From Bacillota bacterium (GTDB lineage: Bacteria; Bacillota; Clostridia; Lachnospirales; Anaerotignaceae): 62,317 nt of DNA. This document shows, one piece after another, positions 1-62,317 of the stretch; within the stretch, counting starts at the first letter, position 1; each line of letters opens with the position of its first letter. The notes below the pieces were generated by a model that saw only the letters and a list, made by a program, of their open reading frames with translations, had not been told where the DNA came from and ran no database searches. Position numbers and translations under genes: made by a program. The stretch spans positions 1 through 62,317 of the forward strand of contig JAFWDD010000068.1 of the NCBI GenBank assembly GCA_017534115.1, given 5' to 3'.

Positions 1-290
1 CGGGCTTTCAGCCCTAATGAAGCCGTCCCCTATGGGGACTAATTTCGGTTAGAATCCGACAAGCGGATTCAGGTAAAGTGCTTCGCACCGGAAGGCGGAA
101 TTTGTTGGCTATAATATAAATTGCAGATAAATCCGATTTGAGACAATAACCTTCCCTTGCATAATACACGGGTCAAGGGGCGAAGTCCCTTGCGGATTCT
201 TAAGGCAGAGCCTTAAGCGGGTTCTCAGGGCAGAGCCCTGAGCCGCCGGAGGCATATGGGGCAGAGCCCTGAGCCGCCGCGAGGCACAGT
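1..290. repeat. Mosaic hairpin repeat array, copy 1
   Basis: This gene-free stretch is built from short inverted repeats. At the left edge are units such as CGGGCTTTCAGCCC and GTCCCCTATGGGGAC. Then come the GAATCCG/CGGATTC and GTGCTTCGCAC hairpins and an AT-rich spacer. The block starting TACACGGGTCAAGGGGCGAAG (166 onward) follows, with GGCAGAGCC and GGGCAGAGCCC triloop hairpins up to the GCCGCCGGAGGC units. The same order recurs at five other intergenic sites in the window. No ORF with an RBS was seen. The array ends before the yhbY promoter. Confidence 0.85.
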
Positions 291-324
291 GTAGAGAAAA
301 ATCTTTTTCTTACCTTTAATATTG

Positions 325-353
325 TTGAAAAAAACATTGCTAAATGGTAAAAT
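325..353 (+). promoter_or_regulatory. Sigma-A type promoter of the yhbY operon
   Basis: TTGAAA (325-330) and TAAAAT (348-353) are separated by exactly 17 bases. They lie 43 bases upstream of the yhbY start codon and just downstream of the repeat array. The yhbY RBS is GAGGAGGG (383-390). Confidence 0.7.
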
Positions 354-395
354 TAAAATATAGCATTATTAATAAAAATACCGAGGAGGGTATGA

Positions 396-689
396 ATGAT
401 AAACAGTAAGGAAAGAGCTTATCTTCGTAGGCTTGCCAACGGCCTTCCGGCCATATTCCGCGTGGGCAAAGGCGGAATCACACCGGAGCTGACCAACTCC
501 ATAAGCGACGCGCTGGAGGCAAGAGAGCTTGTTAAGATAAGCGTTTTGGATAACTGCGGCCTGGACGTGAAAGGCATAGCGGAGACAGTTTCGGCCAGAA
601 CAAAATCCGATGTAGTCCAGGTGATCGGCAATAAAATCGTCTTTTACAGAAGATCAAAGAAAAAACAGATAATCGAGTTTGATTTTTGA
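396..689 (+). CDS. yhbY: YhbY family RNA-binding protein (CRM domain)
   Basis: This 97-aa protein is a single CRM domain. It begins MINSKERAYLRRLANGL and carries the family's RVGKGGIT motif near residue 25. YhbY/YqeI proteins bind pre-50S ribosomal particles and 23S rRNA. An out-of-frame ATG lies 4 bases upstream; the ATG at 396 fits the RBS GAGGAGGG. It is the first gene of a three-gene block with nadD-yqeK and rsfS, matching the Bacillus yqeI-nadD-yqeK-rsfS order and coupling ribosome assembly to NAD synthesis. The stop codon lies just upstream of the next gene's GTG. Length is normal for the family. Confidence 0.92.
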   Translation: MINSKERAYLRRLANGLPAIFRVGKGGITPELTNSISDALEARELVKISVLDNCGLDVKGIAETVSARTKSDVVQVIGNKIVFYRRSKKKQIIEFDF

Positions 690-700
690 GAGGTAATACC

Positions 701-1897
701 GTGCTTCAGAAAAAGAAAGAAAAAAGAACGGCCCTTATGGGCGGCACATTCGACCCTATCCATTACGGCCATCTGTCCGCTGCCCAGTTCGCGGCGGAGG
801 AATTTAATATAGACGAGGTCATCTTCATGCCGGCAGGATTCCCGTACTTCAAGGAAAAATCCCAGGTAACGCCGGGCGATATCCGCCTTGTAATGACTAA
901 GCTTGCCGTTAAGGGCAACTCTCTGTTCACCGTTTCCGACATGGAAATAAAACGTCAGGGCGAAACTTACACCGTTGACACAATGGACGAGCTTTCAAGG
1001 ACAATCGGCGGAGAACTTTTCCTCATAACCGGTTCCGACGCGGCCGCCGGACTGGAAAAATGGCATGAGCCGGAACGCCTGCTTCAGCTTTGCTCGGTCA
1101 TAGTGGTCTCCAGACCCGGTTCCGATGATGAATGGGAGGAATTCCGGAAAACCGAGCTTTATAAACAGTATGAGGACAGATTCCTGAGACTTATGATCCC
1201 CGGAGTTGACGTTTCATCCACTGAACTAAGGAAAAGAGCCGCGGCAGGAAAATCCATAAAATATCTCCTGCCCGAGGAAGTGGAGAATTATATACTGAAA
1301 AATCAGATTTACAATAAAAACTCCCTCTCGGACTTCGACTGGGAAAAAGCGAAAATGAAACTTATATCGGCAGTTTCGCCTAAAAGGTACAAGCATACAT
1401 TAGGTGTTGTCGATGAGGCGAAAAGGCTTTGCGCTCTCTGGAACGGAGATGCCCAAAAGGTCGAGATCGCGGCGTTTCTCCATGACTGCGCCAAGGGTGT
1501 GCCAAAGGATATAATGCTGGATATGTGCAGACAGTACGGCGTGGAGCTGGACGAGGATACACTCAATAACTTCCCCGTAATACACCAGTTTCTGGGCGCC
1601 GCTCTGGCGAAGGCCGAATACGGGATTTCCGATGAGGATGTTCTGAACGCAATCAGATACCATACTACGGGCAGAGCGGGAATGTCCCTGACGGAAAAAA
1701 TAGTGTTCTGCGCGGACTACACCGAGGCCGGAAGAAAGGACCACGATGGACTTGCGGAAGCGAGACAATTAGTAAACGAAGATCTGGATAAGGCTGTGGA
1801 GCATATACTCCGCCACACTGTGGAATACATTAAGGAAAACAATTTCACACTGCATTCTCTTTCGGAGGAAGCCTTGAATTATTATAGAAAAGCATAA
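701..1897 (+). CDS. nadD: NadD-YqeK fusion: nicotinate mononucleotide adenylyltransferase + HD-domain phosphohydrolase
   Basis: This 398-aa protein has two domains. Residues about 10-205 are the adenylyltransferase with MGGTFDPIHYGHL (nucleotide-binding GGTFDP and HxGH) and a C-terminal VSSTELRKR motif. It makes nicotinate adenine dinucleotide in NAD synthesis. Residues about 220-398 are an HD hydrolase of the YqeK type (His261-Asp262 in FLHDCAKG, and HTTGRAGMS downstream). YqeK proteins cleave diadenosine tetraphosphate symmetrically. In Bacillus these are two adjacent genes; here the reading frame is continuous with no stop or start between domains. A TTG at 686 is in frame, but the GTG at 701 follows GAGAGGT (688-694) at good spacing, so 701 is preferred. 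Confidence 0.9.
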   Translation: MLQKKKEKRTALMGGTFDPIHYGHLSAAQFAAEEFNIDEVIFMPAGFPYFKEKSQVTPGDIRLVMTKLAVKGNSLFTVSDMEIKRQGETYTVDTMDELSRTIGGELFLITGSDAAAGLEKWHEPERLLQLCSVIVVSRPGSDDEWEEFRKTELYKQYEDRFLRLMIPGVDVSSTELRKRAAAGKSIKYLLPEEVENYILKNQIYNKNSLSDFDWEKAKMKLISAVSPKRYKHTLGVVDEAKRLCALWNGDAQKVEIAAFLHDCAKGVPKDIMLDMCRQYGVELDEDTLNNFPVIHQFLGAALAKAEYGISDEDVLNAIRYHTTGRAGMSLTEKIVFCADYTEAGRKDHDGLAEARQLVNEDLDKAVEHILRHTVEYIKENNFTLHSLSEEALNYYRKA

Positions 1898-1912
1898 AAA
1901 GGAGGCAAAACT

Positions 1913-2272
1913 ATGAACGAAGAAATCACAAAAGGCGCGGAAATCGCAAAAGAAGCTCTTGAAGACAAAAAAGCGGAAGATATAAAAGTACTTGATTTGA
2001 AGGGAATGTCCAATATTGCCGACTGTTTCGTTATTGCAAGCGGAAACAATATCAACCAGATAAGAGCTATGGCGGACGAGGTTGAGGAGAAAATGTTCAA
2101 GGCAGGATACACTCTGCACCATTCCGAAGGCTATCAGGCAGGAGTCTGGATCCTTCTGGATTACGGCGATATTATTGTGCATCTTTTCAACAAGGAAAAC
2201 CGCAAATTCTATAATCTGGAAAAAGTCTGGAGCGATGCAGAGGACATTTCCAAACAGAAAAATGAAAATTAA
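1913..2272 (+). CDS. rsfS: Ribosome silencing factor RsfS
   Basis: This 119-aa protein is of the RsfS/DUF143 family. It has the conserved LKGMSNIADCFVIASG stretch near residue 25 and the EGYQAGVWILLDYGDIIVHLF core. RsfS binds ribosomal protein uL14 and blocks 30S-50S joining when nutrients are short. It lies 15 bases after nadD-yqeK behind GGAGG (1901-1905) and is the last gene of the operon, followed by an intrinsic terminator. The start at 1913 is clear and the length is typical. Confidence 0.95.
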   Translation: MNEEITKGAEIAKEALEDKKAEDIKVLDLKGMSNIADCFVIASGNNINQIRAMADEVEEKMFKAGYTLHHSEGYQAGVWILLDYGDIIVHLFNKENRKFYNLEKVWSDAEDISKQKNEN

Positions 2273-2287
2273 CACGAACGTAATCAG

Positions 2288-2322
2288 AAGGCGGCTTGGT
2301 TTTTCCAGCCTGCCTTTTTTGT
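2288..2322 (+). terminator. Rho-independent terminator after rsfS
   Basis: The stem AGGCGGCTTGG / CCAGCCTGCCT has one bulge and a short T loop, and is followed by six T residues. It sits 16 bases after the rsfS stop. Confidence 0.85.
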
Positions 2323-2338
2323 AATTTTTCGGAACGAA

Positions 2339-2752
2339 AGAGCGCCTTCGGCCAATGAAGTTGGCCTGTGGCAAGCTAAATTCGGCTTTCAGCCGAGCGA
2401 AATTTGCTAAAGCAAGCGAAATTTCCCTGCGGGAAGCTAAATTCGCCTTCGGCGAGCTTAGGTTAGAATTCCCTTTGCGGATTCAATAAAAGTGCTTCGC
2501 ACTGGCAAATGAAATTTTTGAAAAAACAGATTTTTGGACAGATTGATATCAGCTGATAACCTTCTCTTGCTTATTACACAGGGTCAAGGGATGAAATCCC
2601 TTGCGGATTCTTAAGGCAGAGATCACCCTAAAATGCTTACGCTTCACTATGTTGCGCTCCAGCATTTCAGGGAACCCGAAAGAGCCTTAAGCGGGTTTTT
2701 AGGGCGGAGCCCTAAATGGGGTTCTTAGGGGCAAAGCCCCTAAGCTATTGGA
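2339..2752. repeat. Mosaic hairpin repeat array, copy 2
   Basis: The first part is a run of mini-hairpins joined by GCTAAATT or GCGAAATT linkers: TTCGGCTTTCAGCCGAG, TCGCCTTCGGCGA and relatives. Then come AATTCCCTTTGCGGATT and AGTGCTTCGCACT, an AT-rich spacer, and the TACACAGGGTCAAGGG block with GGCAGAG, GGGCGGAGCCC and GGGGCAAAGCCCC hairpins. A 59-bp palindromic insert interrupts the GGCAGAGCC hairpin at 2622-2680. There is no gene in the array, which lies between the rsfS terminator and the RlmCD-like gene. Confidence 0.87.
2622..2680. mobile_element. Nested ~59-bp palindromic insert, flanked by AGAG duplication
   Basis: The ends CCCTAAAATGCT and AGCATTTCAGGG are near-perfect inverted repeats around a ~23-base centre. 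The insert splits the array hairpin CTTAAGGCAGAGCCTTAAG, and AGAG is present on both sides (2618-2621 and 2681-2684) where the intact hairpin has it once. Related inserts are at 48782-48843 and 49146-49203. It is too short to encode a transposase, so any movement would have to be driven in trans. Confidence 0.6.
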
Positions 2753-2786
2753 GACTTTTATCATACAATCGGAAAGGTGAGTTTTT

Positions 2787-4157
2787 ATGCCTAAGAAGAA
2801 AGAATTAATAGAGCTTTATATAGACGAACTGGCGTTTCCCAATAAAGGCAGAGGCCTTTTTGAGGGTGAAAGGGTTATGGTGAAGAATACCCTGCCCGGC
2901 GAGAAGGTTCTGGCCTGCGTTACCAAAGCGAAGCACGGCAGAATTGAGGCCGCTCTTCGGGAAGTCCTGGAAAAAGCGCCTTACGAGATCGAGCCGAAAT
3001 GCGGCCAGTTCGGCATCTGCGGAGGCTGCGCCTACCAGAATATATCCTGTGAAAAGGAAAACGTAATAAAGAAAAACCAGGTTTTAAAGCTTCTTGAAAC
3101 CGCGGGCATAAAAGACTTTGAGTTTGAGGGTATCTTAAGCTCTCCCGATCTGGAAGGTTACAGAAATAAATGCGAGTTTTCATTCGGCGACAGCGAAAAA
3201 GGCGGAATCCTTCAGCTGGGAATGCGAAAAACGCGCTCCATGTACGAGGTAGCTTCTCTGGCGGACTGCAATATAATAGATTCGGATTACAGGGAAATAG
3301 CCGGGACTGTTCTGGAGTTTTTCCGGAGCCGGAACGAGACGTTTTTCCATAAAAAGCTCCATGAAGGCTTTCTCAGGCATCTTGTTGTAAGGAAAGGCCG
3401 GGTGACAGGCGAGATTCTGGTCAATCTGGTTACATCTTCCCAGTCATCTCTTGCTGAAGAAGAGTTTGTGAACGCTCTTCTTGGCCTTGAGCTTGCCGGA
3501 AAGATAACCGGAATCCTTCACACGGTCAATGACAATATTGCCGATGTTGTGGCGGCTGACGAAATGCGGATTTTATACGGAAAGGAGTTCTTCACGGAGA
3601 CAATAATGGGTCTTGAGTTCAAGGTAACGCCTTTCTCGTTCTTCCAGACCAATTCAAAAGGCGCCGAGGTCCTGTATTCCGTGGCGAAGGACTACGCCGG
3701 AGACAGCGAACGGAACGTGATCTTCGACCTGTACTGCGGAACAGGCACCATCGCCCAGATTATGTCGTCCAAAGCGAAAAAGGTAATCGGAGTTGAGCTG
3801 GTGGAAGAGGCTGTGGAAGCGGCGAAGGAAAACGCCCGCAGAAACGGCATTGAAAACTGCGAGTTCATAGCGGGAGACGTGGGCAGGGTCATTGAAACCC
3901 TTGAAGAGAAGCCCGATGTCATAATCGTGGATCCGCCGAGGGAAGGCCTGCGTCCCAACGCTCTGGAAAAGCTTGTTGAGTTTGACGCTCCCGAGATCAT
4001 ATACATTTCCTGCAAGCCCACATCTCTGGCAAGAGATCTGAGCCTTTTGGCGGAAAAAGGCTATAAGGCCGAAAAAATAAAATGCGTGAACCAGTTTCCG
4101 AGGACACGGCATATTGAGACCGTGTGTCTTCTGCGCCGTCGGAATAAGCTTGATTGA
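2787..4157 (+). CDS. 23S rRNA (uracil-5-)-methyltransferase, RlmD/RlmCD-like
   Basis: This 456-aa protein has an N-terminal TRAM-like beta barrel (about residues 5-60) and an iron-sulfur cysteine set (Cys72, Cys78, Cys81, Cys88). The C-terminal SAM methyltransferase domain has FQTNSKGAEVLY, DLYCGTGTIAQ, DPPREGL at about 382 and the catalytic Cys409 in ISCKPTSLARDL. Family members make m5U in 23S rRNA (or tRNA) with SAM. The sequence alone does not separate RlmC, RlmD, dual RlmCD or TrmA-like specificity. The start at 2787 has GGAAAGGTGAG upstream. The gene stands alone after a repeat array; the GNAT gene follows after ~70 bases. Confidence 0.9.
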   Translation: MPKKKELIELYIDELAFPNKGRGLFEGERVMVKNTLPGEKVLACVTKAKHGRIEAALREVLEKAPYEIEPKCGQFGICGGCAYQNISCEKENVIKKNQVLKLLETAGIKDFEFEGILSSPDLEGYRNKCEFSFGDSEKGGILQLGMRKTRSMYEVASLADCNIIDSDYREIAGTVLEFFRSRNETFFHKKLHEGFLRHLVVRKGRVTGEILVNLVTSSQSSLAEEEFVNALLGLELAGKITGILHTVNDNIADVVAADEMRILYGKEFFTETIMGLEFKVTPFSFFQTNSKGAEVLYSVAKDYAGDSERNVIFDLYCGTGTIAQIMSSKAKKVIGVELVEEAVEAAKENARRNGIENCEFIAGDVGRVIETLEEKPDVIIVDPPREGLRPNALEKLVEFDAPEIIYISCKPTSLARDLSLLAEKGYKAEKIKCVNQFPRTRHIETVCLLRRRNKLD

Positions 4158-4228
4158 ACCGAATGAAACGGAATTTGTAACGAATAGGCTGCTTAACGGA
4201 CATAATGAATGAACAGCGGGAGGCAGGC

Positions 4229-4765
4229 ATGGAAATAATAAAAGCTTCGAAAAAACAGTATCCTGATGTGAGAGCGTTTTATCACTCTATGATTGACGCT
4301 CTGAAAACAAGCGACTACGATTTGGGCTGGAAAAAGGACATTTATCCGGCGCCTGATTTTCTATTGGATTCCGTCCGCAATGGTCAGCTTTACATTGTGA
4401 TGGATGCGGGCGAGATTATTGCGTCCATGGTCATTAACCATGAGGGCAACGACAGTTATCGGGATTTTCAGTGGCCCACGCAGGCTCAGCCGGATGAGGT
4501 TACGGTCATCCATGCGCTGGGCGTACTTCCTTCGTACGGAAGGAAAGGAATAGGAAGGCAGATGGTGCTGTTTGCCATTGATACAGCGCGTCGGAACAAG
4601 CAGAAAGCAATCAGGCTGGATGTTTTGAAAGGCAATTTTCCGGCGGAAGGTCTTTATAAAAGTCTGGGTTTCCGAAAGCTTCATACTTTGGAGATGTTCT
4701 ATGAAAACACAGGCTGGGTGGACTTTGAGCTCTTTGAATACGAAATAAAACAGACCGATAATTAG
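4229..4765 (+). CDS. GNAT family N-acetyltransferase
   Basis: This 178-aa protein has the acetyl-CoA binding motif A, HALGVLPSYGRKGIGRQMV, near residues 94-112. A second conserved segment, ALYKSLGF-like (GLYKSLGFRKL), is near residue 142. The substrate cannot be predicted. An in-frame ATG at 4205 exists, but the ATG at 4229 is 5 bases after GGGAGG and gives the normal GNAT start MEIIKASKKQ. It is distantly similar to the GNAT at 14588 (shared HAMAV/HALGV and DxxxxNxPAxGxxxxxGF patterns), which suggests paralogy. Confidence 0.88.
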   Translation: MEIIKASKKQYPDVRAFYHSMIDALKTSDYDLGWKKDIYPAPDFLLDSVRNGQLYIVMDAGEIIASMVINHEGNDSYRDFQWPTQAQPDEVTVIHALGVLPSYGRKGIGRQMVLFAIDTARRNKQKAIRLDVLKGNFPAEGLYKSLGFRKLHTLEMFYENTGWVDFELFEYEIKQTDN

Positions 4766-4793
4766 AATTAAAAACAATGTGAGGAAGAGAGTT

Positions 4794-5325
4794 ATGAAAA
4801 ATATATTGATTATTTCCTCTAGCCCGAGGAAAAACGGGAATTCCCAGATGCTTTGCGAGCAGTTTAAAAAGGGAGCCGAGGCAAAGGGGCATAATGCGGA
4901 AATTGTTCGGATTATGGATATGAATATAGGTTTCTGCCGCGCCTGCGACGCCTGCATGAAAAACGGAGGTGCATGCGTTTTGAAGGATGATATGGCGATG
5001 GTTCTGGAGTTGTTTAAAAAGGCGGATGTTCTTGTTCTGGCGACGCCCGTATATTTTTACGGAATCAGCGCCCAGATGAAAGCGTTCATAGACAGGACCT
5101 ATCCCATATGGCAGAATCTTGGGAAAAAGGAAGTATATTATATTGTTTCCGCGGGACTTGGTCTGGATATAATTGAAAGGTCTCTGGGAGATCTGGACGG
5201 TTTTGTTGAGCATAGAAGACTCTCATGTGTCCGGAAAAATATTCGCGCCAAATGTAATGGATGCGGGTCTGGTCTATGACACGGAGGTTTATCGTAAAGC
5301 ATATGAATGGGGATATTTGGTATAG
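4794..5325 (+). pseudogene. Flavodoxin-fold NAD(P)H-dependent FMN reductase, frameshifted near the 3' end
   Basis: The ATG at 4794 (RBS GAGGAAGAGAG) opens a flavodoxin-like protein. It has the FMN-phosphate loop SSSPRKNGNSQ, a Cys-rich segment (CRACDACMKNGGAC) and the ATPVYFYGISAQMKAF motif typical of IsdA/AzoR-like iron-sulfur flavoprotein relatives. After about residue 139 the reading frame turns into an unlikely sequence that stops at 5279. The family-like C-terminus (IEDSHVSGKIFAP..., ...VYRKAYEWG) continues in another frame to a TAG at 5325. The shift lies near 5207-5215, where GAG-CATAGAA would be restored by two extra bases. It could be a real pseudogene or a sequencing/assembly error. 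Confidence 0.75.
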
Positions 5326-5402
5326 ATTAAAAATTATATATGTTTTTAAACGTATTAGTAAATAAAAATACAAAAGCTTGCATAAAGAAAGGAGTTTTAT
5401 CT

Positions 5403-5810
5403 ATGAAAAAGAAATTTGCGATTTTGCTGACGGCGGCGGTTTTGTTATCCGCTTGTCTTACGGGATGCGGCGGCGGTTACGCGGCAAAATACAGCGCGGA
5501 AGGATTGAAGTATACGAACAATACATCCGATCTGGCCACTATGAGTTTTGAACAATTTGACGGCACAAAGGTTTTCGGTCTGAACGCGAAAAAAGACTCG
5601 GAAGGCATGATTACCTATTCCGCCAGTCTGGAATCCGGAAGCATCACCGTGTATTATGACAACGACGGAACAAAGAGGGAAATGTTCACTATAAACGGCG
5701 GAGAAAAGGTTTCCTCAACCAGCGGACCTTTCGGGGACGGAAGAGTATATGTAATTGTGGAAACAAACGAGGCGAGCGCAAACGGAAATTTCGAGTTTGA
5801 AATTGAATAA
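5403..5810 (+). CDS. Small secreted lipoprotein of unknown function
   Basis: This 135-aa protein has a type II signal peptide (MKKKFAILLTAAVLLSACLTGC, lipobox LTGC at about residue 22, shown here for start choice only). The mature domain of ~110 residues is rich in Thr, Ser, Gly and charged residues and probably beta-rich. I do not recognise the domain. The start at 5403 follows AAAGGAG; the longer frame from 5340 has no RBS and would bury the signal peptide. The gene stands alone. Confidence 0.75.
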   Translation: MKKKFAILLTAAVLLSACLTGCGGGYAAKYSAEGLKYTNNTSDLATMSFEQFDGTKVFGLNAKKDSEGMITYSASLESGSITVYYDNDGTKREMFTINGGEKVSSTSGPFGDGRVYVIVETNEASANGNFEFEIE

Positions 5811-5843
5811 AGGAAAACCGGCTTAAAAACAGAGGTGAATCAG

Positions 5844-6200
5844 ATGAATAGATTTATCGCGTACTGCGGGCTCAACTGTGAGACCTGCGATGCCTACACA
5901 GCGACTAAAAACAATGACAACGAACTGCGGGCAAAAACGGCGAAGCTCTGGTCGGAGCTTAACAATGCTGAAATAACACCTGAAATGATAAACTGCGAAG
6001 GCTGCAAAATGGACGGCGTCAAAACCTATTACTGCGACACCCTTTGTCCCATAAGGCCTTGCGCCGTGGGCAGAGGATATGAGACCTGCGCAGAATGCGG
6101 TGAAATGGAGACCTGTGAAAAGGTTAGAGTTGAAACAGAAAACAATGAGGAGGCTCTCCGAAACCTGAAAAGCCTCAGATCCTGCGTGAGGGAAGAATAA
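5844..6200 (+). CDS. DUF3795 family cysteine-rich protein
   Basis: This 118-aa protein has 13 cysteines, in patterns such as YCGLNCETC, CEGC, CDTLCPIRPC and CAECGEMETC, matching DUF3795 from memory. The function is unknown; the cysteine spacing suggests metal (zinc or iron-sulfur) binding. The start at 5844 follows AGAGGTGAA (5831-5839); an in-frame GTG at 5835 lies inside that RBS. The stop overlaps the start of the next gene by one base (TAATG at 6198), so the two are translationally coupled and may work together. Confidence 0.82.
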   Translation: MNRFIAYCGLNCETCDAYTATKNNDNELRAKTAKLWSELNNAEITPEMINCEGCKMDGVKTYYCDTLCPIRPCAVGRGYETCAECGEMETCEKVRVETENNEEALRNLKSLRSCVREE

Positions 6201-6892
6201 TGAGAGAAGAATGTTTGATATGCAGGGCTCCCCTGGAGTATCTGGAAACGGATACGGTTATGGAGTGCGCCATATGTCATAAAAAGGAAAGAAGCAAGAC
6301 CCGATGTGTAAATGGCCACTATGTGTGCAATGAGTGCCACACACGGGGACTGGATGAGATTATCGCGCTGTGTATGGCGGAAACATCTAAGGACCCTGTT
6401 TTCATAATAGAAAAAATGATGGATATGCCCTTTTGCCATATGCACGGGCCGGAGCATCATGTCATGACAGGCGCGGCTCTGCTGACTGCGTACAAAAATG
6501 CGGGAGGCGATATTGATCTTCACAGCGCGCTGATTGAAATGATGAACAGAGGGCAAAGCGTTCCCGGCGGAGCCTGCGGCTTCTGGGGCGCCTGCGGAGC
6601 GGGAATCAGCACGGGTATGTTTATTTCCATCATAACTAAATCAACACCGCTGAAAAACGAGCCATTTGCCTTGTCGCACAAAATGACGGCAAGATCGCTG
6701 GAAAAAATCGGGGAGACCGGCGGTCCCAGATGCTGTAAGAGGGATTCATTCTTATCTGTACTTGAGGCCGTGGATTTTGTAAAAGAGCATTTTGGCATAG
6801 AAATGGAGAAAACGGAGACTGTATGCAGATATTCTGAATACAATAACCAGTGTATAGGAAAGAGGTGTCCCTTTTCTCTGGTTAATCATTGA
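6200..6892 (+). CDS. DUF5714 family cysteine-rich protein
   Basis: This 230-aa protein begins with zinc-finger-like CxxC pairs (ECLICRAP, ECAICHKKE, CNECH). A central HMHGPEHHVMTGAALL segment is followed by a glycine/cysteine loop (GGACGFWGACGAGIS) near residue 125 and a C-terminal CxxxxCPF motif (CIGKRCPFSL). From memory this is DUF5714, found in methanogens and Clostridia. The loop resembles the redox C_GCAxxG_C_C family. No catalytic role is established. It is translationally coupled to the DUF3795 gene upstream. Confidence 0.75.
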   Translation: MREECLICRAPLEYLETDTVMECAICHKKERSKTRCVNGHYVCNECHTRGLDEIIALCMAETSKDPVFIIEKMMDMPFCHMHGPEHHVMTGAALLTAYKNAGGDIDLHSALIEMMNRGQSVPGGACGFWGACGAGISTGMFISIITKSTPLKNEPFALSHKMTARSLEKIGETGGPRCCKRDSFLSVLEAVDFVKEHFGIEMEKTETVCRYSEYNNQCIGKRCPFSLVNH

Positions 6893-6940
6893 TATCCGGC
6901 TTGTATAAGCTAAGTTTTAATACAACAGGGAGAGCGGGTT

Positions 6941-8071
6941 ATGCATCAAAGAGATTTCATGGTCTGGATAGTGAAAATAATCGTGGCTTGGACGGTTCTT
7001 TTTGCCATTCAGATCCCTCTCAGGAAAAAAGGAGAAGCCTCTCGCCGCAGGCAGGTTTTCATTCTAAAGATAATTCTGATTCCGGTTGCGGCTCTTGCGG
7101 CGGTTTCGTTCCCCAGCATCCTTTCTTTACGGTATGATGACGCAGTTATGGCTGTATACATCGTGCTTATGGGAGATGCGGCGGCTGATATTGTGGAATA
7201 CATAATAAGGAGAATATCCTGCGGAAGAGGAAAGGACAGGACGTTAAGACATTGTGTTTTGCCGGCGGCGGCCATTCTGAGCGCGGTTTTCTGTCTTTGC
7301 ATTTTCCTTTACGGGACTGCAAACGCAGGAAGTGTGACTGTGAAAAAGCATACTTGGAAAGCGGAAGGCTTGACACAATCCCATACATTCGCATTCGCGG
7401 CGGATATCCACGCCGGCAACGCCCAGTCTATGGACACGCTTCGGGAATTCTGCCGTCAGGTCAATTCCGAGAATCCGGAATTTGTGATTTTAGGCGGAGA
7501 TATTACGGACGAGCTTACGTCCTACGATGAAATGACAGCGGCTTACGGAATTTTATCGGAGCTTAAAGCTCCCGTGTATTTTATTTACGGTAACCACGAC
7601 AGACAGTTGAAGTGTGATTTGGTCGGAGGACGCACATACAGCGACGAAGAGCTTGCGGACGCCGTTGAAGGCGCTGGAATTCAGATTCTTTCGGACGAAT
7701 TTGCGCAGGTTTCCCATGACCTGATCCTTCTGGGCAGAGAGGACGCCAGCCGAAGCGGAGACAGAAAGGACTGGCCGGAGCTTAAAAATCCATATGATGG
7801 CGGAGCGTTGATAGTCGCCGACCATCAGCCCTATGACAAAGCTCAGCTTGCAGTTGAGGTTTCCGCTCTTCAGCTTTCAGGACATACCCACGCGGGACAG
7901 CTGTGGCCGCTGCGGTTTATATACAATGTTTTTGGACTTCCGGCTTACGGTGAATATGAGGAGCCGGGCACACGGCTTTATGTGTCCGCGGGTGAAAGCG
8001 GCTGGAGTATGCCTCTGCGGACTGAAGCCCGATGCGAATGGGAGCTGATTACTCTGGAGCCGGCGGACTGA
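6941..8071 (+). CDS. Membrane-anchored metallophosphoesterase (YkuE/YaeI-like)
   Basis: This 376-aa protein has four hydrophobic segments in the first ~130 residues, followed by a calcineurin-like phosphoesterase domain. The metal-binding motifs are all present: Asp155-x-His157, GGD (about 187-189), Gly-Asn218-His219-Asp, and Gly-His315-Thr-His317. Domains of this architecture act on phospho-lipids or nucleotides outside the membrane (E. coli YaeI and Bacillus YkuE are examples); the substrate here is unknown. The start at 6941 follows GGGAGAGCGGG. It stands ~50 bases upstream of the GH3 lipoprotein and may be co-transcribed with it. Confidence 0.88.
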   Translation: MHQRDFMVWIVKIIVAWTVLFAIQIPLRKKGEASRRRQVFILKIILIPVAALAAVSFPSILSLRYDDAVMAVYIVLMGDAAADIVEYIIRRISCGRGKDRTLRHCVLPAAAILSAVFCLCIFLYGTANAGSVTVKKHTWKAEGLTQSHTFAFAADIHAGNAQSMDTLREFCRQVNSENPEFVILGGDITDELTSYDEMTAAYGILSELKAPVYFIYGNHDRQLKCDLVGGRTYSDEELADAVEGAGIQILSDEFAQVSHDLILLGREDASRSGDRKDWPELKNPYDGGALIVADHQPYDKAQLAVEVSALQLSGHTHAGQLWPLRFIYNVFGLPAYGEYEEPGTRLYVSAGESGWSMPLRTEARCEWELITLEPAD

Positions 8072-8123
8072 GCGCGGAAAATAGTTGAGACAAAATTGAT
8101 TTATAATATACGGAGGAAATAAG

Positions 8124-10187
8124 ATGAAAAAGATAATGGCAGTTTTGTGCATGGTTATTGCGGCGGTTCTGTTTGCCGGATGCGGGCCTATATCAGACAA
8201 AAAGGTGTCCGATAACGTGAAAAACACTGCATCTGCAGGTTCGGAAAGCGCCGGAAATATTGAGGCGGAGATTTTGAAAAACGACCGTGCGGAAAAGATT
8301 GTTTCGCAAATGACAACGGACGAGAAAATATCCCAGATGATAATTCCCGCAATACGTACGTGGAACGGCGAAAATGTTACGGATCTGGATGCGTTTCCTG
8401 AGCTTAAGAACGCATTGCAGGCTCATCAGTACGGCGGAATAATTCTTTTCGGCAAGAATATAACGGGTACGGCGCAGACGGCAAAGCTTGTCCATGAGCT
8501 TCAGCTGAACAATTTCCTGATTCCAGATGTTTCGGCGCATATTCCATATTTTATGCCTTTGGACCAGGAAGGAGGACTAGTGATCCGTCTTGTCAGCGGC
8601 ACCCGAATGACCGGAAATATGGCGATCGGAGCAACGGGAGCGAAGTCTGAAGAAAACGCGGAAAAAACAGGGCAGATCATAGGTGAGGAGCTTTCGGCTC
8701 TTGGATTTAACGTGGATTACGCTCCGGTTGTGGATGTGAATAATAATCCCTCAAACCCGGTAATCGGGATCCGTTCGTTTTCCGATGACCCTGAGACTGT
8801 TGCCCGGCTTGGAGCTGCTTATTCCGGCGGACTTAAGGCTTTTGATATAATTCCCACTCTGAAGCATTTCCCGGGACACGGTGATACGGATGTGGACAGC
8901 CACATAGGAATGCCTTCCGTTGAAAAGACCTATGAAGAGATCAAGGGGACGGAGCTGGTTCCCTTCAGGTATGCCATAGATAAGGGTGCGGAAATGATTA
9001 TGACGGCCCATATTACATACCCTCTGATTGACGACAAGGTTATTTACGGAGACGGCGTGACGGAAGGCTATTATCCGGCTACCATGTCCAAAAAAATGAT
9101 TACGGAGATCCTCAGGGGAGATCTGGGCTTTGACGGAGTTGTTGTAACCGACGCTCTGGAAATGGACGCGATCCGTACGGCCGGTCTTGTGCCGGGCGAA
9201 GAAGATTCAACGGAATACAGGGTGAATATCGCCGAAAAGGTAATAAACTCCGGTGTGGATATTCTTCTTCTTCCATTGGATTTGAACGGAGACTATGCGG
9301 CAAACCTCTATGACGAATATATAGACGGACTTATTGCTTTGGTTGAAGACGGAACGATTCCCGAAGAGCGGATAGACGAAAGCGTGACCCGTATAATAAG
9401 ACTGAAGGAAAAATACGGCATACTTGACGAGAATTTCGGAGAAGAGGATCTGGAAGCTAAACTTCAGAAGGCCGCGGAAGCAGTGGGCTCCGACGCTCAT
9501 CACGAGACGGAAGCGGATATTGCCCGTCAGGCTGTGACCATGGTCAGAAATGAGGATAAAACCGTTCCTCTTTCAAAGGAAATGACCAATCTGGTATTTC
9601 TTGGAGTTAATGAATCGGACTGCGTAGGCATCGGATATGCTGTTGAGAAAATGAAGGAGGATGGCCTCATAAATCAGGACGCTCTTATTACAATCGATTA
9701 CTATTACGATTCTTCCGCGGAAGGCGCCAATCAGATCCATGTTACATGGGAAACAAATAACGCAATAGGCGGAGCGGACGCTGTTATAGCTCTTGTAAAT
9801 TCTACGGGACAGAGCATACTTACAAAATCATCATACAGATATACGGCTCTTTTTGAAGCAATGGAAAGAGTTCACGCCAATGGCGGAAAGTTTGTAATCA
9901 TAAGCGACAATCTTCCTTACGATGCGGCTCGTTTTCAGGACGCGGACGCCATACTTATTGCCTATATGGATTCCGGTCTTGGCCTTGACCCGACTGATCT
10001 TATGGATTCATCCGCGAGACCTGCTTTTAACGCCAATGTTATCGCGGCTCTGGAAACCGCATTCGGCGGGAATAGTCCAGCAGGCGTTCTTCCCGTGAAC
10101 ATTCCCGTGATTGAGGAAAACGCTGACGGCTCATTAAGTTATGGAAGCGAGTATCTCTACAAGAGAGGATTCGGACTGACGGAGTAA
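8124..10187 (+). CDS. Glycoside hydrolase family 3 lipoprotein (NagZ-like beta-N-acetylhexosaminidase)
   Basis: This 687-aa protein has a lipoprotein signal (lipobox LFAGC, Cys20) and a GH3 TIM barrel. It carries the NagZ signature KHFPGHGDT..DSH from Lys247, which supplies the His-Asp general acid loop. The nucleophile Asp343 is in VVTDALEMDAI. A C-terminal alpha/beta sandwich-like domain (about 480-687) gives the two-domain form seen in Bacillus NagZ. The expected role is removing N-acetylglucosamine from peptidoglycan fragments at the outer face of the membrane. RBS GGAGGAAAT. The next lipoprotein starts 24 bases downstream, so the two probably form an operon. Confidence 0.92.
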   Translation: MKKIMAVLCMVIAAVLFAGCGPISDKKVSDNVKNTASAGSESAGNIEAEILKNDRAEKIVSQMTTDEKISQMIIPAIRTWNGENVTDLDAFPELKNALQAHQYGGIILFGKNITGTAQTAKLVHELQLNNFLIPDVSAHIPYFMPLDQEGGLVIRLVSGTRMTGNMAIGATGAKSEENAEKTGQIIGEELSALGFNVDYAPVVDVNNNPSNPVIGIRSFSDDPETVARLGAAYSGGLKAFDIIPTLKHFPGHGDTDVDSHIGMPSVEKTYEEIKGTELVPFRYAIDKGAEMIMTAHITYPLIDDKVIYGDGVTEGYYPATMSKKMITEILRGDLGFDGVVVTDALEMDAIRTAGLVPGEEDSTEYRVNIAEKVINSGVDILLLPLDLNGDYAANLYDEYIDGLIALVEDGTIPEERIDESVTRIIRLKEKYGILDENFGEEDLEAKLQKAAEAVGSDAHHETEADIARQAVTMVRNEDKTVPLSKEMTNLVFLGVNESDCVGIGYAVEKMKEDGLINQDALITIDYYYDSSAEGANQIHVTWETNNAIGGADAVIALVNSTGQSILTKSSYRYTALFEAMERVHANGGKFVIISDNLPYDAARFQDADAILIAYMDSGLGLDPTDLMDSSARPAFNANVIAALETAFGGNSPAGVLPVNIPVIEENADGSLSYGSEYLYKRGFGLTE

Positions 10188-10211
10188 TTTTGTATTGAAG
10201 GAGAAAAAATC

Positions 10212-10994
10212 ATGAAAAAAAGGATTTTTATTATATTATGTATACTTGTCAGCCTGTGTATTACTGCCTGCGGACGGACAGAGGCGCCCAAAGAAAAAAT
10301 CAAAGTGGATCTGCTGCCGGAAAAAAAGGAAAAACAGGACAGAGACACAATGTATCAGGTTTCGACCATGGCGGCGCTGGAGGAAGGCGGTTTTGACGGC
10401 ATTATAACCGCGGGCGAGATGAATAATTACGGAAACACGGGCATAGGCGCATTTGAAGGATTAGACGGAGAGTTGATTTTTATAAATACTATGGTATACA
10501 AGGCGGACAGCAAAGGGTTCACCCGTGTTGTTCAGAATGACGAGAAGATTTCCTTTGCCCAGTCCACATTTTTCGAGGAAGACACACGCATCGGGCTGGA
10601 AGAAATAAAGGATATGGAAGCCCTGCTTAAGGAGCTGAACAAAGTGGTGGAGGAAAAAGGAAGCGATATGTTTTACGCGGTAAAAATCATCGGCCAGTTT
10701 AAATATGTTAATGTATGCAGCCAGAATAAGCAGGAAAAGCCGTATAAAACTCTGGAAGAAGTCCTTGCGGAGGACAGAGTCGAGATAGATTTCGGCGAAA
10801 TGTACGGTACTATGGTGGGCATTTACGATCCCGGCAACCGGGGAGACGGAAGCGAACAGGGCTGGCAATTCCATTTCATAACGGGAGACGGAGCCAGAGG
10901 CGGACGCGTTTTGAATGCGGGAATCAAAGAGGCCGAGGCGCATTTTGATATTACGGATAAATTCGAGACGGTTCCTTTGGAAGAAGCCGAATAA
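10212..10994 (+). CDS. Lipoprotein with a degenerate alpha-acetolactate decarboxylase fold
   Basis: This 260-aa protein has a lipoprotein signal (lipobox ITAC, Cys20). The rest reads as the AlsD/BudA family: STMAALEEGGFDGIITAGEM, GIGAFEGLDGELIFINTMVY, KQEKPYKTLEEV, GTMVGIYDPG and FHFITGDGARGG. The family is normally cytoplasmic, with zinc held by HxH plus a third His 11 residues on. Here those positions are Gln219, His221 and Arg232, so two of three ligands are gone. The family's conserved Arg in the VPRQEKPY region appears to be Cys169. It is probably not a decarboxylase. It follows the GH3 lipoprotein by 24 bases, which suggests an envelope role such as binding a sugar or peptidoglycan fragment. 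Confidence 0.8.
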   Translation: MKKRIFIILCILVSLCITACGRTEAPKEKIKVDLLPEKKEKQDRDTMYQVSTMAALEEGGFDGIITAGEMNNYGNTGIGAFEGLDGELIFINTMVYKADSKGFTRVVQNDEKISFAQSTFFEEDTRIGLEEIKDMEALLKELNKVVEEKGSDMFYAVKIIGQFKYVNVCSQNKQEKPYKTLEEVLAEDRVEIDFGEMYGTMVGIYDPGNRGDGSEQGWQFHFITGDGARGGRVLNAGIKEAEAHFDITDKFETVPLEEAE

Positions 10995-11056
10995 AACCAT
11001 AAAAACATTGAAATACAGATGAATGTGAAAAATACCGATAACGAGGACAGGGACAA

Positions 11057-11794
11057 ATGACAAAACGACTGAATGCGAATCAAATAAAGCTCATAGCTAT
11101 AACGGCAATGACGATAGACCATCTCACATGGACCTTTTTCCCGGGCACACAGGCCGTTTGGTATGTGGTCATACTGCACATTATAGGCAGGCTGACTGCG
11201 CCGATAATGTGGTTTTTCATAGCGGAAGGCTGTCAGCATACCCGTGACGCCAAAGGCTATGGGCTCAGGCTTTTCATATTCGCGGCAATATCCCATTTCG
11301 CGTACAATTTCGCGTTCGGAATACCCTTCAGGCCTCTTTCCTCAGGCGTATTCAACCAGACAAGCGTTTTGTGGTCTCTGGCCTGGGCAGTCGTGGTCAT
11401 CCAGATCAGCAAAAGCGAACGGATTTCCCAAAGGATGAAGATCCTTGCGGTCATCGGCATATGCCTTATAACATTCCCTTCGGACTGGTCCTGCATCGCT
11501 GTTATGTGTCCCTTTTATATGTATGTGCACAGGAAAAATTTCAGGCTTCAGGCAAAGGATATCGTTATCTGGACGGCTATGTACGCCATAGTATATTTTC
11601 TTGCCATAGACAGGATCTACGGAGCCATTCAGATGTTCACATTCCTCACGATCCCCATACTTGCTCAATATAACGGCAGTCGGGGGAAGGCCAAGGGCAT
11701 GAAATGGCTGTTTTACATCTATTATCCGGCGCACCTTTTTGTAATCGGATTTCTCCGGATTTATCTTCACGGGGATATACCCACTATTTTCTGA
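11057..11794 (+). CDS. TraX family membrane protein
   Basis: This 245-aa polytopic protein has about seven membrane segments. It begins with the family's opening pattern, in which LNANQIKLIAITAMTIDH is followed by W and FFPG. F-plasmid TraX N-acetylates pilin, and the wider family belongs to the acyltransferase-3-like membrane proteins. Chromosomal copies in Firmicutes have no known substrate. There are no conjugation genes nearby, so a role in acetylating an envelope molecule is more likely than conjugation. The RBS is weak (GAGGACAGGGAC upstream of 11057). Confidence 0.85.
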   Translation: MTKRLNANQIKLIAITAMTIDHLTWTFFPGTQAVWYVVILHIIGRLTAPIMWFFIAEGCQHTRDAKGYGLRLFIFAAISHFAYNFAFGIPFRPLSSGVFNQTSVLWSLAWAVVVIQISKSERISQRMKILAVIGICLITFPSDWSCIAVMCPFYMYVHRKNFRLQAKDIVIWTAMYAIVYFLAIDRIYGAIQMFTFLTIPILAQYNGSRGKAKGMKWLFYIYYPAHLFVIGFLRIYLHGDIPTIF

Positions 11795-11808
11795 AAAAGA
11801 GGATTATT

Positions 11809-12495
11809 ATGTGTACAAGTATTGTTGTGAATAAGAAAAAGACCATTGTCGGGTGGAATCTGGATATATTGGATATGGAATACAGAGTTCGTCCGGCGGA
11901 TGACGGCGTTTTCATTGAGATTAACGATCCCAAAGAAGGCTGGCTGCCCCTTTTCGGAGCTAATTCCAGAGGGGATTTTGTGGGCATGCCCACATGCTGG
12001 CCCTTTGACGAGAGGAGCGATCCCGCGGGAGAAGGCGAAAACATAATCATGCTGGATATAGACCTTCTGCTTCAGAAAAAAACTATGAAGGAAATCAGGG
12101 AAATCGCGGGAAATAATCCGGTTTACAGCATTCCGGGAGTTACATTCATGTCTGCTCTGTCGGACAAGGACGGAAATGTGCTCCACATTATTCCCGGGCA
12201 GGGAAGTCTGTATTTCGAAAAGCCTGAATATAAGATCCTTACTAATTTTTCGCCGTTTAAGCAGGATTCGGAGCTTCACCCATGGATGGGATGGGACAGA
12301 TATAAAAAGGCAGAGTCCATGCTTGAAGGCGCGGCGGAGGATTTTGACGTTAAGGACTGTTTCGAGATTCTGAAGGCTGTTTCACAGGAGGTCTGTCCCA
12401 CGGTCGTGTCCATGGTGTATGATGTGGGCGAAAAAACGGTACACTGGTGCGAAAACAGAAACTGGGACGGGATTCGAACCGCAAAACTGAAATAA
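11809..12495 (+). CDS. Linear amide C-N hydrolase (choloylglycine hydrolase / Ntn family)
   Basis: This 228-aa protein begins MCTSIVV, so after Met removal Cys2 is the N-terminal nucleophile typical of bile-salt hydrolases, penicillin V acylases and acid-ceramidase-like enzymes. Further family signs are GWNLDI near residue 22 and the TNFSPF segment near residue 142. It is shorter than true bile-salt hydrolases (~320 aa), so the substrate is uncertain. The start at 11809 follows AAAGAGG; the longer frame from 11704 overlaps traX and would destroy the N-terminal Cys. It lies 15 bases after traX. Confidence 0.8.
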   Translation: MCTSIVVNKKKTIVGWNLDILDMEYRVRPADDGVFIEINDPKEGWLPLFGANSRGDFVGMPTCWPFDERSDPAGEGENIIMLDIDLLLQKKTMKEIREIAGNNPVYSIPGVTFMSALSDKDGNVLHIIPGQGSLYFEKPEYKILTNFSPFKQDSELHPWMGWDRYKKAESMLEGAAEDFDVKDCFEILKAVSQEVCPTVVSMVYDVGEKTVHWCENRNWDGIRTAKLK

Positions 12496-12507
12496 GGAGG
12501 CAGAATT

Positions 12508-12837
12508 ATGGCATCATCAAAAGAATATCTGGATTATATACTCGAACAGCTGTCCGGACTTGAGGACATTACATACAGGACGATGATGGGAGAGTATATC
12601 ATATATTATAAAGGCAGAATTATCGGCGGGATCTATGATGACCGCTTTCTTGTGAAGCCCGTTAAACCGGCTGTTGCCATGATGCCAGATGCGGAGTATG
12701 AGCTGCCTTATGAATGCGCGAAGGAAATGCTTCTTGTGGACAACACCGATGACAGGGAGTTTCTGAAAGATCTGCTGGACGCCATGTATCCGGAGCTTCC
12801 GGCGCCGAAGTCCAAAAAGCCCAAAAAGAAGAAATGA
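12508..12837 (+). CDS. TfoX/Sxy N-terminal domain protein
   Basis: This 109-aa protein has the TfoX_N core: RTMMGEYIIYYKGRIIGGIYDDRFLVK, then a run of MMPDAEY...LVDN (quoted in parts). The C-terminal tail is very basic (KSKKPKKKK). TfoX regulates competence in gamma-proteobacteria; stand-alone TfoX_N proteins of Firmicutes have no assigned function. It sits 12 bases after the Ntn hydrolase with RBS AAGGAGG and is probably co-transcribed with it. Confidence 0.85.
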   Translation: MASSKEYLDYILEQLSGLEDITYRTMMGEYIIYYKGRIIGGIYDDRFLVKPVKPAVAMMPDAEYELPYECAKEMLLVDNTDDREFLKDLLDAMYPELPAPKSKKPKKKK

Positions 12838-12864
12838 TTTAATGCGCAGGAAAGGATTTTTAAG

Positions 12865-13176
12865 ATGAGAGAAGGATTTATGAAACCGCCGGACCATGTG
12901 AACTTTGAGTCAAAAAAGCTGTTTGACGGCGTTGGAGAGATCATAGACGGATCCATAGCCTATATCACCCTGAAAGGCGGCGGACCGCTGGAAAAGCATA
13001 CCCATGAGCATAATCACCTGTTCATTGTTGTCAAAGGAGAGGCAAAGGTGCTCCTCGATAATGAAGAGGTCATTATATATAAGGACGAGGCTTTTCTGGT
13101 TAAGGGAAATATTCCTCATTCGGTCTGGAGCAGTCAGGACGAGGAAACGGTGATGATCGGGATATCCGTGAAGTAA
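12865..13176 (+). CDS. Small cupin-domain protein
   Basis: This 103-aa single-domain cupin has the metal motif HTHEHNHLFIVVKGE (three His and Glu) near residues 48-62 and a second motif VKGNIPHSVWSS with the last His. Such proteins bind a metal and either isomerise or sense small molecules. No substrate can be named. The start at 12865 follows GGAAAGGAT. It follows the TfoX-like gene by 27 bases. Confidence 0.88.
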   Translation: MREGFMKPPDHVNFESKKLFDGVGEIIDGSIAYITLKGGGPLEKHTHEHNHLFIVVKGEAKVLLDNEEVIIYKDEAFLVKGNIPHSVWSSQDEETVMIGISVK

Positions 13177-13209
13177 TCTTAAAAAACGGATTGTATAGGT
13201 GACAAGATT

Positions 13210-14601
13210 ATGGAAATACAAATGAAAATGATGACAGAGGGCAAACCGTGGCGGCATATATTGCGGTTTTCACTGCCGGTGCTGGCAGGTTCTCTTTTGC
13301 AGCAGTTATATAATACGGTGGATACGATTATTGTAGGCAGATTTGCCGGCGAGGCTTCTCTTTCGGCGGTTGGAACTACGGCCAGCTTCAGATTTCTGTT
13401 TCTTGCGCTGGCAATGGGATTTTCCGCGGGAAACGGCGTTGTTGTAGCTCAGCACTACGGTGCCGGAGACGAAAAACGTGTTCGGATAAACGCTTCGGCA
13501 GGGATCCTTTTTATGATGATTTTAGGAGCAATAGCCGCGGCGGCAGGAATTTTTGTGGCAAGACCGGCTTATACCCATCTTGTTAATGTTCCCGAAGATT
13601 TTCTTGATATGACTCTTGTGTATTTCAGGATATACGCGGCAGGGCTTATATTCCAGTTTGGATATAATATTATTGCGGCAATTCTCCGCGCTGTGGGAGA
13701 CAGTATGGCGACCCTTTATTTTCTGCTTATATCCTCTGTTCTGAATATCGGGCTGGATCTGCTTTTTGTGGCCGGTTTTCACTGGGGAGTCGCGGGCGCG
13801 GCTGAGGCCACGGTTATTTCCCAGGCGGCGTCCTTTATAGCGGCATATTTCTATATGAGAAGGAAATATCCTATTTTCCGTTTCAGGCGCAGTGAATACA
13901 AATGGGATTCCGAAGCGGTGCGGAAGACGGTTGAGGTAGGTTTTCCCATATCCCTTCAGCTTATTATAGTGTCCTTCGGGCTTACATTCATACAAAGAGC
14001 CGTTAACGGTTTCGGTCAGACCATGACCGCATCCTTTACGGTAGGACAGAGAATCGAAATGTACCTGAATCTTCCGTGCAGCGCGTTTCAGACAACTCTG
14101 GCAACCTATACGGGACAGAATATTGGCGCGGGAAAGATAGAAAGAGTAAAGCTCGGAGCCCGTCAGACCATCGGCATATCTGTTGCGATGACCCTTGTTA
14201 TATCTGCTCTGGTATGGATATTTGCCGGAAATATTATTAAGCTTTTCGGGCTGAGCGATGAAGCAATGGTGTATTGTTTGTCCCATCTCAGGACAATCGC
14301 CATGATAAATATAGTGCTTTCCGTTTATCTTCCGCTTTTCGGAGTTTTCCAGGGTGCGAACCACAGCGCTTTTCCCATGATCGTTGCGTCCGCGGCTCTG
14401 GGTATGAGAGTGTTTGTAACATATATGTTCAGGTACAGTACATTCCTTGGGCATACGGTTATATGGTGGAACGGAATTTTCGGATTCGGAATGGGATGCA
14501 CAATTACATGGGCTTATTATCTGAGCGGAAGATGGCAGAAAGGCTCGGTTATTGCGGAAAAAGCGAAAGAGACAGGAGAGTTTGAAAATGGAGATACATA
14601 A
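13210..14601 (+). CDS. MATE family multidrug/sodium antiporter
   Basis: This 463-aa protein has about 12 membrane segments. It carries the MATE N-terminal pattern (LPVLAGSLLQQLYNTVDTIIVGRF) and the matching second-half pattern GQNIGAGKIERVKLG. MATE transporters export cationic compounds using Na+ or H+ gradients. The start at 13210 (RBS ATAGGTGACAAG) is kept; ATG 13222 is a possible alternative. The 3' end overlaps the following GNAT start by 14 bases, so the two are coupled. A drug-export/acetylation pair is an attractive but unproven reading. Confidence 0.93.
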   Translation: MEIQMKMMTEGKPWRHILRFSLPVLAGSLLQQLYNTVDTIIVGRFAGEASLSAVGTTASFRFLFLALAMGFSAGNGVVVAQHYGAGDEKRVRINASAGILFMMILGAIAAAAGIFVARPAYTHLVNVPEDFLDMTLVYFRIYAAGLIFQFGYNIIAAILRAVGDSMATLYFLLISSVLNIGLDLLFVAGFHWGVAGAAEATVISQAASFIAAYFYMRRKYPIFRFRRSEYKWDSEAVRKTVEVGFPISLQLIIVSFGLTFIQRAVNGFGQTMTASFTVGQRIEMYLNLPCSAFQTTLATYTGQNIGAGKIERVKLGARQTIGISVAMTLVISALVWIFAGNIIKLFGLSDEAMVYCLSHLRTIAMINIVLSVYLPLFGVFQGANHSAFPMIVASAALGMRVFVTYMFRYSTFLGHTVIWWNGIFGFGMGCTITWAYYLSGRWQKGSVIAEKAKETGEFENGDT

Positions 14602-15109
14602 ATGCGGTAAAAAAGAAATAGCTTCATCCGGAGCCTTTTACGACAGGGTTGTAATCTGGCTGGATAATCATATAAATTACCCTAAGTGGATATACGGTGT
14701 TTACCCGTCGGAAACATCTGTGCGGGAAATGACGGCATCGGGAAGCCAGTATATATGTCTGGATGATGGAAGGATTATGGGAGCCTTTGTGCTCAACGCA
14801 GACCCTCAGGGCAATTACCAAAACGGAAATTGGAGTGAAAGCCTGCCTGACGGAGAATACATGGTTCTGCACGCAATGGCGGTGGCCCCTGAGCTTAACG
14901 GACAGGGTCTGGGCTCGGAGATAATCAGGTTCTGCGCCGAAAAGGCTAAAAACGAGGGATACAAAGCCCTTCGGGCCGATGTGGTGCCCGACAATTATCC
15001 GGCGAAGGGGATTTTTACAAAAAACGGGTTCACATATGCAGGAGACGCGGATCTGGAGAGAGGATTGGAGGACATACCGGTTTTCAGTTTGTTTGAGCTG
15101 AATCTGTAA
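14588..15109 (+). CDS. GNAT family N-acetyltransferase
   Basis: This 173-aa protein has acetyl-CoA motif A, HAMAVAPELNGQGLGSEII, near residues 98-116, followed by the DVVPDNYPAKGIF and GFTYAGD segments. The ATG at 14588 follows GACAGGAGAG and lies inside the last codons of the MATE gene; the in-frame ATG at 14552 lies further inside that gene and lacks an RBS. It resembles the GNAT at 4229, so both may derive from a duplication. Substrate unknown. Confidence 0.87.
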   Translation: MEIHKCGKKEIASSGAFYDRVVIWLDNHINYPKWIYGVYPSETSVREMTASGSQYICLDDGRIMGAFVLNADPQGNYQNGNWSESLPDGEYMVLHAMAVAPELNGQGLGSEIIRFCAEKAKNEGYKALRADVVPDNYPAKGIFTKNGFTYAGDADLERGLEDIPVFSLFELNL

Positions 15110-15128
15110 ATACATAAAGGAACCTTTT

Positions 15129-15221
15129 ATGAAAAAGATCAGTCGTATTGATGACAGAGGCTGTGTCAGAAGCGGCGGAACAGGCGGCGTGCTCCGCATA
15201 ACGGGCAATGCTTTTTCTTGA
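15129..15221 (+). CDS. Possible 30-aa ORF, perhaps a gene remnant
   Basis: An ATG 7 bases after AAAGGA opens 30 codons rich in Arg and Gly (MKKISRIDDRGCVRSGG start) ending in TGA. No family is recognised. It could be the leftover start of a lost gene between the GNAT and the lipoprotein. Coding status is weak. Confidence 0.2.
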   Translation: MKKISRIDDRGCVRSGGTGGVLRITGNAFS

Positions 15222-15285
15222 TAAATATATGAATGATATAGTAAAATAATAAAAACCCTGATATTTGAATTAAGGAGGTATTCAT

Positions 15286-16344
15286 ATGATAACTTTTTGC
15301 AAGCTTGTGGCTATAACGGTTTCCATAGTGTGCCTGTCCGGATGCGGAGGCGCGGACAAGAAAGACATAACCATAAATAATTATGTGCCCGTAGAGGAAG
15401 AGCCGAAGGACGGAGAAACGACCAATTTGACTGATTACGACGCGCCCAAAGAGATTAAATCCAAGGATATTACGGATTTTCAGGCTTCCTTCTTCATCAG
15501 CACCCGCTGGAGAGGCGAAGAGGAGCATGAATTTAATTTTCAGGTGAAGCCCGATGAAAACGGAGCGCTTACGGCGTATGAGACCAATTCGGGAATCAGT
15601 GTTACCGCGGATGAAGAGCTCCTTATAAAGATTCAGGAAATAATTGATAAGTATGATCTGGTTTCCAAAAACGGAGTATACGAGGTGAATTACAGTCTTC
15701 CTCCGGAATGTCAGGGCTGTGAGATGAATGTAAATTACGCTTCGGGCGAAGCATTCAAGTTTACCATAATCAACGAGCCCTATTCCCAGTGGGCAGAGGC
15801 TTTTTATGATGTATTCGCTGAGTATTTTGCCGAAAAGGGCGATGATTCTCTCTATCCCGAAAAGGAAACATCCGCTGTTACAAGATTTGACATGAGAATG
15901 AACGAAAAGGGCGTGTGGTACGATTATGGCGGAGTAAACGTGCAGGACGGGATGGCCATAAACGGCGAGAAATATCTTCTCAGCAGGGATATATATGATG
16001 AGAATGCCCAAAAAACCATATCGGAGGATTACATTGTGTTCCCCGAAGGCTACTATGAAAAAATCACGGAGATCCTTGATAAATATAATGTAGTCCGCAA
16101 ATATGAGTTCAGCCGTTATGACCGTCAGGAAAATAATTACGGCAACCACGACGCCGGATATTTCGGTTGGGGAGACAAGACCACGGCGGACGGCGAAGAG
16201 GATGCCCAGGACCGCAAGTTGGATATTTATGTGGAATTCGAAAGCGGAAACAGATTAAACATCGAAACATCCAAGGCCAGCGAGATTGACGCCATGAAGC
16301 CCATACTTGACGAGCTTACGGAATATCTGGATTCTCTTTTTTGA
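15286..16344 (+). CDS. Lipoprotein of unknown function, paralogue A
   Basis: This 352-aa protein has a lipoprotein signal (CKLVAITVSIVCLSGC, lipobox LSGC) and a very acidic mature part. There are two halves with similar logic: each has a strand-rich stretch followed by an IxEIIDKYDLV / ITEILDKYNVV segment (about residues 110 and 260). The signal peptide and the DAPKEIKS[KE]D[IL]T linker are nearly the same as in the lipoprotein at 18169, so they are paralogues. Function unknown. RBS AAGGAGG. It is followed by a small Imm32-like gene. Confidence 0.8.
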   Translation: MITFCKLVAITVSIVCLSGCGGADKKDITINNYVPVEEEPKDGETTNLTDYDAPKEIKSKDITDFQASFFISTRWRGEEEHEFNFQVKPDENGALTAYETNSGISVTADEELLIKIQEIIDKYDLVSKNGVYEVNYSLPPECQGCEMNVNYASGEAFKFTIINEPYSQWAEAFYDVFAEYFAEKGDDSLYPEKETSAVTRFDMRMNEKGVWYDYGGVNVQDGMAINGEKYLLSRDIYDENAQKTISEDYIVFPEGYYEKITEILDKYNVVRKYEFSRYDRQENNYGNHDAGYFGWGDKTTADGEEDAQDRKLDIYVEFESGNRLNIETSKASEIDAMKPILDELTEYLDSLF

Positions 16345-16359
16345 AAATGAGGTGCGGAC

Positions 16360-16569
16360 ATGGATATTCACTGGAAAGACGGATTTAAAATAAAAGTTGA
16401 GATTCAGGGCGATGCAGCTGTTCTTTCAGCAAACAGAGAAGGACTTTTATCTTTGGCTGGGATCATGACATCTCTTGCGGATGAGTGTGCGGGAGACCAT
16501 ATCCATCTGGATGAATACAATTCTCTTGAGGACGGCTCCGATGAAATAATTATCGTGAAGATCGATTAG
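16360..16569 (+). CDS. Small protein resembling the Imm32 immunity family
   Basis: This 69-aa protein has LSANREGLLSLAGIM followed by HIHLDEYNSLEDGSDE, which I recall as the Imm32 pattern of polymorphic-toxin immunity proteins. No toxin gene is visible nearby, so a housekeeping use or an orphan immunity gene is possible. RBS GAGGTG, 15 bases downstream of lipoprotein A. The assignment is from memory of short motifs only. Confidence 0.5.
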   Translation: MDIHWKDGFKIKVEIQGDAAVLSANREGLLSLAGIMTSLADECAGDHIHLDEYNSLEDGSDEIIIVKID

Positions 16570-16627
16570 AAAAAATGTGCGGATATAAATCATGCGGTGA
16601 AAAAGACAGAATATGAGGAGGGAAATT

Positions 16628-18130
16628 ATGCATAAGAAAATATTGTACCGTTCAGATATGCTCAGATGCGCGTTATGCTATGACGCGCCATGTACCAAAG
16701 CCTGCGGGAAAATGGACCCTGCAGGACTTTTGAGAAGCATCTGGTTTGGAAACGAAAATACAGCGGCGGCGAAGATTCCCGAGGGAAATCCCTGCAAAAA
16801 CTGTTCTGCTGACTGCGAAGCCGCCTGTGTGCGTCCTCATCAGGTGCCTGTTCGCGACCTTATACTGAAGCTGGAAAAAGAGGTAAAACCCGAACTGGGA
16901 TATGAGGATTATGAGGACGAGAGCCGTCTTGAATCGGAAATCTGCGGAATTAAGCTGGAAAATCCCTTCATGCTCTCATCTTCCGTTGTGGGCAGTACAT
17001 ACGATATGTGCTCCAGAGCTTTTGACGCCGGCTGGGCAGGAGTTTCCTTCAAAACCATATGTATGTTTGACATTCACGAGGCGTCTCCCAGATTCTCGGC
17101 GATTACTGGAGATACGGGAAGCATAATAGGCTTTAAGAATATAGAACAGCTTTCGGACCACAGCGTTGAGGAAAATATGGAAATATTCCGCCGGCTGAAG
17201 GAGAATTACCCTGAAAAATTCATACTTGCCTCCATTATGGGAAGAGATGAAGACGAATGGGAGACTCTGGCGCGTCTTTGCGAGGAAAACGGAGCGGACG
17301 CCATAGAGCTGAACTTTTCCTGTCCCAACATGGCGGAAGAAGGGCTGGGGTCGGATATAGGCCAGAGCCCGGAGCTTGTGGAACAGTTCACGGCGGCGGC
17401 GAGACGAGGAGCCAATATACCTATTCTTGCCAAGCTGACGCCAAATGTGGCGAAAATGAGTCCCGCGGCAGAAGCGGCAAAAAGAGGCGGAGCCAACGGC
17501 ATTTCGGCCATTAATACCATAAAAAGCATAGTTAAAGTTGACCCGGATACCCTTGTTTCGGCTCCGGCGGTGCGGAAAATGTCAGCGGTAGGCGGATACA
17601 GCGGAAGCGCGGTCAAGCCAATAGCCCTCAGGTTTATTGCGGAAATGGGCCGGGATCCCGAGCTTGACGGAATGCATATAAGCGGAATGGGCGGAATCGA
17701 GACATGGCAGGACGCACTGGAATTCATACTTCTGGGCGCCGGAAGCGTACAGGTGACCACGGCTGTTATGCAGTACGGATACCGAATAATCGATGACTTG
17801 AAATCCGGACTCAACAGATACCTTGCGGACAAAGGCATTAACAGGGTAAAGGACGCCTGCGGGCTTGCTCTGGACTATGTCAGCGAAACTACGGATATTC
17901 TGGAAAGGGATACGGTGGTATTCCCCATGTTCCAAAAGGATCTGTGCATAGGCTGCGGCAGATGTATGATATCCTGCGCTGACGGCGGACATCAGGCGAT
18001 CACCCTGAGCGAGGACAGACACCCCAGGCTCAACGGCAAAAAATGCGTAGGCTGTCATCTCTGTGTGCTGGTTTGCCCCAACAACGCCATTTCGTCGGGA
18101 AGGAGACGTATTTCGAGGAAAAATCCATAA
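16628..18130 (+). CDS. preA: Dihydropyrimidine dehydrogenase subunit PreA-like, with an extra N-terminal Fe-S region
   Basis: This 500-aa protein has three parts. Residues ~10-80 hold eight cysteines (CALCYDAPCTKAC, CKNCSADCEAAC), like the Fe-S domain at the start of PreT/GltD. Residues ~95-410 are a dihydroorotate-dehydrogenase-like FMN barrel (LNFSCPNM, AKLTPNV, SGMGGIETWQDALEF). Residues ~430-490 hold two [4Fe-4S] motifs (CIGCGRCMISC, CVGCHLCVLVC). PreA with PreT reduces uracil or thymine with NADH in E. coli; the barrel is very like E. coli PreA. No preT lies next to it, and the N-terminal part may replace PreT's electron-entry domain. The start at 16628 follows GAGGAGGGA. Confidence 0.85.
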   Translation: MHKKILYRSDMLRCALCYDAPCTKACGKMDPAGLLRSIWFGNENTAAAKIPEGNPCKNCSADCEAACVRPHQVPVRDLILKLEKEVKPELGYEDYEDESRLESEICGIKLENPFMLSSSVVGSTYDMCSRAFDAGWAGVSFKTICMFDIHEASPRFSAITGDTGSIIGFKNIEQLSDHSVEENMEIFRRLKENYPEKFILASIMGRDEDEWETLARLCEENGADAIELNFSCPNMAEEGLGSDIGQSPELVEQFTAAARRGANIPILAKLTPNVAKMSPAAEAAKRGGANGISAINTIKSIVKVDPDTLVSAPAVRKMSAVGGYSGSAVKPIALRFIAEMGRDPELDGMHISGMGGIETWQDALEFILLGAGSVQVTTAVMQYGYRIIDDLKSGLNRYLADKGINRVKDACGLALDYVSETTDILERDTVVFPMFQKDLCIGCGRCMISCADGGHQAITLSEDRHPRLNGKKCVGCHLCVLVCPNNAISSGRRRISRKNP

Positions 18131-18168
18131 TCTTTTTAATACAGTTAAGGGTTTAAGGGGGTATTGAT

Positions 18169-19143
18169 ATGATACATTTCTGCAAGCTGGCGGCCATAAC
18201 GGTGTCCATAGTGTGCCTGTGCGGCTGCGACGGACCAATAAAAAAGGATATAACGATTCTGAAACCTGAAATAATAGAACCAATAGAAATACCTGTTGCC
18301 GGAGGCCGGGATGAAAACGTTGATGAAAGTGCACCCAAGGAGATAAAATCCGAGGACCTGACATATTTTGATTCATGGTTTGCGAATAATGAATCTCAGG
18401 AGCTGGAATGGGGAAAATACTTCCTGAAGGCAGAGCTTGGTGAGGACGGCAAAGTCACAGGCTCATATTATTATATGGACAAGAACGGCGATTTTACGCC
18501 TCTGGAGTTTCTCTTTGAAACGGACGCATCCATTATGAAGGAAATAAACGAAATCGTTAAGGAAAGCAAAATTGCTGCGTGGAACGGATATTACGGACAT
18601 ACCAACGGTATCCCGGAGGATTACGGATTTGCCATTGACGCAAAGTACGCAAGCGGCGAAAGATTATACTGCTCCGACAATGCGGCCAACTATTACAACG
18701 AAGAGACCATGGAGGCTTTAAACGCGCTTTTCTATGACCGCAGCGGCGCAAAGGAATATCATAACACGAACCGTCTTCAGAACGTATACTATTCAATTTA
18801 CGAGAGGGATGTTTACGGTTTTTATGCTTATATTTTCGAGGATCCCAATGGAGAGGTACATTACAAAGTAATGGAAAATGCTGACGGAAAAGGGAATTGG
18901 GTACCTTCAAAGGAAGGAACTGTATCTCCGGAACTCCTTCAGAAAATACAGGGTATCTATGAAGAGCAGGATTTTGCAAGTATTCAGACTTATCCCAGAC
19001 GTGAAGGGGACAGACACTACAGTCTGTATCTTATGTTCGGGGAAAACTGCGAATATATCTATTCCGATACGGCCATTTCCGATGAGCAGTATGCGGCTCT
19101 TGAAGGTATAAGAGAATTGATTTTGGGAGAAACAGACAGTTAA
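18169..19143 (+). CDS. Lipoprotein of unknown function, paralogue B
   Basis: This 324-aa protein has a lipoprotein signal almost identical to that of the gene at 15286 (FCKLAAITVSIVCLCGC) and the shared APKEIKSEDLT linker. The mature part is acidic and aromatic (many Tyr), with EIVKESKIAAWNGYY in the place of A's EIIDKYDLV segment. Downstream of the linker the two proteins are strongly diverged. Function unknown. It starts 38 bases after preA and ends 35 bases before the CPBP gene. Confidence 0.8.
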   Translation: MIHFCKLAAITVSIVCLCGCDGPIKKDITILKPEIIEPIEIPVAGGRDENVDESAPKEIKSEDLTYFDSWFANNESQELEWGKYFLKAELGEDGKVTGSYYYMDKNGDFTPLEFLFETDASIMKEINEIVKESKIAAWNGYYGHTNGIPEDYGFAIDAKYASGERLYCSDNAANYYNEETMEALNALFYDRSGAKEYHNTNRLQNVYYSIYERDVYGFYAYIFEDPNGEVHYKVMENADGKGNWVPSKEGTVSPELLQKIQGIYEEQDFASIQTYPRREGDRHYSLYLMFGENCEYIYSDTAISDEQYAALEGIRELILGETDS

Positions 19144-19178
19144 GATTTTATATAAAATAGATACGAAAGAGGCGGGAA

Positions 19179-20030
19179 ATGAATATGGAAAAGAAAGCGA
19201 AAACACATAAGTTTTTTGACAAAAATCCTGTGGCCGGAGCTGTTTTGCTGGCTATATACGGAATGTTTTTAGTACAGGTCATTGTATTTTTTGTTGATAA
19301 AGCGATACCGGTCGAAGATGTGAATAATCTGATCGGCGCAGTGGTGGCCTCTTTAGTTGTGCTTTTAATACATAAGTGCTGGTTCCGGCCTGAGTTTGAG
19401 GGAAATCTGCGCGGCGGAAGGCCGGCGGAAGGATTTGGCATGCTTCGGATTTTTGTTGTGTTCTGGGTAATATCATTGATCGTTCAGGTGTTTTTCTCGG
19501 ATTTTGAACTGGGTCTGCCTACGCTTTCAACGGTATCGGTTTCTGTTGCCGCCGGATTCACAGAAGAAACTGCGTTCAGAGGACTGCCCCTTTCTATGCT
19601 TATGCGAAAATTTGCGAAGGGAAACAGAATTTATGCGGCGCTTATAATTACCTCTGTTGTTTTCGGACTGATTCATGGTCTGAATGTTTTTGTCGGAGCC
19701 AATATCGGCAGAACGGGAATACAAATGATCGGCGCCGGATTCATGGGACTTTTGCTGGGAGCCATTTATCTGCGCTCGGGAAATCTCTGGCCCGTTATTG
19801 TGATCCATACGGCTCATGATATTATTGCTATGCTGGATGTAAGCAATATTACGGACAAAGGCGTGATTGTCGGCCAGACAACGTGGCATACCTATTTTGA
19901 CCTTGGACTTTGCGTCGCTATGGGAATAGTAGGCCTTTATCTTGTGCGCAAAGCTAAAAGAGCTGAAATTGATGAGATCTGGAGCAGAAAGTGGATGATT
20001 GCGGAAGATGGATATGGAGAACAAACTTGA
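19179..20030 (+). CDS. CPBP family intramembrane glutamic endopeptidase
   Basis: This 283-aa membrane protein has about seven or eight helices and all CPBP (Abi/CAAX) active-site motifs: Glu129-Glu130 in EETAFRG, His166 in FGLIHGLN, and His210/His213 in HTAHD. The relatives process prenylated proteins or give bacteriocin self-immunity; the substrate here is unknown. RBS GAGGCGGG, start 19179. Its 3' end overlaps the next gene by 23 bases. Confidence 0.9.
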   Translation: MNMEKKAKTHKFFDKNPVAGAVLLAIYGMFLVQVIVFFVDKAIPVEDVNNLIGAVVASLVVLLIHKCWFRPEFEGNLRGGRPAEGFGMLRIFVVFWVISLIVQVFFSDFELGLPTLSTVSVSVAAGFTEETAFRGLPLSMLMRKFAKGNRIYAALIITSVVFGLIHGLNVFVGANIGRTGIQMIGAGFMGLLLGAIYLRSGNLWPVIVIHTAHDIIAMLDVSNITDKGVIVGQTTWHTYFDLGLCVAMGIVGLYLVRKAKRAEIDEIWSRKWMIAEDGYGEQT

Positions 20031-20475
20031 TATAATTGACGAGCTTATTGAAAAAGAATACTGGGTAGTGGACATACTCCCGGAGCAGGTGCCGGAAAAC
20101 AGTCCCGGGCAGTATTTCGAGGTGGAAAAGTATTACCTGCAGTATCCTCATGTGGACAGGATTTTTTCCAAATTCACGGATATATTGCTAAAGCTGAACT
20201 GCTATTTCGATTTTTCCGTTTCATTGAGCGGCGGCGATTGGGAGAAGAATCCCAAACCGGATGCATTGGCGGAAATGATGTATGATTATACGGCAGGCGG
20301 TTATATGGCAGGCGAGTATATTTATATTTTTATAGAGGCTGAGGGAACCCTGATTTCTCTTATGGGAGATTCCCTTTATATGACGTTTTATGACCCTTCT
20401 GAAAGGGTTTTAAGGCTTACGGAGGCCCTTGCCCGTTCGGAAGGACTGTTTTTGTGGCAGCCGCCTCAGAAATAA
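20008..20475 (+). CDS. Conserved hypothetical protein
   Basis: This is a soluble, acidic protein of ~155 aa with no signal peptide, no membrane segment and no motif I recognise. It is rich in Tyr and Phe. The ATG at 20008 (or 20014) lies inside the end of the CPBP gene, so translational coupling is likely. It ends 12 bases before a strong terminator, which closes this transcription unit. Confidence 0.65.
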   Translation: MDMENKLDIIDELIEKEYWVVDILPEQVPENSPGQYFEVEKYYLQYPHVDRIFSKFTDILLKLNCYFDFSVSLSGGDWEKNPKPDALAEMMYDYTAGGYMAGEYIYIFIEAEGTLISLMGDSLYMTFYDPSERVLRLTEALARSEGLFLWQPPQK

Positions 20476-20487
20476 ATCGCATAAATG

Positions 20488-20514
20488 AAAAAAGCCCCGT
20501 TGCGGGCTTTTTTT
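20488..20514 (+). terminator. Rho-independent terminator
   Basis: The stem AAAAAGCCC / GGGCTTTTT has a 6-base loop and a long T run. It follows the hypothetical gene at 20008. Confidence 0.92.
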
Positions 20515-20655
20515 ATATGGGGAAACAGGACGAGGACATTTTTTGACTTTTTGGTCGGAATAGATATGCCGGATTGGAGTGATTTGTATTGAAAAAGGCT
20601 GTGAAAAGGATTATTATTAATTGTATGAATTTTTACACAGCTTAAGGAGGACAGA

Positions 20656-20949
20656 ATGAATTACATCGGAATAATTTTGGCGGGAATCACATTAGTGATA
20701 ATAGGCGTTTTTCATCCCATTGTTGTCTGGGCGGAATACAGATTTTCCAAAAAGATCTGGCCTGTGTTTTTTGCCGCCGGACTGGTTTTTCTGGTAATAT
20801 CCTTTCGGATGTCTTCCGATTTTGTAAGCTGTGTGCTGGCTGTTTTGTCGGCGACGCTGTTTTGGTGCATAAAAGAGCTTTATGAACAGGAAAAACGTGT
20901 GGCCAAAGGCTGGTTTCCAAAAAATGACAAAAGAAAAAATAAATTATAA
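20656..20949 (+). CDS. DUF4491 family small membrane protein
   Basis: This 97-aa protein has three membrane segments and the family-like features GVFHPIVVWAEY near residue 20 and a C-terminal ELYEQEKRVAKGWFPKN. Recognised from memory as DUF4491; no function is known. RBS TAAGGAGG. It is followed by the EamA transporter after ~40 bases. Confidence 0.8.
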   Translation: MNYIGIILAGITLVIIGVFHPIVVWAEYRFSKKIWPVFFAAGLVFLVISFRMSSDFVSCVLAVLSATLFWCIKELYEQEKRVAKGWFPKNDKRKNKL

Positions 20950-20990
20950 ATGTATTTTCAGGAATAAAATTTACAACAGGAGAAAAAATC

Positions 20991-21863
20991 ATGACATCAA
21001 TGAAATTAATGTATATAGTGGCAATGGTCCTTTTCGGTACCATAGGTATGTTTTTGCGGTATATCGGCCTGCCGTCGGATCTGGTGGCAATGTGCAGAGG
21101 CTTTCTGGGAAGCGCGTTTATAGCGGTGCTCTACCTTGCCAAAGGAAAGCGCATGGACAGAAAATCCCTCAGAGAAAACGGCAAATACCTTGTTTTGTCA
21201 GGTGTCATGCTTGGCATCAACTGGATATTTCTCTTTGCGGCATACAAACAGACCTCGGTTGCAGTAGCAAGCCTTTGCAACTATATGGCTCCCATAGTAA
21301 TTATCGCTCTCGCGCCTGCTCTGTACGGCGACAACTGGAGCGTTAAAAGGGTTTTGTGCGTTATCGGCGCCGTAATCGGCATAATTCTGGTATCCAATGT
21401 AATGTCCGCGGAAAACGTCAATACAAAGGGCATATTCCTTGGCCTTGGCGCGGCTGCTGGATTTGTGGGACTGGTAATCTGCAACAGAAGCATGAAGGAT
21501 GTGCCGGCTCTGGACAGGGTTTTCGTTCAGCTTCTGGTGTCGGCTCTGACGATTCTGCCGTACACTATTATTGTGAACAGAGGCGCCCATATAGAGGTTG
21601 ACGCCCTTTCCATCGGCTTTACAATCATGCTGGGTATTGTTCATACAGGCTTTGCATACTGCCTGTATCTTATACCTATGGCGAACCTGCCGGTGCAGAG
21701 CTTTGCCCTTCTGGGATACATAGAACCCGTAGTTTCCGTTATCTGTTCGGCAGTATTTCTGCATGAGCCTCTGGGCATAGCCGGAGTTATCGGCGCGATT
21801 CTGGTAATCGGCTCAGCCATAGCCGGAGAAATGACGTCAATAAAGGCGGAAGAAAGCGCGTAA
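20991..21863 (+). CDS. DMT superfamily (EamA-type) transporter
   Basis: This 290-aa protein has ten hydrophobic helices arranged as two EamA repeats. The first repeat ends near residue 135 and the second carries LIPMANLPVQSFALLGYIEPV. Members export or import amino acids, sugars or metabolites; specificity cannot be read from sequence. The start at 20991 follows CAGGAG; ATGs at 21000 and 21009 are also in frame. Confidence 0.9.
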   Translation: MTSMKLMYIVAMVLFGTIGMFLRYIGLPSDLVAMCRGFLGSAFIAVLYLAKGKRMDRKSLRENGKYLVLSGVMLGINWIFLFAAYKQTSVAVASLCNYMAPIVIIALAPALYGDNWSVKRVLCVIGAVIGIILVSNVMSAENVNTKGIFLGLGAAAGFVGLVICNRSMKDVPALDRVFVQLLVSALTILPYTIIVNRGAHIEVDALSIGFTIMLGIVHTGFAYCLYLIPMANLPVQSFALLGYIEPVVSVICSAVFLHEPLGIAGVIGAILVIGSAIAGEMTSIKAEESA

Positions 21864-21891
21864 CGGAAAATTTCTGAAAGAGAGGAAAATC

Positions 21892-22386
21892 ATGCTTAGA
21901 TTTATAAAAGCCAGTAGTGATGACGAAAAGGGAATACAAAAACTTTCCGCAATGGCGGCGGAAATCATCAAGGATTATTACGACCCGATAATCGGTCCGG
22001 ACCAGAACGACTATATGATAGAGATGTTTCAGTCTCCGGAAGGTCTGAAGCGCCAGATCGACGCGAATCACAGCGTATACACCATTGAACGTGACGGCAG
22101 GGGAATCGGCTTTCTTGCGTTTTATCCCAAAGAAACTGCCATGTATATAGATAAGTTCTACCTTCATAAGGACGAACGGCAAAAAGGCCTCGGCAAAGAG
22201 GTTCTTAAGTTTGTGAAGGAGAACGCGCGTGCGGAAAATTTTCACGCCTTAGAGCTGAATGTAAATAAGCATAATCCTTCCATATCCGCCTATGAGAAAA
22301 TGGGTTTCAAACGTATCCGTGCAGAGGTAAACGATATCGGAGGCGGATTTGTAATGGACGATTATGTATACAGACTGGAATTTTGA
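21892..22386 (+). CDS. GNAT family N-acetyltransferase
   Basis: This 164-aa protein has acetyl-CoA motif A, KFYLHKDERQKGLGKEVL, near residues 87-104, and ELNVNKHNPSISAYEKMGF, the NxxxxxxYxKxGF pattern of ribosomal-protein-type acetyltransferases. Substrate unknown. RBS GAGAGGAAA. A terminator follows within 20 bases. Confidence 0.9.
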   Translation: MLRFIKASSDDEKGIQKLSAMAAEIIKDYYDPIIGPDQNDYMIEMFQSPEGLKRQIDANHSVYTIERDGRGIGFLAFYPKETAMYIDKFYLHKDERQKGLGKEVLKFVKENARAENFHALELNVNKHNPSISAYEKMGFKRIRAEVNDIGGGFVMDDYVYRLEF

Positions 22387-22403
22387 TTATTGATTTTTAT
22401 GCG

Positions 22404-22437
22404 ACTTCTTATGCCGGCGGCGTAGGAAGTTTTTTTA
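22404..22437 (+). terminator. Rho-independent terminator
   Basis: ACTTCTTATGCC pairs with GGCGTAGGAAGT (two G-T pairs) around a 3-base loop, followed by seven T residues. It separates the GNAT gene from the WYL regulator. Confidence 0.9.
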
Positions 22438-22444
22438 TTGAGGG

Positions 22445-22472
22445 TTGATTTTTTCCCTCAATATGCTATATT
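22445..22472 (+). promoter_or_regulatory. Promoter of the WYL regulator gene
   Basis: TTGATT (22445-22450) and TATATT (22467-22472) are separated by 16 bases, directly after the terminator and 20 bases before the ATG at 22493. Confidence 0.5.
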
Positions 22473-22492
22473 TTAATCAGGAGGAGATTGGA

Positions 22493-23482
22493 ATGGCAAA
22501 AAGCGGAAATCAGAAATTGAAAATGCTTTATCTGGCTCAGATTTTTACAAGAGAAACGGACGATACCCACAGACTTACGGTGAACGACATCATCTCAAAG
22601 CTGGGCGCTTACGGCATAAACAGCGATAGAAAGACTATTTATTCCGATCTGGAGGAGCTTATGCACTTCGGAATGGACATCGTCAAGGAAAGAGACGGCA
22701 GGAACTGGTATTATTATCTTGGCAAACGGGATTTTGAGCTGCCGGAGCTGAAGCTTTTAGTGGATTCGGTGCAGTCTGCGAAGTTCATCTCCAACAGAAA
22801 ATCCGATGAGCTTATCGGCAAACTGGAATCTCTCCTGAGCAGTCCTCAGGCAAAGCTTCTGGACAGACAGGTTTTCATATCAGGCCGCGTTAAGGCCATG
22901 AACGAGAGCATTTATTATAATGTGGATAAGATCCATGAGGCAATCGGCAGGAAACGCCAGATCAAATTCAGATATTTCCGTTGGAACATAAAAAAGAACA
23001 CTGAGCTTAAAAAGGACGGACAGTTTTATGTGGCAAGTCCATGGGCTCTGGTGTGGGAGGACGAGAATTATTACCTTGTGGCATATGATTCCAAAGAAGA
23101 GAAAATCAAGCATTTCCGTGTGGATAAAATGCTTTCCATATCCGTGACGGATCTGCCTCGTGAAGGCGAGGAAAGCTTCAGGGAGTTCAGACTTCCCGAA
23201 TACACCAACCGCCATTTCGGAATGTACGGCGGAGAGGAAAAAACGGTAACACTGGAGGCCGATAACGATATGATCGGCATTTTCATAGAACGTTTCGGCA
23301 AGGATATACCCGTAATGCCCGCTGACGGAACCCGTTTCCGCACAAGAGTAAACGTAGCCGTTAGCACCCAGTTTTTCGGCTGGGTCTTCGGCCTTGGCGA
23401 GAATGTGAAAATAATCAAGCCGAAAGAGGTTGCCGATGAAATGAAGGAGAAAATCGAAAGAATTCTCGAAAATTACAAATGA
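22493..23482 (+). CDS. WYL-domain transcriptional regulator
   Basis: This 329-aa protein has an N-terminal winged HTH (about residues 5-65; INSDRKTIYSDLEEL is the recognition-helix region). A WYL ligand-binding domain follows (about 130-220; the WALVWEDENYYLVAYD core), and then a WCX C-terminal extension. WYL regulators sense nucleic acids or nucleotides and often govern DNA-damage or defence genes. The start at 22493 follows GGAGGAG; the ORF upstream to 22445 covers the promoter. Its own promoter and the upstream terminator make it a separate unit; no obvious target gene lies beside it. Confidence 0.92.
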   Translation: MAKSGNQKLKMLYLAQIFTRETDDTHRLTVNDIISKLGAYGINSDRKTIYSDLEELMHFGMDIVKERDGRNWYYYLGKRDFELPELKLLVDSVQSAKFISNRKSDELIGKLESLLSSPQAKLLDRQVFISGRVKAMNESIYYNVDKIHEAIGRKRQIKFRYFRWNIKKNTELKKDGQFYVASPWALVWEDENYYLVAYDSKEEKIKHFRVDKMLSISVTDLPREGEESFREFRLPEYTNRHFGMYGGEEKTVTLEADNDMIGIFIERFGKDIPVMPADGTRFRTRVNVAVSTQFFGWVFGLGENVKIIKPKEVADEMKEKIERILENYK

Positions 23483-23727
23483 AAATGATTAATCTGCGCG
23501 CTTCAGAGCCTGAAAAGGAGCTTTGGGGCGTTTTTTGTTTGCCCGTAATCGATTGAGGGAGTTTTTTTGGACATATTACCTGATATACTTAAATCATAGG
23601 AATCCGGAAACGTGATTTTTGCTGCTTTAAACTCTTGAAAGGACAATAAATCAGATAAATCGAGTCCGTTTTTTTGGATACATCATTTGTTAGGATAAAA
23701 GCAAGGAAACTGAAAGGAGGGTTTGTT

Positions 23728-24084
23728 ATGAACAGAATATATTTTACGATTGCGGGAACGCAGTATTATCACGGAAAAGAGTTTTTCAAGCCCAATATGC
23801 AGGTGAGGCTTGTAAAGGAGCCCGATAACCCTGTGGACGGCGAGGCTATAAAGGTGGAAATGCAGGGACTGGGCAAAGTGGGGTATGTCGCAAACAGCCC
23901 CTACACAGTTCTTGGGGAGAGTATGAGCGCAGGCAGAATTTATGACAGAATAGGGGATAAAGCCTCGGGGACGGTGCTTTACGTTCTTGACAGAGGTGTT
24001 TTGTGCGCCGTCAATAAAAGGGATCTGAAGGAGCGGAACAAAAGAAGACGCATAGGTTTTGAAGTGGAAGATATACCGTTTTAA
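23728..24084 (+). CDS. Stand-alone HIRAN-domain protein
   Basis: This 118-aa protein carries the HIRAN pattern AGTQYYHGKEFF near residue 9, LVKEPDNPVDGEAIKVE and LGKVGYVANSPYTV. HIRAN binds free 3' DNA ends and is usually attached to helicases (HLTF/Rad5); single-domain bacterial versions are less studied. The start at 23728 follows GAAAGGAGGG; the frame extends upstream to 23674 without an RBS. It lies ~245 bases after the WYL gene. Confidence 0.85.
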   Translation: MNRIYFTIAGTQYYHGKEFFKPNMQVRLVKEPDNPVDGEAIKVEMQGLGKVGYVANSPYTVLGESMSAGRIYDRIGDKASGTVLYVLDRGVLCAVNKRDLKERNKRRRIGFEVEDIPF

Positions 24085-24571
24085 AGAGCCTTGGCGGGTA
24101 TTTTAGCTTATGGAAAAAACCGATAATAGGAATCGGCGGCTCAAATATAAAAGAGATATTAAAAAAATTGGCAATACCGATGCCTATGAAAGCTTGAAAA
24201 TATCTGAAAATAAGCCGAAAAACCGGGCGGCATATTTTGCAATGCAAAAACAAGTGCACCCACATACTTAAAAAACTATAATGAAACAAATATTTGTTTT
24301 AGTGTGTATTTCCATGCTTAAAACGCATATAACCTTTGAGTTTGGTAGGGTTTCAAAATCCCTATAAATAAGCGGGAATTAAAGACAGGTTTATGACTAT
24401 TTCCGCCTTTTGAATTTTATTTTCGGAAAGAGTATTGTTTTTGGGGGAGTGTTTTATGCCGGAAAGATACTTCAAAAAAATCCGCGGATGCTGTATAATA
24501 ATACATAATTTGTCACTCTGTGGAAACAAATATTGAAATTATAAATAAACGGCAAAAATAACGGAGCGGTC
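24085..24571. other. Intergenic stretch without a supported gene
   Basis: This is AT-rich sequence between the HIRAN and AAA genes. A 54-codon ORF at 24110-24274 (basic, no RBS) was seen but not accepted. No clear terminator, RNA or repeat was recognised. Confidence 0.5.
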
Positions 24572-25867
24572 ATGATAGATTTTATAGTAACCAAAAGAAA
24601 TTTATACAGTGATAAAATATCTAAAGTAAGGGATAATAAAAATATCGTTTTCCTGACAGGCACGAGAAGATGCGGAAAGACAAGCATTGGGATACAACTT
24701 GAGGAAGAGCTTGCGGATTTCTGCGGAAGCGGCGGAAAGGTTTTCAGAATAAACTTTGAGACTACGGACAATATGAATTTCACGTGCGAAGGCCTGATTG
24801 AGTTTTTTGACAAAAACTATACCGAAGACGGAAAGATCTACTTTCTGCTGGACGAGATATCCAATGTGACCGGATGGCAGGCCGCTGTAAATCATATGTA
24901 CGGCTTTTCAAACTGCAAAATATTCATATTTTCCTCTAATTCCGGAGTTATTTCCGATGAGCTGGACGCTGTTCGCAATGGTAATTACGATGTAATCGAC
25001 ATACTTCCGCTTTCCTTGGTAGAATATATTTTATTCCATAATTTTAAGGATATAACACCCGGCGAGGAAATTGAAAAGAAGCGGTATTTGTGGATAAACG
25101 GCAGGGAATATTCCCTTGCGGAAATATACGGGATATACGTTACATACGGCGGACTTCCCATAATGCCGGCGGAATTCATGTGCAGAGAAAGAGCCAGGGT
25201 CATTCTGGACGGAACATATTCGGCAATAGTAGTCAGGGATATAATGAAAATCGACAAAAAAGGAAACGAAGCCGGCATAACCGATCCCGTGCTGGCAAGA
25301 GATATAATCAGGATACTTTCAAACAGCATAGGCAGAAATATCTCCGCTACGGGAATCAAAAAATATCTGGCGGAGCAAATGGATAAAAAGGCCGCTACTA
25401 AAACTGTGGACCAGTATATGCGCTCATTCAAAAACGCTCATCTTTTCTATACGGCGGAGCGTTATGACATACGTGTGGACAAGATTCTGAAGACTCTTGC
25501 CAAATATTACGTTGCGGACGCCGGGATACACAATTATCTGGTAGGAATCACGGACGACGCGGGAAGGATTCTGGAAAATCAGGTGTATTTCGAGCTGAAA
25601 CGCAGGGATTATAAGATACTTAACGGAAAGATCGGCAGTGAGAAGATAAATTTCATTGCAGTGAACGGAGAAAAGAAGGTATATGTTCAGACGGTCTATG
25701 AGCTGACGGAGGAGAACGAGAAGAAGCTCTTAAGTCCTCTCAGAAAAGTTCGGGACAACCACCTTAAAGCGGTCATTGCCTTTAACGCAAAAAGCAGAAT
25801 GACAAGAGACGGCATAATTATTATGAACGCGCTGGAATTCTTTATGGGCAGGCCTCTTGCCATGTGA
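24572..25867 (+). CDS. AAA ATPase, AAA_14/DUF4143 type
   Basis: This 431-aa protein has Walker A (GTRRCGKTSI near residue 31) and Walker B (FLLDEISNV near residue 93). The C-terminal half (LAKYYVADAGIHNYL, ENQVYFELKRRDYKIL) is typical of the DUF4143 nuclease-like region of these ATPases. Such proteins are common and scattered in anaerobes, with no settled function; some act in defence. RBS GGAGCGG. It is followed by a CoA-binding protein 24 bases on. Confidence 0.88.
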   Translation: MIDFIVTKRNLYSDKISKVRDNKNIVFLTGTRRCGKTSIGIQLEEELADFCGSGGKVFRINFETTDNMNFTCEGLIEFFDKNYTEDGKIYFLLDEISNVTGWQAAVNHMYGFSNCKIFIFSSNSGVISDELDAVRNGNYDVIDILPLSLVEYILFHNFKDITPGEEIEKKRYLWINGREYSLAEIYGIYVTYGGLPIMPAEFMCRERARVILDGTYSAIVVRDIMKIDKKGNEAGITDPVLARDIIRILSNSIGRNISATGIKKYLAEQMDKKAATKTVDQYMRSFKNAHLFYTAERYDIRVDKILKTLAKYYVADAGIHNYLVGITDDAGRILENQVYFELKRRDYKILNGKIGSEKINFIAVNGEKKVYVQTVYELTEENEKKLLSPLRKVRDNHLKAVIAFNAKSRMTRDGIIIMNALEFFMGRPLAM

Positions 25868-25890
25868 AATTATGCGAAGGAGTGAATTTA

Positions 25891-26256
25891 ATGGATCTTA
25901 AAGAAGTAATGGAGCAGGAAACCTTTGTTGTTGTTGGGAATACGTTAAGGGGAGAAAAATACGCCTGCAAGATAAAGAACAGGCTTGACGCCAGCGGATA
26001 TACAACATACGGTGTGCATAAGGAACTGAGCTCAATAAACGATGTAGATGGGGATATAGACATAATCGACCTTTGCATTAACCCCAGAAAAGGTCTGGAA
26101 TACATGAAGGAGAACAAAAAGCCCGTTAAATGCGTAGTGATCCAGCCGGGCGCCGAAAGCGATGAGCTTATTCAGTATCTGAAGGACGAAAACATAGACT
26201 ACATGGAAGGCTGTCTTTTGGTAGGCATGAGCCTCTTTCCCAGAAAAAAAGATTGA
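25891..26256 (+). CDS. CoA-binding domain protein (small Rossmann fold)
   Basis: This 121-aa protein has a Rossmann fold of the CoA_binding_2 kind: FVVVGNTLRGEKYACKI near residue 12, DIIDLCINPRKGLEYM, and KCVVIQPGAESDELIQYL. Stand-alone members bind CoA-like ligands and lack a clear reaction. The start at 25891 follows GAAGGAG; the ORF to 25864 overlaps the ATPase stop. A likely terminator follows at 26266. Confidence 0.83.
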   Translation: MDLKEVMEQETFVVVGNTLRGEKYACKIKNRLDASGYTTYGVHKELSSINDVDGDIDIIDLCINPRKGLEYMKENKKPVKCVVIQPGAESDELIQYLKDENIDYMEGCLLVGMSLFPRKKD

Positions 26257-26265
26257 GATATTAAC

Positions 26266-26298
26266 GGCGGTGTGGTAATATTTATTGTACCGCCTTTT
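26266..26298 (+). terminator. Possible terminator
   Basis: GGCGGT pairs with ACCGCC around a 17-base AU-rich loop, followed by TTTT. The hairpin is modest. Confidence 0.5.
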
Positions 26299-26342
26299 AT
26301 ATTTGCGAAAATGCCTGTAAAACGCGGAGTTTTCCTGTGGAC

Positions 26343-26371
26343 TTGTAAGTTTTGGAAAATCAAAGTATAAT
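26343..26371 (+). promoter_or_regulatory. Promoter of the radical SAM gene
   Basis: TTGTAA (26343-26348), a 17-base spacer, then TATAAT (26366-26371); 31 bases upstream of the ATG. Confidence 0.7.
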
Positions 26372-26402
26372 ATAAAAAAACATAAAAAAGGAGCAATAAA
26401 AT

Positions 26403-27275
26403 ATGAGATATGAAGGCAGCGTTTACAGACCGCCCAGTGAAGCGGGAAGTCTTATAATACAGCTTACGATCGGCTGCGCGAGGAATGCCTGTACTTTCTG
26501 TTCCATGTTTAAGGATAAGAAATTCAGAGTAAGGAAACTGGACGATGTTGTCCGTGACCTTGAAGAGGTAAGAAGATATTACAGGGATTATTACATCCGC
26601 AGGATCTTTTTTGCCGACGGAGACGCCCTTATCGTTAAGACAAAAGACCTGCTCTATATTTTAGAGGAGACAAAGCGGCTTTATCCCGAGGTCGAGCGTA
26701 TTTCCATATACGGCGCGCCCAAGGACGTGCTTATGAAGACGGATGAAGAGCTGAAGACTCTCAGGGAAGCCGGACTTGAAATGGTATATATAGGAGCCGA
26801 GTCGGGAGACGACGAGGTTTTGAGAAGAGTTAAGAAAAACGCCACCCACGATGAAATTGTTGAGGCCTGCCTGAAGCTGAAAAAAGCCGGAATGGTAACC
26901 TCTCTCACCCTTATTTCCGGACTGGGCGGAAAGGAAAGATACAAGGAGCACGCTCTTGAGTCCGCAAGGCTTGTAAGCGAGGCAAAGCCTGAGTATGTCG
27001 GCCTTCTGACACTTTTGGTGGAAAGGACAGTCCCTCTTTATCAGGAGATCAAAAACGGTACATTTCAGATGCTCGGTCCTGCCGAGATTCTGGAAGAGAC
27101 AAAAATATTCATTGAAAATACAGACGCCGAGGGCACGGTTTTCCGGTCCAACCACGCGTCGAACTATGTTTCTTTGGCAGGCACATTCAACAGAGACAAA
27201 GCCGAAATGCTGGAGAAAATAAAATGGGCGGAAAAGAATTCCGCATTCAAGCCCGAGTATTTCAGGGCTCTTTAA
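26403..27275 (+). CDS. Radical SAM protein
   Basis: This 290-aa protein has the cysteine cluster motif at residues ~22-31, CARNACTFC, with four residues between the first two cysteines (the Elp3/HpnJ-like subgroup commonly has this spacing). It carries ISIYGAPKDVL and MVYIGAESGDDEVLRRV, the typical SAM-binding strands, and the C-terminal LRSNHASNY-like FRSNHASNYVSLAG segment. The reaction is unknown. RBS AGGAG. It is followed by a hairpin and malQ. Confidence 0.88.
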   Translation: MRYEGSVYRPPSEAGSLIIQLTIGCARNACTFCSMFKDKKFRVRKLDDVVRDLEEVRRYYRDYYIRRIFFADGDALIVKTKDLLYILEETKRLYPEVERISIYGAPKDVLMKTDEELKTLREAGLEMVYIGAESGDDEVLRRVKKNATHDEIVEACLKLKKAGMVTSLTLISGLGGKERYKEHALESARLVSEAKPEYVGLLTLLVERTVPLYQEIKNGTFQMLGPAEILEETKIFIENTDAEGTVFRSNHASNYVSLAGTFNRDKAEMLEKIKWAEKNSAFKPEYFRAL

Positions 27276-27298
27276 AATCGAATAAAAACGCAAAATAC

Positions 27299-27333
27299 GG
27301 ACGAAGACCTACAAAAGAAAAAACTCTTCGTCC
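27299..27333 (+). terminator. Hairpin between radical SAM gene and malQ
   Basis: GGACGAAGA pairs perfectly with TCTTCGTCC across a 17-base A-rich loop. It is followed by ATATTAAATTTTT, a weak T run, so it may be an attenuating or leaky terminator. Confidence 0.5.
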
Positions 27334-27358
27334 ATATTAAATTTTTGGAGGTATCAAT

Positions 27359-28921
27359 ATGACAAATAAAAGAGAAAGCGGAATTCTTATGCATCCTACA
27401 AGCCTCTGGGGAGATTTCGGCATTGGAGATTTAGGAAAAAGCGCTTACGAATTCGTGGATTTTCTGGAAAGAGCCGGACAGAGTCTCTGGCAGATCCTTC
27501 CCTTGACCATACCCGGCGGCGGCAATTCGCCATACACAAGCCCTTCGGCTTTTGCGGGAAACATTTACCTTATAAGTCCGGAGCTTTTAGATGATGAAGG
27601 TCTTTATGAAATCAGGGATATTCCTGCGTTTCCCGGAGACAGGGTCTTTTATCACGAGGTTAAGGAATTCAAAGAAAATATGCTGAAGGAAGCATACGAA
27701 AACTTCAAGCTGAAAGAGGATAAGTCCGATTTTGAGGCTTTCTGTAAGGAAAATGATTTCTGGCTGGATGATTTTGCCGTATTTTCGGCTGTCAAAGACT
27801 ACTATATAAACCAGCGGAAGGATGAGGACAGCGAGGACAAGGAATACATGGCCGGATTCTGGAATACATGGGAAAGACCCATCAGAAACCACATGAAAAA
27901 GGCTGTGGACCAGTGGAAAGCAAACCTTGCGGACGAGGTTCGGTTCCATAAATTCTGCCAGTACATTTTCTTAAAACAATGGACAGCCCTGAAGGAATAC
28001 GCCAACAAAAAAGGCATCCGCATAATCGGCGATATGCCCATTTTCGTATCCTACGACAGCGCGGACGTGTGGGCGAAAAAATCCCTTTTCATACTGGATT
28101 CAGACGGAAAACAGAGGATAGGAGCAGGTGTGCCTCCCGATTATTTCTCGGAAATGGGACAATACTGGGGCAACCCTATTTACAACTGGAAATACCATAA
28201 ACAGACAGGCTACAAATGGTGGATAAACAGGATAAACCATACATTCAGGCTGGTGGATATTCTGAGAATTGACCATTTCAGAGGATTCGAAAGCTACTGG
28301 GAAGTTTCCGCTCTTACCAAAGACGCAAGGGAAGGCAAATGGATAAAAGGACCCGGAAAGGATCTTTTCGAGAAAGCTGCGAAAGCTCTGGGCAAAAAGC
28401 CTTTCATCGCGGAGGATCTTGGCATAATCACGGAAGAGGTCAAGGCTCTCAAGGAAACCCTTGGATTCCCGGGAATGAAGGTGCTTCAGTTCGCATTCGG
28501 AGACAACGCCGAAAATCCTTATCTTCCTTATAATGTGGAGCGTAATTCCGTAATTTACACCGGAACCCACGACAACGACACGTCCATGGGCTGGTATGCT
28601 TCCGCCGATGAGAAGGTGAAAGACCATTTCAGGAGATACGCAGGTACGGACGGCAGCGACCCTTCATGGAGCCTTATCAAGCTGGCTTCGGCATCGGTTG
28701 CGGAAATGGCCATCTTCCCCGTGCAGGACGTTATGAATCTGGGGACAGATTCCAGAATGAACATTCCCGGTCTGGCAGACGGAAACTGGGCTTTCAGAGT
28801 AAGCTCGGCAGAGGATCTGAAGCCTTTTGAGGACGGATTGAGATACGTAACGGAGCTTTACGGAAGACTTTCCGAGAAAATAGAGGAAGAAGCTGAGGAG
28901 CCTGAAATTACGGAAGAATAA
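27359..28921 (+). CDS. malQ: 4-alpha-glucanotransferase (GH77, amylomaltase)
   Basis: This 520-aa protein is of normal length for GH77. Diagnostic segments are ESGILMHPTSLWGDFGIGD at the start, IIGDMPIFVSYDSADVW, the nucleophile region LRIDHFRGF (Asp) near residue 305, the acid region FIAEDLGIIT (Glu) near residue 350, and TGTHDNDTSMGW (Asp). It transfers maltodextrin chains during glycogen or starch-oligosaccharide metabolism in the cytosol. RBS TGGAGG, start 27359. No other mal or glg gene is adjacent. Confidence 0.97.
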   Translation: MTNKRESGILMHPTSLWGDFGIGDLGKSAYEFVDFLERAGQSLWQILPLTIPGGGNSPYTSPSAFAGNIYLISPELLDDEGLYEIRDIPAFPGDRVFYHEVKEFKENMLKEAYENFKLKEDKSDFEAFCKENDFWLDDFAVFSAVKDYYINQRKDEDSEDKEYMAGFWNTWERPIRNHMKKAVDQWKANLADEVRFHKFCQYIFLKQWTALKEYANKKGIRIIGDMPIFVSYDSADVWAKKSLFILDSDGKQRIGAGVPPDYFSEMGQYWGNPIYNWKYHKQTGYKWWINRINHTFRLVDILRIDHFRGFESYWEVSALTKDAREGKWIKGPGKDLFEKAAKALGKKPFIAEDLGIITEEVKALKETLGFPGMKVLQFAFGDNAENPYLPYNVERNSVIYTGTHDNDTSMGWYASADEKVKDHFRRYAGTDGSDPSWSLIKLASASVAEMAIFPVQDVMNLGTDSRMNIPGLADGNWAFRVSSAEDLKPFEDGLRYVTELYGRLSEKIEEEAEEPEITEE

Positions 28922-28959
28922 AAATCTGAATATATATTTTGAAATGAGGAGGTAATACC

Positions 28960-29469
28960 ATGACTTTAACATCTGCCGAGGCCGCCAAGGTTTTGAGAAA
29001 ATTAAATGATGACTATTCGGCTTTGCTGGAAAAGGAGCAGAAAAGCTGTGAGTTTTGCGCCGCTGTGGGAGAGGATCCGGAATCGGTGCGTCCCGAATAC
29101 GATTACAGAAAAGTGCAGTCGCAGCTGGAAGAGCTCGCTCTGAAGATAAGGAAACTGAAACATGCCATAAACCTGTTCAATACAACTCAGGTGGTGCCGG
29201 GCTTTGACATGACTATAGATGAAATGCTCGTGTATATACCTCAGCTTTCGAAGGCTCAGACGAAGCTTGGGAATATGCGCCTTAAGCTGCCCAAAGCAAG
29301 GGTTGAGAACCAGTTCAGGACCAGCACCAATATTATTGACTATACCTATATTAATTACGACCTTGAAGAAGTAGAGGCCGACTATACAAAGGTTTGCAAT
29401 GAGCGGGCAAATGCTCAGCTTGCCCTTGACAAGGTGAATAACAGTGTGAAATTCGAAGTCGAGCTTTAA
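28960..29469 (+). CDS. Conserved helical protein of unknown function
   Basis: This 169-aa soluble protein is mostly alpha-helical with heptad-like stretches (residues ~45-75 and ~140-165, coiled-coil probable). Distinctive parts are RPEYDYRKVQSQLEELALKI, NTTQVVPGFDMTIDEMLVY and TNIIDYTYINYDL. It seems to belong to a conserved Clostridia family, but I cannot name it with certainty. RBS GAGGAGG, start 28960, 38 bases after malQ. Confidence 0.7.
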   Translation: MTLTSAEAAKVLRKLNDDYSALLEKEQKSCEFCAAVGEDPESVRPEYDYRKVQSQLEELALKIRKLKHAINLFNTTQVVPGFDMTIDEMLVYIPQLSKAQTKLGNMRLKLPKARVENQFRTSTNIIDYTYINYDLEEVEADYTKVCNERANAQLALDKVNNSVKFEVEL

Positions 29470-29762
29470 AAAAAGAATAATTTTCCGGTGCGGTGAGCGG
29501 TATCAGAGAACAACTTTCATTATAATGAAATCCATTAATTGTTCAAGGTTAATCGTTATTATGTTATTTTTTTTGATTTCATGGTTTATGTAAAGGTTCA
29601 CGGTTGATGTTTATTGTTTGCGGAATCGATCGCCAGTTTTCTGATCCGTTCCCGTGCGAAAACTTTTTTTGGGCGGCGGAAGTTCGGTTTCAAGCTGTCC
29701 TTCTTATGAAAAAAAGCGTAAATGCCTGACATTCATATGTTTTGCATTTGCGCTTATATTTT
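29470..29762. other. Convergent intergenic region
   Basis: This AT-rich stretch lies between converging genes. It has no ORF or repeat; its only clear element is the terminator hairpin at 29714-29755. Confidence 0.6.
29714..29755 (-). terminator. Bidirectional terminator
   Basis: AAGCGTAAATGC pairs with GCATTTGCGCTT, one mismatch, 18-base loop. On the minus strand the stem is followed by seven T, ending the TudS-like gene; on the plus strand it is followed by a looser T run (TATATTTTTT). Confidence 0.75.
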
Positions 29763-30299
29763 TTATTTGAACAAATCTTTTATTTTAGGTATATCCTCAT
29801 CGCTTTTTATTCCCGTCATGGGAATCGTTATGCCGTGAGCCGAAAGCTTTTTCGCCAGGAGAGCCATGAAAAGTCCCTTTCCCGCAACTTCCTCGTTATT
29901 GTCTGATGTGGTCTCCACACCGCAGTTTGGCGAGCGGTTGGCGCCGACTATGCCGAGGATCTCAAATCCGTGTTTCCGGTATTCCAGAATCTGGAAGATT
30001 ACGGAATCGGCTAACTGCTCCAAACGGGCGTATTTATCTTTTTCCAGCATAGCGCGCCGGATTCTTGTGTTTTCAACGGTTACAGGAGAATCCGCTCCGT
30101 TTGGGTTTCCTCTGTCCAGTCCGAGACACATGAGCTCCGGACAGGGCATCTGAACAATGCCTATTTCATTTTCGGTCATGAGACTTATAAGTCCTTTGAA
30201 GGACGCGGGATAAACGGCGGTGCCGTCGGATATGGAGTTTTGGTTCAAAAAGCAGTGTGCGGCAAAAATCACTCGTCTTCTTCGTCCGTCGGTAAACAT
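29763..30299 (-). CDS. TudS-related putative desulfidase (DUF523-like)
   Basis: This 178-aa protein has three cysteines in the pattern expected for a three-Cys-bound [4Fe-4S] cluster: AAHCFLNQNS near residue 14, QMPCPELMC near 56 and NRSPNCGVETT near 127. TudS removes sulfur from thiouracil with such a cluster; this looks like a distinct related branch. The ATG at 30299 (with GGGAGAG upstream) lies inside the end of the thioesterase gene (31-base overlap), so both are one operon. Confidence 0.75.
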   Translation of the reverse strand: MFTDGRRRRVIFAAHCFLNQNSISDGTAVYPASFKGLISLMTENEIGIVQMPCPELMCLGLDRGNPNGADSPVTVENTRIRRAMLEKDKYARLEQLADSVIFQILEYRKHGFEILGIVGANRSPNCGVETTSDNNEEVAGKGLFMALLAKKLSAHGITIPMTGIKSDEDIPKIKDLFK

Positions 30300-31099
30300 G
30301 TGTAGCTCTCCCCATCGATCCAGAGGGTGTTTATCTGCGCGACCATTATCTGTTTTTCCCCGTTGAATTTGGAGAAAACAGAAATGATCTCCGTACCCTC
30401 ATCGGTCTCGTTAATATATGTCTTTACGCTTATCTCCTCGTCATATTTGCATTCCTTTCGGTAGGAGATACGGGTGTCCGCAAGGAATTTGTTCTCATAA
30501 ATCTCCATGGGCACCTGATTTATGGCCCAGTCGGTGTAAACGGAATTGTTTATGTGCATACTGAAGTCGATCTCGCTTTTTCCCGTAACGAATTTTCCCT
30601 CGGAATAAAGATTTTCCTTTCTGGGCTTTGGAATGCGGAATTTTTCCTTCAGAAGAATGCTGTCAATGGTCCTGTCCACAGGGTTTATGATACCTTCGAT
30701 GAATTCGGCGGGTTTTTTGGTTATCAGATCCATGAAAAGGAACTGGGCCGCCGCGTCAATGAGGATTTCCCCGTTTTCATCAACGACCTTGTAATTTCTG
30801 AAAAGCCATGAGCCTTTGTGCTTTCGGATCCATGTGGTGATATTTACCTTCTGCTCCACTTTAACGGGTTTGTGGAAAACGATGCGCCAGTTTGTTATTA
30901 CGAATGCCAGGTCAAGAGCTTTTAATGGGAATATAAAAATTCCCAGCATATTTCCGTGGGCAATGGATATATTCTGAAATATATTGAGAAGCTGAGAGAA
31001 TTTCAGGTTCCCGTTAAAATCGATGTCAGTATATGTAACTGTGTACTCCCGGGTGAGTGAATAGACCTCCGGAGGGTACTGCTGTTCCTGTGAGTTCAT
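30269..31099 (-). CDS. Acyl-ACP thioesterase
   Basis: This 276-aa protein is a double hot-dog of the plant FatA/FatB-like bacterial family. The first hot-dog opens with YTDIDFNGNLKFSQLLNIFQ. The second carries the catalytic region DFSMHINNSVYTDW (Asn/His network) near residue 180. It releases fatty acids from ACP at the end of synthesis. RBS AGAGGTAAT, start 31099. It is in operon with the TudS-like gene; the biochemical link between the two is unclear. Confidence 0.9.
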   Translation of the reverse strand: MNSQEQQYPPEVYSLTREYTVTYTDIDFNGNLKFSQLLNIFQNISIAHGNMLGIFIFPLKALDLAFVITNWRIVFHKPVKVEQKVNITTWIRKHKGSWLFRNYKVVDENGEILIDAAAQFLFMDLITKKPAEFIEGIINPVDRTIDSILLKEKFRIPKPRKENLYSEGKFVTGKSEIDFSMHINNSVYTDWAINQVPMEIYENKFLADTRISYRKECKYDEEISVKTYINETDEGTEIISVFSKFNGEKQIMVAQINTLWIDGESYTCLPTDEEDE

Positions 31100-31286
31100 T
31101 GTATTACCTCTAATCTTAAGTTGTTACAGAAAGAATTATACTATATTTTTCGGTATAATGCTATTTGAAAAAGATAAAAAATTTCCGTTATGCGAAAAAA
31201 ATTTGTTTTTCCTATTTCATTATTGGCGATAAAATGTTAAAATAAAATAGCGCAAAATATTTATGGCGTTAGGAGGTTTTAAAAAT

Positions 31287-31739
31287 ATGGGAGAAGGATT
31301 AAATTTCAGCGATGTGTTTATGCTCATCATCATCGTGTTGATAGCCATAGCCGTGGTTTACATTCTCTATCAGAAATTCGTCGGACGCAGATCTGACGAA
31401 ACAAAAGAGCTCATGGAAAAAACCAAACAGGAGCTGACTGTTTATGTAATAGATAAGAAGTTCGAAAGACCTACGCCAGCCAACACTTCGGCGGCTGTTT
31501 ATGAAAGGATAAAGGGCCTCAACAAAAGAAGAAAAATCGGTATTATCAGAGGCAAGGTAGGACCCAAGGTTTACTCCTTCATGTGCAGCAAGGACGTGTA
31601 CAACGTTATCCCCGTCAGAAAGAACGTGAAGGTAATGGCTGCCGGACTTTATATCATTTCCGTTGTTGGAATCAATCTTGCCGACAAGAAGAAGAAGTCC
31701 ATGAGAGAAAAGATGCTGTCGGAATATATTAATAAATAA
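31287..31739 (+). CDS. Single-pass membrane protein of unknown function
   Basis: This 150-aa protein has an N-terminal membrane helix (about residues 9-31, VFMLIIIVLIAIAVVYILY) and a basic cytoplasmic domain (KGLNKRRKIGIIRGKVGPKVYSF). No family recognised. The ATG at 31287 follows AGGAGG; the frame start at 31263 is upstream of that RBS. A strong terminator follows 11 bases after the stop. Confidence 0.7.
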   Translation: MGEGLNFSDVFMLIIIVLIAIAVVYILYQKFVGRRSDETKELMEKTKQELTVYVIDKKFERPTPANTSAAVYERIKGLNKRRKIGIIRGKVGPKVYSFMCSKDVYNVIPVRKNVKVMAAGLYIISVVGINLADKKKKSMREKMLSEYINK

Positions 31740-31750
31740 GAAAAAGATAA

Positions 31751-31786
31751 TCCCCGTAAAGCTGGTTTTACGGGGAATTTTTTATT
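31751..31786 (+). terminator. Rho-independent terminator
   Basis: TCCCCGTAAA pairs with TTTACGGGGA around a ~6-base loop, then ATTTTTTATT. Confidence 0.92.
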
Positions 31787-31801
31787 CTTAAAGGCACAAT
31801 T

Positions 31802-31838
31802 AAAACAGGTTCCTCATTTTCAGATGAACCTGTTTTTC
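31802..31838 (-). terminator. Terminator of the activase gene
   Basis: AAAACAGGTTC pairs with GAACCTGTTTT across 13 bases. It lies directly past the activase stop on the minus strand and is also T-rich on the plus strand, so it may work both ways. Confidence 0.75.
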
Positions 31839-31841
31839 TTT

Positions 31842-34800
31842 TTAGTCCTTCGGCGTCAGATCCTTGTCCAGATTCTTAACCGCCGTAGCAAGCATAAGTC
31901 TTATTCTGTTGAGCTGATTTACCTCGGAAGCGCCGGGGTCATAGTCAACCGCCACAATATTTGCCAGAGGATACTGTCTCTTGATCTCCTTAATAACGCC
32001 TTTTCCCACAACATGGTTGGGCAGACACGCGAAAGGCTGAGCGCAGATGATATTGTTTACGCCTGTGTGAATAAGCTCCAGCATCTCGCCTGTAAGGAAC
32101 CAGCCTTCGCCGGTCTGGTTGCAGAGAGAAACGACCTTGGAAGCGTAATCGCCCAGATTCTTGATAGGGTCGGGAGCAGAGAAACGTTTGCTGTGTCTCA
32201 GATAACTCTTCATCTTTCCTCTGTATTTCTCCAGCATAAATATGGCCAGATTGTTGTATTTCCTGGTTTTCTTGGGGAATCCAAGATATTTAACCTTAAT
32301 CCTTGCGTTGTAGCAGGCGTAAAGTCCGAAGCCCAGAAGGTCGGGGACTACTGCTTCCGCGCCTTCTTCTTCCAGAAGCTTAACCAGCTGGTTGTTTGCC
32401 GTGGGATGGTATTTTACGAGGATCTCGCCTACAATACCTACTTTGGGCTTTTTGAGGCCTTCTATAAGAGGCAGATTATCGAAATCCTTAACGATCTGCT
32501 TGCAGTTTTTGTCGAAAGTTCTCTTTTTGCTTTCGGTAAGTGATTCTTTTATGATTTTACGCCATTTCTCGTAAAGAGCATTGGCGGAGCCGGGCTCCTT
32601 CTCGTAAGGCCGTGTTGCGTAAAGCACTCTCATGAGCAGGTCGCCGTATAAAATAGCCTGAAGCACACGGAATCCGAATTTGAAATTGTATCTCATTCCG
32701 GGATTTTTCTCAATGCCCATAGGGCTCATGGAAATAACGGGGATGTGTTCGTAGCCTGCGTTCTTGAGAGCTTTTCTTATCAAAGCTATGTAGTTTGACG
32801 CACGGCATCCTCCGCCTGTCTGGGTATACAGCACTCCCAGCTTGTTTACATCGTATTTTCCGGACTGGATGGCGTTTATGATCTGGCCTGTAACGATAAG
32901 AGCAGGGTAGCAGGCGTCGTTATTAACGTATTTGAGACCGGTATTTATGCAGTCCTTGTCTATGGCGTCCATGATTTCCATGTGGTATCCGCACAGACGG
33001 AATGCGACCTCGACAAAGTCGAAGTGAATGGGCGACATCTGAGGAAGAATAAGGGTATAATCCTCGCGCATTTTCTCCGTGAAAATAACTCTTTTGAGGG
33101 ATGCGTCGCCTTTGTGTATTTTAAAGCCTTTGGTCTTTCTATCCTCAACCGCGGCAATAAGTGAACGAATTCTGATCCTTGCCGCTCCCAGATTGTTTAC
33201 CTCGTCGATTTTCAGAAGAGTATAAAGCTTTCCGGCAGCGTGGAGAATATCCCTTACCTCATCGGTTGTCAGAGCGTCAAGACCGCAGCCGAATGAGTTA
33301 AGCTGTATAAGTTCAAGGTTTTCCTGAGTTTTTACAAAGCCTGCGGCCTCGTAAAGGCGTGAGTGGAAGGTCCACTGGTCACGAACGTATAAAGGACGTT
33401 CTACATGGCCTAAGTGAGACACGCTGTCTTCCGTGAGAACGGCAATGTTATAGCCTGTAATAAGCTCGGGAAGTCCGTGGTTTACCTCAGGGTCAACATG
33501 ATAAGGTCTTCCTGCCACAACCATTCCCAGCATATTGTGTTCCTTGATATATTCAAGGGTTTCCTCGCCTTTGCTGCGCATATCGTCATGGAATTTATCC
33601 CATTCGTCCCAGCCTTTGTCAACGGCCCGTCTAACGTCGCTTTTCTTTACCTTGAATCCGTAACCCCTAAGCACTTCGTAAAGTCTCTGGGGAAGGAATT
33701 CCTTGTTTCCGAATGAAAGGAAAGGATTCATGAGCACAATGTCATTAGCCCTCAGGTCTTCCATGTTGTTTTTGATGTTTTCATTGTATGAAGTAACGAT
33801 AGGGCAGTTGTAGTTATAGTCCGAGTCTTCTATTTCCTTCCTTTCCATAGGTATGCCGGGATAGAAAATATACTTGCATCCCTTGTTTATAAGGTCGATG
33901 AAGTGTCCGTGAACCAGCTTAGCGGGATAGCAGACTGATTCGCTGGGTATGGACTCGATTCCCATTTCGTAAACCTTCTTGGATGAAGGCTGTGAAAGTA
34001 CTACCCTGAATTTCAGCTCCGTGAAGAATGTGTGCCAGAAGGGATAATTCTCCCACATATTGAGAACACGGGGAATTCCGATAGTTCCCATGGTGGCTTC
34101 TTCCTCGGAGAGGGATTCGTAATAGTTGAAAAGTCGGTTGTTTTTATAATCAAAAAGATTTGGAACATCTTTCTTGTGGTCAGAGTTTCCGCCTGCTCTC
34201 TCACAGCGGTTTCCTGTGATGAACCTTCTGTTTCCGTCAAATTTGTTTATGGTAAGCAGACAGTTGTTGGTGCATCTTCCGCATCTTGCCAGAGTGGTCT
34301 CGATCTTGAGATTTTTCATTGCCTCGGGAGAGATCATTGTGGATTCATATCCCTCTTCGTACTTGTCAAGAGCGATCAAAGCCGCGCCGAACGCGCCCAT
34401 GATTCCGGCGATGTCGGGACGAACGGCTTCTCTTCCGGAGATGTCCTCGAAAGCCTTCAATACCGCGTCATTATAGAATGTTCCGCCCTGAACCACAATG
34501 CTTTTGCCTAAAGCCTTGGGGTCGGAGATCTTAATAACCTTCAGCAGAGCGTTTTTGATAACGGAGTAGGCCAGACCCGCGGAAATATCCCCCACGTCAG
34601 CGCCTTCCTTCTGCGCCTGCTTAACTCTTGAGTTCATGAAAACGGTACATCTTGAGCCTAAATCGATAGGATGTTTTGCCGAAAGGGCAACCTTCGCGAA
34701 GTCCGCCACATTATAATTCAGAGATTTTGCGAATGTCTCAATGAATGAGCCGCATCCCGAAGAACAGGCCTCGTTGAGGAGTACGCTGTCGATAGCTCCG

Positions 34801-36107
34801 TCGGCGATACGTATACATTTCATGTCCTGTCCGCCGATGTCCAGAATAAAGTCCACATCAGGCTTGAAAAAGCTTGCCGCTCTGTAATGGGCTACCGTTT
34901 CGACCTGTCCGTGGTCAATGAGAAGAGCCGCCTTAATAAGACCTTCGCCGTATCCCGTTACGCATGAGCTTGCGATTTTAACCTTTTCGGGAAGCACTTT
35001 GTAAAGGTCCTGAAGAGCATTTATAACAACATTCAAAGGGCTTCCCTCATTGCCTGCGTAAAAGGAATAGAGAAGGTCTCCCTTGTCTGATATAAGTGCG
35101 AATTTGGTGGTGGTGCTTCCTGCGTCAATGCCTAAGAAAGCATTGCCTTCGTATTTTTCCAGAGGGAAACGATCCACGTAATTATCCAGCTGTCTTTCCT
35201 TGAATTCAAGGTAGTCTTCCTCGGACTCAAAAAGAGGAGGAAGCCTGTGAACCTCTGCGCGGATTCCTTCGGAGGAGTCAAGTCTTTCCCACAATGTGGA
35301 AATATTAACGCATCTTTCATCTTCCTTCATGGAAACAGCCGCTCCGAAAGCCGCGAAAAGATTTGAGTTTTCGGGGATAATGGTAGATTCCTCGGTCAGA
35401 TGAAGCGTATCTATAAATCTTTGCCTGAGGTTGGGGAGGAAGTGCAGAGGACCTCCCAGGAAAGCCACGTTTCCTCTGATAGGTTTGCCGCAGGCAAGAC
35501 CGCTTATTGTCTGGGTTACAACGGACTGGAATACAGATGCCGCCAGGTCGGACTTTGCCGCGCCTTCATTAATAAGAGGCTGAATGTCCGTTTTTGCGAA
35601 TACACCGCACCTTGATGCGATGGGATATATCTCTTTGAAATCCTTGGCGTACTCGTCAAGACCGGCTGCGTCCGTCTGAAGGAGTGTGGCCATCTGGTCG
35701 ATGAAAGAGCCTGTGCCGCCGGCGCATACGCCGTTCATTCTCTGCTCGATTCCGTTGTCGAAATATATGATTTTAGCGTCTTCTCCGCCCAGCTCGATGG
35801 CAACGTCGGTCTGGGGAGCTACCGCTTCAATAGCTTCGGCCGTAGCCACAACTTCCTGAATGAAATCCACTTCAAGAATCTCGCTTATGGCAACGCCGCC
35901 GCTTCCTGTGATCCTGCAGGAAACCAAAGGGTCTCCCAGGGATTCCTTTGCCTCTTTCAGGAGGTTTAAGAGTTTTTCCTTTATGATAGAAAGATGTCTT
36001 TCATATCTGCTGAACAGAAGTTTATTTTCAGCATCCAGAGCCACCAGCTTTATTGTGGTGGAGCCTATGTCGATGCCTAATCTGATGGTAGTTAATTTAT
36101 CTGACAT
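31842..36107 (-). CDS. Giant 2-hydroxyacyl-CoA dehydratase activase-type protein (BadF/BcrA ATPase x2 + DUF2229 + HgdB-like)
   Basis: This 1421-aa protein starts with two ASKHA ATPase domains of the HgdC/BcrA kind. One begins [15 protein letters not shown] at residue ~8 and the other [15 protein letters not shown] near residue 325. Each has a Cys for a bridging [4Fe-4S] cluster ([22 protein letters not shown]). A Cys-rich hinge (RCGRCTNNC) follows near 615, then a DUF2229-like domain ([15 protein letters not shown]) and a C-terminal HgdB-like region. HgdC-type activases use ATP to drive one electron into dehydratases. Proteins of this size are known in Clostridia, but their substrate is not. 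The gene has its own promoter and terminator. Confidence 0.88.
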
Positions 36108-36195
36108 ATTTTTATTTCCATCCTTTTTTTATTTCGATTAATAATCGAAGGAAATTTTTTTACACAAAAACAAAAACCTATTCGGTCCGCAATAA

Positions 36196-36224
36196 ATTAT
36201 ATTACAAAAAGTTTATATTTACAA
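36196..36224 (-). promoter_or_regulatory. Promoter of the activase gene
   Basis: Read on the minus strand: TTGTAA (36224-36219), 17 bases, TATAAT (36201-36196). The ATG follows ~90 bases later at 36107, with a small hairpin TTCGATTAATAATCGAA in the leader (36134-36150). Confidence 0.75.
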
Positions 36225-36278
36225 CAATTTAATATAGGAAATAGAAACTTTAAGGACTTTTTAATAAATTAAGAAAAA

Positions 36279-37670
36279 TTATTCGGTGATAACCTTTATA
36301 CCCTTTGAAAAGTCAAAGCCCGTTATCTCCAGATTGCGGCGCAGAGCCTCTTTCAGGATCTCAATATGCTCAATTTCTATTACTGTTCCCGGGATGAGAA
36401 CAGGTATTCCGGGAGGATAAATGCTGACAAAATCGGCGGAAATCCTGCCTTGACATTTCTCCGGCAAAATAAATTCGCTTTTGGAGAAGAAAGCTTCCCT
36501 CATTGAGATTTTTTCATTCCGCTTTATGGGACTTATTTTGAGTTCCGCGTCAGAAATATCCGATACATCAGCTTCCTTAAGCGCGCGGAAAAGCCTTTCG
36601 AAGCCTTCGGCCGTATCCAGAAGGGAAGTCATAAGTATGGCGTGGTTAAAGCAGACTGCTTCCGCCTGTATTTTGTTTTTTGTGAGAATTTCTCCTGTTT
36701 TTTTGCCGGAAAGGGAAGTTTTCTTTCCGCAAATTATAAGTTTGCCCATGTCGTAATCAAAAATTTCGTCAGGGTAATCTTCTTTTTCCAGAAGTTTTAT
36801 ATTTATAAAATCTTTACATCCTTTTCTGAAGGATATAAGGTTTTCAATGTATTTTTTCCATTGCTCCCCGGATTCTTCCTCCATAAACGAAAGTCCTTTT
36901 TCCGCAGCTCCCATAAGGATGTAAGAAGGACTGGAGCTCTGGGTCATTGTCATGAGAGACGCTATAATATCACGGTTTATCAAATCGCCCTGAATGCTGA
37001 GAAGTCCTGTCTGGGTAGGAAACGGCAGTGTTTTGTGCAGTCCGTGGATAACAATGTCCGCGCCCTGGGACAAAGCGGTTTCGGGGAAAATATCAGACAG
37101 GAAAAAATGGGCCCCGTGAGCCTCGTCTACAACGAGCGGAATGGCTTTTTCATGGCATATTTCCGCAATGGTCCTTATGTCCGAAGTGATTCCCTCATAT
37201 GTGGGACTGACGATAAAAACTCCCTTTAAATCGGGGTTTTCGGCAATGGTTTTCCGCACGGTCTCAGGCTTTACAGATCCGAAAACGGACAGTGGAGCCA
37301 TATATTCCGGCTCCATGAAAACAGGCTCCGCTCCGGAAATCAGAAGCGCCGAATACACGCTTTTGTGGCAGTTGGCGCTGACGGCGATTTTTCCGCCGCT
37401 GCCGCAGAGGGCGAATAAAGCCGCGTGAACGCATGAGGTGGCTCCGTTTACGGAAAGAAAGCTTTCCTTCGCTCCGAATAATCCTGCCAACCGCTGATTC
37501 AGCTCCTTCAATATTCCTGTTGGGTTGTTCAGATTGTCGAATCCGTCAATCTCCGTAATATCCATATTTAAAAAGGGCACTTGTGAGAAATTTCTCTTGT
37601 GCCCGGGCATATGGAATGGATATATGTCTTCTTTTGAATAGTTCTGTAAAATTTCAAAAAGATGCTTCAT
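36279..37670 (-). CDS. Orn/Lys/Arg decarboxylase family protein (PLP-dependent)
   Basis: This 463-aa fold-type I PLP enzyme has FHMPGHKRNF near residue 20, SVNGATSCVHAAL (PLP-phosphate), VDEAHGAHF (Asp to pyridine N) and the Schiff-base Lys in HGLHKTLPFPTQTG near residue 217. It is shorter than the ~750-aa inducible decarboxylases and resembles Bacillus SpeA/YaaO. The substrate (Arg or Lys) is not decidable. It overlaps rsmI by 4 bases. In Bacillus the same family (yaaO) sits in front of tmk; here it is at the other end of the same gene block. Confidence 0.88.
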   Translation of the reverse strand: MKHLFEILQNYSKEDIYPFHMPGHKRNFSQVPFLNMDITEIDGFDNLNNPTGILKELNQRLAGLFGAKESFLSVNGATSCVHAALFALCGSGGKIAVSANCHKSVYSALLISGAEPVFMEPEYMAPLSVFGSVKPETVRKTIAENPDLKGVFIVSPTYEGITSDIRTIAEICHEKAIPLVVDEAHGAHFFLSDIFPETALSQGADIVIHGLHKTLPFPTQTGLLSIQGDLINRDIIASLMTMTQSSSPSYILMGAAEKGLSFMEEESGEQWKKYIENLISFRKGCKDFINIKLLEKEDYPDEIFDYDMGKLIICGKKTSLSGKKTGEILTKNKIQAEAVCFNHAILMTSLLDTAEGFERLFRALKEADVSDISDAELKISPIKRNEKISMREAFFSKSEFILPEKCQGRISADFVSIYPPGIPVLIPGTVIEIEHIEILKEALRRNLEITGFDFSKGIKVITE

Positions 37671-38506
37671 TTTTTCAGCTCCGAATAAATATCTCTTTTG
37701 GTAAGTCCTCTGTCCTTTGCCACAAGCTTCATGGCTTCCTTCTCGCTCATTCCCTGAGAGGTATACATTTCCATGTGTTCTTCCAATGACATGGCTTCGA
37801 ATTTTTTCGTTTCCTCTTCCTTGAGAGCCTCGGCGGAAAAGCCTTCGATTACGATAACGAATTCTCCTCTGGGAGCGTTTTCGCTGTAAAATTCGTAAAG
37901 TTTGCCCAAGGTTCCGCGTTTTACTTCCTCGTGGATCTTGGTTATTTCCCGCACACAGGCCGCATTTCTGTCACCCAAAGCCTTCTGAAGCTCCGAAAGT
38001 GTCTGGGTAAGCCTGTGGGGCGCTTCATAAAATATAACGGTGCGAAGCTCTCGTTTTAAAGACTCCAGCACCTGGTTTTTTTCTTTTTTGTTTGAGGGCA
38101 GAAAACCCTCGAATATAAATCTCCGTCCGGAAAATCCCGAAAGCACCAGAGCCGACACAAAAGCCGTAGGTCCGGGAACCGTGGTAACGGGAATTCCTTT
38201 TTCTATGCACAGAGCGGCCAGATCCTCTCCGGGGTCGGAAATTCCCGGCATTCCGGCGTCTGTCACAAGAGCAATGTTTTTGCCTTCCTCCAGAAGGGAT
38301 ATAAGGTATTCGCCCTTGGACTTCCTGTTGTGCTCGTGATAGCTGGTCATAGGGGTTTTTATTCCGAAATGGTTCAGAATGTTCAGGCTGTGCCTTGTGT
38401 CCTCGGCGGCAATAAGGTCAGCAGAGCTTAAAATCTCCACGGCTCTTGGGGAAAGGTCGTTCAGATTCCCTATGGGCGTACCGCATAAATATAATGTTCC
38501 GGCCAT
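37667..38506 (-). CDS. rsmI: 16S rRNA 2'-O-ribose C1402 methyltransferase RsmI
   Basis: This 279-aa protein is a tetrapyrrole-methylase fold with GTLYLCGTPIGNLNDLSPRA at the start, AAEDTRHSLNILNHFGI, SYHEHN, VTDAGMPGISDPG (SAM loop) and APHRLTQTL. It methylates 16S C1402. The ATG at 38506 sits behind AAGGAGGAAAAGTCA; the frame start at 38527 lies upstream of this RBS and overlaps trmN6 by 8 bases. The C-terminal region (GLTKRDIYSELKK) is normal. Confidence 0.95.
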   Translation of the reverse strand: MAGTLYLCGTPIGNLNDLSPRAVEILSSADLIAAEDTRHSLNILNHFGIKTPMTSYHEHNRKSKGEYLISLLEEGKNIALVTDAGMPGISDPGEDLAALCIEKGIPVTTVPGPTAFVSALVLSGFSGRRFIFEGFLPSNKKEKNQVLESLKRELRTVIFYEAPHRLTQTLSELQKALGDRNAACVREITKIHEEVKRGTLGKLYEFYSENAPRGEFVIVIEGFSAEALKEEETKKFEAMSLEEHMEMYTSQGMSEKEAMKLVAKDRGLTKRDIYSELKK

Positions 38507-38519
38507 TGACTTTTCCTCC

Positions 38520-39272
38520 TTATTCATTGTAAAGCCTGAGGATCTCCTCTGTGTAGGACTGGTCCTTATTGTATACTACGAGGGGTTCGGGAACCTTGAT
38601 TCCAGGGTGTCCGCCTTTTTTGCCCTCGACTAAAAGCATGGTAGGGGCCTTGTTGGCGTATGGCTGGACAAATCTGAGGACCTTGGGCTCGATACCGTAC
38701 TGCCTCATAAGGCATAAAATATCGGTGATCCGTCCCGGTCTGTGTATCATGTAAAATCTTCCGCAGGGCTTCAGATACATTTCTGCGCACTTTATGACAT
38801 CCTCAAGGGTGCAGAGTATCTCGTGCTTTGCCACAGCCATTTTATAGGACTGGTTATGAAGTCCGCTGTCAGGATCCGCATATGGCGGATTGCAGGTTAT
38901 AACGCTTATGGAGTCGGGAAGGAAAAACTTTGAAAGGTCTTTGATGTCGCCCTCATAAATGGTGATTTTGTCCTCAAGCCCGTTGAGCTTAACGGAACGA
39001 GCGGCTCTTTCGGCGGCATCGGGCTGTATTTCCACACCGTAAAACAGGGAAGCCTTTGTTTTGGCTTCCATAAGTATGGGAATAACTCCGCTTCCTGTGC
39101 AGAGATCCAGCACGGTCTCGTTTCTCTTCCCCTTGGCGAAGGCTGAAAGCAGAACAGCGTCTATGCCGAAGCAGAACTCTTCCGGATTCTGTATGAGCTT
39201 ATAGCCTTTCCGGTTAAGGTCTTCCAGCCTTTCATTATCTTTTATTTCAACATTATTAATAATCATCTTCAT
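38520..39272 (-). CDS. trmN6: tRNA1(Val) (adenine(37)-N6)-methyltransferase-like (TrmN6/YabB)
   Basis: This 250-aa protein has SAM motif I, VLDLCTGSGVIPILM, and the amino-methyltransferase motif NPPY near residue 128. The family makes m6A37 in tRNA-Val; Bacillus YabB is the homologue in the same genomic position. The 3' end is just 13 bases from the rsmI start. It overlaps ricT by 17 bases. Confidence 0.9.
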   Translation of the reverse strand: MKMIINNVEIKDNERLEDLNRKGYKLIQNPEEFCFGIDAVLLSAFAKGKRNETVLDLCTGSGVIPILMEAKTKASLFYGVEIQPDAAERAARSVKLNGLEDKITIYEGDIKDLSKFFLPDSISVITCNPPYADPDSGLHNQSYKMAVAKHEILCTLEDVIKCAEMYLKPCGRFYMIHRPGRITDILCLMRQYGIEPKVLRFVQPYANKAPTMLLVEGKKGGHPGIKVPEPLVVYNKDQSYTEEILRLYNE

Positions 39273-40134
39273 AACTAAGGTCAGGCTCGGGAATATCTTT
39301 TGCCTTTTTGCCTTTTTTGCGCTTAATAACTTTTATTTCTGAAATGGGATACACCTTTATGGTAGGCGCGTCGTTGGGATTTTTCTTGACTGCGGCCTTT
39401 ACCTGCTGCATGAGAACGTTTGTGGAAAGGATTTCTCCTGTTCCGTCCTCGGATTTGATGGTGTCTCCCACATTGGGCATATTTTTGTTCAGCTCCTCGT
39501 ATACGTCTTCCTCGTATTTGAGACAGCACATGAGCCTTCCGCAGACTCCCGATATTTTTGTGGGATTCAGGGAAAGATTCTGTTCCTTCGCCATTTTGAT
39601 CGAAACGGGATGGAAATCCCCTAAAAATGTGGAACAGCAGAGGCTCCGTCCGCATATACCGATGCAGTTGAGCATTTTTGCCTCGTCGCGGACGCCGATC
39701 TGGCGCAGCTCGATTCTGGTTTTGAATATGGCGGCGAGGTCTTTTACAAGCTCGCGGAAATCCACTCTTCCGTCGGATGTGAAATAGAATATGAGCTTGT
39801 TTCTGTCGAAGGTCATCTCTGTGTCAATAAGCTTCATGTCCATATTCTTTTCCGCTATTTTCTTAAGGCATATCTCGAATGCCTCTTTTTCCTTTATTTT
39901 GTTGCTGGCATAGATGTCGTCGTCCTTGGGTGTAGCTACCCTTATGACGGTTTTCAGGGGAGACACAAGGTTGTTTTCGTTCACAGCCTTGTTCCCGTGG
40001 ACCACTGTGCCGTATTCTATTCCTCTTACTGTTTCGACTATTACATGAGCGCCGGATTCAATTTTTTCCTTGCCGGGGTCGAAATAATATATCTTTCCGG
40101 CTTTTTTGAATCTTACTCCTACAACTTCTGTCAT
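39256..40134 (-). CDS. ricT: PSP1-domain protein RicT (YaaT)
   Basis: This 292-aa protein is the PSP1/RicT family. Its signature is the Cys-rich run CIGICGRSLCCS and SGVCGRLMCC near residues 154-200; with RicA and RicF these bind [4Fe-4S] clusters. RicT supports RNase Y-dependent mRNA processing and sporulation/competence phosphorelay in Bacillus. The protein ends in a Lys-rich tail (VIKRKKGKKAKD). It overlaps holB by 4 bases and trmN6 by 17, showing a tight operon. ricA and ricF are not in the window. Confidence 0.93.
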   Translation of the reverse strand: MTEVVGVRFKKAGKIYYFDPGKEKIESGAHVIVETVRGIEYGTVVHGNKAVNENNLVSPLKTVIRVATPKDDDIYASNKIKEKEAFEICLKKIAEKNMDMKLIDTEMTFDRNKLIFYFTSDGRVDFRELVKDLAAIFKTRIELRQIGVRDEAKMLNCIGICGRSLCCSTFLGDFHPVSIKMAKEQNLSLNPTKISGVCGRLMCCLKYEEDVYEELNKNMPNVGDTIKSEDGTGEILSTNVLMQQVKAAVKKNPNDAPTIKVYPISEIKVIKRKKGKKAKDIPEPDLSYEDDY

Positions 40135-41126
40135 GTTGTTTTCTCCTTTATTTTCATGAGCATAAGCTCAACGCAAAGATTGAAATTCACGTTTGAGGCA
40201 AGCTCCTTTTTTGCTTTTAAGACAGCTTCAAGCTTGTCGGATATGTTCTGGGATGTCTCCTTTCTGGCTTCCGCTGTAAGGAAATCCGCTTTATCCTTCT
40301 GTATTATATAGTCAGTATTGCCAATCAGCTTTATTATCATAAGATCCCTGTAAAACAATGTAAATATATCCAGAAATTCGGGATTCTGCTTGTATTTTTC
40401 CAGTAATGACACATTGCTCGTGAAGGTTGTGATGTCCGAGGTCCTCGCTGAGGCCAGAATATCAAAAACAAGCTGGTGCATTTCGGAAAACTCTTCCGAT
40501 GATGAAAGCTTGACCGCCTCGCCGATGCTTCCTCTGGCGTATTCCCCGTAAAAGGATGCTTTGTCCTCCGGTATTCCCAGCTTTTCCGCAAGGTATTTTG
40601 AAATCTCCTTTGCGGGAAGCTCTTCCGTTTTCAAAATGACCGAACGGGATAAAACCGTAGGCAGCAGGGCTCTCGCTGAAACAGCGGTCATAATGAAAAC
40701 CACGTATTCCGGAGGCTCTTCCAGTGTTTTCAAAAGGGAGTTCTGAGCCTCAGCCGTAAGGGTATCCGCGTTTTCGATAATGAACACCTTTCGGCTGTAT
40801 TTATATGGCTTTGTAGCAGCCTTCACAAGGACCTGCGTCCTTATGTCATCTATGCCGACAGCTTTCCTTTTGGTGGGCACAACATAAATCACGTCGGGAT
40901 GGTTTCCCGAATCGAATACATTGCAGGATGAGCAGTGAAGGCATGGAATCGATCCGCTTTTGTCCTCGCACTGAATCATTTTGGCGAATATGTTCGCCAG
41001 CAGGGTCTTGCCGGTTCCTGGAGAACCGGTGATTATATATGAATGGGAAATCTGTCCGCTTTTAACAGCGGAACTCATTTTTTCAATAGTGTTTCTGTTC
41101 CCGAAAATGTCCGAGAGGCTATACAT
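40131..41126 (-). CDS. holB: DNA polymerase III delta' subunit (clamp loader)
   Basis: This 331-aa protein is a AAA+ clamp-loader subunit: Walker A-like GSPGTGKTLLA near residue 33, zinc cysteines CLHCSSC near residue 60, and the SRC-like stretch LPTVLSRSVIL near 158. It helps load the beta clamp. It overlaps tmk by 8 bases and ricT by 4. It is the tmk-holB neighbour typical of Firmicutes, although yaaQ (darA) and yaaR, which sit between them in Bacillus, are missing. Confidence 0.93.
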   Translation of the reverse strand: MYSLSDIFGNRNTIEKMSSAVKSGQISHSYIITGSPGTGKTLLANIFAKMIQCEDKSGSIPCLHCSSCNVFDSGNHPDVIYVVPTKRKAVGIDDIRTQVLVKAATKPYKYSRKVFIIENADTLTAEAQNSLLKTLEEPPEYVVFIMTAVSARALLPTVLSRSVILKTEELPAKEISKYLAEKLGIPEDKASFYGEYARGSIGEAVKLSSSEEFSEMHQLVFDILASARTSDITTFTSNVSLLEKYKQNPEFLDIFTLFYRDLMIIKLIGNTDYIIQKDKADFLTAEARKETSQNISDKLEAVLKAKKELASNVNFNLCVELMLMKIKEKTT

Positions 41127-41745
41127 TGAAAATCAGATCCAATCTATTTTTTATGTCCTCAAAAACTTTGTCAACATCCTGTGCGGCGTCTACGCAGAAT
41201 ACTCTTTCCGGATATTTTTCTGCTACATATTTATATCCGTTGTAAACATTCTGGTGGAATTCCAGCTTTTCTGCCTCGATCATGTCGGGCTCCTCATTCA
41301 TAAGGCTTTTCCGCCTGAAGCTTCTTTCGGGAGTTATGTCCAGATAAATGGTAAGGTCCGGAGAAACGCCCGCAGTGGCGTAGCTGTTTATATCCTCAAT
41401 GGCCTTAACGGAAATTCCTCGTCCGAAGCCCTGGTATGCGATGGAAGAATCCAGAAATCTGTCGCAGACAACGATCCGGCCTCTTTGAAGTGCAGGCACA
41501 ATGACCTCATCCACAAGCTGAGCCCGGGACGCGGCGTAAAGAAGCACTTCTGTCATGTTGGCCATTTCAATATTTTTCTTGTCCAGAATGATACTGCGTA
41601 TTTGTTCGCTTATGGAAGTGCCTCCCGGCTCCCTTATCATGAGAGGAGAAAGGCCTTTATCCTTCAGATACTTTTCGATAAGACTTACCTGTGTGCTTTT
41701 TCCGGCTCCGTCGCCGCCTTCCACAGTAATAAAAATGCCTTTCAT
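41119..41745 (-). CDS. tmk: Thymidylate kinase
   Basis: This 208-aa P-loop kinase has EGGDGAGKST near residue 8, IREPGGTS, and the DRFLDSSIAYQG motif near 95. It converts dTMP to dTDP. It heads the operon tmk-holB-ricT-trmN6-rsmI-decarboxylase. RBS GGGAGGTAAA. The upstream gap to the divergent plus-strand gene is ~110 bases and must hold both promoters. Confidence 0.97.
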   Translation of the reverse strand: MKGIFITVEGGDGAGKSTQVSLIEKYLKDKGLSPLMIREPGGTSISEQIRSIILDKKNIEMANMTEVLLYAASRAQLVDEVIVPALQRGRIVVCDRFLDSSIAYQGFGRGISVKAIEDINSYATAGVSPDLTIYLDITPERSFRRKSLMNEEPDMIEAEKLEFHQNVYNGYKYVAEKYPERVFCVDAAQDVDKVFEDIKNRLDLIFNV

Positions 41746-41856
41746 AATAATTTACCTCCCTCAATGTTTTACTTTTAAAGTATATCATAAATACCGATAT
41801 AGTGGTAATAATTTTTTTGGAAGCCGAATAGTTTCATAAAAAGAAGGAGTGAGGCT

Positions 41857-42987
41857 ATGAAAGACTTTTATTCGGCGTTTACAGCGGAGTATGGGAGAGT
41901 GAGTTTTTTTCATTCGGAAAAGGGCGTTCTCTATGAAGAGATAAGAGGAAAAACATTCGAGAAAAACGCCATAAGCATAAATTCCTCCGGCAGATTCTGC
42001 GTGTGCGCGGGTGATGAGATTTTTGTATTCGCCGAGGAAACGGACGGCAGTCTGGATTTCTTCAGAAAAACGGGAGGTTTGTGGAAGAAGCAGACGTTAA
42101 TCGAAAGAGGCTTTCCGCCGGACGCGCAGTTCAAAGTGTTTTTCGCAGGCGGCAGACTGATAATGCTTCTGGGAAACGGTAAAAACGTTATGATGTCCGA
42201 ATTCAGGGACGGAATCTGGGGAAAACCGGTCAATACAGGCGAGGGTGAATGTTTTCATCTGTGCGGAGTGTCGGAAGGAAGCTTTTCCATTGCTCTCAGG
42301 GATAAGGTCGGAAATATATACCTTAAGGAAGTGAGCAGGCAGGGAAAGGAGAGAGTGCTTTTTCTTAAAAATGCGGATAAAATCGTTGATATTTCCTTCC
42401 TGAACTGTGAAGACGGACTGTACTGCGCCTACATAATGAAATCCATGTTTTCCATGCGTATCTGGTTCAGGATCCAGGGCGGAAACGCAAAGGAAATATT
42501 CGTCTGGGAAGGCGTTTACGCCGATAAGGTCTTAGTCTTGAGGAGAAAGGAAACCATATATGTGCTCTGGACCATGGGAGATATTTATATGTTCTCTGAA
42601 TATGATGAAGAAAGGCATGAGTTCAGGGAAGGCGGAAGCGGTAAAGCCGTATTCGGCGGACGAGCGGAAAAAGCGTATTTCACTGATTTATCCGGAGATT
42701 TCGACTTTGAAGCCGATGAAATACTATACGGGAGAGGCAGGATTCCCGATATTTTTGTAAGAGCCGAAGAACCCGAATCGGAAAAGGAAAAAATCCGAAA
42801 AGAGGAATATAAAAAAGACGAAGAAATCCTCCGTCTGTCAAGACTTCTGGAAGAAAGAAGCAGCGAAGTCTTTGCGATCAACGGCTCCATGCGAACCAAA
42901 ACAAAAAACTTGAACAAAAGGATAAAAGAGCTGGAAGCAGAAATAGAACGGCTGAAAAGCGAGAAAGAAGAGGAAAAAGAAGAATAA
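41857..42987 (+). CDS. Hypothetical protein: probable beta-propeller-like domain with C-terminal coiled coil
   Basis: This 376-aa protein has no signal peptide. Residues 1-300 are repeats of short strands with aromatic/Gly ends (GRFCVCAGDEIFVFAEE, GRLIMLLGNGKNVMMSE, ETIYVLWTMGDIYMFSE), suggesting a beta-propeller. Residues ~310-376 are strongly charged with Glu/Lys heptads, a likely coiled coil. I recognise no family. RBS GAAGGAG. It is divergent from tmk and followed by a terminator and a repeat array. Confidence 0.7.
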   Translation: MKDFYSAFTAEYGRVSFFHSEKGVLYEEIRGKTFEKNAISINSSGRFCVCAGDEIFVFAEETDGSLDFFRKTGGLWKKQTLIERGFPPDAQFKVFFAGGRLIMLLGNGKNVMMSEFRDGIWGKPVNTGEGECFHLCGVSEGSFSIALRDKVGNIYLKEVSRQGKERVLFLKNADKIVDISFLNCEDGLYCAYIMKSMFSMRIWFRIQGGNAKEIFVWEGVYADKVLVLRRKETIYVLWTMGDIYMFSEYDEERHEFREGGSGKAVFGGRAEKAYFTDLSGDFDFEADEILYGRGRIPDIFVRAEEPESEKEKIRKEEYKKDEEILRLSRLLEERSSEVFAINGSMRTKTKNLNKRIKELEAEIERLKSEKEEEKEE

Positions 42988-42991
42988 AAAA

Positions 42992-43031
42992 ACCTGCCTT
43001 CATTCTGTGCCTGAAAGCAGGTATATATTTT
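42992..43031 (+). terminator. Rho-independent terminator
   Basis: ACCTGC pairs with GCAGGT across 19 bases, then ATATATTTTTTT. Confidence 0.65.
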
Positions 43032-43065
43032 TTCGAAACGTAAAGCTTTGTAAAAAACTTAAATA

Positions 43066-43605
43066 TAGCCGATTGCTTTCCCTTGCATATTACACAGGGT
43101 CAAGGGGCAAGGCACCCTGTGGGTGCAATGAAGTTTGCTTCGCAAATGAAGGAATGAAGCCGTTCCCTTCGGTCACTAATGAAGCCAGCTTCGCTTAAAT
43201 GATTCGAAAACATGGAGTTTTATGAAGAAATAATATTTAGCCGGTAATTTTCCTTTGCATATTACACAGGGTCAAGGGGCAAGGCACCCTGCGGGTGCAA
43301 TGAAGTTTGCTTCGCAAATGAATGAATGAAGCCGTTCCCTTCGGTCACTAATGAAGCCAGCTTCGCTTAAATAATTCGAAAACATGGAGTTTTATGAAGA
43401 AATAATATTTAGCCGGTAATTTTCCCTTGCATATTACACGGGGTCAAGGGGCGAAGTCCCTTGCGGATTCTTAAGGCAGAGCCTTAAGCGGGTTTTTAGG
43501 GCAGAGCCCTAAACGGGGTTCTTAGGGGCAGCGCCCCTGAGCCCTCGGAGAGCGGGTTTTCAGGGCAGAGCCCTAAATGGGGTTTGGGGCGAAGCCCCAA
43601 GAACA
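43066..43605. repeat. Mosaic repeat array, copy 3, with a 172-bp tandem repeat
   Basis: Three TACAC(A/G)GGGTCAAGG landmarks occur at 43091, 43263 and 43435, exactly 172 bases apart. The first two units hold TTTGCTTCGCAAA, CCGTTCCCTTCGG and CCAGCTTCGCTTAAAT sections and are nearly identical. The third switches into the common GGCAGAGCC / GGGCAGAGCCC / GGGGCAGCGCCCC / GGGGCGAAGCCCC hairpin string. It ends 3 bases before the rho stop codon. It fills the space between converging genes, and no ORF with an RBS was found. Confidence 0.88.
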
Positions 43606-43608
43606 GTC

Positions 43609-44997
43609 TTATTTTCTGGCGAGATACATTTTTCTTATGATATCCACCAGCTCGGAATTGCTCTTGCTCCGCCGGGTAAGGTCTATGAGTTTTTCCGTCA
43701 GCTCCGCGCTGGGCATTTTGGCACCCATGCGCCTAATGGCATAGCTTGCCTCCAGCTCCGGCTTGGTGAGCAGCATCTCGTCATGCCTCGTGCCTGATTT
43801 GTTAATGTCAATAGCAGGGAACGTCCTCCGCTCCGCTATCTTCCTGTCCAGAACCAGCTCCATGTTTCCGGTGCCTTTGAACTCCTCAAAAATAACATCG
43901 TCCATCTTGCTTCCCGTCTCCACCAGAGCAGTGCCCAGAATAGTAAGGCTTCCGCCGTTTTCAATATTCCGCGCCGCGCCGAAAAACTTCTTGGGCATAT
44001 AAAGGGACGCAGGATCCAGACCTCCGGAAAGAGTTCGTCCGCTGTTGGGTATTATAAGATTGTATGCCCTTGCAAGCCTTGTAATGCTGTCCAGTAAAAT
44101 CACACAGTCCTTGCCCTGTTCAACAAGACGTTTAGCGCGCTCCAGAACCATTTCCGCAACACGTTTGTGATGCTCGGGCTGTTCGTCAAAGGTGGAGAAC
44201 ACGATCTCAGCCTTGTCGCTTTCTATTGAGCGCTGAATATCAGTCACTTCTTCGGGTCTCTCGTCAATGAGGAGCACTATTAAATATACATCGGGGTGAT
44301 TTTTCGCAACAGCGTTTGCCAAAGCTTTAAGAAGGGTGGTTTTTCCTGCTTTGGGAGGAGATACGATCATACCTCTCTGACCCTTTCCAATGGGTGCGAT
44401 GAGGTCTGTTATTCTTGCGGAAACGGAGCCGGGTGTTGTCTCCAGCCTGAGCATTTCCGTGGGATAGATGGGTGTAAGACTTTCAAATGCCGGTCGTCTC
44501 GCGGCAGATATGGGGGAGTCGTCATTAACGGTGTTTACATATAAAATAGCGTCGAATTTCTCGCCTTCTCTTGCGGGCCGCACAATGCCTTTAATGCAGT
44601 CGCCCGTCTTGAGATTGAACCGCCTTATCTGGGTAGGCGAAAGATATATGTCATTGGTTCCGGGAAGGAAATTCTCCGCCCTGAGGAATCCGAATCCATC
44701 GGGCATTACCTCTAAAATACCTTCTTTAACGACCTGATTCTCGCGGTTTTTAGGGCTTTCCTTTCCGCTTTCCGGCTCTTCAGCAGAAGAAGGAATTTCG
44801 TAATGAACTTCCTTCTCCTCATAAGCGCTTTTTTCGGCCGGTTTATTGTTTTCCGGTTCATCATCCGGGGATTTTTGCATCTCCCGGATTTTTTCTATAA
44901 GAGCCTGTTTTTTGTATGAACTAATGCTTTTTATGTTGAGCTCCTTTGCGATTTGCCGTAAATCGCTTAAATTTTTTTCTTCCAGATTTATATTCAT
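43609..44997 (-). CDS. rho: Transcription termination factor Rho
   Basis: This 462-aa protein has an N-terminal helical Rho_N domain ([17 protein letters not shown]), an acidic/polar insert, the OB-fold RNA-binding domain ([25 protein letters not shown]), and the RecA-like ATPase. The ATPase has Walker [11 protein letters not shown] near residue 209 and Walker B VILLDSIT, plus a C-terminal YLARK end. It unwinds and releases RNA as a hexamer. RBS GGAGGAATT. It lies downstream of the LysM gene (~20 bases after it) in a probable operon; the repeat array abuts its 3' end. Confidence 0.97.
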
Positions 44998-45017
44998 AAT
45001 TCCTCCGTTTCAGATTT

Positions 45018-45980
45018 TTAATTGGGGATTATAAGTGTGTCGCCAACATTAATTCGGCTGTTTTCGGTAAGTCCGTTGGCATCCAGAATCTTCTGGAACT
45101 CAGCGCCGTTGCCATAGAATTTCTGGGCGATTTTCCAGAACGTGTCGCCTTTTTCAACTGTGTATGTCTGTGAATCCGTAGGCGCGGTTTCCGCGGGAGC
45201 CTCTGCGGGCGCAGTCTCTGTGGTAGCCTCTGCGGGAGCTTCTTCAGCGGGTTTTTCCGGAAGAACGATTTCGCCTTTAAGTACGCCGATTTCCTCCTGA
45301 AGAGCCATGTTCTCCAGCTTCAGCTCGTCATATTTAGCCTGAAGATCGGCAGACTCCGTAACAACTGCCTGGGATTTCAAAAGATCCGTCTTGTTGAGCA
45401 GATAATGATATCCGAAATATCCTGTCAGGAGAATGAATATTATAAGAGCGATGATAAGACCCGCTCCGCCGGAGCCTCTTCTTCGGCCTCGGTTTTCGTC
45501 TCCGAACATATCTTCCAGCTCCGCGCTTTTGCTGATTCTGTCAGGGTCTTCTTCAATGTCCGAATAATCCTTTTTGCGGGAAGCGGCCGCTCTTTTTTTC
45601 TCGGACACATATCCGCCCAGCTCGGCTTTGCTTTTCTGTACGGCTTCTTTTGCGGAACGGATGTTTTCCTCTTTGTCTCCAAGGTCTACCTCTGCCGTAT
45701 CCTCAAATCCCATGAATGAAGGAGTTTTCACTCTCTGTCTTGTGTTGTTCACACGGGTCGAGCTCTCGTCAATATTCTTTGATAAGTCCTTTTCCGCATT
45801 CATTATCGGTCTTTGGGCAACGGGTTTCTCTGCGGCAGGTTTTTCCGCGGCAGAGCTTTCGGCAGCAGGTTTTTCTATGGCGGGTCTGGACCCGTTATCG
45901 TTCATGAGCATTTCCACGACCTCTCTGGGAAGATCGGAATAAAACTCGGTACGTTTGTTTGTGTTGTTGTCGTTATCCAT
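45018..45980 (-). CDS. Single-pass membrane protein with C-terminal LysM domain
   Basis: This 320-aa protein has a long acidic cytoplasmic N-terminal part (~residues 1-170) with an Ala/Pro/Glu-Lys repeat (AEKPAAEKPV and similar). A membrane helix lies near 175-195 (GLIIALIIFILLTGYFGYHYLL) and a short coiled coil at ~205-235. An Ala-Pro-Glu-Thr linker follows, then a LysM domain (YTVEKGDTFWKIAQKFYGNG...) at the end for binding peptidoglycan. It is transcribed from its own promoter inside the htpG terminator and leads to rho. Confidence 0.88.
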   Translation of the reverse strand: MDNDNNTNKRTEFYSDLPREVVEMLMNDNGSRPAIEKPAAESSAAEKPAAEKPVAQRPIMNAEKDLSKNIDESSTRVNNTRQRVKTPSFMGFEDTAEVDLGDKEENIRSAKEAVQKSKAELGGYVSEKKRAAASRKKDYSDIEEDPDRISKSAELEDMFGDENRGRRRGSGGAGLIIALIIFILLTGYFGYHYLLNKTDLLKSQAVVTESADLQAKYDELKLENMALQEEIGVLKGEIVLPEKPAEEAPAEATTETAPAEAPAETAPTDSQTYTVEKGDTFWKIAQKFYGNGAEFQKILDANGLTENSRINVGDTLIIPN

Positions 45981-46036
45981 AAAAGCCTCCTTATATTAAT
46001 ATGCGATCCATGAAGCATAAATTTTCCTATATACAT

Positions 46037-46064
46037 TTTATAATTTAAAGCTATCCGATGTCAA
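46037..46064 (-). promoter_or_regulatory. Promoter of the LysM-rho unit, inside the htpG terminator
   Basis: On the minus strand TTGACA (46064-46059), 16 bases, then TATAAA (46042-46037). The -35 hexamer sits in the loop of the hairpin at 46050-46073. The LysM gene starts at 45980. Confidence 0.7.
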
Positions 46065-46073
46065 CCGGATAGC
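46050..46073 (-). terminator. Terminator hairpin after htpG
   Basis: GCTATCCG pairs with CGGATAGC around an 8-base loop that contains the TTGACA of the next promoter. The T run on the minus strand is short (CTTTAAAT); on the plus strand it is CTTGTTTTT. Confidence 0.65.
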
Positions 46074-46113
46074 CTTGTTTTTAAGAAATATAAAAGGATT
46101 TATTAAAGAAATA

Positions 46114-48048
46114 TTAGAGGAATGACGCCATTTTTTCAAGAACCTTGGTGCTTCTTTCGATGAATGATGACATCTGCTCCGATGTAAGGGGAGTGTGAGC
46201 CATGAGCGCCAGATCGTAAAGCTGGAGGCATATGAGCTTTGTTTCCTCGAATCTGTCGGGATTGCCCTTGATTTTTTCCAGAAGCTCTACCAGATGGTGA
46301 GTTTTGTTGAGAACCAGTGTTCTTTCGGGATTGGAGCCTTTCAGCATTTCCAGAATAGGGTCGTTGTTCTCAAAGCTCTGTCTGATTTCGTCAACACGGC
46401 GTGATTCCTCGGAAAGCAGAAGCACTGCCGCGATGTCCTTTGTTTTAAGGTTTTCCGCCTTAACGGCAAGAGCCTTGTCGCCTAAAATCGTGCGGAAAAG
46501 CACTTCATATTCGGAATCCAGCTTCTTCTGAGCCTCTTTTTCCTCTTCGGTCTCTTCCTTGCCTTCAACCTTCAGAGCGTCGGAAATATCGGCGTCGACT
46601 CTGAGGAATCTGTATTCGCCCTGACCTTCGTTTTCAATGAAGTTGATAAAGGGCTTGTCGATAGGGTCTTCCATGAGCATGGTTGTAATTCCCTCAGCCT
46701 CGAAAAGGTTCAGGTACTGCACCTGCTGTTTCTTGTCGGAAACGAAGAATATTTTGTCTCCCGTTTTTTCCTTGTTCTGTTCCAGATATTCGGGCACAGT
46801 AACAAATCCGCCTTCCGTCAGCTCATAAATAATGGAATTTTTAACTCTCTTGTAGAATTTTGACTCTTTCATGCAGCCGTATTTTACGAAAAGCTGAATA
46901 TCCTTCCAGAATGTCTGGTAATTTTCTCTGTCGTTTTTGAAAAGCTGATTGAGCTTGTCCGCAACCTTTTTGGTGATGTATTCGGACATTCTCTTTGCGT
47001 ATCCGTCGTTCTGGAGCTGGCTTCTTGAAACATTGAGAGGCAGGTCGTCGCAGTCGATTACGCCTTTCAGAAGAAGCAGGAATTCGGGAATTACCTCTTT
47101 GATGTTGTTGGCGATGAATACCTGATTTGAGAAAAGCTTAACTGTTCCCTCAATAGTCTGCAGGTTTGAAATATATTTGGGGAAATAGAGTATTCCCTTA
47201 AGTCTGTAAGGATAGTCCATGTTCAGATGTATCCAGAAAAGAGGATCGTTTACATCGGGGAATACCTTGTGGTAAAACGCCTTGTACTCCTCATCTGTGC
47301 ACTCGTTGGGATTCTTGAGCCAGAGAGGATGGATATCGTTGATGGGTTCGGGTTTTTCGGCCTCTTCGCCTTCCTTTTTCTCATCCAGAACATCCTCTTC
47401 CTCAATAACGTCCAGATAGATCTCAACAGGCATGAATGAAGCGTATTTCTTAATGGCCATAAGAATAGGGTACTGGTTCATGAAAGATTTTTCCTCGTCC
47501 ATAAGATGAAGGATGACCGTTGTACCTCTTTCGGTCCTTTCGCCTTCGGATATTTCGTACTCGATTCCGCCGTCGCAGGTCCAGTGAGCGGCCTCGGCGC
47601 CTTCCATGTATGAAAGAGAGTCGATCTCAACTCTGTCAGCGACCATGAACGCCGAATAGAAGCCCAGACCGAAGTGTCCGATTATGTCTCCGCCGTTTTC
47701 TTCGATATTTTTGTATTTTTCCATGAAATCCTGAGCGCCGGAGAAGGCGATCTGGTTGATGTATTTTCTGATTTCGTCGGCTGTCATGCCGATGCCGTTG
47801 TCCTCGAATCTGAGAACGTTATTTTTTTTATCGATAACAACGTGGATCTCGAATTTTTCGTCCTCGGGAACGTTGTCAGCGCTTCCCATGACCATGAGCT
47901 TTTTCAGTTTTGTAACGGCATCGCAGCCATTGGATACCAGCTCTCTTACGAATATATCCTTATCTGTATAGAGCCATTTTTTTATAATAGGAAGGAAATT
48001 TTCGCTGTTTATGGATAAATTGCCTTTTTCCTGTACTTCCTGTGCCAT
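46114..48048 (-). CDS. htpG: Molecular chaperone HtpG (Hsp90)
   Basis: This 644-aa GHKL ATPase chaperone has the N-terminal motifs ELVSNGCDA, FEDNGIGMTADEI and GHFGLGFYSAFMVADRV, and the middle-domain NLLLLKGVIDCDDLPLNVSRS-like segment with SRSQLQND. Length is normal. It works in protein folding under stress. Expression is driven by a strong promoter with a CIRCE operator directly upstream, so HrcA is the expected repressor. RBS AAGGAGG. Confidence 0.97.
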   Translation of the reverse strand: MAQEVQEKGNLSINSENFLPIIKKWLYTDKDIFVRELVSNGCDAVTKLKKLMVMGSADNVPEDEKFEIHVVIDKKNNVLRFEDNGIGMTADEIRKYINQIAFSGAQDFMEKYKNIEENGGDIIGHFGLGFYSAFMVADRVEIDSLSYMEGAEAAHWTCDGGIEYEISEGERTERGTTVILHLMDEEKSFMNQYPILMAIKKYASFMPVEIYLDVIEEEDVLDEKKEGEEAEKPEPINDIHPLWLKNPNECTDEEYKAFYHKVFPDVNDPLFWIHLNMDYPYRLKGILYFPKYISNLQTIEGTVKLFSNQVFIANNIKEVIPEFLLLLKGVIDCDDLPLNVSRSQLQNDGYAKRMSEYITKKVADKLNQLFKNDRENYQTFWKDIQLFVKYGCMKESKFYKRVKNSIIYELTEGGFVTVPEYLEQNKEKTGDKIFFVSDKKQQVQYLNLFEAEGITTMLMEDPIDKPFINFIENEGQGEYRFLRVDADISDALKVEGKEETEEEKEAQKKLDSEYEVLFRTILGDKALAVKAENLKTKDIAAVLLLSEESRRVDEIRQSFENNDPILEMLKGSNPERTLVLNKTHHLVELLEKIKGNPDRFEETKLICLQLYDLALMAHTPLTSEQMSSFIERSTKVLEKMASFL

Positions 48049-48114
48049 AAATATTTACCTCCTTGAAACTGTATTTAAGGGGAATTATCCCCGTTGGTTT
48101 TAATGTACATACTT

Positions 48115-48143
48115 ATTTTAGGACTAAAGAGGTCAAATGTCAA
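48115..48143 (-). promoter_or_regulatory. Sigma-A promoter of htpG
   Basis: On the minus strand: TTGACA (48143-48138), 17 bases, TAAAAT (48120-48115). A small hairpin GGGGAATTATCCCC (48079-48092) lies in the leader, and AAGGAGG precedes the ATG at 48048. Confidence 0.88.
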
Positions 48144-48150
48144 GAAAAAA

Positions 48151-48177
48151 TTAGCACTCTTTTAAAGTGAGTGCTAA
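48151..48177. promoter_or_regulatory. CIRCE operator (HrcA binding site)
   Basis: TTAGCACTC, nine bases, GAGTGCTAA: an exact match to the consensus of the HrcA operator. It ends 8 bases before the htpG -35 hexamer on the minus strand. It lies after the 3' end of the DUF5721 gene, so htpG is the only gene it can control here. Confidence 0.95.
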
Positions 48178-48222
48178 TAATTTTTGGTTTTGTGAAAAAC
48201 ACACGATTTTTCAGTTGAAATT

Positions 48223-48678
48223 TTATATCAGGTTATTCTTTTTCAGGAAATTTTCGATGTATTCGTCCCATATCAGTTCATATTTTTTGTCTGTGGAGAA
48301 TGTTTTCAGGGCCAGACCGGTGGTGCAGGTAAGCTTTTTGTCGGAGTAGAGTATATTCAGGAACAGAGCCTTTGCCTCGGGGAGTATTTTTTCTGTTTTC
48401 TCAGGGGACACGGAAAACACCAGCTTAATAGCCGACGGGGCGCGGCCGCCCTTTATGAAATTAGCTGCAGTGGGTTTTATTTCCTTCCATTTTACATACT
48501 CGGAGGAAACTATCTCGTTTTCGTCGGTGGACAGCCAGTCACGGTTTATTTTGCCCTCTATGGAAAGGGTGAGCTTGGTGCGGAACAGCGCCTGGCGGAT
48601 CTCCAGCTCGTCAAATAAGGCGGATATGAAAAGTCCGCGCATGAAGTTTTTAATGTTGTCTATCTCGAAAAGCCTCAA
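48223..48678 (-). CDS. DUF5721 family protein
   Basis: This 151-aa protein has LFEIDNIKNFMRGLFISALFDE at the start, then GKINRDWLSTDE, and a C-terminal LTCTTGLALKTFSTDK and WDEYIENFLKK, the DUF5721 pattern from memory. No function is known. The start is a TTG at 48678, 7 bases after AAGAGGTG. The frame continues upstream to 48915, but that part reads through the repeat array and is not protein-like. Confidence 0.78.
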   Translation of the reverse strand: MRLFEIDNIKNFMRGLFISALFDELEIRQALFRTKLTLSIEGKINRDWLSTDENEIVSSEYVKWKEIKPTAANFIKGGRAPSAIKLVFSVSPEKTEKILPEAKALFLNILYSDKKLTCTTGLALKTFSTDKKYELIWDEYIENFLKKNNLI

Positions 48679-48754
48679 TGTAAAACACCTCTTGAACATA
48701 ATTTTAAAGCAGAAGAGGTTATTTTGCAATACGTTATTTTGTTCCTCCGGCGGC

Positions 48755-48900
48755 TCAGGGTAGTGCCCCGAACCCTGCTCTTTTCCGGGGTCCCCGAAAT
48801 GCTGGAGCGGAACAAAGTGCAGCGGAAGCATTTTGGGGTTGAGCTCTGCCCCAAGGCCCCGCAAGGAACTTCGTCCCTTGACCCGTATTTTTTGTGGGGA
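48755..48900. repeat. Mosaic hairpin repeat array, copy 4 (inverted orientation)
   Basis: Read on the minus strand it is the same TACGGGTCAAGGGACGAAG block as elsewhere, then GGGGCAGAG split by a 62-bp palindromic insert (48782-48843), then GCCGCCGGAGG. It lies upstream of the DUF5721 gene. Confidence 0.82.
48782..48843. mobile_element. Nested palindromic insert, flanked by CTCT duplication
   Basis: The insert has CCCCGAAATGCT on the left and AGCATTTTGGGG on the right, with the centre GGAGCGGAACAAAGTGCAGCGGA approximately. CTCT (AGAG on the other strand) is on both sides (48778-48781, 48844-48847), in the same array position as the insert at 2622. Confidence 0.6.
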
Positions 48901-49095
48901 GGAAGTTACTGGCAAAGATGTAGGTTTTCAGTTTAAGAAGATTTTGTTGTCGAAAAAAACGTTTGTGGGTCAAATTTTATGTCTTATGAAGTCTTGAGAT
49001 TTTAATTGGCATATAAATAAGGAAGCTTTTTTGTTGTTACTTTGAATTTTTTGTAGTATGATTAAAAAAATCGAAAAGATTGTGTTTAGCCAAGA

Positions 49096-49312
49096 AATTG
49101 AAATTTCAGGTGCGAAGCACATACACGGGGTCAAGGGGCGAAGTCTTATCCCAAAATGCTTTCATTACACTGCGTTTCACTTCAGCATTTTGGGAACCCC
49201 GAGCCTTGCGGATTCTTAAGGCAGAGCCTTAAGCCGCCGGAGGCGCAGCCCCTGAGCCCTCGGAGAGCGGGTTTTCAGGGCAGAGCCCCTAAGCCCTCTG
49301 AGAGAAAAAGAG
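49096..49312. repeat. Mosaic hairpin repeat array, copy 5
   Basis: The GGTGCGAAGCAC start is followed by TACACGGGGTCAAGGGGCGAAG, split by a palindromic insert at 49146-49203, then GGATTCTTAAGGCAGAGCC, GCCGCCGGAGGCG and CAGGGCAGAGCCCC hairpins. It ends ~10 bases before the MBOAT gene. The stretch 48916-49095 between arrays 4 and 5 is AT-rich with nothing recognised. Confidence 0.83.
49146..49203. mobile_element. Nested palindromic insert, third copy
   Basis: The ends CCCAAAATGCT and AGCATTTTGGG are inverted around a ~23-base centre. It interrupts the GAAGTCCCTTGCGG unit of array 5. No clear target duplication is seen in this copy. The insert is related in its centre to the other two. Confidence 0.55.
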
Positions 49313-49322
49313 GACATAAGAC

Positions 49323-50792
49323 ATGCTGTTTAATTCGTTCAGCTTTATATTATTTTTCACCATAATTACAATTTTATATTTTGTCATACCCCACAGATAC
49401 AGATGGATACTGCTTTGGGCCGGAAGCTACTTCTTCTATATGCAGTCCAAAGCCGTGCTTGTATTCCTTCTGGCGGGCTCCACATTCGTCAACTTTGTTT
49501 TCTCCCACAGGATCTACCGAACCAAAGAGAAGAACAGACGGAAGAACCTTCTGCGTATCTGTATGATAATCGACTTCGGTCTTCTTTTCGTGTTCAAATA
49601 CCTGATATTCATCAGACATAACCTGAGTCTGTTATTAGGCGTATTCGGGAAGATTGCGTTCACGTCGGATCTTTATATAATCCTGCCGGTTGGAATTTCA
49701 TTCTTTACGTTCCAGGCGGCGGCATACGTAATCGACGTTTATCGGGGAGAGATCAAGCCCGAAAGGCATTACGGCATATTCTATGTGTTCATTTCCTTCT
49801 TCCCGCAGCTTATAGCGGGCCCTATCGAGAGAAGCAAAAACCTGATGCCGCAGTTCAAGAAGGAGCATATATTCACATGGGACAACCTTATGTGCGGGTT
49901 GAAAATACTGGCTCTGGGCTACTTTAAAAAGGTAGTCATCGCCGACAGAATAGCGGTCCTTGTGGACAGGGTCTACGCAGATCCGGTGTCCTTCGGCGGC
50001 TTCGCTCTTACATTGGCGGCAGTGCTTTTTGCGTTCCAGATATACTGCGATTTCTCCGGTTATTCCGATATAGCGCTGGGCTGCGCGAGAATACTGGGCT
50101 TCAGGCTTACGAGAAACTTTGAAACACCGTACACATCGGCGTCCATAATCGAGACATGGCGGAGATGGCACGTGACCCTTTCCAGCTGGTTCGCGGATTA
50201 TGTGTATATTCCTCTGGGCGGAAGAGGCCGTTCCAGGGGCGAGAAATTCAGAAACAAACTCATTACATTCGCCTTAAGCGGTCTCTGGCACGGCGCTTCA
50301 TGGACCTATGTAATGTGGGGCGTTGTAAACGGCGCGTTCGTTGTGCTTCATGAGCTTCTGACGCCTTTCAGAGCATGGCTTTGCAGAGTGCTCCATATTT
50401 CCGGCGTTAAACCGCTTCTGAAGGTCCTTGGAGTAATCTGGAGCTTTTCGCTTATGGCGTTTGCCTTCATATTCTTCAGGGCGGACACGATTCGGGAAGC
50501 TTTTTACGTTATTTCAAGACTGTTTTCAGACCTGCCGCAGTGGGGAAGCAGGCAGTACATCTATACGGCCTTTTCCGGAATGGGTCTGAACTTTACAGAG
50601 ATTTATATACTTGGCGGCGCGGTGGCCTTTCTCATAGTCTCCGAATGCCTTTCCGGCAGACAGGGCGTTTTCAATGCCCTTGAGAAAAGGACTTACGGCG
50701 AGAGGTTTGCGTATTATATGATAGTAATCGGCGCAATAATGCTTACGGGGGTATTTTATGCATCCGGACAATTTATCTATTTCCAATTCTAA
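49323..50792 (+). CDS. MBOAT family O-acyltransferase (AlgI/DltB-like)
   Basis: This 489-aa protein has ~11 membrane segments. MBOAT marks: YCDFSGYSDIALGCARILGF near residue 240, the WRRWHVTLSSWFADYVYIPLGG section, and the catalytic His in GLWHGASWTYVMWG near residue 320. Such proteins carry acetyl groups across the membrane onto alginate, peptidoglycan or other glycans. The start at 49323 lies just after a repeat array. It overlaps the next gene by 35 bases, so the two are translationally coupled. Confidence 0.93.
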   Translation: MLFNSFSFILFFTIITILYFVIPHRYRWILLWAGSYFFYMQSKAVLVFLLAGSTFVNFVFSHRIYRTKEKNRRKNLLRICMIIDFGLLFVFKYLIFIRHNLSLLLGVFGKIAFTSDLYIILPVGISFFTFQAAAYVIDVYRGEIKPERHYGIFYVFISFFPQLIAGPIERSKNLMPQFKKEHIFTWDNLMCGLKILALGYFKKVVIADRIAVLVDRVYADPVSFGGFALTLAAVLFAFQIYCDFSGYSDIALGCARILGFRLTRNFETPYTSASIIETWRRWHVTLSSWFADYVYIPLGGRGRSRGEKFRNKLITFALSGLWHGASWTYVMWGVVNGAFVVLHELLTPFRAWLCRVLHISGVKPLLKVLGVIWSFSLMAFAFIFFRADTIREAFYVISRLFSDLPQWGSRQYIYTAFSGMGLNFTEIYILGGAVAFLIVSECLSGRQGVFNALEKRTYGERFAYYMIVIGAIMLTGVFYASGQFIYFQF

Positions 50793-51855
50793 AACTGAAT
50801 ACACTCGGGCAAAAGCAGTAATCACCATAATCGCTTTTATAGTCATATTATGTGTGATCATGAGCATTGCGGGCAAATCCTACGAGGAAGCGACTCAGCA
50901 CAATACCATAAACTATTTCACAAAAAGCAGGTATGACGGCTTTTATGAGCTTCCGCAAAACTCCGTGGATATGGTATTTCTGGGCTCATCCCATTCATAC
51001 TGCACATTTGATCCGGAAAACTTCGACGAGGCTTTCGGTACTTCAAGTTGGCAGCTGGGAACGCCGCTTCAGACAACGGATACTACATATTATTCCCTTT
51101 TGCGGGTGCTGGAGACCCAGTCGCCGAAGGTGGTTGTAATAGAGATCTACTGGGATATGCTGGATGACGATTTCCTTATAGAGCAGGCGAAGAACTTTTT
51201 TGCCGTCCTTGAGGATGACGAGCTTCAGAATGCTTACATAAAGGAGGTCTTTCCTCTGGGCGAGAAGGTGAAATACAGGATAAAGCCCATTCGGTATCAG
51301 GCGGATTTCTTCGCATATAAAGCTTCGGAAATCAAGAAATCCCTTCAGGAAAAATACGGGGTTTACGATCCTCCGGAAGAGGAAAACGCAGGCGAGGAAT
51401 ACTACCGCTCCAAGGGCTATGTGTACTGCGACTACGTTATGAGCGAAAGCGAGTATGACAAGACCAATCAGTATAAAAACTTTGACGGTCACAGCTGGGA
51501 GATGAAGCCGGAAAAGGCGGCATACCTTGAGAAAATCGCCAAACTCTGCGAGGAAAAGGGTATAAAGCTGATTTTCGTAACGGCGCCCATAGCTCAGGTC
51601 TCCATGGATTACATCAAAAATTACGACGAGGTCCATGACAAGCTTTCGGATCTTGCCCGGAATTTAAATGTACCTTATATAGACTACAACGAGAAGAATT
51701 ACAATGAAAAAATACTCACAAACGAGTATTTCCGTGACGATGCCCACCTGAACGACAGAGGTGTCAAGGTCATAGACGGAATGTTTAAGGACTACCTTGT
51801 TGAGAACGGGTATTTTCAGGAGCGGATCGATAACGGGGAACAAACCGCTGATTGA
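50758..51855 (+). CDS. SGNH-like acetylation partner (membrane-anchored)
   Basis: This 365-aa protein has one N-terminal membrane helix (about 20-38), then an extracellular domain with the Ser motif FLGSSHSYCTF near residue 75 and the Asp-x-x-His-like DDAHLNDRG near residue 322, as in SGNH/DltD/AlgX-type acetyltransferases. The coupling with an MBOAT protein matches PatA/PatB or AlgI/AlgJ pairs: one moves acetyl groups across, the other transfers them. The acceptor glycan is unknown. Confidence 0.82.
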   Translation: MHPDNLSISNSKTEYTRAKAVITIIAFIVILCVIMSIAGKSYEEATQHNTINYFTKSRYDGFYELPQNSVDMVFLGSSHSYCTFDPENFDEAFGTSSWQLGTPLQTTDTTYYSLLRVLETQSPKVVVIEIYWDMLDDDFLIEQAKNFFAVLEDDELQNAYIKEVFPLGEKVKYRIKPIRYQADFFAYKASEIKKSLQEKYGVYDPPEEENAGEEYYRSKGYVYCDYVMSESEYDKTNQYKNFDGHSWEMKPEKAAYLEKIAKLCEEKGIKLIFVTAPIAQVSMDYIKNYDEVHDKLSDLARNLNVPYIDYNEKNYNEKILTNEYFRDDAHLNDRGVKVIDGMFKDYLVENGYFQERIDNGEQTAD

Positions 51856-51884
51856 TTCGTCAAATATACTAAGGAGATGATCAT

Positions 51885-52406
51885 ATGAAAAAAATCGGAA
51901 TACTGGCCATGCCTTTAATACTGCCTATCGCGATGACAGCCTGCGGCAAGGCCGAGGAGGAGACGGCGCAGAACATAAAAATCCTGACAGAGCCGCCGGC
52001 GCTTACTGTTTCCGGCGGAGACGAAAGCATAACGGCCATGAGAGGCACTTATGGATGGAACTACATAAACGACAAAAACCAGTCTACGGGAGTTCAGGCC
52101 GACAGCATACACCCTTTGGACGCGGAAAATGAAATCCCTTCCATAACTCTTCAGAAGAGCGATGATCCCGAAGAATCAGGGCTTGTGTCTCTGGAATGGG
52201 AAGAAATGCCCACTGAAATAGATGTAACCGCATGGGAAACAAAATGGGGCGACCCTCAGCACGCAGAAAGCTGGGGAGTTCTCATTGACGGAAATGAGTT
52301 CAATCTCAAAGAAGGGGATTATGTTTACGAAATAAAAGCCGCGTGGGGCAATAAGACAGAGTATAACGGCACTGTGTATTACAGCTTTTACGGAATACTT
52401 GAATAA
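51885..52406 (+). CDS. Lipoprotein of unknown function, linked to the acetylation pair
   Basis: This 173-aa lipoprotein (lipobox MTAC at about residue 20) has an acidic mature part of ~150 residues with several Trp (GTYGWNY, VTAWETKWG) and beta character. No family recognised. RBS AAGGAGATG. It lies 29 bases after the SGNH gene and before a terminator, so it is probably the third gene of the unit. Confidence 0.75.
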   Translation: MKKIGILAMPLILPIAMTACGKAEEETAQNIKILTEPPALTVSGGDESITAMRGTYGWNYINDKNQSTGVQADSIHPLDAENEIPSITLQKSDDPEESGLVSLEWEEMPTEIDVTAWETKWGDPQHAESWGVLIDGNEFNLKEGDYVYEIKAAWGNKTEYNGTVYYSFYGILE

Positions 52407-52412
52407 TAAAAA

Positions 52413-52458
52413 AAGGACGAGGATTTTTTTACATTATTTCCCCGTCCTTGATTTTTTT
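52413..52458. terminator. Terminator between convergent genes
   Basis: AAGGACG pairs with CGTCCTT with a further partial GG/CC pairing around an AT loop, followed by GATTTTTTT. It separates the lipoprotein from the small minus-strand membrane protein and could act both ways. Confidence 0.75.
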
Positions 52459-52485
52459 GCGCGGTCAACATTATTAAATTGATAT

Positions 52486-52767
52486 TTATTCAACATTTCG
52501 CGAGAAAACCGCAATCCCGATGACCGTACCAATAAGAGCGCCAGCTAAATTAATCATGAAAAACATGGCGAAAGCCCGGTTTTCCGCTAAAGCGCTTTCA
52601 GTGACCGAGCCGAAAACTCCCATGTATATTATGAGACAGATGATCATACCTACCATAATAATACCCATGGGGATAAATTTTATTAATTGATTGTTCGCCA
52701 TTTTGTTAATTACGATCTGCACAACAAAAGCCACCACGGCCGCTATAATAAATGTAATAATATTCAT
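52486..52767 (-). CDS. Small membrane protein of unknown function
   Basis: This 93-aa protein has three hydrophobic helices (starting IITFIIAAVVAFVVQIVI, then a middle helix near 32-54 and a last near 70-88). No family recognised. RBS AAGGAAG, start 52767. It is convergent with the lipoprotein gene and lies beside repeat array 6. Confidence 0.65.
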   Translation of the reverse strand: MNIITFIIAAVVAFVVQIVINKMANNQLIKFIPMGIIMVGMIICLIIYMGVFGSVTESALAENRAFAMFFMINLAGALIGTVIGIAVFSRNVE

Positions 52768-52854
52768 ACTGATTACTTCCTTATTAAATAAATCTGATTT
52801 CTCCCTTAATTATATATCCCAAAACTGCACAATGCAACAGGAATGTATAAGCTA

Positions 52855-53308
52855 AATTGACCTGCGGTCAGCTAAATTTGCCTGCGGCAAGCTAAATTCC
52901 TTCGGAGCGAAATTGCGCTTAAGCGCAGCTTAGGTCAGAATCCTCCTGAAGTCGGATTCAATTAAAGTGCTTTGCACCGGCACCGTAAAGGTGCAGCTAA
53001 ATTCGGCTTTCAGCCGAGCGAAATTCCTTCGGAGCTAAATTGTGCTTCGCACAGCTAAATTCGCCTTTGGCGAGTTCAGGCCGGAATCCGCTTTGCGGAT
53101 TCAATTAAAGTGCTTCGCACTGAAACAGCGTATTTTTTTGTCTTAAATTTCGATTTTCGGTAAGTGTACTTTTTGTTCGATAACCTTACTATACTTACTA
53201 CACGGGGTCAAGGGGCGAAGTCCCTTGCGGGTTCTTAGGGCAGAGCCCTGAGCCGCCGGAGGCATAACGGGTTCTTAGGGGCAAAACCCCTGAGCCCTCG
53301 GAGAGATT
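52855..53308. repeat. Mosaic hairpin repeat array, copy 6 (most complete)
   Basis: This array shows the logic best. Linkers AGCTAAATT or GCGAAATT join hairpins of different sequence: TGACCTGCGGTCA, TTGCCTGCGGCAA, TGCGCTTAAGCGCA, TCGGCTTTCAGCCGA, TGTGCTTCGCACA, TCGCCTTTGGCGA. Two rounds of the GAATCC/GGATTC and GTGCTT[CT]GCAC units follow, then an AT-rich spacer and the TACACGGGGTCAAGGGGCG block. It stops ~20 bases before the glnS promoter. No gene was found in it. Confidence 0.9.
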
Positions 53309-53325
53309 TTTATCCGCGGCAAATA

Positions 53326-53354
53326 TTGATTTTTGGGCGTTGTTGTTGTAAAAT
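53326..53354 (+). promoter_or_regulatory. Promoter of glnS
   Basis: TTGATT (53326-53331), 17 bases, TAAAAT (53349-53354), 46 bases before the start codon. Confidence 0.7.
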
Positions 53355-53399
53355 TTATGAAGTGCATTGAAATTTATTATTCTTGGAGGAATTTATATA

Positions 53400-55052
53400 A
53401 TGGAAAAAGAAAACGACGGCTTAAAAGGCACCGGTAACTTTATACACAATTACATCGTTGAGGACCTGGGCGAGAACCTGAACAAGATCCATACCCGTTT
53501 CCCTCCCGAACCCAACGGTTATCTCCATATAGGCCACGCCAAATCCATATGCCTCAACTTCGGAATGGCAAAGCTCTACGGCGGAAAATGCAACCTCCGC
53601 TTCGACGATACCAACCCTTCCAAAGAGGAAACGGAATACGTGGACTCCATCGCAGAGGACGTAAAATGGCTGGGCTTCGACTGGGAAGACAGAAAATACT
53701 TCGCATCCAGCTACTTCGATAAATTCTACGAAATAGCAGTAAAACTCATCAAAGAAGGAAAAGCCTTCGTCTGTGACCTAACACCTGAGGAAATGCGCGA
53801 GTACAGAGGCACTCTGAGCGCTCCCGGCAAGGAAAGCCCTTACAGAAACCGTTCCGTGGAGGAAAACCTTGACCTTTTCGAAAGAATGCGCGCAGGCGAG
53901 TTCCCTGACGGCTCAAAAACCCTGAGAGCGAAAATAGATATGTCCTCGCCTAATATAAATATGCGTGACCCTGTTCTTTACAGAATAAATAAAGCGTCTC
54001 ATCATAACACAGGCGATAAATGGTGCATCTATCCCATGTACGACTACGCTCATCCACTGGAGGACGCCATCGAAGGCATAACCCATTCACTGTGCACAAT
54101 GGAATTCGAAGACCACAGACCGCTTTACGACTGGGTAGTGGAAAATTCCGGATTCAAGGACCTTCCCAGACAGATAGAGTTTGCCCGTCTGGAGCTTACA
54201 AACACTGTCATGAGCAAAAGAAAGCTCCGCGCATGGGTGGAAGAAGGCATAGTAGACGGCTGGGACGACCCCAGAATGCCTACTATCTGCGGACTGCGCA
54301 GAAGAGGCTACACTCCCGAGGCGATTCGTGATTTCTGCGAAAGAATCGGCGTTTCCAAAGCAAACAGCCGTGTGGACAAGGGCCTTTTGGAATATTGCAT
54401 AAGAGACGACCTGAAACCCAAAGCTCCCGTAATCATGGGCGTTCTGGATCCTCTTAAGGTGGTAATCACCAACTACCCTGAAGGCCAGACGGAAATGGTT
54501 GACGTGGAGAATAACCCTGCGAACCCCGAAATGGGCACGCGTCAGGTTCCTTTCTCCCGTGAGATTTATGTGGAGAAAGACGATTTCATGGAAGAACCCG
54601 TAAAGAAATTTTTCCGTCTCGCTCCCGGAAAAGAGGTCCGTCTCAAAGGCGCATACTTTGTGACCTGCACGGACTTCGTAAAGGATGACGCTGGGAACGT
54701 GGTTGAGGTACACTGCACATATGACCCCGAAACAAGAAGCGGAAGCGGTTTCAACGGCAGAAAAGTAAAAGGTACGCTCCACTGGGTCGACGCTTCAAGA
54801 AATCTCAAAGCGGAAGTCCGCCTTTACGAGGATATGATGATCGACACGGAAGACGGCCAGGTTATGAACCCCGATTCCCTTATCGTCAAGAAGGACTGCG
54901 TACTTGAGGAAGGCGCCGCGAACGCGAAACCCGGCGAAAGATACCAGTTCATGAGAAACGGATACTTCATTGTGGACACAAAAGACTCCGCGGAAGGCAG
55001 ACCCGTATTCAACAGAATCGTATCCCTGAAATCTTCTTTTAAATTGAAATAA
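53400..55052 (+). CDS. glnS: Glutaminyl-tRNA synthetase
   Basis: This 550-aa class I aminoacyl-tRNA synthetase has the HIGH motif in [21 protein letters not shown] near residue 32, the KMSKS equivalent VMSKRKL near 270, and two C-terminal beta-barrel anticodon domains. It charges tRNA-Gln directly, so this organism need not rely only on the Glu-tRNA amidotransferase pathway. The start at 53400 follows TGGAGG; the 11 upstream codons of the open frame cover the -10 region. A terminator follows. Confidence 0.96.
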
Positions 55053-55064
55053 TAAGTTTGACGA

Positions 55065-55098
55065 GCCTGTTTCGGCTTTACTCCGGAACAGGTTTTTT
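55065..55098 (+). terminator. Rho-independent terminator of glnS
   Basis: CCTGTTTCGG pairs with CCGGAACAGG (one G-T) around a ~7-base loop, then TTTTTT. Confidence 0.92.
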
Positions 55099-55399
55099 CA
55101 AGTAAAAAAACTGCCGCGGCGCATTTTTTGTTGTGCAGGTTTATCGTTTAGAAGATAATGGGATTGTTAAGCAATTTTTTTGTTGATTTATGGGATTAGT
55201 CGTGTTATTATAAGTATAATTATTATAAAAAATGGGATTTTATAAAAAATATCGGTTTGCATATTTAAAATAAATATTTTCGATGTTAAAAAAGTTTGTT
55301 ATAATTGGCGAATATGCACAAATTGAATCCTTGGGCGCTTATAGTGAAATTGTACACTAAAACAGGTGAACGACCCTTCGATTTTTATAAGAATGCAAA
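55099..55399. other. AT-rich gene-free region upstream of the endopeptidase gene
   Basis: About 300 bases of very AT-rich sequence (long A/T runs) between the glnS terminator and the endopeptidase promoter. No ORF with an RBS and no recognisable riboswitch was seen. It may serve as an upstream UP-like or curved region. Confidence 0.5.
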
Positions 55400-55428
55400 T
55401 TGACAAAAGAAATTACATCTCGTATAAT
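55400..55428 (+). promoter_or_regulatory. Consensus sigma-A promoter of the NlpC/P60 gene
   Basis: TTGACA (55400-55405), 17 bases, TATAAT (55423-55428), a full consensus. The AATTATGTAAC sequence follows twice in a row (55429-55450) near the start of the transcript. Confidence 0.88.
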
Positions 55429-55468
55429 AATTATGTAACAATTATGTAACAAAAAGGATTGGTGACGT

Positions 55469-56707
55469 ATGAGTCTGAGAAAAATGCTATTTGCAGGCGT
55501 ACTGGCCGGCGTGCTTACAGCAGTAAACATCGCACCGGTTTCAGCGGCTGTATGGGACACCGTTACAACTGACGGAGTGAACTTAAGAACAGCAGCTTCG
55601 ACTGATTCAGATGTAGCGAAAGTTTTATATAAAGGTACAAATATTACCGTAGCAGGCATGGAAGGTTCATGGTATGCGCTTTCCACAGCTAATTACGGTA
55701 CAGCATATATACATAGTGATTTCTTTAAGGTTACTTCAGCAGACGCGACTGTAACATCTGACAGCGTAAATGTAAGAAGAACAGCCGAGATCACGGATAA
55801 CGTAGTAGGACAGCTTCATGACGGAAACGCAGTTACCGTTACAGGACAGGCTAATGACTGGTACAGAATCAACTTCAACGGTTCATCGGCTTTTGTATCA
55901 AAGGATTTTGTTGAAGGCAATATGCTCGATTATGTTGAAAATGTAGGTTCGGTATCATTAGAGGCAGCGGAAGCTCCCGCTGAGGCAGCGCCTGCGGCTG
56001 AGTCTGATAATCCCTTCGCGGCATACAGCAGCGCGCTGGTTGTTGCGGAAGCAGGTCTTAACCTGAGAAAAGAAGCTACGGCGACTTCAGGAGTTGTAAA
56101 ATTAATCCCCACAGGAGCTACAATTTATGTTGTAAACATAGATGAAAACGGCTGGGCGTATGTTAAATGCGTTTCAGGCGCGGAAGGATATGTAGCAGCT
56201 GAATTCCTTGAGATTGACGGAGTAAACGAAAACATAAAAACAACAGATCCTCTCATGGAAGCTAAGAAATTCGTTGCGGAAGGCGAATGGGAATTCGATA
56301 ATGAAGCCGGAATCGAAGCTGGTTCTCTTGTAGACCAGATCATCAATTACGCTAAGATGTATATCGGAACACCTTATGTTTGGGCAGGCACAGACCTGGA
56401 AACAGGCGTTGACTGTTCGGGATTTATCTATTGCGTATTGAAAAACTTCGGAATTTCAGTAATCAGAACATCCAAGGGTATGTCTACACAGGGTACATAC
56501 GTTAAGAAGGACGACCTTCAGCCCGGAGATCTGGTATTCTTCGACAGCGACGGAGTAAATGACGGCAACGTAAGCCACGTTGGTATGTATATCGGAAACG
56601 GAAAATATATTCATTCCTCATCCGGTAAGGCATACGGAGTTACAATTACAAATCTTGGCGATGATTACAGCACAAGAACATATGTAACAGCAAGAAGAGT
56701 ATTCTAA
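55469..56707 (+). CDS. Secreted SH3-domain NlpC/P60 cell-wall endopeptidase
   Basis: This 412-aa protein has a Sec signal peptide (ends near APVSAA). Three bacterial SH3 domains (about 28-85, 90-145 and 185-245) follow, each with the VNLR or VNVR motif and a D/N-WY or GWAYVK core. The C-terminal NlpC/P60 domain has the catalytic Cys in GVDCSGF near 311, His in VSHVGMYIG near 373 and the third polar site His-Ser in IHSSS. It is expected to cut stem peptides during growth. The full-consensus promoter suggests strong steady expression; codon use (many GCA, GTA) looks like a highly expressed gene. Terminator at 56722. Confidence 0.95.
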   Translation: MSLRKMLFAGVLAGVLTAVNIAPVSAAVWDTVTTDGVNLRTAASTDSDVAKVLYKGTNITVAGMEGSWYALSTANYGTAYIHSDFFKVTSADATVTSDSVNVRRTAEITDNVVGQLHDGNAVTVTGQANDWYRINFNGSSAFVSKDFVEGNMLDYVENVGSVSLEAAEAPAEAAPAAESDNPFAAYSSALVVAEAGLNLRKEATATSGVVKLIPTGATIYVVNIDENGWAYVKCVSGAEGYVAAEFLEIDGVNENIKTTDPLMEAKKFVAEGEWEFDNEAGIEAGSLVDQIINYAKMYIGTPYVWAGTDLETGVDCSGFIYCVLKNFGISVIRTSKGMSTQGTYVKKDDLQPGDLVFFDSDGVNDGNVSHVGMYIGNGKYIHSSSGKAYGVTITNLGDDYSTRTYVTARRVF

Positions 56708-56721
56708 ATGAAAAAGCATAT

Positions 56722-56760
56722 AAAAGCCGATGCAGAAATTTTGCATCGGCTTTCGTTTTT
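56722..56760 (+). terminator. Rho-independent terminator
   Basis: AAAGCCGATGCA pairs perfectly with TGCATCGGCTTT around an 8-base loop, then CGTTTTTT. Confidence 0.95.
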
Positions 56761-56885
56761 TGTGTCGGAAATATAGTAATACGTTGGATTTAACTGCAAT
56801 GCAATTTGAAGTTGCGGAAAAGAAACTTCAGGTTGGTGGATTTCGGTGCTTCATAATTGTATGCTTTTGAAAAGGAGGTGCATTT

Positions 56886-57401
56886 ATGAGTTTTTCGGAA
56901 AATATACGGCAAAAAAGAAAAGATAAAAAAATGACACAGGAGGCTTTGGCGGAATTACTGGACGTGAGCCGGCAGGCTGTTTCAAAATGGGAATCCGGAA
57001 CAGGCTTTCCTGACTTTGACAAACTCATTAAATTATCAGAGGTGCTGGATGTTTCTCTTGATGAACTGACAGACAAAAGTATTACTGAAGAGAAGGGGAG
57101 ATACACAGGAGAAATAACTATAATTTCCTCAAGGGAAAATATTGTAATGAAATGTTCTAAAATCATATGTTCAAAAAGATTCCGCACAGGCAAAGACGGT
57201 CCCAAATATGCTTTGTTCGGCAATAACAGTGCAAAGACCAGAGGGGATAACGTATTTCTGGGCTGGTATAAGAATGAAGAGGATGCAGGAAAAGAAGCGG
57301 AGGAGATTTCAAAGGCAATTTCGAAAGGCGTTCCCGTGTATTATCTTAAATATAATGTTAAAGTTAAAAGACGTGGCCTGTCATTAAAAGCGGACGAATA
57401 G
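56886..57401 (+). CDS. XRE-type HTH transcriptional regulator
   Basis: This 171-aa protein has an N-terminal Cro/C1 helix-turn-helix (residues ~5-60; MTQEALAELLDVSRQAVSKWESG) and a C-terminal part of ~100 residues (KYALFGNNSAKTRGDNVFLGWYKNEEDAGKEAEEI section) of unclear role. Target genes are unknown; it is a single gene with its own terminator. RBS AAAAGGAGG. Confidence 0.9.
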   Translation: MSFSENIRQKRKDKKMTQEALAELLDVSRQAVSKWESGTGFPDFDKLIKLSEVLDVSLDELTDKSITEEKGRYTGEITIISSRENIVMKCSKIICSKRFRTGKDGPKYALFGNNSAKTRGDNVFLGWYKNEEDAGKEAEEISKAISKGVPVYYLKYNVKVKRRGLSLKADE

Positions 57402-57422
57402 AAGTTTAATTGAAAAATAAGA

Positions 57423-57460
57423 AAGCACAACAGGTTTTTACCCGCTGTGCTTATTTTTAT
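57423..57460 (+). terminator. Rho-independent terminator
   Basis: AAGCACA pairs with TGTGCTT across a 16-base loop, then ATTTTTAT. It lies between the XRE and alaS genes, which converge. Confidence 0.75.
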
Positions 57461-57490
57461 CATATCATAATTGAACTTTAATTTACGGCT

Positions 57491-60130
57491 TTATCCAAGC
57501 TGAGCCTTAGCCTCTGCTTCTGCGGCCTTCAGCGCCTCGTCGATCTTGGACGCGTCTTTACCGCCGGCACGCGCCATGTTGGGCTTTCCGCCGCCGCCGC
57601 CACCGGCACATTCTGCCGCAACCTTAACGATCTTGCCGGCATTAGCGCCTTTCTTAACAGCATCATCAGTAGCCATAACTACGAAGCTTACTTTTCCATT
57701 GCCTGCGGAAGCAAGAATAACAACTCCGCATCCCAGTTTGTCTTTGATTTTATCACCCATTGTCTTGAGACTGTCTCCGTCTGCATCTCCCGCATTGGAC
57801 GCCACGATCTTAACACCGTTCACATCAAGAGCGTTCTCGCAGAGAGCGTCGACCGCGCCTGCGGCAGCCTTTGCCTTGTACGCCTCAAGCTCTTTCTTAG
57901 CGCTCTTTTCCTCTTTAACAAGATTTTCAAGCCTTGTAAGAAGCTGATCGGGTTTAGCCTTGAGGATCTTGCAGATTTCTTTTATCTCGTCTTCTTCCTT
58001 CTTGTAGAACTCCAGCGCGCCAACGCCCGTAAGAGCCTCGATCCTTCTGACGCCTGCGGCAACACCGTTCTCGGATATGATCTTGAATGAGCCTGCCTGA
58101 GCAGTGTTCTTAAGATGCGCGCCGCCGCAAAGCTCAATGCTGTATCCGCCCATGTCAACTACACGCACAACATCGCCGTATTTCTCGCCGAAGAGTGCCA
58201 TGGCGCCTTTTTGTCTTGCCTCGTCCATGGAGCATTGTGAAATATTTACGTCCAGTCCCTCAAGGATCTTCTCATTTACCATGTTTTCGACCTTCTCGAT
58301 TTCCTCGGGTGTCATTGCAGCGAAATGAGTGAAGTCGAAACGCAGTCTGTCAGCGGAAACGTATGAACCTGCCTGCTCAACATGAGTTCCCAGAACAGTT
58401 CTGAGGGCTTTCTGGAGCAGGTGAGTAGCGGAGTGGTTTCTGGAGATGGACATTCTGCGAGGCACGTCAATAGCCGCATGGGCCTTGTCCCCAACCTCAA
58501 CAACGCCTTCGATAACCTTGCCGATGTGCGCAATTTTACCGCCTACAACCTTAATACAGTCTGTGATCTCTATCTTGCCTTTATCTGTGGATATTATACC
58601 GTTATCTCCGATCTGACCGCCGCTTTCTGCGTAGAAAGGAGTCTCCTTAAGGAATACGGAAACGTCATTTCCCTCAAAAGCGATGTCGCTTACCTCGTCA
58701 TTTGCAATGATGGCGATGATCTCGGAATCATTTTCATATACGTCATAGCCGGCGAAAGCTGTCTCCATATCAACGGGAAGTCTGTGATAAATAGTTTCGT
58801 CAGCGCCCATGTATGTGCTTGTACCGCGGGCATTTCTCGCTCTTTCTTTCTGAAGCTGCATTTCAGCCTGGAAAGCGTCCTCGTCCAGGGAAAGTCCTTC
58901 TTCCTCAAGGATCTCAAGAGTGAGGTCTGTGGGGAATCCGTATGTGTCGTATAAACGGAAGGATTTTTCGCCGGACATAACCTTTTTGCCCTTTGCCTTC
59001 ATTTCCTCAATGTCAGCCTTGAGAATTTCCATTCCTTTGTCTATCGTTTTATAGAATCCTGTTTCTTCAACAGTTAAAAGCTTGAATATATAGTCCTTTT
59101 TCTCCTCAAGCTGAGGGTACGCGTCTTTGGAGTTTTCAATAACCACCTCTGAGAGCTTTGCAAGGAAAAGATCCTTGATTCCAAGAAGTTTTCCGTGACG
59201 AGCGGCACGTCTTAAGAGACGGCGGAGAACATAGCCTCTGCCTTCGTTGGAAGGAAGGATACCGTCGGATGTCATGAATGTCACGGAACGGATGTGGTCA
59301 GTAATAACACGGATAGAAACGTCGGTTTTGTGGTCTTCTCCGTATTTTACGCCTGCGATGCCGCATACAGCGTCTCTGATTGCTTTGATTGTGTCAACAT
59401 CGAAAATGGAGTCAACGCCCTGAAGGATAGTAGCCATTCTCTCAAGACCCATGCCTGTATCGATGTTCTTCTGTTCAAGCTCTGTGTATGTTCCGTCGGG
59501 CTCAGCGTTGAACTGAGTGAATACAAGGTTCCAGAATTCCATGTATCTGTCGCAGTCGCAACCAACTGTGCAGTCAGGCTTTCCGCAGCCGTATTCTTCG
59601 CCTCTGTCGTAATAAATCTCGGAGCAGGGACCGCAGGGACCGGTGCCGTGTTCCCAGAAATTGTCCTCTTTGCCCATGTAGAAAATCCTGTCTTTGGGAA
59701 CGCCGACTTTTTCGTGCCAGATTGTAGCGGCCTCATCGTCGTCCTGATAAACAGTCACATAAAGCTTGTCCTCGGGAAGCTCCATAACCTTTGTAACAAA
59801 TTCCCATGACCAGGGAATGATCTCGTTTTTGAAATAGTCGCCGAATGAGAAATCACCGAGCATTTCGAAGAATGTGCCGTGACGTGCTGTTTTGCCGACG
59901 TTTTCGATGTCTCCCGTACGGATACATTTCTGGCAGGTAGTAACTCTTTTTCTGGGCGGAGTCTCCTGGCCTGTGAAGAAAGGCTTAAGAGGCGCCATAC
60001 CTGAGTTTATAAGCAGCAAGCTGTTGTCGTTGTGAGGGATAAGGGAAGCGGAAGGCAGTCTTAAATGGTCTTTGCCCTCAAAAAATTTCAGGAAAGCTTC
60101 TCTTACTTCGTTTACTCCCATGTATTTCAT
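57491..60130 (-). CDS. alaS: Alanyl-tRNA synthetase
   Basis: This 879-aa protein has the class II core (FFEGKDHLRLPSASLIP, RHGTFFEMLGDFSFGDYF), the editing domain zinc motif SRNHSATHLLQKAL (HxxxH) and ELCGGAHLKNT (CxxxH), and the C-terminal DHHA1 glycine-rich ECAGGGGGGKPNMA end. It charges tRNA-Ala and clears mischarged Ser/Gly. The ATG at 60130 follows AAGGAGG; a longer open frame to 60268 is the T-box leader, not protein. Expression is set by the T-box upstream. Confidence 0.97.
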   Translation of the reverse strand: MKYMGVNEVREAFLKFFEGKDHLRLPSASLIPHNDNSLLLINSGMAPLKPFFTGQETPPRKRVTTCQKCIRTGDIENVGKTARHGTFFEMLGDFSFGDYFKNEIIPWSWEFVTKVMELPEDKLYVTVYQDDDEAATIWHEKVGVPKDRIFYMGKEDNFWEHGTGPCGPCSEIYYDRGEEYGCGKPDCTVGCDCDRYMEFWNLVFTQFNAEPDGTYTELEQKNIDTGMGLERMATILQGVDSIFDVDTIKAIRDAVCGIAGVKYGEDHKTDVSIRVITDHIRSVTFMTSDGILPSNEGRGYVLRRLLRRAARHGKLLGIKDLFLAKLSEVVIENSKDAYPQLEEKKDYIFKLLTVEETGFYKTIDKGMEILKADIEEMKAKGKKVMSGEKSFRLYDTYGFPTDLTLEILEEEGLSLDEDAFQAEMQLQKERARNARGTSTYMGADETIYHRLPVDMETAFAGYDVYENDSEIIAIIANDEVSDIAFEGNDVSVFLKETPFYAESGGQIGDNGIISTDKGKIEITDCIKVVGGKIAHIGKVIEGVVEVGDKAHAAIDVPRRMSISRNHSATHLLQKALRTVLGTHVEQAGSYVSADRLRFDFTHFAAMTPEEIEKVENMVNEKILEGLDVNISQCSMDEARQKGAMALFGEKYGDVVRVVDMGGYSIELCGGAHLKNTAQAGSFKIISENGVAAGVRRIEALTGVGALEFYKKEEDEIKEICKILKAKPDQLLTRLENLVKEEKSAKKELEAYKAKAAAGAVDALCENALDVNGVKIVASNAGDADGDSLKTMGDKIKDKLGCGVVILASAGNGKVSFVVMATDDAVKKGANAGKIVKVAAECAGGGGGGKPNMARAGGKDASKIDEALKAAEAEAKAQLG

Positions 60131-60199
60131 AAAAAATCCTCCTTGAGTTTTGAATTTACATTTGAATTTGTCGTAAAGCGCGGAAACCGTGCGTTTTAT

Positions 60200-60455
60200 C
60201 ATTCGGGGTGTAAAAAAATAAGGCCTTCGAATCCCAAAGGGACGAGGTCTCAAACTTCGCGGTACCACCCTAATTACAGCAATTTGATAATAGCTGTCAC
60301 TTTAGTTTCCTTAACGCGGAAAATACGCCGTATAAATGCGGTGCGCATAAAAAGAGGCAGCTTCAAAGGTGTTTTTTACGGGTCTTTCAGCATATGCCCG
60401 CTCTCTGTGAAAAAATCGAGCCTTTTAATAATCCTCTCGTGCAAAAAATATTACT
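60200..60455 (-). promoter_or_regulatory. T-box leader of alaS
   Basis: On the minus strand the leader carries the T-box sequence AGGGTGGTACCGCG (60271-60258) and a terminator hairpin with a seven-T run (60252-60212). Upstream is a Stem I-like region with an AGAGAG bulge and the probable specifier GCT (60391-60389) in ATATGCTGAAAG. GCU codes alanine, matching alaS. Uncharged tRNA-Ala should pair and promote read-through. Confidence 0.9.
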
Positions 60456-60460
60456 AATAA

Positions 60461-60488
60461 ATTATATCATTATTGGCGGGTTTGTCAA
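60461..60488 (-). promoter_or_regulatory. Promoter of alaS
   Basis: On the minus strand TTGACA (60488-60483), 16 bases, TATAAT (60466-60461). The transcript would start near 60455 and lead into the T-box. Confidence 0.85.
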
Positions 60489-60521
60489 GTATCCTTGATT
60501 TTACGGGCTTTTTATTTTCAT

Positions 60522-60543
60522 TTGCGAGCTTATTGCGAGCTTA
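60522..60543. repeat. Tandem 11-bp direct repeat beside the integrase
   Basis: TTGCGAGCTTA occurs twice in a row (60522-60532 and 60533-60543) between the alaS promoter and the integrase stop codon. This is the position expected for an attachment-site end or integrase arm sites. Confidence 0.6.
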
Positions 60544-60560
60544 TGAAGAAAACAAGGTTC

Positions 60561-61574
60561 TTATAAAGCGTTTACTGCACGAACTAATTCACCTATTTCA
60601 GTGTGAGTGTATACACCTTCAGTGAGGTCTTTTGAAGCGTGTCCCACGATCCTTTTTAACAACAACTGCTGCATTTGGCTTTTGTTTGCCATTGTAACAA
60701 ATGTGTGGCGGCAATCATGGGGCAGGTGGTTTAATCCTTCTTTTTCCATAAGTTTCTGCCAGTGATAACTAAGCCGGTGATAGTTTATAGGTCTGCCATT
60801 GCGTTCTACGAGAAATTCTTTTGCGCTGCCATACCATTTTTCTATAATTGGCTTTATGCTGCTATGGATAGGGATTATTCTGTTTTTGCCCGCTTTGGTT
60901 TTCTTTCCGCCGATCATGTAGTTTTCAGAAAGATACACGTTTTCTTTGCGTATTTCTAAAAGCTCCATAGGCCGCATACCTGTATAGCATAAAACAATAG
61001 GTATTTCGGCAAATTCGTTTGTTTTGGCGCATTCCCATAACCTTCTTATTTCTAACTCCGTAAATGGTTTGTGCATGGTAGAATCTGTCTTTTCGCCTAT
61101 TTTTACATAGGACGCATAATTTCTATTGATTATATCGTACTCTATAGCAATATCTAAAAGCATGTGCAGTAAAGTCTTTGTTTTATCCTTTGTCTGCCAT
61201 TTTGTGGGTATGTTATCGATTATCTGCTGAAGGTGGTAAGTTTTCAAATCTTTTACCTTTGAATCATGAATAGCCTTCAGGTGCTTGTAAGAGCTGGTAT
61301 AATCGGACATACTGCCCTTTGTTATAGAATATTCTTTCCGCTTTTTAAATTCCTTCCATAAATCGGCTATGGTTAATTGAGACAAATCCAGATCATAAGG
61401 GTTTTTGTTGTATTCATCGAGTGCGTTCAGAGCCTCCTTACTTGTAGCATAAAATCCCAAATACTTATAAGCTGACTTGCCCTCTTTGGTTTGCGATATA
61501 CGAACAGCCCAGGGTTTGCGGCGGCTGCCTGAAAGTTTGTATACACTGCCAAAGCCTTTTGGACGTCTTTTCAT
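60561..61574 (-). CDS. int: Tyrosine-type site-specific integrase
   Basis: This 337-aa protein has an N-terminal AP2-like arm-binding part, a SAM-like core-binding domain (about 60-150) and the catalytic domain. The catalytic domain has Arg201 (GMRPMELL), His286-x-x-Arg289 (HDCRHTF), His312 (GHASKD) and Tyr near 322 (VYTHT). Its type belongs to phages and conjugative elements of Firmicutes. It is transcribed towards alaS, which marks the likely end of the element. RBS AGAGG. Confidence 0.93.
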   Translation of the reverse strand: MKRRPKGFGSVYKLSGSRRKPWAVRISQTKEGKSAYKYLGFYATSKEALNALDEYNKNPYDLDLSQLTIADLWKEFKKRKEYSITKGSMSDYTSSYKHLKAIHDSKVKDLKTYHLQQIIDNIPTKWQTKDKTKTLLHMLLDIAIEYDIINRNYASYVKIGEKTDSTMHKPFTELEIRRLWECAKTNEFAEIPIVLCYTGMRPMELLEIRKENVYLSENYMIGGKKTKAGKNRIIPIHSSIKPIIEKWYGSAKEFLVERNGRPINYHRLSYHWQKLMEKEGLNHLPHDCRHTFVTMANKSQMQQLLLKRIVGHASKDLTEGVYTHTEIGELVRAVNAL

Positions 61575-61634
61575 TTTAAAACCTCTTTTCTATAAAATTT
61601 ATAAAAATGTATGGATAAAAAAGCGGTTTAATGA

Positions 61635-61640
61635 TATAAT
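61635..61640 (+). promoter_or_regulatory. Extended -10 promoter divergent from the integrase
   Basis: TGATATAAT at 61632-61640 fits an extended -10 (TGN-TATAAT). No good -35 is visible. Transcription would run right into the RNA candidate at 61648. Confidence 0.5.
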
Positions 61641-61647
61641 CAATAAT

Positions 61648-61727
61648 ATAGTAGGTGCGACCTTACTATAAACCACTTTTTTCTTTTCCCTCTATTTGTT
61701 GGCGCTGTAGAGGGATTTTTTATTTTG
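61648..61727 (+). ncRNA. Candidate small RNA with hairpin and terminator
   Basis: The transcript would begin at the hairpin ATAGTAGGT-GCG-ACCTTACTAT (one bulge) and end at CCCTCTA...TAGAGGG followed by ATTTTTTATTTT (61688-61727), ~80 bases with no ORF. TTGGCGC in the terminator loop (61699-61705) can instead pair with GCGCCAA (61731-61737), which would break the terminator; an attenuator is therefore an alternative reading. Confidence 0.4.
61688..61727 (+). terminator. Rho-independent terminator
   Basis: CCCTCTA pairs with TAGAGGG around a 13-base loop, then ATTTTTTATTTT. Confidence 0.8.
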
Positions 61728-61963
61728 AAGGCGCCAATTTATGAGACGCCGGACGCCAGGCGACTATATAAACACTGTTTTCACAGTATTTTATCAATGA
61801 AATATTGCAAAGCAGAATTATTTATCAATGTTCTTTTAATATCTTTTAATTTAGCGATTTGAAATAGCTAAATTACTTTATGGATTAGCTATGCGTAAAT
61901 TTTTGGTTTTTTTATCAATTGCATTCTTTATAACTGTGTTGAGTGATTAAAATTATAGCGAAG
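61728..61963. other. AT-rich stretch in the integrative element
   Basis: Apart from the GCGCC-rich start (GAGACGCCGGACGCCAGGCG) nothing is recognised. Base composition is markedly more AT-rich than the chromosomal genes to the left. Confidence 0.5.
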
Positions 61964-61992
61964 TTGATTAGTGCGTGATAAATCGTTATAAT
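61964..61992 (+). promoter_or_regulatory. Promoter of the terminal RNA candidate
   Basis: TTGATT (61964-61969), 17 bases, TATAAT (61987-61992). Confidence 0.75.
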
Positions 61993-61999
61993 TAATATG

Positions 62000-62116
62000 A
62001 TTATTATGCCCCATGAAGTACCCCTTCCACTATACGGAAAGCGGCGAAACCTGCGGGCGGTTTGATGCGCATAGCCTCTGATTTTATTTGCGGTTGAAAT
62101 CAGGGGTTATTTTTGT
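62000..62116 (+). ncRNA. Candidate structured small RNA of the integrative element
   Basis: A good promoter (61964-61992) is followed by ~115 bases with no convincing ORF and an intrinsic terminator. Visible pairings: TATGC (62005-62009) with GCATA (62069-62073) closing the whole; TTCC with GGAA around ACTATAC; and AAACC with GGTTT around TGCGGGC; then the terminator stem. The terminator arm overlaps the end of the minus-strand gene at 62100. I have a faint memory of similar RNAs near Abi_2/AbiF genes but cannot confirm it. Confidence 0.55.
62075..62116 (+). terminator. Terminator of the RNA candidate
   Basis: CCTCTGATTT pairs with AAATCAGGGG (one G-T) around a 12-base loop, followed by TTATTTTTG. 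Confidence 0.8.
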
Positions 62117-62317
62117 CTGGATCGTCCTTGATACGAAATTCTTCAAGGGCTTCTTTTAGTATAGATTTATTTTCTGTAAATTCTTCACGATTTTTGGTTT
62201 GTCTTTCTATATCTTCAACGATGTATTCAAGTTGTAATTGAGATTCAGCAATTAATTCTTTTGCCTTTGTCGTTAAGTCGAACGCCTCTTTGCTAAGGTT
62301 ATGAGCGTTGTATACCA
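62100..62317 (-). CDS. C-terminal end of a coiled-coil protein, running off the window
   Basis: On the minus strand an open frame enters from the right edge (first full codon at 62315) and stops at TGA (62102-62100), giving ~71 residues with no start in view. It is highly charged and helical (KEAFDLTTKAKELIAES, EDIERQTKNREEFTENK, KEALEEFRIKDDPDKNN), probably a coiled coil. It belongs to the integrative element; family unknown. Confidence 0.65.
   Translation of the reverse strand, partial: VYNAHNLSKEAFDLTTKAKELIAESQLQLEYIVEDIERQTKNREEFTENKSILKEALEEFRIKDDPDKNNP

Follow-up and report, generated by a model that had tools for sequence, protein, structure and literature searches.

The window, a 62,317-nucleotide stretch from a Bacillota bacterium genome (1.86 Mb in 91 contigs; assembly 95% complete), carries intergenic arrays of small hairpins joined by short linkers, followed by a second section of hairpins of another type. 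Below, G000 is this genome, other G numbers are the compared genomes and L numbers are loci. The features are as follows.

1 to 290, + strand: tail of an array (AATGAAG at 16) and second section, cut off at the contig start
2339 to 2460, + strand: linker-hairpin array, with AGCTAAATT at 2374 and 2435, AGCGAAATT at 2396 and 2415, and AATGAAG at 2354
2580 to 2752, + strand: second-section hairpins, one with a 47 bp palindrome (2626-2672) within its loop
43119 to 43370, + strand: AATGAAG-linked hairpin array, two tandem copies with a period of ~172 bp
43440 to 43605, + strand: second-section hairpins (GGCAGAGCC types)
48755 to 48900, - strand: second section only, with a palindrome insert at 48792-48838
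49096 to 49312, + strand: second section only, with a hairpin holding an inserted AAATGCT..AGCATTTTGGGA palindrome
52850 to 52927, + strand: linker-hairpin array, block 1, with AGCTAAATT/AGCGAAATT linkers and hairpins TGACCTGCGGTCA (52858-52870), TTGCCTGCGGCAA (52878-52890), TCCTTCGGA (52898-52906) and TGCGCTTAAGCGCA (52914-52927)
52928 to 52994, + strand: middle module, GCTTAGGTCAGAATCC..GGATTCAATTAAAGTGC..GCAC plus GGCACCGTAAAGGTGC, opening into the second array block, in the same order in L005, L010, L022, L026 and L029
52995 to 53073, + strand: linker-hairpin array, block 2, with hairpins TCGGCTTTCAGCCGA, TCCTTCGGA, TGTGCTTCGCACA and TCGCCTTTGGCGA
53079 to 53122, + strand: module GGCCGGAATCCGC..GCGGATTCAATTAAAGTGCTTCGCACTG, its order kept in other copies
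53200 to 53308, + strand: second section, GGGTCAAGGGGCGAAGTCCCTTGCGGG plus GGGCAGAGCCC-type hairpins

The two blocks at 52850-53073 contain eight AGCTAAATT/AGCGAAATT linker starts (52850, 52870, 52890, 52906, 52995, 53017, 53033 and 53053). The stems listed for 52855-53308 by the sequence-only reading (TGACC/GGTCA, TTGCC/GGCAA, TGCGC/GCGCA, TCGGCT/AGCCGA, TGTGC/GCACA and TCGCC/GGCGA) were all located between the linkers of this array. When folded as single-stranded DNA, 52850-53075 performed better than shuffled sequences on both strands (z -2.4 for + and -2.6 for -). The nearly fixed linkers described by the same reading were recovered here and at 2339-2460, but the array within 43066-43605 uses another linker, AATGAAG, which is the heptamer of this genome's only S23/IVP gene. 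The array at 2339-2460 lies immediately 3' of a terminator-like hairpin, which itself follows a gene ending at 2272.

The second section (GGGTCAAGGGGCGAAGTCCCTTGCGG, GGGCAGAGCCC and similar hairpins) comes after the arrays in constant order. It stands alone at 48755-48900 and 49096-49312, where hairpin-linker arrays had been claimed; only GGGCAGAGCCC-type hairpins without linkers are found there. At 1-290, also described as an array, only an array tail with a single AATGAAG is present, because the contig begins at that point. One of the second-section stems cited earlier, GGGGCAAAGCCCC, occurs at ~2728, but its copy near 53279 is imperfect (GGGGCAAAACCCC).

Several further observations concern the form of these repeats. 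At 43060-43420, the ~172 bp unit that bears the AATGAAG array is tandemly duplicated. An imperfect palindrome of 47 bp (CCC.AAATGCT..AGCATTT..GGG) lies inside second-section hairpins at 2626-2672, 48792-48838, ~49144-49190 and L005:1742-1788; at 2626 and in L005 it occupies the apical loop (GGCAGA^..^GAGCC), suggesting that this element targets the tips of hairpins. Window positions 1-120 carry the same array sequence as the end of contig C8 (L001, G000:C8), and the assembly breaks at these repeats.

Dispersed copies, the complete element and maintained pairing

Copies were counted using a strict unit pattern, AGCTAAATT-N3-20-AGCTAAATT, with the reversed pattern as control. The whole genome contained 32 strict units and no control match, while strict AATGAAG pairs numbered 174, making AATGAAG the commonest linker. 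The hairpin units, which the sequence-only reading had set apart from a normal interspersed repeat, are thus interspersed repeats that number dozens per genome. Such arrays were absent from all 392 genomes sampled from the same order, where the few pattern matches (1-2 per genome) were non-palindromic; sampled members of its own family likewise had no hairpin arrays, two of them giving one non-palindromic match each. The same linker was located, by a scan of GTDB species representatives, in numerous assemblies of Clostridia; most come from herbivore guts and bear the label Ruminococcus, Oscillospiraceae or Clostridia. The strict unit was counted at 2-160 copies per genome in 25 of them, with no control match. 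The compared genomes are mostly draft MAGs.

The copies in other genomes revealed that the window arrays represent one half only of a complete element. This comprises 3-4 linker-hairpin units, a centre (AAATTCG..), and 3-4 units with the inverted linker (AATTTAGCT), ~170 bp in total. The linker inversion at the centre was overlooked in the sequence-only reading, as were the S23/IVP partner gene and the Rfam Gut-1 match described below. In complete GCTAAAT elements (e.g. L203, L092 and L254), the linker and one arm of the outermost hairpin are together complementary to the centre (AAATTCGC or AAATTCGGC), so that this hairpin could face competition from a long-range helix. Of the oriented GCTAAAT elements, 16/33 had a hairpin of at least 7 bp starting no more than 10 nt from the right end, and 1/33 had one ending no more than 10 nt from the left end. 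Linker-to-linker pairing of the halves, as a ladder of four-way junctions, was rejected, since GCGAAAT variants were not accompanied (as judged by eye) by compensating variants in the opposite half.

To quantify pairing, right arms were re-dealt between cores of the same length. Across 256 distinct cores taken from the other genomes, Watson-Crick pairs made up 88.6% of arm positions, compared with a mean of 53.9% after the re-deal (sd 1.3, max 57.3). The six well-sampled slots of oriented elements (L1, L2, L3, R2, R3 and R4) were paired at 93, 75, 90, 98, 97 and 92%, each exceeding the maximum of 300 re-deals (77, 64, 82, 83, 76 and 89, respectively). Pairing is therefore maintained while the stems change, and the earlier statement that both arms change together was confirmed. 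This genome alone has 22 distinct cores in 45 units, 88.8% paired versus 62.5% re-dealt, and includes hybrid stems (e.g. TGCTC..GGTCA); because its distinct cores are few and some are hybrid, the window alone could not demonstrate maintained pairing, and it is the other genomes that do so. Hairpins are also exchanged as whole cassettes, with TTCAC..GTGAA in L092 at the position of ATTGC..GCAAT in L102, between near-identical neighbours. Either selection on structure or the palindrome-making copying process that had been offered as an option may lie behind the paired changes, although no result here requires the latter.

S23 genes beside the arrays and their linker classes

Several of the genes that flank arrays encode PF05635 (23S_rRNA_IVP, S23) proteins, annotated in NCBIfam as TIGR02436, four helix bundle protein. 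We know of no nuclease motif in S23. The solved homologues 2rld and 2gsc each have five chains per entry, and S23/IVP proteins are without known function (PMC4990558). S23 loci were collected using a purpose-built HMM, as a broad regular expression missed the V-W-Q-K subfamily. PF05635 was present in 18/18 array genomes tested, compared with 42/118 genomes sampled evenly across the class (Fisher 7.6e-8) and 0/14 control genomes. The GCTAAAT element was located just 5' of the start codon in 13 of the first 30 S23 loci. More generally, a flanking heptamer scored above all 40 dinucleotide shuffles at 74/109 distinct S23 loci versus 26/200 control ORFs (Fisher 1.6e-22); in 15 of the 26 control positives the heptamer was the array linker, many control loci having been drawn from contigs that bear arrays. 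The V-W-Q-K subfamily had flanking repeats in 4/18.

The array design at S23 genes, commonly four hairpins, a centre and three hairpins, is similar across linker classes. At L242, L314 and L349, the S23 gene lies between a 3-hairpin and a 4-hairpin half; these loci resemble circular permutations of the upstream form, which would fit a circular intermediate. In other S23 clades (L298, L302, L244, L245, L241 and L243), the gene's flanks hold plain inverted tandem arrays of heptamers (AATTAGG, AATGCAG, GTGTGGA and others) and no hairpins, which may be the ancestral form.

This genome's one S23 gene is located outside the window, at G000:C86:37377-37673 (locus L257), and scores 92 bits for PF05635 and 101 bits for TIGR02436. 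The protein, 119 aa long, is 73-77% identical to S23 proteins at AATGAAG loci elsewhere. The locus consists of a tRNA, a terminator-like hairpin, an AATGAAG array and the S23 gene, the array being upstream of the start codon and, in this intergenic position, not inserted in 23S rRNA. A 32-bp segment of the L257 array recurs in dispersed copies. Among 57 other genomes of the family PF05635 was found in three, one of V-W-Q-K type, one behind simple repeats and one below the cut-off; since the gene is rare in the family and the arrays are absent from its sampled members, in this lineage the two occur together. For the AGCTAAATT arrays no matching S23 gene was found in this assembly, and they look like orphans. 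Nor was a matching gene found in the assembly of G409, which has the most AGCTAAATT units (160), or in G458 and G508, which also have AGCTAAATT arrays. Arrays with the ATATCGA linker are dispersed too, their matches reaching 207 in G415, a genome with the S23 type that corresponds to this linker; for the hairpin-type ATATCGA units in G405 and G409, that type was not found.

The linker class follows the S23 clade. Proteins beginning with MAESIMLDKAKDF are associated with GCTAAAT, those with MRNDEL..QSM with AATGAAG, those with LREETINFAIEISD with ATATCGA, and those with TIKELAVELTVE with ATATCGC. The linker was shared by 91% of protein pairs at 80-100% identity, by 62% at 60-80%, and by 0-2% below 60%; the association is sharp among related proteins, with few sharing pairs below 60%, and could in part reflect shared descent. 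In a reciprocal test of 25 S23-bearing genomes from the class sample, strict AGCTAAATT arrays were found in 3/4 with a GCTAAAT-class S23 versus 2/21 others (p 0.016). The fourth GCTAAAT-class genome, G436, has an array in a looser form at its S23 gene. Two loci of G402, L264 and L303, encode S23 proteins that are alike over most of their length and differ mainly in the first 12 residues; their linkers are AATGAAG and ACTTCAC, respectively, and the S23 N-terminus may set linker choice.

Different arrays also occupy the same site. At one intergenic site within one genus, G473 carries a GCTAAAT array (L378) and G536 an ATATCGC array (L400); both are framed by a left extension (CAGTGAACGATTTAGATG) and a right-hand large hairpin of similar kind, and the gene downstream is the same. 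At a second site G473 again has GCTAAAT (L380) and G538 a half array linked by AATTCAT (L405), here too within a shared frame of left extension and right-hand hairpin. A joined-flank test and a comparison of orthologous sites in one genus yielded no clean empty site with a target duplication, because array absence always coincided with changed synteny.

The position of the arrays raises the possibility that they form a regulatory leader of the S23 gene, with dispersed copies marking sites where S23 regulates other genes. The median distance of 27.5 nt from the last linker to the ATG, and the occurrence of one design 5' of S23 genes in many clades, would fit a leader. At loci with linkers on both sides, however, the gene lies between inverted arrays in 16/23, so that at these 16 loci the arrays flank the gene instead of occupying a leader position, and the dispersed copies, many of them adjoining terminators, show no evident constant relation to the genes downstream of them. 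We therefore consider a leader function unlikely.

Loop types, strand polarity and Rfam Gut-1

When elements were read on the AATTTAGC strand, GNA accounted for 81/135 triloops and GNNA for 48/89 tetraloops, and a C-G closing pair was present in 143/172 perfect hairpins. A d(GNA) triloop with a C-G closing pair is a known stable DNA motif (PMC5815330). Tandem mismatches were GA/GA in 19/27 cases in the GCTAAAT class, on the same strand as the GNA loops. The folded strand thus has a fixed polarity. In 6/7 further linker classes scored, c-GNA-g or c-GNNA-g loops with C-G closure lead or co-lead (ATATCGA, ATATCGC, ATTTCAC, ATTTCAT, AATTCAT and ACTTCAC); all of these except AATTCAT, which has a mix, share the preferred loops and, where countable, the GA/GA mismatches. 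For the CTTCATT (AATGAAG) class, a simple symmetric folding test gave almost no foldable cores and loops were not scorable, because its hairpins sit offset from the linker.

Part of the element has already been catalogued as an RNA, since the best arrays of this genome match Rfam Gut-1 (RF01706). Down to weak scores, Gut-1 matched at 14 places in this genome's arrays, the best being L028 at 57.7 bits (gathering score, 50 bits), with L030 at 48.7 bits. The window array scored 38.7 bits (E 2.9e-4) in block 2 (L018:1645-1716) and 31.4 bits in block 1 (L018:1500-1569), both below threshold, and a scan of the window at the gathering threshold gave no match. Weinberg et al. listed Gut-1 as a likely ncRNA and described it solely from metagenomes of the human gut (PMC2864571). 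It shares with the arrays three small hairpins, UUCG-type loops and GUGAAAU linkers; the arrays differ in belonging to a DNA element that is dispersed, uses several linkers and has a partner gene. We take Gut-1 to be a slice of this element, covering three hairpins.

Selection at the RNA level, with the arrays acting as a structured noncoding RNA, is the reading that the Gut-1 scores and the published classification favor. The mismatches and loops point elsewhere. Single mismatches were G.T in 12 cases and A.C in 15, indicating no RNA wobble bias on either strand. The third base of GNNA loops (A20, C14, T12, G2) lacks the purine preference of RNA GNRA loops. Moreover, the loop signature lies on opposite strands in the two halves, and copies occur in both orientations, 5' or 3' of genes. 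An RNA is accordingly quite unlikely in our estimate, and we infer that selection acts on the fold of a DNA single strand.

Paired changes with no G.U bias could also be produced without any function, if quasi-palindrome correction by template switching kept the hairpins perfect and ordinary recombination spread them, and hybrid stems do occur. Such a process leaves unexplained the linkers that track protein clades, the position adjacent to S23 genes, and the loop and GA/GA types common to the linker classes, making it very unlikely as a full account.

Dispersed palindromes with a constant flanking motif, and Y1 genes in 7/12 genomes tested, recall REP elements mobilized by a Y1 transposase (RAYT), but we rejected this partner as highly improbable, since array-rich G398, G402, G405, G403 and G421 have no Y1 gene, the 12 Y1 loci have no linkers within 1.5 kb, and the hairpin foot bears GC[TG]AAAT or AATGAAG linkers in place of the GTAG or CGTC that defines REP hairpin tags (PMC3733652).

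A proposed repeat-plus-protein system and its relation to known systems

Taken together, the arrays are probably REP/RAYT-like dispersed copies of a modular DNA element, with the S23 four-helix-bundle protein as cognate partner. The data suggest a repeat-plus-protein system that was previously undescribed. Most complete elements consist of three to four heptamer linkers each followed by a hairpin, a centre, and three to four hairpins each followed by an inverted linker, and lie directly 5' of, or flank, an S23 gene. S23 would bind the arrays when the GNA strand is single-stranded, reading the heptamers by sequence and the hairpins by shape. By analogy with TnpA-REP, this binding might maintain or spread arrays beside transcription terminators. 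The AATGAAG arrays of this genome would then be served by the S23 gene on another contig (G000:C86). Both mobility of the arrays and S23 binding are proposed here from sequence comparison. A bolder version, which we offer tentatively, is that each S23 lineage recognizes its own 7-base word in single-stranded hairpin arrays, copies arrays next to terminators, and can swap words at one site.

The arrays upstream of PF05635/TIGR02436 genes, and the tracking of protein clade by the heptamer, are the new elements of this work. Clade-specific DNA words in high-copy hairpin arrays would give a testable role to the S23/IVP family, which is widespread (found in over a third of the class sample above), and would place Gut-1 in context. 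If the proposal is true, bacterial genomes would have a second means, not based on HUH enzymes, of keeping dispersed palindromic repeats together with a cognate protein.

Comparison with known systems sets the arrays apart from CRISPR, which was rejected because the "spacers" here are self-complementary hairpins and not unique non-palindromic sequences. PADLOC defence families gave no hit for three S23 proteins. Within the library of papers searched, nothing relevant on the linker string, or on S23 with repeats, was found except the paper on the Coxiella IVS (PMC4990558). In that 23S rRNA IVS, tandem heptamers (GACAGAT) are located just 5' of the S23p start, and the element was called selfish (PMC4990558). 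The protein family is the same, and in both cases short tandem repeats directly precede the S23 start; the arrays here, in contrast, are intergenic, numerous and mostly without a gene. The REP/BIME/REPIN repeats with TnpA-REP (RAYT), which has been proposed to maintain or spread them (PMC8266576, PMC3116915), resemble the arrays in that they are dispersed palindromes in high copy number, occur as inverted pairs, have a single gene flanked by its cognate repeats, and have diverged together with the protein. They differ in that the partner here is an S23 four-helix bundle and not a Y1/HUH nuclease, and that the arrays contain 6-8 hairpins with diverse stems.
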